NCBI RefSeq assembly: GCF_949628265.1
Contig: NC_088788.1
Span: 29,870,335 to 29,934,334 of the forward strand
Source of the DNA: Cloeon dipterum
Taxonomy: Eukaryota > Arthropoda > Insecta > Ephemeroptera > Baetidae
DNA: 64,000 nucleotides
Direction of reading: 5' to 3'
Below are positions 1-64,000 of this stretch, in pieces. The position numbers and the translations under genes were made by a program. The notes beneath the pieces were generated by a model. It saw nothing but the letters and a program-made list of their open reading frames with translations. It searched no databases and was not told the DNA's origin. The first letter of the stretch is position 1; every line of letters starts with the position of its first letter.

Positions 1-1591
1 GCGCGTGCGGCAAGAGGAGGTTCCGTATGCCTGCACGCCCGATCGGCCAGGACGCACCTTCGCCAAAGGGCTGCGGCTCGTCACGCAAAATTAAATCCCG
101 ACGTTTCACCAAATAGGCTTCTAAGTTCAGTGGAATAGGTGGCAAAAAATTGTGACGCACGGCTACCAAATAATGTGTGTTGTTGCAGGCAGCTTGATAT
201 AGCAATGCGCGCGTTTGCGAGGTTTCCTTGCACGCAATCAATACCCATATAATTACAGGCGACGGCGCTTGAACGTCTTAATTAGTCGGTGTCTTGTTAC
301 CGCCCTCACGATTATGTTAAAATTTGGTGTCAGCATCGTGTTATATATATATAATGATTTGCCTGATCATTATAGCAGGAAACTTTGTTCAGACAGCAAT
401 AATTGGAATATCATAACGGCAAATGTTCTTGGCGCAATTTATTCAGCAGTGTTAACAAGAACACAAAACCACCTTTAAAATTTGTGTCAATATATTCTAG
501 GAAATTAGTTAGAAAACTACAGACCTGTGTAGTAGTACATAGTTTCTGTCGCGAGTGTCTATAGGACCTAAATCTAAACGATCATTAAAAAGTTCAATTG
601 TAAAAATGGAATTGAATTAACATTAAATTAATCTAAAAAAATGCGCAATGCTGGAAATCGTTGAATGGATCGCTAAACAACTGTTTAAGTTTCCAAGCTT
701 GATTTGCTCGCAGTTTTTTTAATAATCGAAATATTTTCAATTGCTTAAGTTCATATAATGAACCTTAAAATCCGTAGTGTTTTAAATTGTCGATGCTGAC
801 AAAAGAACTTCACCTTAGTACGTGTGCGCAAAGATTGAGATTGTAACTAAAGCTATATCGCATTTTTGCATTTAATTATATTTCATCATCATCATCATTG
901 TGTAAGAAGTATTCAGGTTAAATGGTTGAAAAGAAGATAAAAATAAAAGGCAAAATGTAAATTCCACTTACCTTCTGCTGAGCCTGAAATTAGCACATTT
1001 TTCAATTAACCCTTTACTTTTCCACTGACGCAAAAGTTACATAACAATTTCATTCGTTGACATGAGACGCGGCTTCACAAAAAGACAAATTTGCTAGGAA
1101 TTTCAGCCACGTCTCATATAAACAGCTCAGGCAGAGCCACTCGGGCCAGAACTTTGCTTTTAACGCGGGGTAATCAAAGTTGTACGAGAATAAAGCCTAA
1201 TTACAACCGTCCTCGTCCAGGTGGAATGTAAAAATGTGAACATATAACCGGCGTATGTTTTATATAAATGTGTGCCGCCCAGCGACCCATTATGAAATGC
1301 TTGTGACCTCTGAACTTAAAAAAACCTGCGCTACTTCAACCAAACTCGCTATTCTTCAGTTTATGCAGACCGTCGGGATTTACTTAAAACAGAGATTTAA
1401 ACCAAATTAAAGTCGTGCGTTTCACACAGCCGGCAGAGGGAAATGCACGGTATGCAGCGCGGCTCGTCGTTAAAACATCCCTTTGATGTTTCAAACAAGT
1501 AAATATATTCTTTTCGCGGTCTGCTAAAACCCTTTTTGTGCCTATATAGCTGTGTCGCATACGTTCAGGAAAAGTGAGCAGAAAAGGATAT
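1..1591 (-). other. Start of first intron of the T-type calcium channel gene
   Basis: This stretch lies downstream (minus strand) of the channel's first coding exon. I looked for the next exon, which should encode the first membrane helix beginning with a Trp-Phe-Glu-Arg-like motif, and found none on the minus strand, so the intron runs out of the window. No other gene is visible. The intron begins with the bases ATATCCTTTT on the minus strand (reading down from 1591). Confidence 0.6.
1583..1591 (-). other. U12-type AT-AC 5' splice site
   Basis: The minus strand reads CCAATCC then ATATCCTTTT. ATATCCTT is the consensus 5' splice site of AT-AC introns removed by the minor (U12) spliceosome. 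No usable GT donor lies at the position where homology to the channel family ends; the nearest GT is 25 bases further on, after ten residues unlike the family. Minor-class introns are known to be conserved in voltage-gated sodium and calcium channel genes, so the position makes sense. The matching branch point and AC acceptor are outside the window. Confidence 0.75.
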
Positions 1592-1827
1592 GGATTGGTG
1601 ATCATCCGCAGGCACCAGTTCCTGGGTCGCGTCTGCTGGTCCAGGCATCCGAGGGCCAGGGGGATGAAGCCCGGGTAGGGCAAATCCTCCTCGTCATCGT
1701 CCTCATCGTCGTCGTCGTCGTCATCGTCGTCCTCGAAATCGGACATGGGCACGTCCGACTCGGAGTCGGCGCCGGCTCCACCGTTCACTTGCTCGCCGCC
1801 GAAACTGGTGGTGCCCTGACGCACCAT
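1592..1827 (-). CDS. Ca-alpha1T: Voltage-gated T-type calcium channel alpha-1 subunit, first coding exon (partial gene)
   Basis: This exon encodes the cytoplasmic N-terminus of a Cav3-type low-voltage-activated calcium channel. The end of the exon, LPYPGFIPLALGCLDQQTRP followed by RNWCLRMITNP, lines up with the vertebrate CACNA1G/H/I sequence just before the first transmembrane helix (LPYPALAPV...SRPRSWCLRTVCNP). Before it is an acidic run of nine Asp, then Glu-Asp-Asp-Asp-Glu-Glu-Asp, written by a GTC/GTC-like trinucleotide repeat (about 1688-1737). I chose the ATG at 1825-1827 because it has a good context (ACCATGG); the frame is open slightly further upstream but only from non-ATG codons. 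The exon ends in phase 2 inside the Pro codon, exactly at a U12-type donor. The remaining exons are off the left edge. The alternative reading, some other Cav family, is unlikely because Cav1/2 channels differ here. Confidence 0.85.
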
Positions 1828-3831
1828 GGTCGCTGCTGAAGACCCCCCTCCCCGCCGGCGAAAAGGGTCAGTCGTCACATTCAAGCATCACTCGCGCAAA
1901 AGTCTGTCGCACTAACCGATGACAAGTTTCTGACTTGCGGAGTGCTGGCTGGCTGCTGCTGAGGGTAGAAAAAAACTGCTGTGAATAAATGCAATGGACA
2001 GTTTGCTGGCTGCTGATGAGAGAGCGTTGCCACCGTCTCTTATGTGTGTATGACGTGCTGTGTGTTGTGTGCCGCTCGCTCTAACCTGTAGAGGAGCGCG
2101 CTTGTGAGTACTGAAATTACGCCGGTGCCTCTGCTGGCCAACTTTAGGCGTGCGCCGTGAAGATCGCGCGCTCGTCTGGAGGCTCCGCGCCGCGGCCCTG
2201 CTCGCCGACTCACTCCGGGGCTGCGCACCAGGGCGCAGCATCGCCCTGCGCGCCTCGCTCGCGTGAGCCGATTTTATTTTGCGTGATGCTCTTCTCACCC
2301 CATCAACGGGTGGGTGGTGCTATTTGCGAAGAATACGAAAAATACAATAGCTATACAAGAGAGCGTGATTACGGGATGTTTGACTTGGGGTGTGACCGAA
2401 ATAGCTTTGATTTCCCGGAGCACGTTGTCCTGCCATTCCATCGTTCTTGAATCAAACACAAAATTGGACAGTGATTGCGACGCCTTATTCCTGAGTTTTT
2501 TTTATCTAGTAGCTTCTTCAAAGCAAACTTTTACTTTTAGTTCTATTTTATTTCAGTTCACTCAGCATTTTTTTATTTCTTCACACATCTCGCGGTAGCA
2601 GAGATATTAAAAATGTGCGTGTCAGTTACAAAAAAATAGTTTTTAAATTTAGCCCAGCATATTATAAAGATGTAACGCTACAAGAATAGCTCAAAAATTG
2701 ATTTGAAATTTGTTACTTGTAAACTTTTGAGCTCGTTATATTTCTTCAGATTATCTCCTAAATATAAGTAATAAAATTATCAATTCTCTTTTGAATTTCA
2801 ATATCTCGTCATTTTAAGATTTCATAGTTTCATTAGATTTTGTCTGTCGCGCACCTATTAAACCTAAAACCATATTTATTTCCTGCTTCTCGAATACATT
2901 ATGCAACCTGTGTGACATATGTGAGAAGCATGATGCATAGCACTTTGCTGATTTTATCACCCTGCTTTCATATTTTTCAATTTCAAATCGAAGTTTATTT
3001 CTATTCAGTGCCTTTGGGCAACCTTTATTTAGTGTAGAAAGAGAGGTTAAATCAAAATTACCTCCTGTGAGTCACCACAAACAGTAGGCCACACAAGCCC
3101 CTGTTGAGAAAAAAATCAATTGATTTTTTAATAACTGCTCTCAATGCAATGAGACAACTTCATTTGCTTGTAATTTCGGCGTTGCTTTGCCAAGTTTCTC
3201 AATTTTCACATGGGCTAAAAGCAAAGTTCTTCTGAACAGCTCAAAAGTTTCGTAAATTAGTCATGTCCAAAATCAAGTCAAACCCAGCCAACGAAAATTT
3301 ACATTAATATATTCATATGGAACTTTAGGCATTTTGAAATAAATAAATGCAAATTAAGCGTTAAACATCATTTATTAAGACTTCAACATTTAACAGAACA
3401 GTGCAATCGTTCAGAAAAAATACAATATAAGTTAGTTCCAATCACATAATTGTTAGGACTCAGCATGGCAAGAAAATATGTATAAGGTGGATAAGAAATA
3501 GCACTAAAATCGACAAAAATATATCTCGTGAGTAAACTTAGCACAAGATGGTGTCAAATAAATTGTTATCGGTATAATCTTAGGAGTATTTAATTGAGTT
3601 TGGTATAATTGTTGCACATAATTGTATTGTACTTTCATTTATCAGTTAGACGGTTCTAATGCCTACAAAAAAACAACAGTCACCCGTGGATTGAGCCTCC
3701 TTTTTTTGATTTGACAAAAACCAAGCCAGCTTGGTCTTTTCAGGTTTCACACATACTTATACCTAGTGCAAATCTAATTCGTTTATCATTATTTTCAGTT
3801 TGGCAACAGACTTTGAAACAGTTGTATTATT
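1828..3831. other. Calcium channel 5' region and SPATA20 3' region
   Basis: The part near 1830-2290 is clearly richer in G and C than its surroundings and should hold the 5' UTR and promoter of the calcium channel (minus strand). From about 2300 the sequence is AT-rich with no supported exon. The 3' end holds the likely 3' UTR of SPATA20; TTTATT at 3371-3376 is an AATAAA signal on the minus strand. Confidence 0.45.
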
Positions 3832-6800
3832 TTAAAGAAGTGAGACGCTCTCATCAAGCAACTGCTGAAGTTGCTCCTGCTTGGTGACAGGCAACGAACA
3901 GGTGCTATTCTTACAGACGTAAGCACTCGCCTTACCATCTTTCAAGACTTTCATCTTTTTCACGGTTAGGTTCTTCTGATACAAAATGCCGTCTTCGTCA
4001 CCGTCAGCGTAGCCAAGAACTCTGCCAGGAATCAGTCGAGAGCGGATCTCTGCCAAAAGACGCTGCGCACTCTCGCTTCTTGGATCGCCAGTCACAACCA
4101 CCTTTGACAATCAATTTAGCTAATTAGCGTAACTTTTATCCGTCAGATATATGTGACTGATTCTTCAAACGAATATTTTACTTTAACAATCGCACTCGTG
4201 AGGCGATGTTCATGTTGTTATTTTTTCCCACACATTGCTTTCGACAAGTACAAAAGAAGACTTTTTAATTACAATATCCTCACGAACAAAAATAAATACT
4301 GCTATCATGCTGAACTTAGTGTTTGACCCATTTAGTTTAATACACGCAATGAAAACATAAATACCTGAGTAGGAGAGTCCTGGTACAGTAGGAGGGAGGA
4401 GCTCATTTCTGGAAGAGCCACAGGAATTTTCTCCAATCTCTGCTTAAAAGCGAGCAGAAGCTTTTCGGCCCTGTCTTCAAGATCTTCTCTTTCCAGCATT
4501 CCAGCGAGACGGATCAAATTGGATGCAGAAACTGAATTGCAGCTCGGCTCTGCACCGTCTTGTCCTGAAACACCGCGATTTCAATTCTTGTTACTTTCAT
4601 TTAGCCATAGGCGAAACTTTTAAATCAAAAAGTTGATTTCGAGAAGATTTTTCTGCAACCTGTATTTGATACCATGATTGAATGCTAGAGATACGCACAC
4701 AAATAGGCCCCAAGGCAATCTGAAACGATGAAAGCCAATTATTCAGCAGGCAGTACTGCTAACACCGATTGAGCGAGAAATGCAGATTGGAAGACTTTGT
4801 CTGCCGCCTGCTGACAATTTCCCTTGCTGACAGGCCGAGCGCACAATGCTGAAACGAGCGAATTTCCGGTCTGCTCGAGCATGTAGGCGCTAATCAAGTC
4901 TTGCTTTTGCGAGCCGAGGACCAATAATGCCATGGGGACACGACATGAGATATATCCACTCAGTCCACCTCTGCAATGCGGTTGGCGTGAACGGGAACGG
5001 GAGCACACGTGACGTCGCATACGTTCTATTGCTGAGTAATTAAACTTTGTTGCACCAGGGATGATTTTTATTTCATGGAAATTGCTACGCGTCTGAATAA
5101 CCTACCAGCTGCTTTTTAATTATCAGCGACCAGGGTACACGCGCGGGCGTGATAAGGGCTTGTTACAGTCTGCCTTGCTCCCTCAAGACCCATATGGTAT
5201 TGTCAAGAAGGAAAAGGTCAAACGCACGCGTGGGACACCTTATTTCAGCGTACGTGTAAAAACAACTTTAAATAGAAACCGAAATCATTAATTTTTTGCT
5301 ATACGTCAAAACAGCAATATTTCCCTTCGAAAACGGCAATCTTAGGCATTCCCCTCATATTTTATATTGAAAACGAAATCACACCCAGTTATTTTTATTC
5401 ATAAGTAGTGATACTTTCATTTAAGTTAAGAAAGAGTCAATATTATAAGACCTGATGAAACCTAGATTAAGGTTCTTGCTACTTTGTACAATCTAAACTT
5501 ATTTGATAACAAATAGAACGAAGCATGGAATAAATTACACAGCTATTTTATGTTGATTATGTGAAATAAAGTTGAGTTACTCGTCATGTTTCATTCAACT
5601 TGCTTCCACAGTTATGCTAAAACCCCTAAAATCGTAAATCAGTTCGGCTAATAGCCGTATATAGAAACGTGAGAAATATTTTTTTGAAATAAAACATCTT
5701 TCCCGACGATTCTATGGCGATTGGCAGGACGGAATTTTTCAGCACATCAAAATTAATAATTTAAAGAGCAGATTTGAGTCTCAAATCGTAGCGGAGTCGC
5801 ATTAAAATCGTAAGTATCCTCTGGCGCTATTTATTTTCACAATCAGCTTCAAACACTAAGGGGCTTGAGCAACTGGTGAATTCAGATATAATTTGGAAAA
5901 ACCTCACGATCTCTAAATTGCTCACTAATTATCGAGTTTTCCTGATACCTTAGTTGATCTCTAAACTTGAGAATCTTATAATTTTCCGGAAAATAACTGG
6001 TTTTCGTAAAATTTGATATTGCTAGATTTTATAGCTTGATCATGTTATAAACCATTGCTATTGTGAGAGAAATGTGATTTTCCATCAATATTGCTAAATC
6101 CAAAAATTCATTTTTATTGTTCCATTCAATAGAGGTGAATAAGTATAGCACCTTACACTTCTTTCTCAGGATATTTAACTCCCACACGCAGGCGTGACCA
6201 TTTAGCTGGCCTGCCTCAATTTTGTTTTATATTCGTGTCTCATGGTCAGAGCTCCACACTGGCGCGGACGGAAGTTACCCCATGTTAGAATCCAGTAAGG
6301 CAGGTAACGTTCTATTATTTGAATCTTTCTACAGTACACATTATTGGAAACTAAACACCTTAATGTTTAAGGTCTTTCTAGAAAACTGAACTCATGACGT
6401 GCGAAAGCCTAAAAAAATACAAAAAGTAATCTTAGTCTGTGTGAATCCCTTATGGTACCAACACTAGTGGAAATTTCCAAACACTTTATTTCCAAGAATA
6501 TTGAGCATTCCTCAAAGTACCATGAGTGATTTCAATCAAAATTGCCAAATGCGCTATTTCTAAGAATATTTAAGTAGCTACTGGGGAGTTCTTTCCTGCC
6601 GCCCGAATTAATGCCTGGGGCCTGGGTACGAAAATGTTGCAATGTACTTCTAAATAAAAGGCAAATCAGCTAGATTACTCCTGACAAAAGTTGCAATTGA
6701 CATATTATGCCTGTTTCTGGTTTTTATAATACAAGCGATTTGATTGCCAAGAAGTTATTGTCTACTAGCAGATTTGGCTCAATCAACGAATTTTAAGAAA

Positions 6801-9800
6801 TTTCCAACTGCAGCTTTCGGCGCTGCTTTTGTTATGCTTATGTTCAAAACTTTCTAATGCTAAATATTTTCCATGTGAATTTCCCTGAACAAAGATGCAC
6901 CCAAATAATCGTAATTGGCTCGCGGATGGTGCGAGCAATCTAAAGAATTTATAACTTATTTAAAATATTACTTTCTTAAAAAGCCAGGAAGAATGCTATT
7001 GCAAGCTTGAAAAGCTTCCTTTTTCTCGGCAGCTTATGTCATTTTCGATTTTGTTTTTCACCATAGAAAGTTGACGTTAATTTTTGTTCTGATATTTTGA
7101 ATTTTGAGAAAGCTTTCGATCGCGCAAGTCAAAATGATAGCAAACTTCGAGAAGATCTTCTTTATCTTATTGTGCTTAGGACCTGCAGGTATATATACAT
7201 TTTTTCTATAAATGTCACAACGCAATCCAAACATTTTTTTTATATTTCCAGTTCTAACTATTGACGAACTTTATGTATTGAAAGACCTTGAAACAGCTAA
7301 TGTGCTGCAGTGCTTACACAGCGGCCCTCAGGAAAAGACGGTCGGTCTGTCTTGGATTATCATGCCTATTGTTCCCCATTTGCTTGTTCATCAAAGTATA
7401 TATCCTAATTTTTCTTACACCTCACGTAAAATGTTTAAAAAGCTCCATCAATTTCAACCGCAGGCCTCAAAAGAATTTCAATGTCGACGACAAAGGTAAA
7501 ATTAGTTTAAAGACCGTTGAGGTTTTTATATGTATCGTTTTGTTGCAGGTCTTCAAGTTCCTTTCACACAGATTTACTGATAATAACTGGGTGAATATGA
7601 GGCGACATGCAGTTTCACACTTTGCTTTACCTCCAATTTTAGATGACAGATGGAATGGTAAATCTTAAAATTAGAGCATTATGTATTTTTAGAAATATTT
7701 CTTCCGTTTAAGACCTTCCAGAAGTAGAAACGAAACCCGGAAAAAATGTTAGGTTAGCTGAATTCCGCGACGAATTGCACTTCTCTGTTTTGGCTGAACA
7801 CAGCGCTCAATTCAATCTGACGCCTCATACTAACACACCTGAAATTTTGTTCCATTACGTCTTTACGCTTGACCCTACTAATGATCTTGGTACTTTGAGA
7901 GTGGAAATTTGCATGGTCGACTCGTGTTTTCTTAAGAATGTAGTAAAGGTAAATGAATATCAAAAGTCAAAAAGCCAAAACACTCATTCGGCGTTTTCAG
8001 GCCCAGAACGGACCACATACTTGAAAAATGGCTCAGAATGGGTGCACTTTACAATCAGAGTTAAAAAAGTCTTGCGGCCTAAAAAATTAATACCTGTTGA
8101 CTTGATGGACGCAAAAAGTGGGAAAGTTCTGTTCGATATCTCAATGATTAACTTCCTTCACTTATCAGCAGAAGTTTCAACCCTAAACTCCACTGGATAC
8201 TGAAAACCTCACATTAATGGGTATTTTCTTAAATCATGTGACCCGCAGCTTTAATTTATTTTTGCAGATGACGCTATAATTCATAGAGGCAAGGTTAATG
8301 AAAGTAGCATAACCGTTAATATGACTAACATGTTTTCTAACGTTCCTTGTTTGAGCATCCACTATTATTTCCGCGAAAGATACGGGGATGCTTTTGTTCA
8401 GACAGGTTCCTTGATTCGTTTAGAGTTATAACTATAATGATTCAAAGTTTGCGCTGTTAATTTAAAAACGATTTTATACTTTTAGCCTACAAACGGGAAG
8501 TGGAAGCGTTTAGCTTTACGATATGCCTCAAACAGGTCAAGCGAGGTGGAAGTAGTAACTTTCAAGTTGCCAATTGTAAATGCAAGACTAGAACATCACG
8601 TGTTTGCCCTTCACGTGCCATTCAAGACTTGTGGAGGGGAAGGTAAAGTATTAGCCTGATCATTTAGATTTTTTTCCATTTATATCTAGCTCTTTATTAA
8701 TTTGATTAACGCAATAACTTTTTCAATAGAATATTCCTATATTGATCTTCATGTGGGGGAAGAAGCGCTACCAGCCAAAATAGGTTGTCAAACCATTTCA
8801 TACGATGAAAACAAAACTTTTGCATTTACACACAAAGCTGTGTTGGAACCGACTTGCTCATCGCTCCAAGGTGCAGCTAAATTTTCTTGTTTGAATTTAA
8901 AGTAATTCCTTGCATTTAGATTGCTCTGGCGGCCATAGCTTTGGACGGTATTGCAATATCTCATGTTTACCATTTGTGACTGGAAGCGGAATTCAATGTG
9001 GAAAAATGATCCAGTGCAACAGAGAAAAATGCGCGTATCTTCCAGGGTACAATGCCAGTAGAAATGGCTTGGACAAATCCTGCAGTAAGTTACACCCAAT
9101 GTCTGTAAATTTAAATTCTAAAGCTTTTTCTTTAACATCCTAGCTTTAAATAATGAAACAGTAATTGATAATACTAAGCCCGTAGAAGAGAAGGATTATG
9201 AATACAATGAAGAAGAAGATTACAGTGTTGAAGAGGAATACGAGGATGAGGGAAATGAGATGGCAAAAAATTGGAAGAAGAAGAGATTAAAAATATAAAC
9301 AAGATGTTTTCAAATTTCTTGGATGAGTCAAAAAAGGGACAGAATGAAAAAGGCGGAGGCATAAATTGGATTTTAGTCATCCTTTTTACAACTTCTTGGC
9401 TCATAAGTATTGCTTCAGTGATCCTTTTATTTAAAGGAAGGCTTGATTTGATTACTGCATGCCTACATGCAGCCTATCTGCGCTATAGACACAGGTAGGA
9501 CCAGCAATAATATATGCTTTCAGGGCAACAACAAGAAGTTTCATTAGTCATGTACGTGGTGTCAGAAAGCTGTGTAGAAGTCTTGTTATTTGAGCAGTGA
9601 ACACTGAGCGACTAAAATATCTAATTTTAATATTGATATGTAAAAATTTGTTAATTTGTTCGATGGGTGAATTGATATAATAATATTAACAATTTTTAAA
9701 AAAAAAATTCTTATTGAAAAGACATATATAGGTTACTGTGCTAATAAATGACAATAAAGTATGAGAAATGTTTTTTTTTTATTATTGAGCACTCGTTTCT

Positions 9801-12800
9801 GACAACGGCACTACTTGATTCACTTCTATTGTTCTATCTAACACAATATGTACAAAAACATGATATCAAACGGTCTTGATATATTAATAAAATTTGGTTA
9901 ATGATATGGTCTGTTTTGCACTAACAGACATATAGTGAATATTATTTGGCGTATAGGTTCCCCACGATAAAGACTTAAATTTACTTAGGTTATAAAATTG
10001 TGTTACTAACCTTCTTTGAGGCGCAGTAATATGCTTGGATCCTGGGCAGTTGAGAAATAGCCAGCATCCTCATCATCCCAGAACTTCTCATCTTGCTTGT
10101 CTTGCAGCTCATTTGCCCAAGCGAGCCATTTAGAGTTGCCGCTGGCCTCATACAGGTCAAGCAGTCCTCGAATCACATAAGAATAGTCATCAGCAAATCC
10201 AGAAATCGGATCCTCACTAAAAAAACAATAAATTAATGATAGTACTTTTAAGTGTTAGTTACGCCTGGATAATTATTTTGCTTCCCTAGTTTATCATTCA
10301 TGTTTATTAAATTCATGATAGTTTGAAATTGAAAGTCAATCTTACGTTTGAGATAGAGCTCCCTTTTCGCCTTGATAGCAACAGCGGAGTAATGAGCCCG
10401 TTTCTTTGTTGTACATGTGCTCCTCCAAAAAATTAGCTGCTCTGATCGCTCTGTCTAAAATGCTGGCATCATCAGTCGCTTCAAAGGCTTTGCTCAGTCC
10501 AGAAAGCATTAATCCTGCACAGAATGCGCGCAATTAAGAACAATTTTCTTCTACAAAAACAGTTACACAAGAATTTTGTTTGATTCTTTGATCTAACGCA
10601 CTCTAACAGGAAGCATTTATGGCCATTTAATAAGAAAAAGATGTTAGGTTTAAGTTTTATAATAGTGCAAACAAATTAAAACATATTTTTGTTAGTTAGA
10701 GCCACTGAATATATTTTTTATTAATTTACGCTATCATAAATTACTCAAAATCTCATTAAAATAGATTTATACAGCCTGCTTTACACCGAGAAAACTGTAT
10801 TTCATTCAACTGAGTTCAAAACACTCCTCCTAACTCCTGGAGAAATGTTTTTGTCCATATTTTGATAAAAAAAAAATAGGCTTGTATTATAGTTTTTGCC
10901 ATGGTAAGATTTGTTCGGTTATAGTAAATGATTGAACCAGTCTAAAGCAGCGATTAAAGACAAAGTTGTTTTACATATTCATCCTTACTAAAGTGGTAAA
11001 AAGGTAAACAGCTAGAAATTAGCATCGACTGTAAACAAAACACGTTCAATTGAAAATCAATACTAACCATTCCACGCTGCAACCAACTTGTCATCAAGAT
11101 GCGGCCTAGGGCGATTCTGTCTTGATTCATGCAGAACGCTTTGGATGATTTTAAGTGCATTTTTCGTCTCATGAACTGTCAATCCAAACTTCTCTGCTGT
11201 TTCTTCCTCACTTCCATTTACTATCAGCACATTCTGGTTCTTCAACTCATCATGAGGATCCTGCAAGGACAAAAAATGCTCAGCAGGAGCTGTTGTTGAA
11301 CATGACACGCAATACCTGATTAGGATTTACATTTCCATTCATTCTGATATCGTAATGATGACATGCAAGTTCAAACAAGGTCACCGCACTGCCCTCTTTA
11401 GCAAATCTTGATTCCAGCAATGATTCAACTTCTTCGTGTGTCCAGACACAAAAGGCGCCTTCTCTTTTCTTTGGAGAGTCAAATCCTGGCAGCGAGTCTG
11501 CATCTTCAGCACTGAAGAAACCTCCAGACTATAAAGTAGCAGGGTGAATTCTTCTTTATTTTGAAGACAAAAATAATACTTACAGAGTGACTAAGATCTC
11601 TGCAAACGTAGGTGAATATGTCGTATATAATGTCGCGGAAGAATTCGTCTTTGCTCGCAACATACGCTTGGGAATACGAAACTAGCAATTGCGCTTGGTC
11701 ATAAAGCATTTTTTCAAAATGCGGAACATGCCACCTTTCATCAGTTGAGTAACGAGCGAATCCCTAAAATTTCAAGTAAAGGAAATTTCAAGTAAAGGAA
11801 ATTTCAAGTAAAGGAAATTTTCATCATGCAGTTTTAAGAGCTTACCTGAGAAATGTGGTCATGAATACCTCCTTTGGCCATCATTCTCAGAGTGTGTAAA
11901 CTCATGCTCAGTGCACTTCTTCCTTCAGGAGATGAAGGGCTTCGAGAGAAAACGTGAAACAAAAAGTTGAAGTTTGATGGCTGAGGAAACTTTGGCGCCT
12001 GGCTGAAGCCCCCATACTGATCTTCAAATCCAGACGAGAGTTGCTCCAAACACGTTTTCCAGCTCGCAGATGAAATTTCTTCTGAGTCCGAAATTTCCAT
12101 TTTTGACGTCCTTTCCAATATCTCCATTATCTTAGACCCTGATTCCAAGAAAGATTCTCTTTTTTCCCTCCACTGCAAAATAATTAGGGATGCATTCAAA
12201 CACCATGAAACAATCAATCATGACATGTTAGAGTGGACGACAAAGACCTGTTTGCTAATCTCCAGCAAAACGGATTTAAATCCAGTTTGGCCATAGTATC
12301 TATCATTTGGAGGGAAATAAGTGCCTCCGTGGACAGGCGAAAGGTTTGGGGTTAGCCAGATGCTCATCGGCCACCCACCGTTCCCACAGAACTCCTTAAA
12401 CAAAAAATATTCACCTGATTAGATAGACTTGTCAGAACAGTTTTGAATCCAGGTCGGCCGAAAGTGTTGTTGGGTGGGAAGTAAGTGCCACCAGCTATAG
12501 GGACTAGATCTGGGGTCAAGAATACGCTCATAGGCCATCCACCTCGACCTGAACTGGCCTGTAAGTATTTTTAGAGACTTCCATTTAACTAATGCAAGTC
12601 GATTCAAGTCACCTGGACAAAGGTCATGTAAACTCTGTCAACGTCGGGCCGCTCTTCTCGGTCCACCTTGATGTTGATAAACTGATCGTTCATGATGTGT
12701 GCAATTTCTTCATTCTCAAATGATTCATGCTCCATGACGTGGCACCAGTGGCAAGTAGAGTATCCCACAGAGAGAAAAATCAGCTTGTCCTGTTTGCGTG

Positions 12801-13405
12801 CTTCTTCAAAGGCTTCCTCGCCCCATGGATACCTTATTGCGTGAGTCAAAATTAGCAACATTTCCACAGATGCCCTGATTGTGAGCAGTAAACCATTGTT
12901 TCCCAAATTATTAATAATCTAAAAATGCTATATTCCAAAGGGTTGAAGTGACGGAGTTGAAGTTGAGGGAACGGCTCAGGCACTGAGTTTAATTTGATAT
13001 CTAAATAAATTCAAGCAGAAATATTATAGTTACCAGTCAACGGGATTTGCTGCATGCTGCAGCAAGTATGGAGACTTTTCTTTAGCCAGCCGATTCATTT
13101 TTTTGGTTGAGCCAGTTGCCATTTCTCTCACTCCAAAATTTGTCTTCTTGTCCTCTTTGCACAAACTGTAGGAGCGTACAAATAAGATTTTTTGACTCTC
13201 AAGTGCCCGTCATAACAACAAATTACCAGTTGATGTAATTTTTACTTGTTGACTGGTGGAAGTCGGCCCTGTGGGGAGTCTGGAGATAAGAACCTTTGCC
13301 GACGAACGACACTGCAGGAACCTTAGCTCGAATTAGGTCCTCGCACTGCAAAACACTTTTGGCCGCAACCCTGAAGGTGTTAGCAGCTCGCAGGGCGCCG
13401 TACAT
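3832..13405 (-). CDS. SPATA20: SPATA20 (thioredoxin-like DUF255 / six-hairpin glycosidase-fold protein), likely mitochondrial
   Basis: Exons in transcript order: 13405-13227, 13165-13034, 12832-12613, one of two alternatives (12558-12415 or 12394-12248), 12172-11846, 11763-11584, 11528-11316, 11260-11068, 10514-10346, 10216-10011, 4564-4365, 4101-3832. Frames join throughout, giving about 810-811 residues; human SPATA20 has 786. Near residue 85 is [19 protein letters not shown] and near 131-134 the thioredoxin-like CHWC motif followed by HVMEHESFE, then [13 protein letters not shown], all hallmarks of the family. The second half is the alpha/alpha six-hairpin domain with [20 protein letters not shown] and SAEDADS. 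The basic N-terminus from 13405 ([14 protein letters not shown]) looks like a mitochondrial presequence; the frame upstream lacks an ATG. Biochemical function in animals is not settled. One intron (4565-10010) is far longer than the rest and hosts another gene on the opposite strand. Confidence 0.93.
4565..7133. other. First part of the long SPATA20 intron, before the nested gene
   Basis: No exon is supported here on either strand. A patch at about 4730-5240 is richer in G and C and holds CACGTG at 5006-5011 running into TGACGTCG; an open frame on the minus strand there (4739-5020) resembles nothing I know. The rest is AT-rich and featureless. Confidence 0.5.
7134..9498 (+). CDS. Nested gene for a secreted or single-pass membrane protein, reading frame interrupted in this sequence
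   Basis: This gene sits inside a SPATA20 intron on the opposite strand. Exons with good splice signals: 7134-7188 (signal peptide, [14 protein letters not shown]), 7252-7395, 7464-7495, 7549-7657, 7713 to about 8203, from 8268 to about 8412, 8486-8642, 8730-8870, 8920-9084, 9144-9298. The middle is a beta-rich-looking extracellular region, then a Cys-rich stretch ([25 protein letters not shown]), then a Glu/Asp-rich linker. A membrane helix ([20 protein letters not shown]) lies in another frame at about 9366-9440, separated from the linker by a one-base shift at a run of six A at 9265-9270. Frames also fail to join near 7949-8000, 8200 and 8405. Either the gene is decaying or the assembly has small indels. 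I do not recognise the family. AATAAA follows at about 9755. Confidence 0.5.
9499..10010. other. 3' region of the nested gene and rest of the SPATA20 intron
   Basis: AT-rich, with polyadenylation-type AATAAA motifs near 9740-9760 in plus orientation that suit the nested gene. I see no exon. Confidence 0.5.
11767..11820 (-). repeat. Three perfect 16-base tandem copies next to a SPATA20 acceptor
   Basis: The plus-strand unit AAATTTCAAGTAAAGG is repeated three times without change, followed by a partial AAATTT. It fills most of the 82-base intron 11764-11845 and abuts the acceptor at 11764. In the transcript each unit reads CCTTTACTTGAAATTT, so the acceptor-side pyrimidine tract has been multiplied. 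Confidence 0.9.
12248..12394 (-). other. SPATA20: SPATA20 alternative exon, copy A (downstream)
   Basis: This exon has 147 bases and 49 codons, also phase 0 at both ends, and encodes [16 protein letters not shown] and [20 protein letters not shown]. It is the same protein segment as copy B with about 28 of 48 residues identical by eye. Its donor, CAG then GTCTTTG, is weaker than that of copy B. Only 20 bases separate it from copy B. Confidence 0.88.
12415..12558 (-). other. SPATA20: SPATA20 alternative exon, copy B (upstream)
   Basis: This exon has 144 bases and 48 codons, phase 0 at both ends. It starts after TACTTACAG and ends CAG before GTGAATA. It encodes the segment with [16 protein letters not shown] and [20 protein letters not shown], which follows the CxxC motif in the thioredoxin-like domain. 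The family has only one such segment in its usual sequence, so this is one of two interchangeable copies. Confidence 0.88.
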
Positions 13406-14950
13406 ACCATCCGTCAGAGAAAAACACTCGCCGTGGCAACGTCTGTTGACTTTCTTCAATTGGCACCAGACGTGCTGCAATGTTTACGCCCGACGCATGA
13501 TTATTCTTGGCTAACAATAAGACGAAAAAATGATTGCTGCAATGCAACAATCAGAGCTTAACAGATAGCACAGCTTGTAAGAGAGGATAACACACAAACT
13601 TCGTTCGTTGTTTTGACGATCAGCAGTGTGGAGTGGAGTGTATAGTATACCAGCTGTGTTTGGGACATCACACAGGTTCAGCTTGATGAACGCATGCGCC
13701 TCTTGCAAAAATAAATTTACTGCATTATGGCGCGTTGGAATAAGTTGGATGAATAATTGCAATGACCGGAGCTATATTATTTTGCACTACACCAACAAAG
13801 AATTGTGTTTTTGTATTTTAATAATAGGTTTCGTCTAATCGTTACCATCAAAATCTTTCCAAGCACTGTGTCCTATAAAATCACAGGAGGCCATTGATGC
13901 AAAAAAAATGTAATAATTTATATTATTCATGTTTATTCTTGCGATGTCATATGTATATAGTACATAAAATACAAATAATATCAAATTAAGCAAGAAAGGG
14001 CGAACAGCACTAGCGAAAAAATGCTATAACGATCAATCACATTAAGGTATCATACAATATCGCACCGCACTGAGCCGCAAATCACATTATATTTAAACAC
14101 TAACACTAGTAACACTAATCACGATCATTGTGCACTTTTCAAAGAAGTTAATCCTTGAATTTATTTTTCGTGTTATTTTGGTTATTATTTCATCAAACTT
14201 CATGGATTTTTGGTGGTTTTAGGGGGAAGGTTGAAAGGACGTCTGATTTCGAACCCAAATACCGAACCCACTGAAAACGGTGACAAATAAAGCATCATGT
14301 TTACTCTCTTTTTCTTGAAAAATATCCTTAAAAATTAAAACTGGCGGATATTTCATCAAGCAAATCAAAATAATGCACTTATCTACAGATTTTGAATCCA
14401 ATTTAGACGTATTTAGACCGTTTTTGGATGCTTCAGACGGTTTTATAATGGTTCAAATGGTTAAAAATGGCATGATCCCGCAACGATTGGAAAGTCAGAA
14501 AAAATAGTCGATTGTCTAAATTTCACAGCTGTTTTAAAAAATAATTTTCAATTTTTAAAGCTAGTTTTTTATTCTGTTGATTCGTGACTGGCTCATGAGT
14601 TTTCAATAAATTATATTTCGTCATTATCCGTGAACTATATAAGGGTAAAATTTAAATTTGGTCCACTCTTCCCGTCTTTAATTTTTTAGATAACATGCTG
14701 GCAGGGACCAATAATACTGTATATTATTACATTTAATTTTGCATTTTCATAAAAATCTCCCTGTTGCAAAATAATTTTAATACACTATGAAACCAAAAAC
14801 TCTATCAGAGTCACACAACTCGACCATTCAGCAACAGCAGCCAATAAAACCTTGGAGAGGCATCCGCTCTGCATTTCCGGACTGTTCTCCTGGACAATGT
14901 TTTAGAGCACACTCACCACGCCACTTTGTTGCAAAGCGAAAGGGCTAAAA
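13406..14950. other. Intergenic region between SPATA20 and the C-type lectin
   Basis: The two genes are divergent, so both promoters should lie here. Sequence close to 13410-13480 is less AT-rich and is the likely SPATA20 5' UTR. The remainder is AT-rich with no supported gene. Confidence 0.5.
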
Positions 14951-17900
14951 ATGCGTGCCCTAATAAACCAACTTATATTAATAATCACCACTGCCTATTT
15001 GGTGGTAGGCCAAAGCTCAGACAGCAACTCCACCAGCACCACGATCATTTACACTGCATCCTCAGATGGTAATTTACTTTTTTAATATTGTTAGGTATTC
15101 AAAAAAATAACATTTTCCCACTCACCGCAAAAGTGACGGCTACCAAAACTACACCTGCGCCTGAAATTGCAAAGCCTCTTATTGGAACATTGGATTCTAT
15201 CTTGAATAAAGCTCCAGTAATTCCCGAAGTCATCCCCGTTCAAGCAATTTCCGACCGGGTTCAAATAATGCCAGAAGTGTTAATTGCTCCAAACGCGGAC
15301 CCCTCTGCCGCGAGCAACAGTTCTAGCACAATTGCAGAGAGTCCGATAGTTAGCAGAAATAGGTGGAGGATACCACCACTTGGAAGCCCTGAGCCACTGC
15401 CTGACAGGGTGAATCCAATTTTATCTGCGGGACGAGAGGACCCGATGAAAATAAATCCAGTCGTGGACCCTATCGCACCCCAAGTGAAACCAATGATTAT
15501 GGTTCCACAACTGCCACCTCTAGTAGTTGAATTACATAACTCGTGGCTTTAAAAGATGGTATTTAAAAAATATTATACAGGCCGCAACGTCAACGGATGA
15601 GCTTCCTGATGACGTAAAAATGCTGAAAATGGTTGAGTCTCCAAACTTACAATAGCAAACTAATCATAAAATAACATATTTAATTCAGATGATCAAAAAT
15701 CGAGATGAAAAAATTAATTCTCTTATTGCTGATGTGAGTATAATAGGAAATTCTGAACGAATCTTGATTTGTTTCACAATGATCCCTTTCAATATAAAGA
15801 TGACGCAATTACAAGACAAATGCGACAACAAGCCCGGACCAATAGGGATAGTGAGTTTGTTTACACTTTGAAAATAAGTAAGCACCTACGGATGTCGCCT
15901 TTTACTACTCAATTTTATCAGATACCACCTGGACCGATTTGTCCGCCGCCGACTAATGATATGGGATGCTCAGTAGTAAGTTTTTAGACAGAAAACCTCA
16001 ATAATATTATTTATATATAACTTGAAACGTCAGTTTTCCCGAAGACTTATAATTACTTTTCAAGTATAAAAGACATTTATTTATGTTAATTTATTTTAAA
16101 CAATGGCACATAGTAAATATTTTCGTATTTAGTCAGTTGTTGTATAGTTTAAAGATTGCTAGAAAAAAATCATAAGTTGATCTAGTTAATCGATTTAAAT
16201 TCCCAGTTCTACGGATTTTGCAAAGACCTGCTGAAAAGGGGCTTTTCCAAAAACTTAATAAATAAATTAATTAATATTTCAAATATATTATTATTTGTTA
16301 GAATAAATTTTCTTCAATATAATTTTACTCATAATCCATGTGTATAGATTTTAGGAGCAAAAGATGATGAGATTCAAAATCTGAGAAAGCGGATGACTTA
16401 TCTTGAGGTACGTGACAGCTGCAAGCATTAAATTGTTTTTTAAATTGAGTTTTAATTAAACATTAAATACTGTGTCAATCCTCAAAGAACCTTGGAAAAC
16501 AACCAAAAAGGCAAATTGATGTATATATCCAAAAGTCGAAGCCGGTCAAAAAAGGAAAAGTAAATATTTTGCAACCACTCATATTCAAATATCAGCTTTC
16601 ATTAGTTCCAGACAAAATCATCCACTGCAAATCCATCCGCTGCTGATTGTGAAAGCGCTGTAATAAAAATATATGAATGCAAATTTCTTTGAATGGCAAA
16701 ATATTTATCATTTTAGCTTAATTATGAGAAAACAGTCACAACTGCTCTTCAAACAGGAGTATTATTAAACAAATTGGGCAAACTTTCGATTTCATGATTA
16801 TAATTTGCTATAGGTGATTGAAAGAGATGTTCAAATTACAAATTTGCAAGAATCCCTGAAGAACGCAGAGGAACGAGCTACTGTCGTATGGCCAAAGTGA
16901 AAAATTGTAGTATTATAACTTTGTGAAAATTTGCAGATCCAAAATAGAGAAATTAACGCTTGCAACTTAAAAGTAAAGCATGAACAAAATGTATGCTTTA
17001 AATATTTTACAAAATTAAACACTTATAGATGAAGCGTGTTGAGATGGACTTACAGATGTGCAAAGATAGAGTTCAAAATAATAAATATGTCTCAAAAAAT
17101 AGTGAAGATAGCGAAGACGATGAAGCTTCATACGATGATGAAGAAGGTAATATTTCTTGCCTTGGAGTTTCAATGAAATGAATACATATTTTTTCCAGAT
17201 GATGAAGACGATAGCGAAGATCCTGGAATCCGTTCTATTGTTTACAGACTTTTAATTTCATCAGGTAAAGTGCAGTCTTTATTGAACAGTCTGATTTAAA
17301 GTTTACCTTTCTCATTCTGCAGCTATTCAAAACAGACACCCATTCGTTTATTTTAACGGTTTCCCGATGAAGTTTAACAGGCGTTTTGAAAATAAAGTAC
17401 CAGTGATTACTTTGGGAAACAATGAATATTACTTCCAGAACAGTTCGAGGGTAGAGTATTATCATACGTGTTGTGCAATAAAAGGTGGAATAACATGTTA
17501 CTTTTTTCAATTGCTCCAGGTGAACTGGAAGGTTGCCAGTAATAATTGTGAAAAGCGTAATATGAAATTAGCTTCGATTGAAAGTGAAGAAGAAAGCGCA
17601 ATGATTTCTGCGAGTAGGACTCTTGCCCTGTTCTGTGTATATGGAGCAGTTATCTTTATTTTTGTTGGCATTCTAGTCATTGGCAACTCCAACTACAATT
17701 ATTGGACCAGTGGGCGCGACAACTACGGCAAAGGAGATTTCCAATGGAGCACAATCAAAAAGCAATTCAACTTCACAAACTGGGCTCCTGACCAACCGCT
17801 CAATGGTAATGAAGAATATATTAATTTATCATCAGATGATTCTTTTTACCTTTCATTTGATTAGGTGATCCAAAGAGACAATGCGTGTCAACTGGGCCAG

Positions 17901-17974
17901 CCAATGATGGTGTGGTTTGGAAAGTAGAAGATTGCAACAATTACCTTTACTTTATTTGTGAGAAATCTTTGTAG
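14951..17974 (+). CDS. Secreted C-type lectin with a long segmented spacer
   Basis: Eighteen exons join in frame to about 573 residues: 14951-15068, 15095-15522, 15581-15613, 15689-15733, 15800-15850, 15922-15975, 16348-16407, 16488-16559, 16612-16659, 16717-16758, 16814-16885, 16937-16990, 17029-17146, 17199-17264, 17323-17450, 17520-17613, 17677-17805, 17865-17974. The start encodes a signal peptide (INQLILIITTAYLVVGQS). A Pro/Ser/Thr-rich exon follows, then ten short exons (33-72 bases) that encode a Pro/Cys patch with GPIGI and coiled-coil-like pieces (DDEIQNLRKRMTYLE, QITNLQESLKNAEERAT). A Ser/Asp/Glu stretch leads to the lectin domain with NYNYWTSGRDN, FNFTNWAPDQPLNG, and the closing VEDCNNYLYFICEKSL. 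The four domain cysteines are present, but the usual EPN or QPD and WND calcium/sugar motifs are not: QPL and KVED stand in their places. A carbohydrate ligand is therefore uncertain. The donor of exon 2 is weak. Confidence 0.8.
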
Positions 17975-18923
17975 CCATGTTGGGGCTGAAATAATAATCT
18001 ATATCACAAATTTTCGAATCCAAAAAATATGCACTGTTCAAATGATGTTTGTTGAAAAGTGTTTTTATATCAGTGCAAACGTGCACCAATTTTCAATTTC
18101 ATTGATCCAAGTTTGTTTTGGGGTCGGGAAATGATTTACTTTATTTAAATTTGCTTAAAAACCTTGTTACATGCTATACCTGATCTGATTGAGAATCAGT
18201 TAATAGCAGATTGTGATGGTGGTTGGTATGGAAAAGGAAAACACAAATTACCAAGAAAAAATTAATAAAACAAACATCCTAATTAGAATATATGCTTGCA
18301 TTGTTTGATTGAAGAGTTTTATAAAATGAACCCAAAGTGTATTTTTCCAAATATTCTATAAAACAAAATTCTAAATTCTGTATCCAGGGAGAGTTGTAGA
18401 GTAGATGAGTGGATGTGGTACATATACATATGTTAATAATGCTAGAGTTTGTAGTTTGTTAATTCACATCAATAGTATGACTTATTAAGAATTCAAACTT
18501 TGAAAAGTGAATAGGAATAAGGAAAGACTGGCAATCAGTTTAGAATTTGTTGAAAAGGTAAAAATCGCAAACAGACTACTAGAGCTCTTTTATCTTTAGA
18601 ATTAAAAACTATTAATTAGAAAATAAGAAGAGTAAAACTTTAATTAGTAATTAAAACTCCTAATTAGTAAAATAAAATCGAAAAAGTCAGAATATGGGAA
18701 AAGTAATAATGTTATATCATGCTACAAAATAACCAAATTAATGAATCAATTAATTAATCGCACGCGCTTTTCTTCCCCTCCCGGAATTCGCGCGCTTCGC
18801 TATGATTGGACCGTGAATGTGGTGAATGTTATACTTACGCCTCCTGTGCTCTCTTGTGTACAGCCTCACAATCCTTCTGTTTATATTTATAGATATATAT
18901 TTGTATCTCTATCGTTAACAAAA
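17975..18923. other. Lectin 3' UTR and LUC7L3 promoter region
   Basis: AT-rich sequence follows the lectin stop. A short GC-richer piece at about 18765-18860 just before the LUC7L3 start is its likely 5' UTR or promoter. No other gene is visible. Confidence 0.5.
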
Positions 18924-20427
18924 ATGGCGACGCTAGCGGCAGCAGCTCTTTTAGACGAATTAATGGGCAGAAATAGAAACATTCTGCCCGACGATGTTCA
19001 CAATAAAATAAGCTGGGATGACAATGACGTAAGTAGCAGAGAATCGAGTAAAAATTCCGATCTAAACCCATTAAAATATTCGTTTTCAGATATGCAAGCT
19101 GCACCTTGTCAAACTCTGTCCACACGAGTTGTTTGTAAATACGCGTGCTGATCTCGGTCCATGCCCGAAAATCCACGATGACGAAATGAGGAAAGAATAT
19201 GCGAAACAGTCAACCTACCGGAAGCAGCAATACGAGGACGAATTCATCCGATTTTGCCAAGGAATGCTGAACGAAGTTGAGAGGAAAATAGCCAAAGGAA
19301 AGGTCCGCCTAGCTCTCAGTGGACGGTCTGCCGATCCGGTAATAATATCAGTCTTTCATTGAAGTGGCAAAATTTTATTTTTATTTCACCCACAGGATCT
19401 TCAACAGGCTCCAGAAAGTGAAAAAGCCGAGACAGAAGAAATCCGAGAGCTGACTGAAAAAATCAACAAGTATGTCGAAGAGGCCGAAAAAGCCGGTATC
19501 ATGGGCAACGTTGATGAAGCTCAGGAGTACATGAAACAATGCGACGAGATCAAAGAGCTGAGAGAGCAAATGCGCAGACAGAATGGCTACTCATGGACAA
19601 ACGAACTTGCTCAAGCCCAGGAAAAGCAGATGGAAGTGTGCGAAACCTGTGGAGCCTTTTTGATTGTTGGTGATGCACAACAACGAATTGATGACCACTT
19701 GCAAGGCAAGCAGCACATGGGCTACGCGCGACTCAAGGACGCTGTTGATGAAATTCTGGTTGGTGGCATAGAGCTCTGGTTTGTTTTATCTTGATTAAAT
19801 TCCCTTGACATTTTAGGAGAGCCGCAGGAAAGCTAAAGAGGAGCGCGAGAAGCGAAGGGAGGAAGAGCGGAAGGAGAGGGCTCGAGCTCAGAAAGTGGAA
19901 GAAAAGTTGAGGGAAGCAGAACGCGAGGTGCGAAGAATGAACCGGGGGAGCAAAGATGAGGATGAGCACAGGCACAAGAAGGTGAAGCCCAAGCACAGAT
20001 CAAGGTCAAGAAGCCCACACCACAAAGGCAATCGACGAGATCATGACAGGCATGAGAAATCAAGGTTGCACTATGAAATGTTGCTCGAGTGCTGATTACT
20101 AATGAATGAATTGTTAGGCAAGGAAGGAGGAGCCCTGATTACAGAAGAGACTACAGAGATGACCGAAACCGCAATGATCGAAGTAATTACATTAATAATT
20201 ATTGCTATCCACCTACGGTCAAAATGGCATTCCAAAACCAAGTGGTTCATTCCATATAAATTTTTAACGCAAAGAAAACTTTTATTACAAAGATAAAACT
20301 TGTTGACCGATCTGTAGACAAATTAATTTGGCAATTGCGGTCACTTGCAAGATTCAGTGGATTGACTGTCTTAATTGTTCCAGATGCAGGCAGAAACTAC
20401 AAAGATTCAAGCCGAAGGGGTTCCTAA
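18924..20427 (+). CDS. LUC7L3: LUC7-like protein 3, U1 snRNP-associated splicing factor
   Basis: Six exons: 18924-19028, 19090-19338, 19396-19758, 19817-20064, 20118-20182, 20384-20427, giving 357 residues. The protein opens MATLAAAALLDELMGRNRNI and carries the two LUC7 zinc fingers: a CCCH-like one (CKLHLVKLCPHELFVNTRAD, GPCPKIHDD) and a C2H2 one (CETCGAFLIVGDAQQRIDDH, GKQHMGYA). The block EKQMEVC before the second finger matches LUC7L3 better than LUC7L/LUC7L2. The C-terminus is a Glu/Arg helix and a short Arg/Ser tail, shorter than in vertebrate LUC7L3 (432 residues). LUC7 proteins bind U1 snRNP and help choose 5' splice sites in the nucleus. A strong donor (CGAG then GTAAGTGG) at 20466 lies 38 bases past the stop. 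Confidence 0.9.
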
Positions 20428-20465
20428 GTGCTCTAAATACAAGTTAGTGAAAATGGGAGCTCGAG

Positions 20466-21079
20466 GTAAGTGGAGACGGAAATATTGAATTTTCAAACAG
20501 GACCTCCCTGAGCATGTTTTTTAATTAAGTCGCCATGCAGGTATGTGGCGACTTTCGCAGAAGGGTTGATTATACAAAATTTGTTGTCTTGTCTTTGAGT
20601 ATTTGCTGCTTTTGTTTTTCACTTTCAAAGTGAATAAAATGTAAATTGTGGTGGACAATTAGAATTCAGCATAGCGAGTCAAGCGAGCTTCACAACAGTT
20701 GTTGCCATCAAATGAGCCTGTCCATTACAGTGGAACCAGCAATATAGTCTGCTGCTACAATAATCCTCAGGTGACCCAGTTCTAGTTAGACAACAGTTTT
20801 GACTGTTGCTAATGGAAATTGTAGGGATTGTTCGCTCTGTTAAAGCGGCCAAAGGGCACTTTTAAGAATACATGATGACCGTGTGGGAGCAAAATTTCTC
20901 TTAAACACAACTGTTTTTTATTCACGTTAAACTGGTGTTCTTCAAGAGGCGAATATAAATAATAACAGTATGCATGTCTTTCTTGCAAATGTTGCTATGT
21001 AAGCCAAAATTATGAGTCCCTATCCGTTTGAAACAAACTTCACGAGCAAATGACTATCTAATTTTTCTTCCTTTTCCAG
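20466..21079 (+). other. LUC7L3: Probable intron in the LUC7L3 3' UTR
   Basis: The donor GAG-GTAAGTGG at 20466 and the acceptor TTCCTTTTCCAG ending at 21079 frame a 614-base candidate intron after the stop codon. The distance from stop to junction is 38 bases, under the roughly 50 bases that would normally trigger nonsense-mediated decay. No coding potential is seen after it. Confidence 0.4.
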
Positions 21080-21888
21080 TGCATTCTGAAGGACTCTCTG
21101 CAGCTGGACGTGCAGTTTAACTGCTACGAAACCTTCTCATTATGGATCACGGACTCCAGGTGACTTAATTTTAATGGCCTCTGCATTCCTGAAATTCCCT
21201 GTAATGTTCTTTTGAGAGCCCACCTAGAATTGACACCAGCCGTTTTATCCGAGCCTTGATATATTCAACGGTACAACGGCACTTAACATAATTGTAAATC
21301 ATTGCTATGTTAGTTAATGGGCTACCTAATTATTTGCTGCTGTTATATATTTGGTTGCTTCTTTTTAACACAAAAAAAACATGTTGATGTGGTTGCTCAA
21401 GTCCTAAACCCCATCATATTTTGCATGTTAAGAATATGTCAAGGCAGATTTTAATGCGGTCCACCAGACAGAACCTCTGTTGACCGAAGGTGATAATTTT
21501 CAGCAAGCTAGCTTAACACTGCTAGCAATTGGACATGCATTTAGAAAATAAAGTTTGAAAATTGAATTAATGTACTCTTGCGTTCTACGATTTATAACAA
21601 GTAATAAAGAAAAGAGAAATACCAAGCGTTTTTATTTAATGGAATATGTCACCAATTAGGCTACAACTTTAAGAATTTTTCAGTTTGTGTAATTCGTTAA
21701 AATTGAAAAGGCTGAAATCCGCGTGAGATCAAATATAAAATGTATTATGTTAACTATGGACGGTGGAGGGAGTGAGGAACAGGAAAGGCGTGTTTGCAAA
21801 CGTGGCAACATTGTCATGGTGTATGGTACTGTGAAGTGCAGTACCCCTTGCTCTAACATTACTCTAGTGTTACATTCCATACTAAACC
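21080..21888. other. LUC7L3 3' UTR and BLOC1S4 upstream region
   Basis: No exon with conserved protein is visible. AATAAA-type signals occur near 21548 and 21604. The last 150 bases are slightly GC-richer and lead into the BLOC1S4 start. Confidence 0.4.
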
Positions 21889-22539
21889 ATGGACGAAATA
21901 TTAAGTGATTTGGCTACTGACTATGCAAATTACTTAAAAATTGATATGGAAGATGAAGTAAGTCAAATTGGAGCTATTCTAATCAAGATAAAATGGTTTG
22001 TTTACAGTTGAAAAATGTTGGTGAAACAGTTGAGGATATGCTGACAAGGCTAGAGGAGTTTGGAAGTTTATTAGAAGGAGTAAGTTAAATTTTATGCCTA
22101 GATATGATTTAATAACACTAAAAATATTTTGTGCATAGGTTCACAATGGAGGTACAAGTAGCTTGTTGCACTTAGGCCCGGAATTAAAAATGAGTTGCCA
22201 GACGCTTGATGGGCTGTTCCAAAAGATTGACAATTTGGAAAAAATGGTTGCTAAAGTCAAAAAGGATGTTAGTACAATGGAAGCTCATTTGGAAAGTGCA
22301 GAAGCTAAATGCGGCATTCCATCATCTGATCTCAGAAGTTTTTTTAAGCCTTTATTCTTGGTAATTTGCTTTTAAAGCAGTAATTATATCGTGTTAAATT
22401 AATAATTTTCCTGGAATGTGTGTTTCAGAAAAATCAATTGTCTTCACCAGAAACAAGCTCTCAACCATTTGAGCAGCCTAACATCTTCAAGACATCCGAG
22501 TTCTTCCCCAAAGTTGAGGATCAAGTGGAGCTAAAATAA
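21889..22539 (+). CDS. BLOC1S4: BLOC-1 complex subunit 4 (cappuccino homologue)
   Basis: Four exons in phase 0 throughout (21889-21957, 22008-22079, 22139-22360, 22429-22539) give 157 residues. The N-terminal LSDLATDYANYL, the block ETVEDMLTRLEEF, and the coiled coil KIDNLEKMVAKVKKDVSTME followed by HLESAEAK match vertebrate BLOC1S4 (LAADYSTY, ENVETMLTRLDEF, KIDKLEAFVKMV, QVSQAETDLG). BLOC-1 is an eight-subunit cytosolic complex needed for lysosome-related organelle and endosomal cargo sorting. The Pro/Ser-rich C-terminal tail after the coiled coil is not conserved. The gene ends tail-to-tail with L(3)mbt, and an AATAAA overlaps the stop codon. Confidence 0.75.
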
Positions 22540-22960
22540 AAAGACGTTCTTTTACGATACCTAGTTGCAAATTTTATTTATATTTACAGCTTATATCCTT
22601 TTTGAAACTAAAAGTCAGGTAAATTCCAATTAGTTTTTCAAAAGGGTAAATCAGATTAAAAGGACTCTAATCACTTAACAGGTGAGGGAATGATTATAAA
22701 ATAAAAATACATCTAACTTTATGAACAGATTCTTGGTGAAGTGGATAGAGATCATTGCGGCTGCTATTCCTTTCAAAGAAGCAACTTAACAAAAGAGCTT
22801 GCAGCAATGATTTGTCAAACCATGATCAGAAGAAGTTTAATCTAAATTTCGCTGCCACAGCAAATAAGTATAAGATAGGCATCAGAAAAGTTTCATGATA
22901 AAATAAAGGTTGGAAGGATTAAAATGAAGAAAAGAAAAATGTAATCAAGCGATGGACAAC
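22540..22960. other. Convergent 3' ends of BLOC1S4 and L(3)mbt
   Basis: This 421-base gap separates two converging genes. Polyadenylation-type motifs occur on both strands and no coding exon is visible. The motif ATATCCTTTT at 22593 resembles a U12 donor but is not at an exon end. Confidence 0.5.
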
Positions 22961-25900
22961 TCAATAATCTTCTTTGAGTAGGAGAATGCTGTTGAAAATC
23001 TTCACAGCTTGTCCAATTTTAAAGCCAAGAAGCTCCACAAGGTCAGATTGGCTCAACATTAAAAAGGCATCCCCACTGATATTCTGTGATGTGAGAGAAT
23101 GTAAATTTAAATGTTTTAGATAATAGTAGGTAAGTACCTCTTCCACAAATTTTTTGGGTGTGTCTGCTGCTCCAAGTACTTGATCTGCAAAACTGCAAAC
23201 TTCTTCTGGAGTCCACTTCTTCACTCCATCAATACTCAAATCAAATTTGCCCTCAATCTTGCTCCAGTTAACCAGTTTAGCGTGAGTTGCTTTAGCCACT
23301 GGCATATTCTTCACTGAAGGAGCGTAACCTGGTCTGAATACTGACTCGTGCACATCCGAGCGAACTGATTGTGGGTTGATAGGCGGTTGAGCAGGCTCAA
23401 TTCCTCTCTTCTTCTTGTTGCGACCAATTGGAACCTCTGTTTGAGTATCCTCGGGAATTCCCAAAGTGGTGTCTTGCTCTTCCTCTTCGGGAACTTCTTC
23501 TTCCTCCAATTTCATCTCCACCTTCTCCACCTGCTTAAGCTTTGTCTCACTGTACCTGCAGAACCTAGCTTTGGCCAGGTTAGAGGTCGACAAAGGACAA
23601 GAGCCCATGTGTGGCAACACAAACTGGCTGTTTTTCAGAAGAGCGCGACAGCCTTGAGTGTAACACTGGTATTCAACGCCCGGGACTATCAAATTCAAGA
23701 TTTAGCATTTTTTCTAATTTAAGTCAAGTTCATGCTAGTTACCTGGTGGGGGACCAAGAGGGTGACCAGTTTTGTTGCACCATCCCATTGGGTGTATGTC
23801 TGGAGAGTCACTGTCCATCCAGGTTGAAGTTTCAAGCGGCCAGTTGTCAAAACCAATATGAAGCCTGCTGTTCCTGACTTCAAGAATGGAACCAACCCTG
23901 AAAAAAGGTTACAAAAATAGACAACATGTTGATATTGTTGATTGAGCATGGAAGTGAAAAATATCAATCAAAGATCTATCAATTTTCAAAATCAGTCCTT
24001 ACCGTATTAACTGTGGGAATCGTGGATCAACGCATTCTAATTTCATGCCCCTTTTAAAACCTAGGCTTGGTTTTGGCTTGAACGCTCTATGGGGCACGGC
24101 CTGACTTTTTGTTTCCCTCAGGTAATCATCCCAGTTGAATTCTCTGTATCCTGCAAAAAAGATAGTGATGCAGAGCAAATAAATTTAAGGCAAAAAGTGC
24201 ACCTTTAGGAGGAACCAATTCAATTCCAACAGATTCACACCAGCCGATGGGATGAATGAAAGTGGACGAAGGATCAACCCAATAATCGTATGTGTCATCC
24301 CATGAATCAAAGTGGATCAAAATCCTGCCACCAAGAATGTCTCTCACAGTGGAAACACAAACAAGTTCATGGTTGGATTTGTCCAGGGCTTCTAGTTTCA
24401 TTCCTATCCTAAAGCCACTGGGCCCAATCGTCTGCAAAACCAGCAAGTTAAAATTGACCATTTCAGAAGGCAGGTATTAAGACAGCTTACATTTTTGCTT
24501 GTTTGTCTGTGGACAAACAGGTTCCTTGGAGCAAGAGTGGCGTTTGTCGCCTTAACATAATGCGCCCAGTTGAACTTCTTTGATACTGCTTTTGGTGGAG
24601 ATAACTTCCGCGAAATCTTTTCGCAGTGCCCGGCTGGGAAGATGTCTTTGCTATCTGCATTTACCCAAAAGTCTGTTGAGTCGCTTGCGCCATCGATGTG
24701 CATCTTTACTCGAAATCCTGGAGTGACAGTTGATTCATATGAGTCAATATTTTCATTAAATTTTCGAATATAGCTGTGATTAGTGGTACTGATACTTAAA
24801 GTTTGACCAAATCATTGATTTTTCATCATCACACTAATTGAGAGAGCACAAGCCAAAGTGGTCAATGCGTGGGAAAAATTTAATTTGCACAAAATTGGTA
24901 AAAAAATGCTTAGTGAGCAAACTACGCACTTTAAAGTACTTCTTCAGGATAAAAGCCAAATTTCAAGTGTGTACCAATACAATAATTTATTTTTCTACGA
25001 AACTGTAATGATTGAATGGGTCTTTCCTATAAAACTTAAATTTACCTTTAGTAGAAACAACAGTCAGGACGACAAACTGAGCGGGCATCCTCGGGTCAAT
25101 GCCCTCTAGTTTCATTCCAGGCCTAAATCCATTTGCTCTGTCAGGAAAGCCACCTTCTTCGAAGAGTTTGGCTGGAGCTGCTCTTGTCTTCGTAAACTCC
25201 AAATATTTTGGCCACAAGAAATTCGGTGTGCGGTCAGTGTTAAAGTTAATCCATGGCATATCGTTAGGGTAACCCTGAAAATATAAAATCCATGGAAAAG
25301 ATAAATAATGATGACAAATAGTTCAGGCATGGAAACTCAATTGACTGACTACAAGTTAGAAAGCATTTTGGTCCTGACTGCAAGCAGACATCACATGGGA
25401 AATTTCACAACTCTATAATAGCAAAATTGCTTTTATTCCATATATTTTAATTGTTAGGATAGTATTGGGTAAAATTATTAGGCGCTCATTGATTAAACTA
25501 AAATATACATTGAAAAAAGGGGAATGTTTGAGATGTTTCCTGGCACATTTTAACATAAGATGTATTCATTTAACATGTAATAATTAAGCTGGTGAATAAT
25601 TAACACTTACCTCAGGATTTCTCGAGTCCTCATCTTGATCACTTACTGGGGTTGCAGAGGAAGAAGGAGCAGGCGAATTGGGCTCTGTGTTTGGCTTGCT
25701 GTCACCCGGCACGCTCTCTGCAGCACTTGAAGGAACCTCAGGATCTGGAGACTCAGGACAAGGCAGAGTTTCGCTAGTGCCTTCCTCGGAGCCTGTAGCC
25801 GATAATGTCCACTTAGAGACGTCGATTTTTTTCAATTCCACCTCAGCTGCTTCTGCTTTACTTTTTTCCTTGCGATCCATTTCCTCCTGTTCCTTCTTCT

Positions 25901-28349
25901 TTTGGGCAGCAGCTTTGCGCTTTTCAAATTTGTCTGAACAAGTTGTGCTGCAAAATCTAGAAAATCAAAACATAGAGGTGAAATTTCTCATTTGCAAACT
26001 GCCAAACAAAATACCTTTGTTTAATGTATTCCGATGCCAATCCATAGCAACCACATTGCTCGCAACAGCAGGTGCTATAAGAGCTTACCTTTTCTTTTCT
26101 TGCTCTTTTCTTTGGTACAGCATCTAAGATTAAATTTTTGTTGGTCCTCCAAACTGTAGTTAAAATTAAAGCAAAACCATTACCATCTACATCCGATTTT
26201 GTTTTCTGAATGATTGGGATATTCTCGCACTTCCTCAGCAAGTCATCTGTGTCAAGTTCCATGTCAGAACCTTCAGATTCTTCAACAAGCTCCATGAGTC
26301 CCAACTCATTTACACGAAACTGAAAAACCAATGAACATCACATTTTAATATAACTTGTACCAATTCCAAGGTTTCAACTATCTATATAACAGAATTATGG
26401 CTCGGCACAATCCGAATGCATTATTTTGCATATCCCTCCATATTGGACAGCAGCTATTTCAGCATGTGATATCTCATTAGCAGTGCGATATCAGCCAAAC
26501 AAAATCTCAATTGAAGAAAGCCCAGATCTTGATACAATGCCAGTCCTGGCAGTAGCACGGTAGAACGCATCATTCATGAAATTTAAAACTCTCTAAGAGT
26601 GTGAATTTACCGAATCCCATCTATTTTTAATGCCAATATTCACATTGGTGATTGCAGTTAAAGGCAGGGTGCTTTAAACGAGGCCTTACAGATCTTTACA
26701 GCCGCTATCCAAAATGGAGATATAGTGTAAGTATTTGTTTCTCGGCCAAGTTTTGAGTTAATTAATAGTTTTGAAAAAATGTGCATTAAAGCCATTTCAT
26801 GCAGAATTTTGAGATACTGAAAATGCTTTAATACTTTCAAGTTGCTTCCTGGAAGAACACCAACTCCATCTCTCCATTCCAATAAGTTTGCAGGGTCGAA
26901 GTCTTCAATAGCAGGTCTTATTAGACTTTGGTCTATTTTTGGTGCGATTTTTGCACCTGTCTTTTTGTCTCGGAAAAACTTAGGTTTCTTCTTCTTGTTA
27001 CTCTCAACACTCTTATCCTGAGCATCCATGCGCCTCAGCTCCTCCTTCAGCTTTTCTTTCAACATGGCTTGCGAAGGTTTATCTTTTTTCTTGGCACCCA
27101 AGATGCTTGGTCGTTTGAACTGTCTCATAGGAGTTGTTGGCTTGTTGGATGCATCTTCATCGTTTTTTTGATCTGTATTTTCTGCAGCTTCGATGGATTC
27201 ATTACCACTTTCTGCGTCATCCTTGCTCATTGATCCGATAACGCTTGTGCTGACAGAGTCATCCAAGTCGCATATGTCATCCATTTTCTCATCAGTTTCT
27301 AGCACTATGTCTTTCGTGGAATCATCCTCAACATCTTCTTCTGGATTCTTGGAGGCAACAGTAATGCTACTATCATCTGGAGTATTTGGTTTTTCGCTAG
27401 TCAGCCCATGAATTGTGATCAGATTGGGAAATTCATTCAGGATGGGCACATATGACCCATCTGCCAACTTTTTATACGCTATATTGCTGCCTTCCAATTT
27501 TTGAGTTTGACCTTCGCCTAATGTTGGATTTTGAGAGTCCATCTCTTCAGGTTGCGTCTTCTTAGACAGCTGAGCGGTGGAAAATAAATTGAGCTGGTTT
27601 AAGAGTTGATGATGCCCAAATTGAGCAGGCTGAAGGACTTTTACTTCACTGCCGGACACTGCAAAGAGGTATTAATAATATTTTGATTGAATTTAAATAT
27701 ATATGGACCTTTAGTCACAGGAAAGGTGCGGTTGGCAGTGGCCAAAGTTGTAGCTTTAGGCGTTGGAGTTGCTCCTGGAGTGATACTAATCTTTGCGCCT
27801 CCAGTTGATGAAGGAGTTACAACTTTGACAGTACCTTGACCTAAAATAAGTGCAATTAGAAAAGTAAAGTTGCTTTGGCATAAATAATTTACCTCCACTT
27901 AGCACGGGAGTCAGCATTCCAAATACAGTGTTGGGGGACTGCAAATTGGATCGTGGAGCTGTTGAGTTGATGATGAGGTTCTGAAGGGTTTGTGAAGGTC
28001 CAGCTTGTGTGGACGGCACAATGTGGGCTAGTGCAGACGTTCCATCAGGATTTGGAATGAGGAAAGCAGGCACCAAAACTCTTGTGGTGGATGACTGAAA
28101 TTTTGGATTATATTAATTCAAATGTGTTATCAATCTAACATTTAATATATCAAATTTGCTTTTAGACACTAAATAAATCACTAGATAATTAATCACCGCA
28201 TTGTTGGAGACTGTATTTGTAGTCTGAGTGCTTGGTTCTGTTGTAGTGGAACTAGTTTCGGTGGTTAAGACAGGACCAGGAGCTGGAGCCGCTGTCTTGG
28301 CATTATTTGTAGAATATACCTTTAAAACGTTGTGTTGTTGTGTACTCAT
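22961..28349 (-). CDS. l(3)mbt: Lethal(3)malignant brain tumor homologue: FCS finger, three MBT repeats, C2HC finger, SAM domain
   Basis: Fourteen coding exons: 28349-28197, 28094-27893, 27840-27709, 27658-26835, 26319-26184, 26123-26015, 25956-25611, 25274-25046, 24717-24491, 24431-24203, 24150-24003, 23897-23743, 23685-23138, 23083-22961. They join in frame to about 1186 residues. Order of parts: Ser/Thr-rich N-terminus, acidic and Lys-rich region with KKDKPSQAMLKEKLKEELRR, FCS-type zinc finger near 495-520 (CCCEQCGCYGLASEYIKQRF), MBT1 about 635-745 (GFRPGMKLEGIDPRMPAQFV), MBT2 about 750-862 (GMKLEALDKSNHELVCVSTV), MBT3 about 863-963 (GMKLECVDPRFPQLIRV), C2HC finger (CYTQGC, HMGSCPL), and a C-terminal SAM domain (VKKWTPEEVCSFADQVLGA, DLVELLGFKIGQAVKIF). 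MBT repeats bind mono- and dimethyl-lysine on histones; the family represses transcription. The first coding exon starts with its ATG directly after an AG acceptor, so a non-coding 5' exon is expected upstream. Confidence 0.9.
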
Positions 28350-31198
28350 CTACAACAGAAAAATAGTTATTATAATTTAGGAGGATATATTTTTGCCAAA
28401 TTGAGAAGATAAATTATAATATTAGATTTCCTCATTTTTTTTTGCAGAACAGATTAAAAATTTTAACATTGCAAACAGAAAAATATAGAAGGAAATATGG
28501 GCTTAAAACTAGAATTACCAAAATATTTCAAGGAAATCAATCGAAAATATTAACGACGCGGCTGAAACACGATTTAAGTGCAATAATTTTACAAGGAAGC
28601 TTTCTTTGGACACTTATTTAATTCTGTAAATATTAATCTCCTCAAAGTGACCAGCAAAATCCTTATCCATTAGTGTTCTCACGGCCATATACCTAAGCCG
28701 CGATTTCGTAGTTAGCGTTAAATGGACAAATGAATTGAACCGCGTGTTAATCATAAACAACCGATTGCGCATTCAATTTTAATAAAAGTAGTAGCGCATT
28801 CGATTTAACATTTTAACTCACTCATGAAATTCAAACAAAGCAAATCGGAAATGCACAGCAGGTGGTAGCAACAATATTATCGAGTTGAGGGCATTAAAAG
28901 TTGAAACAGGCGGGCCGATAATCGTCACGAGGGTTTGCCACCAACAACACAGAAGAAGCGACTGAAAAGCCACGCCGCGATTGCTCTCGGCCTCCGCCAA
29001 ACGCTTTCAAGCAGATGGTGCTGAGCATGCTTGCTAGGATATTGCTTAAGAAATAGTTTCACCCAATCAGTTATCCAGAAATTAAAGTGAAGGTTCAATT
29101 GCATATTACAAAAAATATTACTAAAATAATTACATAATAATATTCTTTAAAAACCCCTAAACAAATTCTTCAAATTAATAGTTTCAAATTTAATTTGAGG
29201 TTAAATTAAGTGCACTATAGCAAATTATTGAGAGTTAAATCTGAGCCCCTTATAATTGTGAAAAGTATTTTCATAATAAACTAAATTAATATTATGGAGC
29301 AATACAAACTGAAAATTATTTTTCTTACCAATGGAAAATTACGCGTAACTAGTGAATTAATAAAATAATACTAAATTTTATTCACGTGAGTATGATCGCG
29401 GGAACGTTTTGCTCGAAAAGTGAGGAGGAATATTGTAAAAATGTTCAACAAGTAATGAGATTTTTTATTTACTTCAAAAATCATTAGTTAGAAAAAATTG
29501 ATAAATCTTCAATACATATATCCAGAATTAATATTGCAATAACCAGAAATAAATCAGTCGACATGAACGATTTAAAACAAAATATTGTTGCCTCATGGGA
29601 AAAATGAACAGGGCATCTCGCTACGTGCAGAGGGGGCGTTCTATTCAAGAGTTTCGTGTGAAGAACACCTCCATATCGCTTGAAAACGGCGCGAATTTCG
29701 ATGACAACAAACACCACCTTACTGGATTTCGTTAAAATAAAGTTAAAATTATATTTATTTTAAATGGTTGTAAACGATTTCAAATAGTGCAACACATAAC
29801 CTACGAGATAAATCCACAAAAAGATGACCAAACACAATTTGAAGGCGTGGAACGTGAATTTATAAAACAGCACTTCATACGGAAGCGTGATGACATTACG
29901 CACACGAACTATTTTGAACGAACATTGGGATAACTAAGAACTTTATTGAAGGTTGGAAAGATTTTTTCGGTTTCAAAGCAATGTGATTTTGAGTTTTTGA
30001 AGTTGTTTCGATTTAAATTACACACATAATTGTTCAATAAAATAGCTCCAGTTTAGATGGTGCTAGTTTGTGACGATCAGAATTTCTAGATCACGTCGTT
30101 AAACAAGTAAAAACTTCGTGTAAGAATATTAAAACTAAGAGATCATTGACTAAAGTAAAAGAAACGAGCAAAAACACAAGTGGATATATACCATGCTTAA
30201 CGAATGTTCCAAAATTATCTAAGTTACCTTGATTCATGAAAGCCGTGGGGTGAGGACAGAGAGTGCCACCATCGGCTGCCTTGTGCCTTCCACTTTGCTG
30301 CTACGAGTGGACCAAGAGATTTGGTCCAATCAGCGTGCTGCTTTCATGGCCCGCCACTATCGAGCGCCGCTGCCGCAAAGCGGTTGTAGTTGGAACCACA
30401 AGCTGTTTGCGAGGTTGCCATTACCGATACTTTTGAGAAAATAAGATTTTACGTCTCTTTGCTACTATGCCAGTGTCAGTACTGTTTTGTTTTTGTATCG
30501 TTTGGCCCCGGTAGACCTGGGGCGCGGGCCGTTACGTTCTCTGAATGGTGGTAGTGGTATCAAGGCCCCCGAGATTTGGCTCATGTGAACAAGGACGAAT
30601 TATCAGTGATCAGAAGAATCAGAGGCTGGAATTGAGTTTTGAATTAGATGCGATAGGTGAGAGTAGTTATGTATGTATTGGGTTATTTTTCAGTAGTAAT
30701 TAAATGCAACCTCCTCGGTGTGTTTGATAAATTAACATCAGTTTAATAAAAAAAATTACATACGTACTTGATTTATTTATTAAAGAAATCTACGAAAATT
30801 TAATCTGACCGACTAACCATTGGTTCTCGTTTAATGTTTGGTCCTGGGATGGCTCACAATCTGAAATGCTGAAAATGAGAAGCCTATCTCAGCCCAGTAT
30901 AGGGCCTTGAAGCTTGAAGACACCTCAATTAGACGAGTTCACGGCAGATATGCATAATTTGTATTCGCGTTTTCCAAAAATGCGTTAATGCATGAAGGTT
31001 GCTAAATTTCAATTCTATGAGATACTATTCTCGAGTTAGGTGTGAATATAGAGGCGGCAGGATTCTTTTTATCCTATTCGCACCAAATTTAAGCAAAAAA
31101 AAATTGTAGAAGTTGAAAGTTTGAGCAATAAATTCCATAATATATACATTTACACATTTTTTCTAAACTTCCACCTTGTGCAGGTCCATGGAACTGTG
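28350..31198. other. Divergent promoter region of L(3)mbt and the CARD-death-domain gene
   Basis: GC-richer patches at about 28680-29030 and 30230-30640 flank an AT-rich core and look like the two promoter and 5' UTR zones; the second holds a CCAAT box (GGTCCAATCAGC, near 30326). A donor GATAG-GTGAGAG at 30657 and the acceptor CTTGTGCAG ending at 31183 suggest a 5' UTR intron for the gene to the right. No coding exon is supported between them. Confidence 0.4.
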
Positions 31199-32132
31199 AT
31201 GGAGGACAGCGCAATCGATGGCCTAAAACATTATGAGGAAGCAATCAAAAGAGATGTCATGTTTGATGAAATCGCTGACAAACTCGTCCCCAAAGAACTG
31301 CTGAATGGGGAGGAATTTTCCATCATCTCTAAACTGTCATCTAATTCCAAGAGAATGGATTTCTACTTAAAACAAGTTTTGCCATCTAAAAATAGAGGCT
31401 ATGCGTTGAAATTCTGCGAAGTTCTCAAAGAAGCTGGTTTTCGGTGGATTGTCGACAAGATCATCCCACCAAGAAAGGACGAATCAACTAGTAAGAAAAG
31501 GAAATCTCTACCAACTGAGCCCAAAATCAAAGCAGCCACTAAAAAATCGGAGAATGAAGACGTAGTTGATGCAAAAAGGGCTTGTGCTGGATCTGTTGAA
31601 AATGTGGCTCCAGCTGAAATAGATCATGTTAATGCAAGAGAAACACTGTCAGGCGATGTAAAAAAAACTAAGCCCGAAGAAATGGTTGTTGATGGCAATC
31701 TTGGTAAGTGTCCCAGTCAGTTTACTTCCAGCCAAATTGATATTGGTACCAAGATGGTGATATTTATGTTCTTCTCAGGTGTTTCCAAGGAAATGATTGA
31801 TATTGTCTCAAACGACTTATATGTGCTCAATGGATGGGTGTCGCTTGTGCACTCGCTGGAGATGGATAGCTGTTTACCTCAGCTTCGATTTGAGATGGCA
31901 CTGAGTCCAAGCAGCACAACTACCATCGTTACGACACTTTTAAAAAATTGGATCAACATGAATCCCAAGAAGGCAAACTTGGGAGCATTGATACAAGGAC
32001 TCAAGGAGTCAAGGTTCTTCTTTGCTGCCTGTAAGGCATTAGAGAATAATATGTCTCTCAAGTTGATAATTTACTGATCATTTTGCAGCCAAGCTAGAAG
32101 ACGCATTTGGTACGCCGCAACATGGCCAATGA
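31199..32132 (+). CDS. CARD plus death-domain adaptor, RAIDD/CRADD-like
   Basis: Three exons (31199-31703, 31779-32030, 32089-32132) give 266 residues. I start at the ATG opening MEDSAIDGLKHYEEAIKRDV; the open frame to its left is intron and 5' UTR. Residues about 10-85 (MFDEIADKLVPKEL, SIISKLSSNSKRMDFYLKQV, ALKFCEVLKEAGF) have the six-helix rhythm of a CARD. A Lys-rich linker with SKKRKSL follows, and the C-terminus (SNDLYVLNGWVSLVHSLEMD, TTLLKNWINMNPKKANLGAL, FFAASKLEDAF) has the pattern of a death domain, with its central Trp and the L..W......A....L core. CARD at the N-terminus and death domain at the C-terminus is the layout of RAIDD, which links PIDD to caspase-2. RAIDD is 199 residues; the extra length here is the linker. 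Domain calls rest on pattern, not on a search. Confidence 0.62.
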
Positions 32133-33857
32133 TGGAGTTGATTGCAGTGCCCACGCATCACCTAGGAGGTTTTAAACCTTTCTCTTTGTAAGAGTTTTAC
32201 TCAAGATATAATCTTCAACGCATTTATTTTGCTACCTTCTTCGATCTCTTTGTTTGAGAATATAATGAACTTATCCACTTACTTTTGATGATAGGAACCA
32301 ATTTTGTATAATTAATCTTTAAATCCATCAATTTTAGACTGTTTGCAGAGGATAAATCTCAGTGAGTGAAGGGCTATTATGCTAGTATTACACATTTAAA
32401 CTTAAGTTTTAACTATCTTGAATGAAATTTAGTTAACTTGTACCTGAATATTGAATTGCATCAATGCTTGCCTCTTGGATTGGCATACTTTGTGGAGCTA
32501 GCAACTTACAAAAGATGACTCAGGAATATTTCAGGGTTCCTGAAATCCCAAGTATTTGACACCTTTTAACACTAATTTTGTGAATATTTACTAAGCAACC
32601 TACACTTGTTTGTCTGGTTAAGAAATAAACGTAGTCAAATAGATTTATCAAATTAAATGCACAAAGTTTGGTTCAATTTTTAGCTTATATTCTCCTTTAT
32701 TATATGAAGGTTCACAAGATGAAAAATAAAAAAATTGCAATTTCAAAATGACATTAACAAAGACTTGAGACAAAATAAAATAATCGTACATAATTACTCA
32801 TGTATGTACATTGAAGACATGGTTCAGCTTTTGTGGGACACAAAATGGGAAAATACAAATCAATTGGTTTTAGCGTGTGCGCAATTTAGTTAAAGAGAGC
32901 CCAGTGTTAAGGCACAGCCCTAGAAGCTTCATGTAGTCGCCTACACTTTGAGCAATTTGCAATAAAAAATGGGATATTGGCAACAAAAAGACGCAAGGTC
33001 AATTAGAGAAAAGAATAAATACAAGATCGTGTAAATTTTTTACACTAAATTAATTCAATCAGAGAGATACTTAAGAGACGAAAGTGCAGCGCACTTAATA
33101 CAAATTTATGAGTCCATTGACCTGTTACTATCAGCTTGAGCATCATCAATTCTGTCAAGTCAGGCTTCTCACTTTAAAAGTCATGTCCTCGATTTTCAAG
33201 AAATTGCAGATTCAAAACTAGATTGGCCACAGCAAATAATTCAGGAAAGTCTGCACAAAAGTTAAGTTGGTTGCTTTTCGCTATATTAATTCAGTCTAGC
33301 TCGAATTTCAAAAGTGAAATAATGCTTTGGTAACAAGTCAAGGAAGAGCATTTTAAGAGACAAGGAGGAGGGGGCGAGGAAATTGTTGTTATTACTAAAA
33401 ACTCATATTCTTCCCTTTATACTCATTGTAATAATGACCGTTTGAAACAAACGTGGATAAAATATAACGGAAGTAATACACTCAAGTCAAACAGAATTTG
33501 AGTGAACTTGGGCTTTAAAGCTATGTTCTAAGACTAATATAGAAAATCTTGCAAATAACAAATTTAATTTCATGGTTTGAAAGGCAAGCCAAGGCAATTG
33601 TGATGAAAAAAACCATTTCTGCTGGCAGCATTATATATCAAATTCAAATTATTTTTGACTCTGTTGGCTAATAGTCAGTTTTATCATTTAGAAAATTGTA
33701 CCTATGCTTGAATAATGAATATAATGGTGAAGAAAGTCACAATTAGCACAAGTAGGACATTTTACATTTCATGACAAAGGCTAATGAAATGACTTACAAT
33801 AAAGTCGGTTTAGCAAAAAAAGAGTAAAAGAAAAAAGACTTGCACGATGAAGCTCAA
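32133..33857. other. Convergent 3' regions of the adaptor gene and SH3BGRL
   Basis: AT-rich, with AATAAA at 32624-32629 on the plus strand for the adaptor gene and TTTATT at 32696-32701 as a minus-strand signal for SH3BGRL. If both are used the transcripts end close together and SH3BGRL has a 3' UTR of about 1.1 kb. I see no coding exon. Confidence 0.4.
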
Positions 33858-36800
33858 TTATTCTTCATCTTCTCCTTCTTCTTCTTGCTCATCATCCTCG
33901 TCTGCTACCGTGTCTTTTTCCGCTGTCGTATCTGTTGATTCGGCCTGCAAAACAAGAGCCAAGATTTGCAAAATTGTTGGGTGCACCAGCCAAATGCTAT
34001 CAAGGATATAAGGCAATCTTGACGGACAGAAAGCCGCCCAAAGTTCAATGTCACATATAAGGCTGGCTGCCAATATTATTATTTGCCATTGCTAACCAAA
34101 GGTTGACTGTGGTTGGCATTCTTAACAAGCTAATCAAAAATGAGAATTCGGGATGCTAGAATTTTCTGTTTAAATGCTCCTCACTCGTGAAAGAGACGAT
34201 TTGCAGACAACAATACAAAGCTGACATATATCTAGGATTTAAATTCGCATTTGTCGTGGGATAAATGATCCAATCACCCCTCTCCCCCTCTTTTGGCACA
34301 AGAACAACTGGCAGTAGTATTTTCTAGACAAGAGCGTGAATGAAAGGCATGAAATCAAGCAACACTTACCTTATCAGGTTCTGTTACTTCGGGTTCTTCA
34401 GCAGTCTTAATGCTTGTGGGCACTGGAATCTCGATGACTTTGTCGACGGATGCCTGATTGCAAGGCAATGAATAATATTTTCAATTAAAAATTAAAGCCG
34501 AGCAAAGTGCGGTATACATACCTCTCGACTTCCTGACACACCGTTGACTGTGCCATTGGTGCCCTCCTTCTTCGCCGCCTTGGCAGGGTCAACAGGAACT
34601 TTGAGGAATTTTTCCAGTTCGTCTATCTCATTGCTCAGATCAAAATCGTCGTAATCCTAAGGAATAAAAATGAAAAACCGTCAATTTTTTACTGATTCTA
34701 ATAAATTTTCCATATTAAAAGCATGATTGTTTTTAAGAAATTTATCACATCATTACCCATTATAATAATTTATTTTTGACGACATTGAATCATGAGTTTA
34801 AGTTAATAAAATAAATTTGGATAACAAAGATGGATTGATATAATGTTATTTTTTGTAACGTAGACAGCGACAGTAAATTTTAACTGGTTCGTAAGATTGC
34901 TAGCTCAACGTTCAACGTGTCAGTGATTACATAAAAGAGCTCAAGTTTATTTGTGGTAGGATTAATCTGAAGCGCATAAATGTAGCTAGATGTATTTATA
35001 TAAAAGCAAAAAGATTTATACAAGGGCAGATATTATGATGGCACAGCAGAAACTAGTACACAGAGTGCACCGGCCCATGTGGACTCCAGCCAAAAGCTAG
35101 TAAAAGAGCTACACTTTCAACTCAATGGTTTCAAACATGAGAGTTACGGGCCATATTTTCTTAATTCTAGTTAATATAACTGTGTTGAAACTTAAACTTA
35201 CACTAATAAAAAAGAGCCTTGAAGGCATACCAGATGGAAACAATCACTTAAACATAATATACAATGCATGTTTTTTTGAGAGAGTAAAAATGGTGTTGTA
35301 TTGTGAGGCTATTGATTTTTGTTCTGAATTGGAACTGGTTATACAGCTACACTTAAAGTAATATTTTTTTATACAAAGCACTTATAAAGATAAGCAGTGA
35401 TTTTCTTTCTTTTAAAGGAGTTTTCAAGGGCATTATTTCCTTGGAATTTTAATTGAAACTTAGTAATCAAATATCACGTCGCAATCGTTATGTAAAAAAC
35501 GATGGATGGCATTCATAGTAGGCGTTGCCGCTAACTTTTTCAAACAAAATTTTGACCTGTTTAATCCACAAAAATCCACGAGAAGCATTTGAGTTTTTTT
35601 GCGATTGTTCGCTTACTGCTAAGGAGAGTAAAACTCTCCTTATTTACAGCCAAATTTATGCTAACAATGTCATGAAAACACAGCGCTAGAAAAGGCGTGT
35701 GTCTTTGAAGGCCTATTATATTTGTATATCAATACTCAATTAACATAGTCATCATTTCTTTAAAATTCAACCAAATAATTTATTGTTTGATGCGTATGTA
35801 CAAACCAAAATTTCTAATCACTATGATATCTTTCACTAACTAAATTAATATTGGGCCATTTCTTTTCCAGAATGTTAGAGTTTCTAATTATTAGAAGTGT
35901 GCTGCTTAAACATATATCCCTAAATTAACAGAGCGTTTTTAATGCAAAATCATAAAAATGCGGACGGTGAGCACAGATTGATTCCTCTTACGAGCAACGA
36001 CCTCGGTTTGCACTCGTTTTTATTCCGAAACGAGCAACTGTGGAATTCCTTCCCATCCGTGATCAAATTGTGTCCGTGTTCCCCAGTTTACCAAATTTAT
36101 GAGATGAAAAATGTTATGCATTATTTATACGTGGTGTGACACGTGATAAGAGTAGTGGTAATTTTGCTTCTAATTTAATCACATGTTTCAGCGGGTTGTA
36201 CGCTAACTCTACAAATAAATTTAATGCCAATTTTTTCCTTTATGTGATTTACTGGACTATCAAATTTATGTCACATATATATTATATATGATGACTTGTT
36301 TTGGAGAAATAAGCCAAATTAATTTGAACTTCTATTTCCAAACTGTACTGACGCAACTGTTTGGACAAATCGTTTTAATATTTGAGTAAACATGAATACA
36401 GATAGTGTAAAACACAGAACCTTAACTTTATGATGAAGTAACAACTAGTAAAGTTGTAGATTGCGATAAGAAAAATAGCATGACATGTTATAACTTGCAT
36501 GGTGTTGGTCACCTCAAATGTTGACACACTAGTAGTTACAATGAGGTCTAATGAAATAAAATTGCCAGAAAAAGTGCAAGCAAATTGTTGTCAGTGGTGA
36601 TAGGTGGTAATACTTAAATGTATCGGTGGGAAAGTGACTTGCGCGCACTTTTACGAAATGATATATATTATATTGATTCATGCAATGCGTCATATATGAA
36701 TGCTTTTTGAAGCATTTTGCAACTTTATTATCTTATCACGCCATCAAATAAACAATAGGTAAACTTTTCGCTGGAGAGTGTAATTATTGGAGCTTAAATG

Positions 36801-37966
36801 CGCTTCATTTAAAAGAGAAACGACGCATTTATTTGTTTAACTTTTGTTTCCCAACATGATCCACCTGTGATTTTAGAACAAATCGTCAAAAATGACAGCT
36901 CGCGAGCTTGCCGTGAGCATTCCTGCTGAGCTGCTTTCTCTTTATGAGCCAGCATCGCCGTATAGGGAAAAAAAATTAGCACACGGGCACCACCATGCTG
37001 GCCCAAGTCAATACACTGGTGGGACGCACACATGCATTAATGCAGAACAAAATGCAACCACTGTTCGGCTCAATGAGCCACATAAAGGAAGCAAGCAACT
37101 AACTAGACCACAGAGAGGGAAGTGGGTGTGGCTCTTCCCTTTCGCCTCACTCGACCAGTGAGGAAATGACCAAATTTTTAACTTAACAATAAAATTTGCA
37201 AATACTGACCCCGCAGTATTCACTGTCATTAAACAGTTGGGGTGGCAGCGGGTAGCGGTCGTTGTCTCTGTTCTTGCTGTTTTTTTGCATGAACTCTTTG
37301 TCCTCCTCTTTGCCAGGTTCTGTGATGTCCACCGCTTCGAATGGTATTCCTTTGCTCTCCAAAATCATTTGCACTCGTTGTTGGCGCTTTTTCACCTAAA
37401 ACAAAAATAGAAAAAACCACTCGTATCAAGTCATCAATTGTATATGATACACGAGAGAGTCGCTGAGCGAGATTTAATATTCCAACACAAGATTTTATGT
37501 TGCAGCTTAAGTGTGTTCTTAAATTAACGTAGCCAGCGGTCTGTGTCAACCATTTGTTGACAGCAATCAAATTGCTTTGCAAGGTCAAGGTCAAACTACA
37601 CAAATTGCTGCAATTGACATTCGCACCAAAACAAACTATCTATCACAACTTCATCGACGAAGATTGTGCTCCAATTCGGCAAGCACGCCTTCCAGTTTAA
37701 ATGGACTGTGGAAGGATTTTTAGCACGCGCGTCGCAGCATTTGAGCCTGCTACGAGAGGAAACACGATTTTACAGAAATTTTAAGCTTAAATGAGAAGGC
37801 GAAGTGCATGTGCTTGTCGCAGACATTTCAATCTTCTCGTTTCTACAGCTTTTGTGTTTGCTAAGCGATGTGCAGCCACCCCGGAATGCGGCTGCTGCAC
37901 GCACCCCGGTGCGACACCCACCTCTTTGTTTCCAGAAATTCCGGAGATGTAAATCTTGATGACCAT
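33858..37966 (-). CDS. SH3BGRL: SH3 domain-binding glutamic acid-rich-like protein (thioredoxin fold)
   Basis: Five exons in phase 0 throughout: 37966-37922, 37395-37210, 34656-34522, 34453-34370, 33944-33858; 178 residues. The start MVIKIYISGISGNKE, the following VKKRQQRVQMILESKGIPFE and DITEPGKEEDKEFMQ, and PLPPQLFNDSEYCGDYDDF match the SH3BGR family, including the fly Sh3beta. The Pro-rich PLPPQLFN is the family's SH3-binding motif. The fold is glutaredoxin-like but the family lacks the CxxC pair, and none is present here. The tail is variable and ends in a Glu/Asp run (EDDEQEEEGEDEE), the acidic tail that gave the family its name. A 2.5-kb intron (34657-37209) is the longest in the gene. 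Confidence 0.88.
34657..37209 (-). other. Long intron of SH3BGRL
   Basis: No nested gene is supported on either strand. It contains a 9-base-arm hairpin at 35621-35641 (AAGGAGAGT, AAA, ACTCTCCTT). A GC-richer patch at about 36890-37160 just inside the donor shows no recognisable product. Confidence 0.5.
35621..35641. repeat. Perfect inverted repeat, 9-base arms
   Basis: Arm AAGGAGAGT, loop AAA, then ACTCTCCTT. It lies in the long SH3BGRL intron and resembles the longer hairpin at 47276-47302. Confidence 0.85.
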
Positions 37967-38965
37967 CTTCAGATACGTTTTCGAACTCTCACAAACTAAA
38001 TAACAGATACTTCTTGCAGTTAATTTTACAACGACCCGGGAAATCCAAAGCTCGCACTATCAGTCAGCTGCTCCTGGTGCTACGCCTTGATTCGGGAAAC
38101 TGGTGCTCAACTCGACCGCTGGAGCGGCGCGGCGCTGCAGTCGGCTGACGCCCCTCTCTGCGCACGGGAGAACTCAAATCAAAAGCAAGACACGAACCCC
38201 ACTCCACCTTTTCATGTCTCGCTTGTCTGGTTCTCTGCCCTGCTCCTTCTCTTGGCGAGGAATGTTATTTTTTGCAACCCACCCTACGCTCTCCCCCGCC
38301 GCCCCTATCAAATTCCTCTTTTGCTTGCAGACGTTGTAAACATTAACTTCTCGATTGACAGAGAATAGAACAGTTTAGTGGATGGTCGCACTTTGCGCAA
38401 TTTTTGTTTTTGAGGGAAATAAAGCGAGGGTGAGAGCAGATATTTGAGAAATTCTAAATCAAATTAATATATTATTGCACAACCTTTGAAAATTCTTTTA
38501 CCTTTAATTAACACAATATTACTTTATTTCAATTTTGACAAGGTCTAGTTGTTGCATTCACATAATTGAAGGAATTTTATTTACGTACTTTATAAATCCA
38601 TTATCATTTTCGTTCTGATATAACGACTCATGCAAAGTACAAATTTTTACTCCAGATGCTAATTGTGCCTATTTGACCTTGCAAAAATCTCAGAAGTAGC
38701 ATAACAAATTCAAATGAAGTACAAAATTAAACAACTCAATTTAAAAAATAATTTTTCCTCCTGCATTTTAGAAAATAAAATGGTTGATTTATAAAAAAGA
38801 CTTGATAACACGTAAGAGCCCTTACATCAGACATGTTAGTTTTGCGCTTTTATGTATAGAATATTTTGCTAAAATATCCCAACTAACCCAATTATGACGA
38901 TAAGGGTTCAAGACAATTTTAATTAAACCGATAACTTGTGAATTTTTAATATTATACAATAAAAT
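37967..38965. other. SH3BGRL promoter region and ELP6 3' region
   Basis: The part next to SH3BGRL, about 38030-38340, is GC-rich and should be its promoter and 5' UTR. The rest, to the ELP6 stop, is AT-rich without a supported gene. Confidence 0.45.
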
Positions 38966-39830
38966 TTATTTTTTTAATATAACTGTTCTCAATGGAGTAA
39001 CATTGACTAAATACTTGGAGAAGTACCTTACAGATGCCCCCAGCCTTGAAGATTCTTCGTCCTCCGGCTCAACGTGCGTCAGAATGGCCAGAGCCAACGT
39101 TTTATCGTTCCTGTTTAAGTTAATCAGCCATGAAACTGTTTTTTTCCTTAAAAATTTAATATCACATACTTATCTGAGGATTTGAACAGTAACCATTGTA
39201 AAAGGCATTGAACCCTCTTCACATTGCACGCCAAACTAAGCAGCACACTGATGTCATCAATAATAATATTAACATGCGAGTATCTTTCATGGAGGTTGCG
39301 GATACTAATTTGAACAGTCTGGTAGATCCACTCAATGATGCTGTCGTCCAACTTTGGAGATTTGCATTCACGAACACTTCCTTGGGTTGCTTGAATGACA
39401 TCGATGAACTTGACCTGCTGTTTGTCTATGTGGCTTTTCAAATTAAAGCCAATCTGGTTCCCCACATATTGATAGTGGCTCTGAGGATGCATTAGGGCGA
39501 CAAAGCAGACAGCCTCTTTGTTCTTCAGAGCGTGGTCCACTACCGTGCTCAAAATGTGGTTGCCGTGACTGTTGTTTCCATTCTCAACAATGCCAATCAT
39601 CTTTCCAATGTGCTGATCTCTTTTCTGCAGCTCCATCTGCACCGAAATAAAACTCTCTTTTGGCTTCCTACAAAATTAAGACAAGTGTTGAAAATGTAGT
39701 TCCGCACATAGTGTTTTTAAGAGTTAATTAAATATTGAAGATATTATTTAAGTCCATAAGTCCCACAAGTTTGCTTCTTTTTTAAGTAAAACAACAAAAA
39801 ACAAGTTAAAGATAGAACTTACGAGTCCAT
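38966..39830 (-). CDS. ELP6: Elongator complex protein 6
   Basis: Three exons: an 8-base first coding exon (39830-39823), 39667-39170, and 39110-38966; 216 residues. The blocks VCFVALMHPQSHYQYVGNQI, QQVKFIDVI and INLY-like HVNIIIDDISVLLSLAC, then LALAILTHVEPEDE, match ELP6 (human VCFVALIQSFSHYSIVGQKL, VLLVDDLSVLLSLG). ELP4, ELP5 and ELP6 form a RecA-like hexameric ring that, with ELP1-3, modifies wobble uridine in tRNAs. ELP6 lacks Walker motifs and none is seen. The stop codon overlaps an AATAAA. At 216 residues the protein is about 50 shorter than human ELP6 (266), all missing at the C-terminus; either a further exon was not recognised or the tail is short here. The tiny first exon is supported by a good donor (ACTC then GTAAGTT) and frame. 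Confidence 0.82.
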
Positions 39831-40194
39831 TGTCAATTAGTTGGCCCCCGTCCACTTCCAATTTGGCTACGGTTCATCGAAAATATTTGTTTATGTATCA
39901 TCTGCGCACCATGTGTTCGCGACAATGAAGCAATTCAAACGAGCCGCTGCAGAAACCTCATGCGATTGGCTCACTTGTACCAGCTGACCAGAAAGCCGAT
40001 AGCTCTCCTCCAATGATGATTGAACAACCGAGCGTACGGCTGAAGTAGTGACGTCAGGTTCGATCGTCGGGCTCGGGGTCCATATTTGTTGTTGTTGCTG
40101 CATGAAAAACAGGAACATAATCACAGTGCATCGTTTTACGTGAAATTCAAGTCGCGTACATATTCGCCTAAGTGTCATTGACTCGGTGAGCGCG
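39831..40194. promoter_or_regulatory. Shared divergent promoter of ELP6 and GET4
   Basis: Only 364 bases separate the two start codons, which point away from each other. The gap holds a full CRE palindrome TGACGTCA at 40049-40056, a CCAAT box in CTCCAATGATG near 40008, and an inverted one in GCGATTGGCTC near 39963. These elements are typical of divergent housekeeping promoters. Transcription start sites cannot be placed from sequence. Confidence 0.6.
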
Positions 40195-41707
40195 ATGTCT
40201 AACGCAGGTAGCAGAGCAGCCGGTGCTCAAAGAGTTTTAGCCAAACTTCAAGATTCTTTAAGTAACGAGAAATATTATGAGGCTCATCAAATGTACAGAA
40301 CTCTCTACTTTCGGTATGTGTCAGAGCCAGCACTACATAAAAAGTGACAAAATAATCATTTCACTATTTGCTCTGCCCAGATATTCCAGTCAGAAGCGAT
40401 ACCCTGAGTTGTTAGATTTGCTCTATGATGGTGCTACAAAGCTGTTGCTCAAAAATCAGGTAAAATCAGAAATTACTTCATGTTCTGCACGGTACGTCGT
40501 ATTCTCATTAATAATATATTCGTCGAATGGCGTTGCGCATTACTTAACCATTTGTGCAATCACGCCCCAGCCCACGCGACGTGCTCAATGCACTACATAC
40601 TTGTTGAGGCGTAATGAATGTCTTTAAATATTTGCCTTTTTTCTTTACAGCAAGGAAGTGGAGCTGACCTGGCAATTCTGTTTGTTGATGTTCTAGTTAC
40701 TTCTGATGCACCGACGTCAGATGAGAACTTCTCTAAGATTTCAAAGTACCTTAAATTATGCTAAAACGAAAAAGAATTCCTGACCGGTGTGGTTGTACTT
40801 CAGGTTGTTCCAACTGATCAATTCAGTGGCACCTGAGAGAGACACATTCTTGACGAAGGCTCTCAGATGGTCTGGAATGGATGAAACCAAAAAGGGTCAC
40901 CCTCATTTACACAAAGCAATCGCGCAAGTCTTCTGGAAAGGTCTGATATAATTTTCCTTTGTACAAGTGACACTAAATGATTGCTATATGTCAGAAAAAA
41001 ATTACTACTTGGCCCGATTTCACTTCATGCACTCACCAGATGGTAGAAACTGTGCCAAAATGCTTGTCGAGCTTCATGTAGCTCGTGGATTTTCAAATGA
41101 AGCTGACCTTTTCATCGCCCAGGCTGTTCTTCAGTAAGACCTGCTACCTTGAGTTGGCGTGCAAATAAAAAAATATGATTTCAGGTACTTGTGCCTCCAA
41201 AACAAAAATGCTGCTATCCTGGCCTTCACAAGTTACACCACGAATCACCCAAACATTATGAAAAGAAGCCCTCCATTCCTGCTGCCTCTTTTGAATTTCC
41301 TGTGGTTTTTGTTGCAAGCAGTTGAAAGGTTGGACTTCAGTGATATCAGTCTTATGGTGCCTAGAACAAGATTTTTTTGCAGTGGCAAACTGGCCATCTT
41401 CAAAATGCTTTGTGATAAGTATAGGCCAAGTTTAGGAAGAGACCCATCATACCAGGAGTACTTGGATAAAATTGCCCAAATATTCTTTGGTGTGCGACCT
41501 CCTCCGAATTCTAGACCACGAGGATTGTTTGGTAATACTACGCCAAACCATTAACTTTTGGCGGTGGTGCTTATCCATACTCTGTTTGCAGATAATTTCC
41601 TGCAGCAACTTCTGGGAGGCACTGAGGAAGAGTCTGACGAAGATGGAGCCTCAGCTAGTTCAAGTTCTGGTCACAATACTCAACCCATGGAGACAGAGAT
41701 GGATTAA
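40195..41707 (+). CDS. GET4: GET4 (tail-anchored protein insertion; BAG6 complex subunit)
   Basis: Eight exons: 40195-40313, 40381-40459, 40651-40745, 40804-40940, 40995-41133, 41185-41328, 41383-41531, 41592-41707; 325 residues against 327 in human GET4. Characteristic blocks are [67 protein letters not shown], and [20 protein letters not shown]. The protein is an all-helical repeat that binds UBL4A/Get5 and BAG6 and passes tail-anchored proteins to the ATPase GET3 in the cytosol. The C-terminal tail is Ser/Glu-rich, as in other animals. AATAAA lies at 42112-42117. Confidence 0.93.
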
Positions 41708-42484
41708 TTGACGCCTTGTTACTATTTGCATATTATGTTTTGTTTCAAACTTGATTGATCATTCAAATTTGTCTTAAAAACTAGCCCAAACAATATATCT
41801 TGAGTTACGACCTTGCAAATTAAGCGCATGGTATCTTGAAAAAGCCTGGTGTCTTACAATTATTCAATTAACTGGGTTGCAGAAAATTAATTAAGCTGTT
41901 ACATTACCATTGTCATCACAACGCACTGATTATTATTTGCCTACTTAAACGTAAACACTACTTTTCATTTGCTAGGCAGACTGATGCTAACGTGGAGTCT
42001 ACTAAACTAATAATTATTTGTCAGACACCTAACGTCCTAACCCACACTTCGGTTTTTTGTTGACTATGAATCAATATAATTTAACTGCTTCATGTTAAAA
42101 ATTGTTTTTTAAATAAAGAATTTGTAAGGTGATAATTGAAATGGTGTCAATTGAAACAAAAATCCACACAAATATATAAAATTAAAATTTATTGCACAAA
42201 CGTTAACGTCTCCATAAAATACTACACTAATACTCTTCATGAGTAAACGTGGTAAATAATAATCATTACTTTGAACCAACATAGTGCAAGTTCAAAACAT
42301 GCCATCACCCCTGCTATAGGTTATCACTTCAATTACATAAGTTAATAAGTGATTTGCGGCGCAAGTAGTGCCTGCCTCCAGTATTGACGTAAAAACAATA
42401 TAGAAATCAACACAGTCTCTTTGATGTGGTCAGTGGTTTACTAAATGATCTGCTCTATAAATTACTACTGTGTTGAAGCTCTAG
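41708..42484. other. Convergent 3' ends of GET4 and PDSS2
   Basis: GET4 has AATAAA at 42112-42117 (plus) and PDSS2 has TTTATT at 42188-42193 (AATAAA on minus). The two signals are about 75 bases apart, so the mature transcripts end close together or overlap slightly. No exon is present. Confidence 0.55.
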
Positions 42485-44096
42485 TCAGATTTCACCCATG
42501 GCAAAAATAATGTTCGACAAAGCCTTTCTTGCGTCGTTTTCTTCAAAGCCCTCCAACTCCTGCAAGGCCTTTTGAGCGTGGTGCCGCTGCAGATCCTTGG
42601 TTTGAGGAATTCCAGGTCCGCTCATGACCGCGGCATGGATCTAGAAAAACACTCAGTATGGCCATTTAATTACAAGAAGACCAGGTAAAATCATACTTTT
42701 GAGTAATCAACATCTTCGATGTTTTCCTTTCCCTTGTTAATCTCTTCAAAGAGAGAAGGGTCATCCTGAAGAGTAAAGATGACCGGTGCCGACGTCAGGC
42801 TGAATGGCATTTGTCCATCTGCCCCAGCCGAGCTCGTGAATGGTTCCAACTCGAGGCACGCCTGTTAATGTCAAAATATAAGCTGATTTATCTTGAGATT
42901 TTTGTATCTGCTTACCTGCCAAGCCAAGGCCAAGTGCTGGCCAAACCTGTATCCCCTCAGCTGCAGCTCTTCACCATGTCCGGCCAATTTCAAAGTACCC
43001 TGGCAAGATTTTCCAAGCAGACTGCCCGCCGACAAGACACTCCTCAAGGTCCAATCTTGTTCTGTGAGTCCAGGAGAAGGAAGAGGGTTGTTTTGCTTGT
43101 CACGTTCGCCAACGAATTCACCCTCAGCCATGTCTCTCACAGCACTGCTCATTAGCTCCACAAGCTGAAGTTAATTTAACAAATAGGCTTCTTATATAAG
43201 AGATCGTCCTATGATTTAATTTGTTGCTCTTACTTCAGAGTTTCTCAAATTTGCAAGCTCGGCGCAAGAATTTCCAAGAAGGTAATCACCACTAAGCAGA
43301 GCGATTTTGTTTCCAAATGTCATGTCTTGCATTGTGCGTGCGTCGGTGTCCGGATACATTCCAGGGTAAATATTGACCAAACCTTTGTGGACAAGGTTAC
43401 TCGTGCGGATCATCTCAGTAACTTCGGCAAGAGCTCGTTGGCTAAGAGTAACATTTTATAATTTAATTTTAATTCAATGTATTTGCATGACACCAAAAAA
43501 TGTGTGTCACGGCTACCTATCACAACAGTAAAAATTTTAATTGTGAACGCACCGAGGTAAAACAAAAAAGGTACCTGTGGAGAACACCAGCAGCTTTGTC
43601 AATTTCGATGTCATCAACCAACTTGTGTCCAGCTGCTTTGGACACCAAAAGTACGATGAGGCCCCAGGCTTGCATGCTGCTGCGCCCATTATTAAGTAGG
43701 TTCCTTGTTAGAACATATGATAAGCAAACATAATATAGGCCTCGAGATGTAAAATAAAAATGCTTACTTTGCGGTTTTGAGCAAGGGATGATTTGAGCCA
43801 ACTAATTTTCTGAGGTGAAGAGCAATGTTGGCGATTTCATCGCTGAGCAACCACCTTAAACTCAGGAAAGAAGTCGGGTAGCCCACAATTTTCTCAGCCT
43901 CTGACACAGCTCGGTTCCAATCTGGCCGCGGGTTGATGGCTTGTTTGTTGGAACGGATGGAGGTTGTGGAGAAGAAACTCTGTCCCTGCACAAGCACTGA
44001 AACTTTGGGTGCATTTCGGTGCACAAAGTTCGTTTTGTTCAGCAGGAATCGTCCGGCTCTGGACACACAATAAATAGGTTTCGTTCCAAGAGACAT
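42485..44096 (-). CDS. PDSS2: Decaprenyl-diphosphate synthase subunit 2 (ubiquinone side-chain synthesis)
   Basis: Six exons: 44096-43768, 43679-43575, 43441-43234, 43164-42916, 42861-42697, 42640-42485; 403 residues (human 399). The N-terminus is basic and Ser/Thr-rich and fits a mitochondrial presequence. Family blocks include [83 protein letters not shown], and the closing [19 protein letters not shown]2 partners with PDSS1 to build the polyprenyl tail of coenzyme Q in the mitochondrial matrix. The Asp-rich DDxxD catalytic motifs of PDSS1 are absent, as is normal for subunit 2. I start at [10 protein letters not shown]; the frame runs further up only through non-ATG codons. Confidence 0.92.
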
Positions 44097-45593
44097 TGTC
44101 GATTCCTTCGATTCACTTTTGTCAGGAACGGTCCGCACGCACTAAACTTTCGTACACATTGAACTCTCTCCGGATTCTAGTTCAAGTTTGTAGGTCTTGA
44201 GGATGTTCTCTGAAAGAGAAAGTTATTCATACACATCAATGGAACGAAAATCGTAAAAATTAAAATCATAGAGCATGGCATTGGCGGAGAAAGTTTCCTC
44301 CTTCCAAATGCACCTGAGAAATTCCACCTCCAGAGCAACAAATTTACCTGGAAGGGAGGAGAGGCTTCTGACAGCAAAAAATAGATACATACATATGTAT
44401 GTAATCCGAATTACATATACTTCACAAGATCTTGTGGTTGTTTTACCTCATGCGTGTGCTGTGTGTTTCCCCTGAAGTTTCACGAGCTTAACACGTGTAA
44501 AATTCCACATCCTTCTCTGATCGCTGCCTTTGCAAAGGTCATAACAAAAAAGGATTTATTAGCGGGGATTCCTTAGCGCAAAAAGTGCAAAGAACTCAGC
44601 GAGAGCCAGGCTCTCTGCCTGCTCTCTTCTCGTGTTTTCTTTTCTCGCCTTCTTGGCTGGCTGTCTAAACTCCGCCTTCTCTTAGTTTCCTTTACGCTGA
44701 TAGGTCACACGCCTGCAAAAGTTGAAAGAGAGCCAATACAATGATGGGTCGAGGAGATTTTAAATATATTAATGCCGCGATTTACTAAAGATGTTTTTTG
44801 CGGAGCAAATAATGTAACATTAAAATGTTTATTTAAAACTATAATTACCAATGTCCACTCACGGCACTCGCACGACGATGTCACTGAAAATTGGTGAAAT
44901 TGTCTTTTCTATTTTTAAATTACTACATATATATATGTTGTATAACTTTATATAGCTTACAATTTAATATGATACAAAATTATCTTATAACGTCATTCAC
45001 CAAAATAGTTGTACTTAAATATCATAAAATAAAACTGCACTATATTGACTTATATTTTCATAAAAATCATTCATAAATTGTCTTTAATATCATAAAATTA
45101 TGAAAGTAAATAAAGGGGGCGATCTTTTTTATAAAATCTAATTCTAAATCTGAATTTAACTGAATCAGTAGATTATCAGCACGTAGAAAATAGTCAGTTA
45201 TATTCAATGTGGTTAGAATTACTTACCAATAACTAATATTGCCAAGATATGATTTTAAAACCACAACTTATACTAATTATTGCTCTCTTCAATTTTACTT
45301 TAACCATACAGCTTTTCATAAATAGCTAGAGAATTGTTGTTCAATACGAGTATTAATGTTTTGATAATCAGCACATCGTTTACATTTTGATAAATTTTGT
45401 TTATTTTTTAAAAATAACCTCTCATTTTAGCACGCCTGTGTATTCAAAACACGAGAGCAGACAAACAAATTTGAGAATTAGATATCAATGCCGAAAATTA
45501 TAGAGCGACGGTTAGGACGTCATTTATTGTGAAAAAGAATGTTGTTTTTGAAATTTTTATTGTGTATTTACAATAACTCCAATATTGCAACAA
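44097..45593. other. PDSS2 promoter region and WARS2 3' region
   Basis: The sequence near 44100-44720 is moderately GC-rich and should include the PDSS2 promoter. From 44770 to 45590 it is very AT-rich with no supported exon. TTTATT at 45556-45561 is a minus-strand polyadenylation signal just after the WARS2 stop. Confidence 0.5.
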
Positions 45594-47099
<1,506 letters not shown>

Positions 47100-48554
47100 T
47101 CTGAATAAAATAAAGTGCCTTTTATTTTAAAATAAGAGCTCAAGGATTCTATTTTCACTTGTACTCAACTCAAAAATTGTCCAGCTTAGCTTTGGTTTTC
47201 AGATCAAAATTAAAGACAGATAAATCAGAATGCATAGCCGAGACCACACCAGTCATGAATAACAACAAAAAACATAAGGAGAGTAGAAACTCTACTCTCC
47301 TTAAAAAAACACATGGTGCGCCCAGCCCAGCCTCGCCCACTTTACCATCCCGTTTTGAAAGCGACTGTAACAGTGGCGACTGGCGAGATCGCAGCAGGGC
47401 GGGAGTTTTGGCATTAGCAGCATTATTACACCCCGTTTATGTTTCTTTCATCATTTTGTCAGGATTTATTATAAATTAATAAATATTGCTGTAAATCGAA
47501 AAAATGTGACTTCTTATATTTAATGATTCCAGCTTTTTTAGATTTTCAATTGTAAATAATGTTAAAATAAAGTACGTAAAATACAATAACATAAAAAGCC
47601 TATTTTATATTATTATTATCATTATTTGAGGTAGAACTTGGTAATTTGTGGAATAAACTGAATGAAACCGATATCATTCCTTTTAAAATAGTGTTGAAAA
47701 TTGCCGTTCTAAATTAAGTAGTGTTTTTATAGCTACCCAAAAATGGATATTTCCAGTAAAAACCTCAAAATCAAATTTATTTTTGGTAGTAAAAGTGACC
47801 ATCTTTTTAATATTCAGTTCAATAGAACAAATTTAATGCTCAAGGATCAACAGTAAAATCAAATAATTGTAGTAAAAATCGATTTAAAATGTGTTCAGCA
47901 ATATTAATCTCATTTTATTGACTAAATTGAATCACATTTCTTCACATAAAGTTACCCATAACTAGGAATAAATTGGTTAGTCATTAACACTTTCCAAATA
48001 TAACATCATAAACTTGTGCTGTATTATTAAATCAATCTAGCACTATTGACCAAAGGTGAAACAATTAAAAGTGATAATAAGAATTGGAATGAAGGTGATG
48101 CAGAAATCCTTGATTTACAGCATCAAAACAAAAATGTCAACGTGACATGTCTTAGTAACAGAAAATAAATGAATATATCAACGAGGCATAAAGTTTTCAA
48201 GAAAAATTCAAAATAGTGTACATCTTATCACAGCACCTATATCTAAAACACGAAAACATCTTAAGTCAACAATTTGCAGATATCTACCTCAATATAACCT
48301 TTGATCACATTTAGAAAAATTATTATCATCTCCATTTAAGGCTACGCTTCTCTTGCCGAATATTATATCAAAAAAATAGTTCATTTAAAAATTTTCTCCT
48401 CTGCAAGAAGTGTCCTCTCGACTTTCGTTCTTGATATGGCACTTAGTATGCTCCCTAATAAACGCCCTAATTTTAATCTGATGTATGTTGTGCTTCTTAA
48501 GTTCTAAATCAATTTTGTGCAATTAACTTCAATGTTAACAAAGATGTCTGAAAA
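47100..48554. other. WARS2 upstream region and SLC25A10 3' region
   Basis: A 12-base-arm hairpin sits at 47276-47302, about 180 bases before the WARS2 start, followed by a GC-richer patch to 47440. From 47480 on the sequence is very AT-rich and I see no exon on either strand. Confidence 0.5.
47276..47302. repeat. Perfect inverted repeat, 12-base arms
   Basis: Arm AAGGAGAGTAGA, loop AAC, then the exact reverse complement of the arm. A shorter relative with the same outer nine bases lies at 35621-35641. The flanks of the two copies share nothing else that I can see. Confidence 0.85.
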
Positions 48555-50954
48555 TTAAGAGGAATTTTGTGGTACAGTACCAAAATTCTTTCTCAGTTGT
48601 TCTAGGAAGACAAAGGTAAGGATTGTGTGAGGGCCGAGTCGAACGAATGCAGGTACATAGCCTTTGAAGAATCCAAGTGGACCAAGCTTACCCGTGTAGG
48701 TGATCAAATGCCACAAGTTCTGAAAATTTTTTTGTTTAACAAAATTACACAGTTATTATGATACTTACCCTGAACTCTCCTGGTTTGGCATTCATTGCCC
48801 TGGTTTTGATGACATCTAAAGGTTGAGTCATGGTCGTTGCGACAGCGCCCTAATGATAAAACATACAATGCTCAAAGACGCAAATCTCGACAAACACAAG
48901 AATCTTACTGCAGTAAGACTGGAGAGGAAGTGGGTCAACAAATTGTCCTGGAAGTATCCTGACGCGAGCAGCGTCAATTTTACTTGATCGTAGAAGGAGA
49001 GCTGGCCCACAGTCATCAAGACAGCCCTGCTGGTGGCAGTCGTGGCGCCAGCAAATAGCCGGCGAATTCCTTCTTCCTGGTACACCCGTAATAGACCATC
49101 AAATGCATGTTTGTAGCTGACATGGCAATTGAATCATGAGTGTAAGCGATTGCTTTGATTGTCCACAGTTACTTTCTCCTGGATTCAGGTGGAAGCTTAA
49201 TGTCATTCTGCATACGAACGTTGATCATGTCAGCAGGCGTGCCAATGAAGCCCCCTGCAGCACCCGCAAGAGCCGCCAGGGCAACTCGCTGGTAAAATGG
49301 TATGGCCTCGCCAGATGGGGCAACAGCTTGTTTAGACACCTGTTATTATAAAAAAATAAATCTTGCATTTTAGAAGATTTCAGATGAAAGTTGAAAATAA
49401 AATGTATATAGCGTTGCTAAAACCAATTTTTAAAACAGAGATTGCCTCTGAGTTTCAGGTTGTTAGTTTGAACCATGAAGCCGACACCTGAACAGATGAT
49501 GCCAGCAAGAGGAATGTGCTTGTGAAATTGTCTGATAATAAATACTTTTAGAAATTAAAAAGACGAACATCAAAGACCAATTTGATTTCATTATGTGCAG
49601 CAAACATAAAACGTTCAAAAGAAGCTAACACATTTCATCACTTTATCTGTGAAGCGCACATTAATTTGATATTATCAAAAACTATAATGTCAGTACACTT
49701 GTAAGGGACAGAAATTTCATCAAAAAAAGTTTTGCTAGTTTACTTTATGACTGTGTTGTTAGTTTGTGTATGAATTGTAGATATTAAAACAGGCCTCTAT
49801 GTAATTTTCATAGATGAAAAAACCCATGCGTTTAAGTCATCCCTTATTTAAAATTAAGCCAGACTGATTCAAACTGAATATGAGGGAATTAATTTATTTG
49901 ATTTTTAGCCAGACCTGAGAATGTTTTTGATGTCAGCAAACACCTTTCATCCAACAATAAGCATTGTTATTTACGACTTGAAAAGAATTCCTCATAAGGC
50001 CCATTTTTTTATTTTGAAGAACTTCGATTTTTATCTCTTCTATTTCAGATAATTCTGGTTGGTCTTAAATGGTTCACGGTTTGCCTTTTAATCTTAATAT
50101 ATTATTTAATTACCAAAAGGAATAACAGCACTGATTACTGATGTTGAGAAAAATTTAAATATTCTTTCCCTCGGAAAATAGCATAAAAAGGTCAAAAAGG
50201 CATAATAATTTGCATTGAATAAAAATATTTCGCAATTAATTTAAACTTTAGCTCAGAGCGCTGCCAAAAAGAGAAGATAAAATAGCCTTATCTAGAGAAA
50301 TGATGAGGGCGAGCCTGCATCAAGCCCCTTTTATAAACACATCTGTGTGCGTAAGCAGCGCCAGGAGCCAAAAAACTTACCTCATAAATGCCAAATCTGG
50401 TGGTCGAGTATGACAACTGCCGGCACAGTGACGCTGAAAGACCATTATACAGTGCCAACACTCCTTGCTGACGCACGATGCTGCTTGCCATTCGCCCCAG
50501 ACTAGATTTGCCCTCTTGTTGTGTTTGGAGATGGACCTACAAAATGACTTACCAAAATTAGACACAAAAATTTAACAAACCAGACTCATTACAAAATATT
50601 TAGGGGACTTTGAGACTGTCTTTAAGGAAAAAACAAAAGTGGAAAGAGATATAGACTTGGTCCAGCTCGATAATATTTTTTGTCTTTGAATATCTGTCTC
50701 AAAGAGAAGAACTTTGACCTCAAGATGACTCCTTGGCGAAAAAAGTGGTTGTCGCCAGAGGGGCGTGGTGGATAGGTAATGAATGAACCTCGCGGCTCAA
50801 CGAAGCCACTTAAGTGCTAAAAGAAGGAAGTGTACTTAAAAAAAACATGTATACATGCCTTCAACAAGTCCAAGGGATGTGTGCAGCATGCTGCACCCGC
50901 AGAAGCAACTCCTCCAAAATACCAGCGGCTCAGTTTCTTTGCTTCGACTCCCAT
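48555..50954 (-). CDS. SLC25A10: Mitochondrial dicarboxylate carrier
   Basis: Six exons: 50954-50859, 50536-50381, 49339-49173, 49116-48909, 48849-48769, 48719-48555; 290 residues (human 287). The three carrier repeats each show the PxDxxK/R signature: THPLDLLKVHLQTQ, GTPADMINVRMQND, and TQPLDVIKTRAMNA. RWYFGGVASAGAACCTHPLD at the start and LGFFKGYVPAFVRLGPHTIL at the end are typical of SLC25A10 rather than the 2-oxoglutarate carrier. The protein exchanges malate or succinate for phosphate or sulfate across the inner mitochondrial membrane. The first intron uses a GC donor. The third exon is preceded by a 1-kb intron. Confidence 0.93.
49340..50380 (-). other. Intron 2 of SLC25A10
   Basis: About 1 kb, AT-rich, without an open frame that looks coding on either strand. 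Confidence 0.5.
50857..50858 (-). other. SLC25A10: GC 5' splice site of SLC25A10 intron 1
   Basis: The exon ends TTGTTGAAG and the intron starts GCATGT. The nearby GT four bases later would break the frame with the next exon (GTC CAT CTC), while GC joins LDLLK to VHLQTQ as in the family. GC-AG introns are a known minor class handled by the major spliceosome. Confidence 0.8.
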
Positions 50955-51936
50955 GATAAAAAAGTAGTGCACAAAAACTGACAGGGATTAAAATGTTCCT
51001 GATAAATAAAATAAAAGGAGAAAATCAATAAAAAGTTTCACAGAAGATAATGGGCGAAAGCTTTGAACCCACCCGATAGTAGCTCCTGTGGCGAAATATC
51101 AGGTGACTGGAGGGAGACGGGAAATGGTCTGATGGGAGCGACTCGTGAGGATGTTTAGTGATTGAGTGATAATTGCAGGCACATCGATTCCAAGCAATGC
51201 GAAGCAGTTTGTGTTGATCCAAACTTTGCTGTCACGATCTCATTATGCAAGGCTAGTCTCGCTGAAGAAGAGTGCGCCGGGTGAGAGCTCGCTCAAAAAA
51301 AGAGAGCTGCTGCCTTGTGTGACAGCGGGCCACACGATCCACTCATTCTAAAACTAGCGATACGCTGACCTTGGAGCGCGCATGTGCGTAAACTAATTGG
51401 TGGAAAGTGAAACCTAAAGCTTGGACTGACCGAAAAAACCGAAAGGATCGCAAGAAGAATGTGCGCTTGCTTGTTTTCTTAAGAGTAGTGCTGTTCAATT
51501 GGCTGACGCATAAAAACTCACAATTTCTCTATAAACACACGTTGCATGGAAAAACCAACATGCTCATTTTAAAGCACATTCATGTAGGCAATTTGCCAAG
51601 CCGTTATTCATTGCAGGTTGCATAAGCTCATAGCAAATTTTGGCGGGGACTTTTTGCGTCTTTTTCCTTAATTTTAATTCACAAATTATTCATAGCTACC
51701 GTTTTTATTTAACTCTGTACTACATTTTGTTACCGGTTCTAAAAATTTTAGTATCTTTTTACTATTTACTAACGGCTTTCCGAAGTTATAAATATTATAG
51801 CAGGCGCATATTTAGAAATTGTATGGAAATAAGTTAAAAATTAGGTCATTTGACAAATAACTATTAAAATAATTTTGATATACACTATATTACCAAAATT
51901 TATTCTAAATTCGCACTAAGAGCACTAAACACGTGA
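50955..51936. other. SLC25A10 promoter region and PIGQ 3' region
   Basis: GC-richer sequence at about 51060-51460 should hold the SLC25A10 promoter and 5' UTR. The part next to PIGQ is AT-rich. No gene is supported. Confidence 0.45.
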
Positions 51937-53305
51937 CTAGAATAGCTTGGCTGTGAAAATATTTTTGAGAATCTTCAGCCATTCTGCACCAGTTGGTCTA
52001 ACACAAGTACAATCATCGTTTGCTTTTTTCACTGCTTGGCAAAACGAAGCGCGACTAGGCACTAACTCCACAGTGTAGACATCAGAGTTCTGCTTTTCCC
52101 TCAAAACCATTACGGTGTTTGCTGAAATTTTATTGCCATTTTCAAGTAAAAGCTGAAATACTGCATAGCATGTATGCCGAAATTAAAAATACAAAAAGGT
52201 GTACTTACTGCACACATATTTGAGGCTGAAAATCCACGCAAGAGTAATAATGATTGGGAATGTTCGGATGAAATAACGGACCCTTGTCAGTATACCATTA
52301 ATGGCATAGAACAAGAGCCGAATCTGTTGAAAATAACAAGCAAAAATGACCTCAAACTTAATATTTTGTGACGAATTAGCTCCATACCGTTGTGAAGAAC
52401 ACATAGTAAACTGTTGTTGTCGGCAATGAGTAGATCAAGACAGTAAACAGAAGAACTCCAACAAACAATTGGCTTGGAGGGTAATCAAAACTGTCAACGC
52501 ATTGCCTTTGAGGGTTCCACTTTCGGCCTAGGAAGAGCCTCCAAAGATACATCAAAGCTTTTAGCTGAAGTGAACAAAAACTATAAATGAGAATGAGTTA
52601 CAAATCACGTGGTTGGTAACAATTATTTAGCACTTACCGAGCGGCATACACGTAAATGCAGTAAGCATGGAAACTGGCTAGAGCAATGAGATCAGCTATA
52701 ATAGCAACATGAGTTGTGATTCCTAAAAATCCAAGCCATCGAAGTGCGTGGAATGCTATCGACAAGACTGGTTGACAATGATCTTGAGGGACATACGTAT
52801 CGATATACTAATACATTTTAGCTAATTTTTGGTGTTATGAAAAATCTTACCAAGGAAAACCCACCAGAGGTTGACATTGTAGATGAAAAATTTTCCAAGA
52901 AATCTGTTGAGATGGGTGTTTAATTTGAGCCCTGCTGGGGATCCCATCAAAAATGATAAAAGGGACCTGAGTGACACCACACCATCCTATAAAGTCAGTA
53001 AAAGGATCTTTTATTAAATCCCACCCCAAGTAAAGGTATGTACAAATAATTACATCGATGATGGACATCGTCCAATCGATCAACTGCTGAGGGGTGACAA
53101 GACTAAGAAAATAGTGCATGATGACAACCCCAAGGAAACAGTCGATCAGAGCGGCAGTCAGGTGGTTCAGGGCAGCAATGCTGTCTCTGCTGTCTTTGAA
53201 CAAGCATTGTGAGGACCAGAGGAAGCCCTTGAATAGGTTGTGCAGATGAGTCAGGGAAGAACTGTAGCCGACGAGAGTTTGCACACACGCTTTCGGCGAT
53301 TTCAT
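51937..53305 (-). CDS. PIGQ: PIG-Q, subunit of the GPI-GlcNAc transferase
   Basis: Six exons: 53305-53054, 52986-52851 (end uncertain), 52807-52638, 52580-52388, 52323-52209, 52160-51937; about 360 residues. SLLSFLMGSPAGLKLNTHLN and FLGKFFIYNVNLWW, then HAYCIYVYAARFCSLQLKAL, GRKWNPQRQCVDSFDY and QLFVGVLLFTVLIYSLPTTT match PIGQ (human [64 protein letters not shown]). PIG-Q steadies the complex that starts GPI-anchor synthesis on the ER's cytosolic face. Several membrane helices are evident. The protein lacks the long N-terminal part of human PIGQ (760 residues). At the exon 2 to 3 joint the strong donor (CTTG then GTAAG) is one base out of frame with the only usable acceptor; a weaker in-frame donor (TGG then GTTTTC) exists ten bases earlier. 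Confidence 0.85.
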
Positions 53306-53876
53306 GATTGAGACTTAAGGAAATTCATGCACTGAACTGAAGTATATTAAAAGCTGCGCATTTAATATCAGATTTTAACTCAAACGAATCACATTGTTCC
53401 ATTAGAAATAAAGAAAGTAACAGATGCAAATTTTATGTTAGCCAAGAGAACACTTCGCCTGGTGCTTGGTTGCCGCTCCAGCTGAGCGATCAAGGGAGAG
53501 TTTGTTTTCGTTGGTGCCACCACCAATGAACGTCAAGAAGCAGTATTTTTAAAAGTATATTAGCGGGAAAAACACGTGCAATATAGCTGCGTATAGTAGA
53601 ATGATAATTGGCATAATTGGGATAATTGATTCGCGGAATAAAATGAATGATTGCCTACAAAATGCCTTGGTAGCCTAGATTCTTAAAAAATCTCACCATT
53701 GCTTCAAAATTGAAGCGGGAGCAATGTTTAAAATTATCGGCAAAACTAATCAGACCAATTGTGCCGGGAATTAAAAGACATTATTTGAATATTTCAATGA
53801 ACATTATTATTTTATATAATGTAGCTCATAAAAACAGTTAGGTTAATTCATAACTGAAGATATATCTTTAGGACCT
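53306..53876. other. PIGQ upstream region and beta-glucosidase 3' end
   Basis: About 570 bases with a slightly GC-richer block at 53440-53530 that may be the PIGQ promoter. Nothing else is recognisable. Confidence 0.45.
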
Positions 53877-56692
<2,816 letters not shown>

Positions 56693-59600
56693 ATTTTTAC
56701 GCGTCGCAATTGAAAACTAACCTAGGCAGAGAGTAATAAAAACTTTCTCGATTAAATTGGTTGTCAAATAGTTACATGCGCGTGCACGTATATTTCACTG
56801 AAAGCGAAAGAAACTAGCAGATTACTATAAGAGAGGTTATCTGAGTTGGCTTACAAAGACGGATTATAAGAAAAAAAACTGTAGTGGTTGACGATATAAT
56901 CTATATACCCGCGCGACCTCTATAAGCGGTAAAAAATAAGATGTTTTGGATCAAAGGTCTCTGTAGCTCTTCATTTTTTTCAGATTGATTTTTGTTTAAT
57001 TAATTTTTACTCGGGTATCCACAGTCATTTTAATAGTATTTTAATGTAAAAACATTTCCAATTCCGCGGTTCTGATTATAAGGAAACTTTAAAGGGAATC
57101 TATCTTGTCAAATTTGATTTAAAATAATTGTTAAAAAAAAAACTTAGGAATTTGATGCAATCTCGTTCTTTTATGCATTGTTTATTTTTTACTCTCATAA
57201 CAGAGTCTGGAGATAAAAAAAAGAAATTGGAAATACGTACGAATCAAAAAATTTTTAAATTATCTCTCGGAAAGTAAGGCAGGCAATGTTAAAACAACCT
57301 CCAGATATACTGAACAAATTAATTAATCAATGACTTCCTTTAACATTAAAATTATCTTTTTAAAAAAATGTTAAATAATGCCTCGAGACAAAGAAGTTAA
57401 GTTGGTATAATTACAGTCAATGGCACCTAAACTAAACAATCATGTGGCAGGAATAGACTACTAGATAAGAAAGATTATATCTTCCACGGGTGAAATGATC
57501 TTGCAATTTTTTCTTTTGAATTCTTTTAGAAGTAAAATTGTATGTCCGGAAGAAGTTGAATCTAGAAGAATCAAACAAAAAATATGCCTACTGATATGAT
57601 TTGCATTTCCGTGGATTTCAAATCTTGTTCCATTATTCAAGAAGCTTTTCAAGAACGGAGATCATAGGATTTGCGAAATGAGAAGATCAATCTTTAAAAC
57701 AAGTGAGGATAGAAGTCTCGCTCAGGGGTGATTGCACTCTTTATACGAAAGGTGCTAATCGTGCGTTGGTTTGGATTTATTACACGTAACTTACCGTCGC
57801 AGTTGAGGGCAAAAGAAGACAGCAACGCGGAGAAGGAGAGTTGATAATGAACGCCGTGTTCAAAGCGTTTTCCACCTACTTGCTCTTCTTTATTTCCTTC
57901 TTTTACTCGGCATTAAAGCAGCAGTGTGTGTACGTTGCGCACGGCATGAACCCCTGAGCGGGCTCAGTGCCCGTGCCAAGCGGCAGCCAGCCCCCGCACT
58001 GCATGCACGAATATGGGCACAACGGGTCCCTTGCCTGACGCGGCGAGCATGAACGCCTCGTTTTAACCTTGACAGCCTCTCAGGGACCACACCCGGATTG
58101 GCCCAAGCAGCGGAGGAAGCCCGCAACAACAAATAGAGTAAAGCGTATAACAGAGGGCATCTAACTCTTTTCCACGTCAAGTGTTACTCTTTGGCACGAC
58201 CCAAAGTTTAACCTCATCAGGCGCAAATGGTATACGATAGCCACCGGAGGCGAGCATTGTTCTCCCGTTTGAATGTTGGGCCAAAATCAGAGTGCATTTC
58301 AAGGCTCCGCATAAAATTTCAACAGAGACTGATCCTTTTAAAAACAATCAAATAATGAATTTAAATTCTGAACATTTTCCTCAAAGCAAAAAATCGTGAT
58401 CTTTATATTCTTGCTGATTAAATAATCGGACTTATTTTCCTCGTTTTTTTATTGCTGAGACTTTATTTTTCCCGACATTATTTGGCTCCACCTGGCGCCC
58501 TAGTTCCTATCACATAGCATCTCAGGCACAAAATAGAAACCCCTCATGACAAGGGAGTCAAAACATGTCGAGAGAAATTAAGTCCCAACTTTCAACCACG
58601 ATGTCTAGTCCAATTAATCAATCAGCAGAAATGCCTTCCTCAAGTGAAAACACACCTTCAAGTCAGTCATCTTTTTATTGCTCTACGATAATTTCGGCTT
58701 CTGCCTAAAGCCCTTTCTAAATTATGAACAGCTAAGAAAAAAAATTCAGAACCATATTTTTTCACATTTACGAAAACGTTATGTGCTTTTTAACTTTTGT
58801 GGTTGCCTTCAAACTGTAATATTTAAAACATTTAAACGAATATTAATTAAAATGTATCATAAAAAACTTATTCGCAAAGATGCAATTTATTGACCTTGCG
58901 TTAATGAAAGTTAACATATCATAATACAGATATAGTCATTCCATTGTAGGTTGTCTAAAATTATATCACATCAGCAGGAACAGGAAAAGCGAATCAAAAT
59001 TAACGTGCCGTTTATCTCATAACAATGATGTGCGTAGGCCTGTAGAAGAAGGAAGGGCGCGATTTTCACATGGAGGATGAAATTATGAAGCGGCTGCTGA
59101 TGAGACATGAAGGCAAGGGTAAGGAAGATTTTTGCACCGAACCCGTCAAGTGGGAGTTGAACTTGCGAATTCGCGGGCTAACGCAAATCGCGTAGGCTCG
59201 TGCCAGCACACGCGAAATATTGAATTGCGCGTATATTATTTTCATTTCACAGAACGCTCGAGGTTGCTTCAGCGTTTCAATAGTGGTCACGTACGACGAA
59301 CCTTCGAGAGCACAATGACGGAATTCTAGAAATAAATTAGTTCTTTGTATTTATTTATTTATTATTAACCTTATTGAAGCGTGCGGAGAAATAGCAACAA
59401 TGTCCCTGGAATATGATTCAATTAAAGCGTTCTTTGGAAAAGTATTCGAATTATCCATGCACTTTTTTACAGCTAGATGAATGAAATCAATCAGTGGGGC
59501 ATCTGGAAGCTAGATTGCCTACGCATGAATAGATCTAGCGATAATTACAGCGGAGAAAAGCATAAGGGAAATTAGCTTGTGTGTGTTCTTTCATGGAAAG

Positions 59601-62600
59601 TTCACCGAGATGAGCGTGACAAGTGATTTCCATTGTATTTAATAAAACTCTTTTCGCCCCGCAGCACTGCAACGAGTTGACTCACAAAGACGCGTGGAAA
59701 ATCCGACGCCGGGTTAATAAACAAAAATTGGATTTTGAAGAAAAATTCTGAGAAAAGGAGAGCAAGAGGAAAAGATGATGGGCTCCTGCTGCGTTCTGTC
59801 TGTGGTTCAATTAAAAACCTAACACGCTTGGAAAACAGGATTCAATTTGTGATGCACGAGAACATAAGCAAAAACAGCATTGTTAATACCGCGCTCTGGG
59901 TGGGTCGGAGAATATTATTTTTGCGAATTGTTTGCTGTTTTCAATACTTAGACTTTTTGTTCAATCTTTCTGACTAAGCGTGCGGTCTTCATTCCATTCA
60001 CACGACACGTGTTGCTATTATAGGAACTTGATCTGGACATGGTTGTCTATTTTATTGCACAATTACTACAATCTAGCAAGTGATTTATGTAATTGATTTG
60101 TTATGTGTGTTCATCGAATAATCCAAATATAGTGATCTCAACTTTTACGCGAACATAATTAGTGAGAGCATTTAAATCAGAATGCGCAGCCATAGTCAGA
60201 TTATGCATATTGCAATAAACTGAAAGCAGTCCCTCGTTGCGCTGATTGAAACCACTGGCAATGCATCATTGTCTGCTCTCAATTCGCTTCATATGGTCGC
60301 CAATGGCCTCTTGTTGAGCGGTTTGGTGTACGTTACACTGTAAGCGTTGCATCTCCTCTGCATATTACATATTCGCAAACACAGTCTACTTTCACACCCG
60401 TCGACCTGTAAACGCCCTTTGGCCCATTATTACCATTGCTATTCGCTCGGCGCCGGTGGAATTCGGTCTTGGGAACACCAACGCGCCAGATTCCGAGCGC
60501 TATTTTATTATTTAATATAAAAAAGAAACCTGATATCACGTGCAGATGGCTTTCACGCTATTTAAAAGGTGTTTCTTCGTTTAATTAAGCATTATTTAAT
60601 TTTTGGCAAGGTCCATTTCGACCATTTTTTAACAGTTTGGGCAAAGAGTTTTTTTAATTAAAGGCATTGCGGCATTTCTAAGCTAGAATGATTTGCAACG
60701 TAAATGCTTCGCAGAAGTGGGCGATTAGTAGATCTTTAGCTTGGAAATGAAAAGTGTGGGACTACCTTAAGGTCATGCGGAATGAAATATAATCTTGGTT
60801 CTCCACAATGTCGAACGAGCTGTGATGGGAGTGAAGATGACGGATTATATGCGCTGATTTGTGTTTTAATTAGGAACTGTCCAAGGTCACTCAGCTTTGA
60901 TTTTGCAGGGAACAAGTTTGGAGAGCGAAATCTTAAGTAAGAGAGGATTACATTTGGGGCGAGCAAAAAAGTAAACCAGCCAGTTTTGATTGATTTCATG
61001 ACAAAATTTCGATTCCCACGCACAGTTCCTTAGGGGCCACTCGCGAATTATCACCTGCACTGATCTGCAAACGTATGATTTGGGTCGCAGCTAAAAGATA
61101 AGTGAATGAAAACTTGTATAGCACTATATAATATAGTAATCAACGATAATTTATTTCAAAGACTGGATTGTGTCATTTCCAGTGATATTTAAATTTATTC
61201 AGATAAAATCTCTCTCTTTCATATAGATTGAATAGTACGATCATGTAACGGATATCTTGCACTCTATGTTTTTCCTGATTTTTATAAGATTATTTTTATG
61301 TCGCAAGAAGGCAAGAAGGGCACTAATACATCGAACAGCTCGTGCAATTTTGTGGTTTTTGGATCGCGTAATTCAGAGTGACATGCGGGGGACAATGCGA
61401 CCGCTGCAGTGTTGTGCATGTCTTTCATCTTTCATATCACTCTTATCCCGTTGTTTCCACAGTGCGCATTCTCTTATTGCAAATGCGGCAACCGACGAGT
61501 GTTATGCACGCTATTATCTGCTTATTATTATTTGCGTTTCCCACGCATGTGTGAGTGTTAAGAAAAGATACGTTTGAGAGAAAGTACTTGTAAATTTATA
61601 TGCCACGGGGGCGAGTTTATGTAACCGTTAATTAATAGCCTGGTTGGTCACCGATCAGTCAACACTTGATGTAGTGGAACATTACCCTTTCTGCCATGAG
61701 AGCTCCAGTTGCGTGTATTATGTATGATGTGCGAACGGGGAACGATAGCGAAGTGTTAATTGCTAACCAAATTAGGTTGCAACCGAGGTGAACCAAGTTT
61801 AAATTTTTAATAAAATAGACAGACTAATCCCTGTTCATTTGATTAGATATTTAAAAAACATTAAAGTCAGAGACTTTAAAAAATTAATTTAGCATCACTT
61901 GCAGATTCATAATTTAATTGATGCTCAATATTTCTCGAAATTGGATTTTAACAGTGATTTACTGTCAAACCTAAAACCAACCAATGCATTTTTTTCATTT
62001 TTTATTTAAAGTCGACGAAAGAGTGGGAATTTTTAAGGCCTGACGAAGGTAAATTAAATGAGCATTTCAAAATTTTCAAAGAAAAAGTACTTTAGATGCA
62101 GCGATAAATGTGCAATAAATTTGAATTTTAGGACTTTATAGCAAGCAGACATTCTGCAAAACGATGGGAGGCACAACATCTTCCTCAATATTAATAATAT
62201 GATTCGTGTCGATAAATTATCTGGTGAATCGTGCAGCAGAGTCGATTAAGGCGCCTGATTCCTTCTTTGAACAAATGCAGGCGAGCTACGGTTGGGTTGC
62301 GCTCAATAAATTTCATCTGCGTGTCGTTTGGTGCATTTATAAATTATGCTAGATGATATGAACCTGACATTTTGCTATTCCTTCTGTGGCTGGATTTTCA
62401 AGCTCAAGGAGAAACATAGCCATTTGCGACGATTTGTCGATTCTATGATAACAACTTCCTTTTTGTTCAATGGATACGGATTTTCCTTTAACGTAATGTT
62501 AAATAACTCTTTTGAAATTATAGCTATAAAAAATGAAACTGTTGAATCCGAAAAGGTGAAATAATTGATTGATAATTAATGAGTTTCAAGTTGGCTCCAC

Positions 62601-64000
62601 TTAAGTGAATAAGCAATGAGCAGCTACCAGTTGCAACGCCTCTGAAGAAGATCAGATAAAATAAAGAGATAAAAAGTTTATCATGCACTTTTCTACAATT
62701 GCCGATAGTAAAACAGCTATTGAAATTTTTCAAGAACTAACTTATTGCAGCTTTCTGAGAACGAATTATTTGGCGTGTAAAGTGTAAAAATTTAGATTTT
62801 AATTAATTTTTTTTTAATTTTTAATTTTTATTACGAATGTAGAAAAATAATTTTTGGAACTTATTTAATGTTTATCGCTCGAAACAGATGAAGCAGCTTC
62901 TTGTACATCCTGGTGAATATTTCAAGCCAACAGGAAATTATCACATTGCAAGTCGTGTTCGCGATATTATTCCATTTTAATTAACTTTTACGCTGCCGCA
63001 AATTTATATTGGAGCTATAAAGACAGCTCGAGGCTCTTCTAATTGCCGAATTTCATTTTCTTTGAGGGTAATATTCATCGTCTACCAATGCAATTATGTG
63101 ATGAACGATATTTCGCAAGCTAAGCGCGAAGCAGGGCACTGTGTTGTTATATATATTTTTTTACAACACGCGGAGAAGGAACTGGTTGGTTTGAAGAATG
63201 TTATTCCGTGGCAAATTGCCATCAAAGGGGCATAATCATCGCTAGAAACATGTGCGTCAATTCGCAACTTGCGCAATTCTGAAATTGGTTTCACATATTC
63301 CATTATTATGATCGATTGATATAAATTACAAATTACGCACGTCAATTAATTTGTTTGTTTACATTGCGCTCAATGCTGCGATTCGATTGAGCAATGGAAA
63401 ATACCTACAGTGTCGCTTGGGACGTGATACGATTTTAAATTTAGTAAAATGTTTCCTGCTCGAGAAAATCTCATCCCGTCAGCACATATTTCCGATCTAA
63501 CAGAAATTTAGCAAATACATAATGTTTTGAATGCTTTAAGCCAATGCGGACAATTTTTTTTAATTCCATGTTCAATTGTTCACGTCTAGACAAAAATACA
63601 ATATAAAACTACATGTATGCAAATATGAAGTGAAATTATTTAAAATAATTCATGATAGGTGTACAACAAGATTTTCCTTAAGATATTTTTTAAGAATTTT
63701 CGTCTGGTTGAAGTGATGAGTGACCAAAATTTTTGGTGACTAATTGCAGTCTTACGTAAGCGATTCATTTGGAGTCAAGTGTCTGCCAAACTGTGATGTC
63801 ACTTTCCTCCGATATAATAGTCATGAGAAATGCCAGAATATATTCAAAATCTTAACGTTCATCATATTTGACAATGAAACCGTGTGTCATGAACGCACTG
63901 GCACAGGTGATAAAAACGTACGCACGTTCTCGCGAGTGATATGTGTGCGCGCCGCCTCATTGCATTTTTTGGGCCGAGCATTGTTTTGAATCGCTTGCGT
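56693..64000. other. Gene-free stretch at the right edge
   Basis: I found no exon with convincing protein similarity on either strand over 7.3 kb. The only patch with different composition is about 57830-58270, which is GC-rich and contains an inverted CCAAT (GGATTGGCCC, about 58092). Many TAATTA-like motifs are present, as expected in AT-rich DNA. The region may be regulatory or an intron of a gene beyond the edge, but nothing in the sequence decides this. Confidence 0.45.

What the first reader, a model, noticed from the sequence alone, without database searches (positions are those of the whole stretch)
12248..12558. Mutually exclusive exon pair in SPATA20 with only 20 bases between the copies
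Two adjacent exons (144 and 147 bases) encode the same thioredoxin-domain segment ([22 protein letters not shown]) and share phase 0 at both ends. The gap from donor B to acceptor A is 20 bases, GTGAATATTTTTTGTTTAAG, shorter than any intron the spliceosome can remove, and the branch point for copy A must fall inside or next to copy B. Using both would therefore be sterically blocked, which enforces a choice. The copies differ right after the CHWC motif, so the choice would change the surface around the redox-like site. I know of no such pair described for this gene.
Basis: partly seen in the sequence, partly recalled or inferred. Interest (0 to 1): 0.8.

Follow-up and report, generated by a model that had tools for sequence, protein, structure and literature searches.

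The report
Either-or exon pair in SPATA20 gene
An insect-like gene for a thioredoxin-fold protein (SPATA20) carries two old, diverged copies of one exon packed only 20 bases apart, so the cell can probably use one or the other but never both, giving two versions of the protein beside its redox-like site; no RNA data were available to prove it.

Summary
On the minus strand lies an intact 11-exon SPATA20 gene (13122..3832). Between two constitutive exons sit two homologous exons, both phase 0/0: B (12558-12415, 144 nt) and A (12394-12248, 147 nt), 20 nt apart. They share 28 of 48 residues, are saturated at synonymous sites (pS 0.79, dN 0.36), each alone passes the Thioredox_DsbH cutoff, and each keeps family-typical residues the other lost. 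Both look like old, constrained coding exons, not an assembly duplicate. Ordinary animal splicing should not join B to A: the gene's shortest introns are 54-55 nt, and the best branch-like sites for A's acceptor (TTCTGAC, -38; TCTAATC, -25) lie inside B, upstream of B's donor. Retaining the 20 nt leads to a stop. Best reading: mutually exclusive exons enforced by overlapping splice signals, an extreme form of the known steric class. Caveats: no transcripts or related species could be examined; A's donor (CAG|GTCTTT) is the weakest of 11; branch-like matches inside B arise in 52% of synonymous recodings. No RNA-structure signal was found.

The parts
12613..12832 (-). constitutive exon upstream (encodes CHWC redox-like motif), donor CAG|GTGACT
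   Evidence: in frame with both copies; Pfam PF03190 match spans it
12559..12612 (-). 54-nt intron upstream of copy B (pyrimidine fraction 0.53 at -20..-4, CTCTAAA branch-like site at -13)
12415..12558 (-). copy B, 48-aa exon ASSGRGGWP...SLSNQ, phase 0/0
   Evidence: (51.3 bits vs cutoff 27)
12431..12437 (-). candidate branch site TTCTGAC inside copy B, branch A at -38 from A's acceptor (best score)
   Evidence: consensus match only
12417..12423 (-). candidate branch site TCTAATC inside copy B, branch A (12419) at -25 from A's acceptor, 4 exonic bases before B's donor junction (second score)
   Evidence: consensus match only; 52% of synonymous recodings also carry a CTRAY at -18..-40
12409..12417 (-). 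donor of copy B, CAG|GTGAAT
12395..12414 (-). 20-nt spacer GTGAATATTTTTTGTTTAAG: donor of B at one end, T-rich tract and AAG acceptor of A at the other
   Evidence: retention gives 16 shifted codons and then a stop
12248..12394 (-). copy A, 49-aa exon EFCGNGGWP...EISKQ, phase 0/0, with a cysteine not found at that column in 82 homologs
   Evidence: (47.1 bits vs cutoff 27)
12242..12250 (-). donor of copy A, CAG|GTCTTT, weakest of the gene's 11 donors
   Evidence: (recalled insect-like weight matrix)
12173..12247 (-). 75-nt intron between copy A and the next constitutive exon
11846..12172 (-). next constitutive exon, begins with Trp in phase 0

Best explanation
A and B are mutually exclusive homologous exons of an insect-like SPATA20 gene, and the choice is enforced by overlapping splice signals. 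When U2 and U2AF engage A's acceptor they use a branch site inside the last codons of B (my choice is TCTAATC at 12423-12417, for its distance; TTCTGAC scores slightly higher) and the T-rich tract that follows B's GT. B's donor is then covered, B is skipped as part of a 218-nt intron, and A is used. When U1 takes B's donor, or the 54-nt intron before B has been removed, A's signals are no longer available and B is joined to the next exon across a 242-nt intron that includes A. Joining B to A would need removal of 20 nt, which animal spliceosomes are not known to do (recalled); leaving the 20 nt in shifts the frame into a stop. B is probably the default and A, with its very weak donor, the form that needs help. 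Shown here: anatomy, phases, constraint on both copies, the frameshift. Inferred: branch site, exclusion in vivo, which copy is default. The protein consequence (inferred from homologs) is a swapped GGWP loop, two strands and most of the following helix of the thioredoxin-fold domain, with an extra Cys in form A.
For: Exact anatomy and shared phase 0/0. Complete gene open in both versions. Both isoforms (first 580/581 residues) match PF03190 (259.1 and 253.9 bits) and each exon alone passes the cutoff of 27 (51.3 and 47.1). Saturated synonymous but restrained amino-acid divergence: pS 0.79, dN 0.36; 0 of 20000 null simulations. Against 82 homologs the commonest residue is kept by both copies at 22 of 48 columns, by B only at 6, by A only at 4, by neither at 16; of the 13 columns conserved in 75 or more of 82, both copies keep the same 12 and both changed the thirteenth (counted), chance about 4e-4 if the 20 changes fell at random. 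Shortest introns 54, 55, 55 nt (the 54-nt one is the intron before B). The three top branch-like sites for A in the range -12 to -59 all lie in B. Retention of the gap gives a stop. In an AlphaFold2 model of a homolog (pLDDT 95.5) both exon ends fall inside helices (90-104 and 139-152; exon = 102-149), an arrangement for which skipping is held highly unlikely to give a folded protein and tandem presence of similar copies unlikely (PMC5740500, passages).
Against: No RNA evidence. A's donor scores -2.1 against 1.0 to 7.1 for the other 10 donors, and 24% of all GT sites in the window score as high or higher, so A may be rarely used or failing. A has drifted further from the family than B (69 against 99 bits on the homolog profile). 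Branch-like matches inside B are expected half of the time by chance. The pyrimidine fraction of A's acceptor (0.65) is ordinary for this gene (0.47-0.76). No related species could be examined to see whether the pair is kept.
Confidence: 0.78

Rival explanations
1. Copy A is a dying exon: an old duplicate whose donor has weakened, so that nearly all mRNA carries B and A is now just part of a 242-nt intron.
For: A's donor CAG|GTCTTT is the weakest of 11, and 24% of all GT sites in the window score at least as well; A fits the family profile less well than B.
Against: A is open, in phase, keeps 12 of the 13 most conserved columns, keeps four family-typical residues that B lost, and its divergence from B is strongly biased against amino-acid change. 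Loss of use would have to be recent.
Confidence: 0.13
2. The pair is mutually exclusive, but the choice is governed by competing RNA base-pairing (docking and selector sequences) as in insect Dscam, with crowding only secondary.
For: This mode is known in insect clusters (PMC6071210, PMC3923563, passages).
Against: The region folds no better than shuffles (z 0.08, 51 of 100 shuffles as good); the best ungapped pairing between the two flanking introns is matched by 385 of 500 shuffles, those with the gap by 73 and 479 of 500. One sequence only, so covariation was not testable.
Confidence: 0.05
3. The two copies are an assembly or haplotype artefact.
For: Near-adjacent duplicates are a known kind of assembly fault (recalled).
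Against: The copies differ at 59 of 144 aligned bases while each stays in phase with its own splice sites; haplotypes do not differ that much (inference).
Confidence: 0.01

Closest known systems
Steric-interference mutually exclusive exons (alpha-tropomyosin; human OGDH exons 4a/4b; 57 of 629 human clusters; Drosophila Dscam exon 17 as cited)
   Same: Two exons whose joining is prevented because the upstream donor and the downstream branch site are closer than about 50 nt (PMC5740500, PMC7969005, PMC6692369, passages). The Dscam exon 17 paper is not held; only its citation was seen.
   Different: In OGDH there is an intervening intron with branch adenines 25-41 nt downstream of the donor. Here the predicted branch adenine is upstream of the donor, inside the coding part of the neighbouring exon, and the 20-nt spacer is itself no likely intron. 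Branch site not mapped.
C. elegans unc-32 exons 7a/7b
   Same: One member is thought to be skipped by default because of weak splice sites (PMC3585155, passage).
   Different: There the intervening intron carries a binding site for a neuron-specific regulator; here no regulator site was recognised (no GCATG in the 54-nt intron, the gap or the 75-nt intron).
Drosophila Dscam, Mhc, 14-3-3zeta clusters
   Same: Insect exclusive exons encoding versions of one protein segment.
   Different: Reported to be regulated by competing RNA structures (PMC3923563, passage); none detected here.
SPATA20 / Thioredox_DsbH (PF03190); solved relatives 3IRA and 7TKV
   Same: The protein is a plain member with CHWC and GGWP.
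   Different: The family-typical segment exists in two alternative versions.

Membership tests
Homologous mutually exclusive exons (criteria of Pillmann et al. 2011, PMC3228551) | Exons of about the same length (default difference up to 20 aa) | tested here: met
   48 and 49 aa; criterion read in passages
Homologous mutually exclusive exons (criteria of Pillmann et al. 2011, PMC3228551) | Compatible splice sites and same reading frame, no in-frame stop | tested here: met
   GT and AG at all four sites, phase 0/0, gene open with either copy
Homologous mutually exclusive exons (criteria of Pillmann et al. 2011, PMC3228551) | Sequence similarity | tested here: met
   28 of 48 identical; tblastn E 4.8e-16 in the window
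Homologous mutually exclusive exons (criteria of Pillmann et al. 2011, PMC3228551) | Transcripts contain exactly one of the two | not testable with these tools
   No RNA data and no eukaryotic collection at hand
Steric-interference class of mutually exclusive exons | Upstream donor and downstream branch site closer than about 50 nt | tested here: met
   The whole spacer is 20 nt, so any branch site at usual distance from A's acceptor lies in B or its donor; the particular site is only predicted
Steric-interference class of mutually exclusive exons | Branch point mapped by experiment and exclusion lost when spacing is enlarged | not testable with these tools
   Needs lariat RT-PCR and minigenes
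Docking/selector RNA-structure class (Dscam-like) | Complementary sequences that pair competitively, supported beyond chance | tested here: not met
   single species, so covariation was not testable
SPATA20 / Thioredox_DsbH family | PF03190 domain above its curated cutoff, with CxxC and GGWP | tested here: met
   259.1 / 253.9 bits against 27; CHWC 57-60, GGWP ending at residue 112

The most novel reading that the evidence does not exclude
The last codons of exon B double as the branch site of exon A, so one short sequence is read either as coding sequence plus donor, or as branch site plus polypyrimidine tract: an either-or splice switch with no intron between the exons at all. The swap replaces the loop before the (recalled) cis-proline of a thioredoxin-fold domain and adds a cysteine next to it (aligned to T104 of homolog L001, six residues before the proline), giving two forms with different redox or partner behaviour.
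Probability: 0.3. Interest if true: 0.75.

Novelty: new variant of a known kind. Interest (0 to 1): 0.52.

Why it matters
If transcripts confirm it, this is a compact natural case in which exclusion is hard-wired by overlap of a donor, a branch site and a polypyrimidine tract, without an intron between the two exons; it would let the steric rule be tested with very small changes in a minigene. It would also be the first homologous exclusive exon pair reported for SPATA20 as far as the searches made here show (open-licence papers only, mostly seen as listings), in a protein whose domain Pfam lists as of unknown function and which is listed as important for sperm head-tail linkage in mammals (PMC12539209, passage). 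It would point to the GGWP loop as the place where the protein's specificity is tuned (inference).

Tried and rejected
RNA-structure control: whole-region fold and pairwise complementarity against shuffles showed nothing. A third copy: tblastn of both copies against the window gave no further significant hit. Selection on the branch site: rejected as evidence, since 52% of synonymous recodings of B carry a CTRAY at -18..-40 and 30% at -22..-28; 3 of the gene's 10 other acceptors have one at -18..-40, against 7.9% of 7194 AG sites in the window. Another donor for A: of three GT sites scoring above -2.5 between 12400 and 12171 only 12247 is in frame. The pair in relatives: no eukaryotic collection exists here. 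The viral-contig scan with a domain carrying B gave 7 loci, of which only L081 and L082 cover the exon segment, there within an uninterrupted reading frame; the scan with A gave none. Rfam on the window: nothing at gathering scores. U12-type splicing: donors and acceptors were inspected by eye only, none resembles U12. Of the 87 loci, 83 gave a domain and 82 were long enough to keep; L084-L087 gave none and L083 was too short. The structure alignment used 30 of the 80 genome loci; L038 was dropped for a stop in the chosen stretch. The donor weight matrix and the branch-site weights are recalled approximations, not fitted to this species. The fly gene name CG8613 used is recalled; its two papers were seen as a listing only. 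Papers: passages, plus one whole section of PMC6131778; none read whole. The three papers holding both 'SPATA20' and 'mutually exclusive exons' mention SPATA20 once each: in the skipped-exon part of a human table (PMC6131778), as an alternate-acceptor event (PMC6999693) and in a gene list (PMC5352146).

Full report
Observation. The minus strand from 13122 to 3832 holds a complete SPATA20 gene. I assembled it by reading frame, family resemblance and splice consensus into 11 exon positions, and both versions read through to one stop. Between the exon ending at 12613 (which encodes CHWC, residues 57-60) and the exon starting at 12172 lie copy B (12558-12415) and copy A (12394-12248), with GTGAATATTTTTTGTTTAAG between them. 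Both copies start and end in phase 0.

Both copies look like real exons. They share 28 of 48 aligned residues and 85 of 144 bases; third codon positions match at 18 of 48, first and second at 32 and 35. By a Nei-Gojobori count pS is 0.79 (saturated) and pN 0.29 (dN 0.36). If the 59 differences were scattered at random, the mean identity would be 15.3 residues and none of 20000 trials reached 28; 78% had a stop. Each exon alone scores above the Thioredox_DsbH cutoff (51.3 and 47.1 against 27) and both isoforms score alike (259.1 and 253.9). Against 82 homologs (of 87 loci fetched) the commonest residue is kept by both copies in 22 of 48 columns, by B alone in 6, by A alone in 4 (including an Arg found in 61 of 82), by neither in 16. 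Of the 13 columns conserved in at least 75 of 82, 12 are kept by both and one was changed by both. A is the more diverged: 69 against 99 bits on that profile, and 12 of 82 homologs are closer to B than A is. So the duplication looks old, and A has long been under constraint.

Splice signals. Donors: B has CAG|GTGAAT, second best of 11; A has CAG|GTCTTT, the worst of 11 by a recalled insect-like matrix. Acceptors: A's has a T fraction of 0.65 at -20..-4, second highest of the 11 scored, though its pyrimidine fraction (0.65) is middling; B's has fractions of 0.35 T and 0.53 pyrimidine, on the low side but not unique. So B has the better donor and A the more T-rich tract. The two best branch-like sites for A, TTCTGAC at -38 and TCTAATC at -25, both lie in B's coding sequence. 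Adenines in the spacer outside the acceptor itself are at most 17 nt from its end and fall in or beside B's donor (seen in the sequence). The nearest AG upstream of A's acceptor is the last AG of B, three bases past the TCTAATC adenine and too close to it to be a likely acceptor (inference). Such a branch-like motif is not by itself remarkable: 52% of synonymous recodings of B have one.

Why both cannot be used together. The intron before B is 54 nt; introns elsewhere in the gene are 55, 55, 82, 129, 201, 263, 553 and 5446 nt; using B removes 54 + 242 nt, using A 218 + 75 nt (and coordinates). All are inferred introns. A minimum 5'SS-branch-site spacing near 50 nt is reported for human splicing, with assembly abolished at 35 nt on one substrate (PMC6692369, passage), and the same limit defines the steric class of exclusive exons (57 of 629 human clusters, PMC5740500; OGDH, PMC7969005; passages). 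If the 20 nt were kept, translation runs 16 residues in a shifted frame and stops. If both exons were skipped the frame would survive but 48 or 49 residues would be lost.

Protein side. An AlphaFold2 model of a homologous domain (L001, 30-sequence alignment, mean pLDDT 95.5, pTM 0.89) matches 3IRA, 7TKV and, more weakly, thioredoxins. In its numbering the alternative exon covers residues 102-149: the end of helix 90-104, the GGWP loop (107-110), strands 111-115 and 121-125, and most of helix 139-152. Both ends lie inside helices, a feature that Hatje et al. take to make a skipped form highly unlikely to fold, and they hold tandem presence of similar copies unlikely too (PMC5740500, passages). 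That the proline of GGWP is the cis-proline of thioredoxins is recalled knowledge. The five residues before GGWP differ at four (ASSGR against EFCGN); the Cys of A is found in none of 82 homologs at that column. A redox role for it is speculation.

Control of the choice. No sign of competing RNA structure was found, nor an RBFOX-like GCATG in the 54-nt intron, the gap or the 75-nt intron; one TTGTT each lies in the gap and the 75-nt intron and one TCTTT at A's donor, which is little. The likely default is B, because the 54-nt intron before it is of this gene's short class and B has the better donor; A would need a helper for its weak donor. The unc-32 exon 7a case is described in such terms (PMC3585155, passage).

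What is known. Homologous exclusive exons and their steric enforcement are established. I found no paper on a homologous exclusive pair in SPATA20; most of those papers were seen only as listings, and the mentions checked concern a human skipped-exon event, a human alternate-acceptor event and a gene list. In the passages I saw of papers none describes a pair whose branch site lies inside the partner exon. The library lacks most subscription papers, and the Drosophila prediction databases could not be opened, so such a prediction may already exist there.

Verdict. Observation confirmed; interpretation supported as the best inference from sequence, pending RNA. It would be an extreme member of the steric class.

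Noticed in passing
window 4565-10010 (-) intron 9 of SPATA20, with plus-strand ORFs at 7288-7668 and 7775-8203: The 5.4-kb intron 9 appears to hold another gene on the opposite (+) strand, starting near 7.1 kb with what looks by eye like a signal peptide and ending near 9.5 kb. Two of its ORF pieces have no Pfam match at E 0.01.
   Followed up: partly
window 23738-25322 (-): Four pairs of segments about 36-45% alike that look like MBT repeats of an L(3)mbt-type chromatin gene (the name is recalled, not tested with Pfam).
   Followed up: partly
window 11764-11845 (-): Intron 4 of SPATA20 ends in a threefold tandem of a 16-base unit (TTTCCTTTACTTGAAA-like) that repeats a pyrimidine tract and a branch-like CCTTTAC at -46, -30 and -14.
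   Followed up: no
window 45594-46037 (-), 39148-39642 (-), 17367-17864 (+): Coding stretches of a class I tRNA synthetase (tRNA-synt_1b), an ELP6 homolog and a C-type lectin (Pfam).
   Followed up: no
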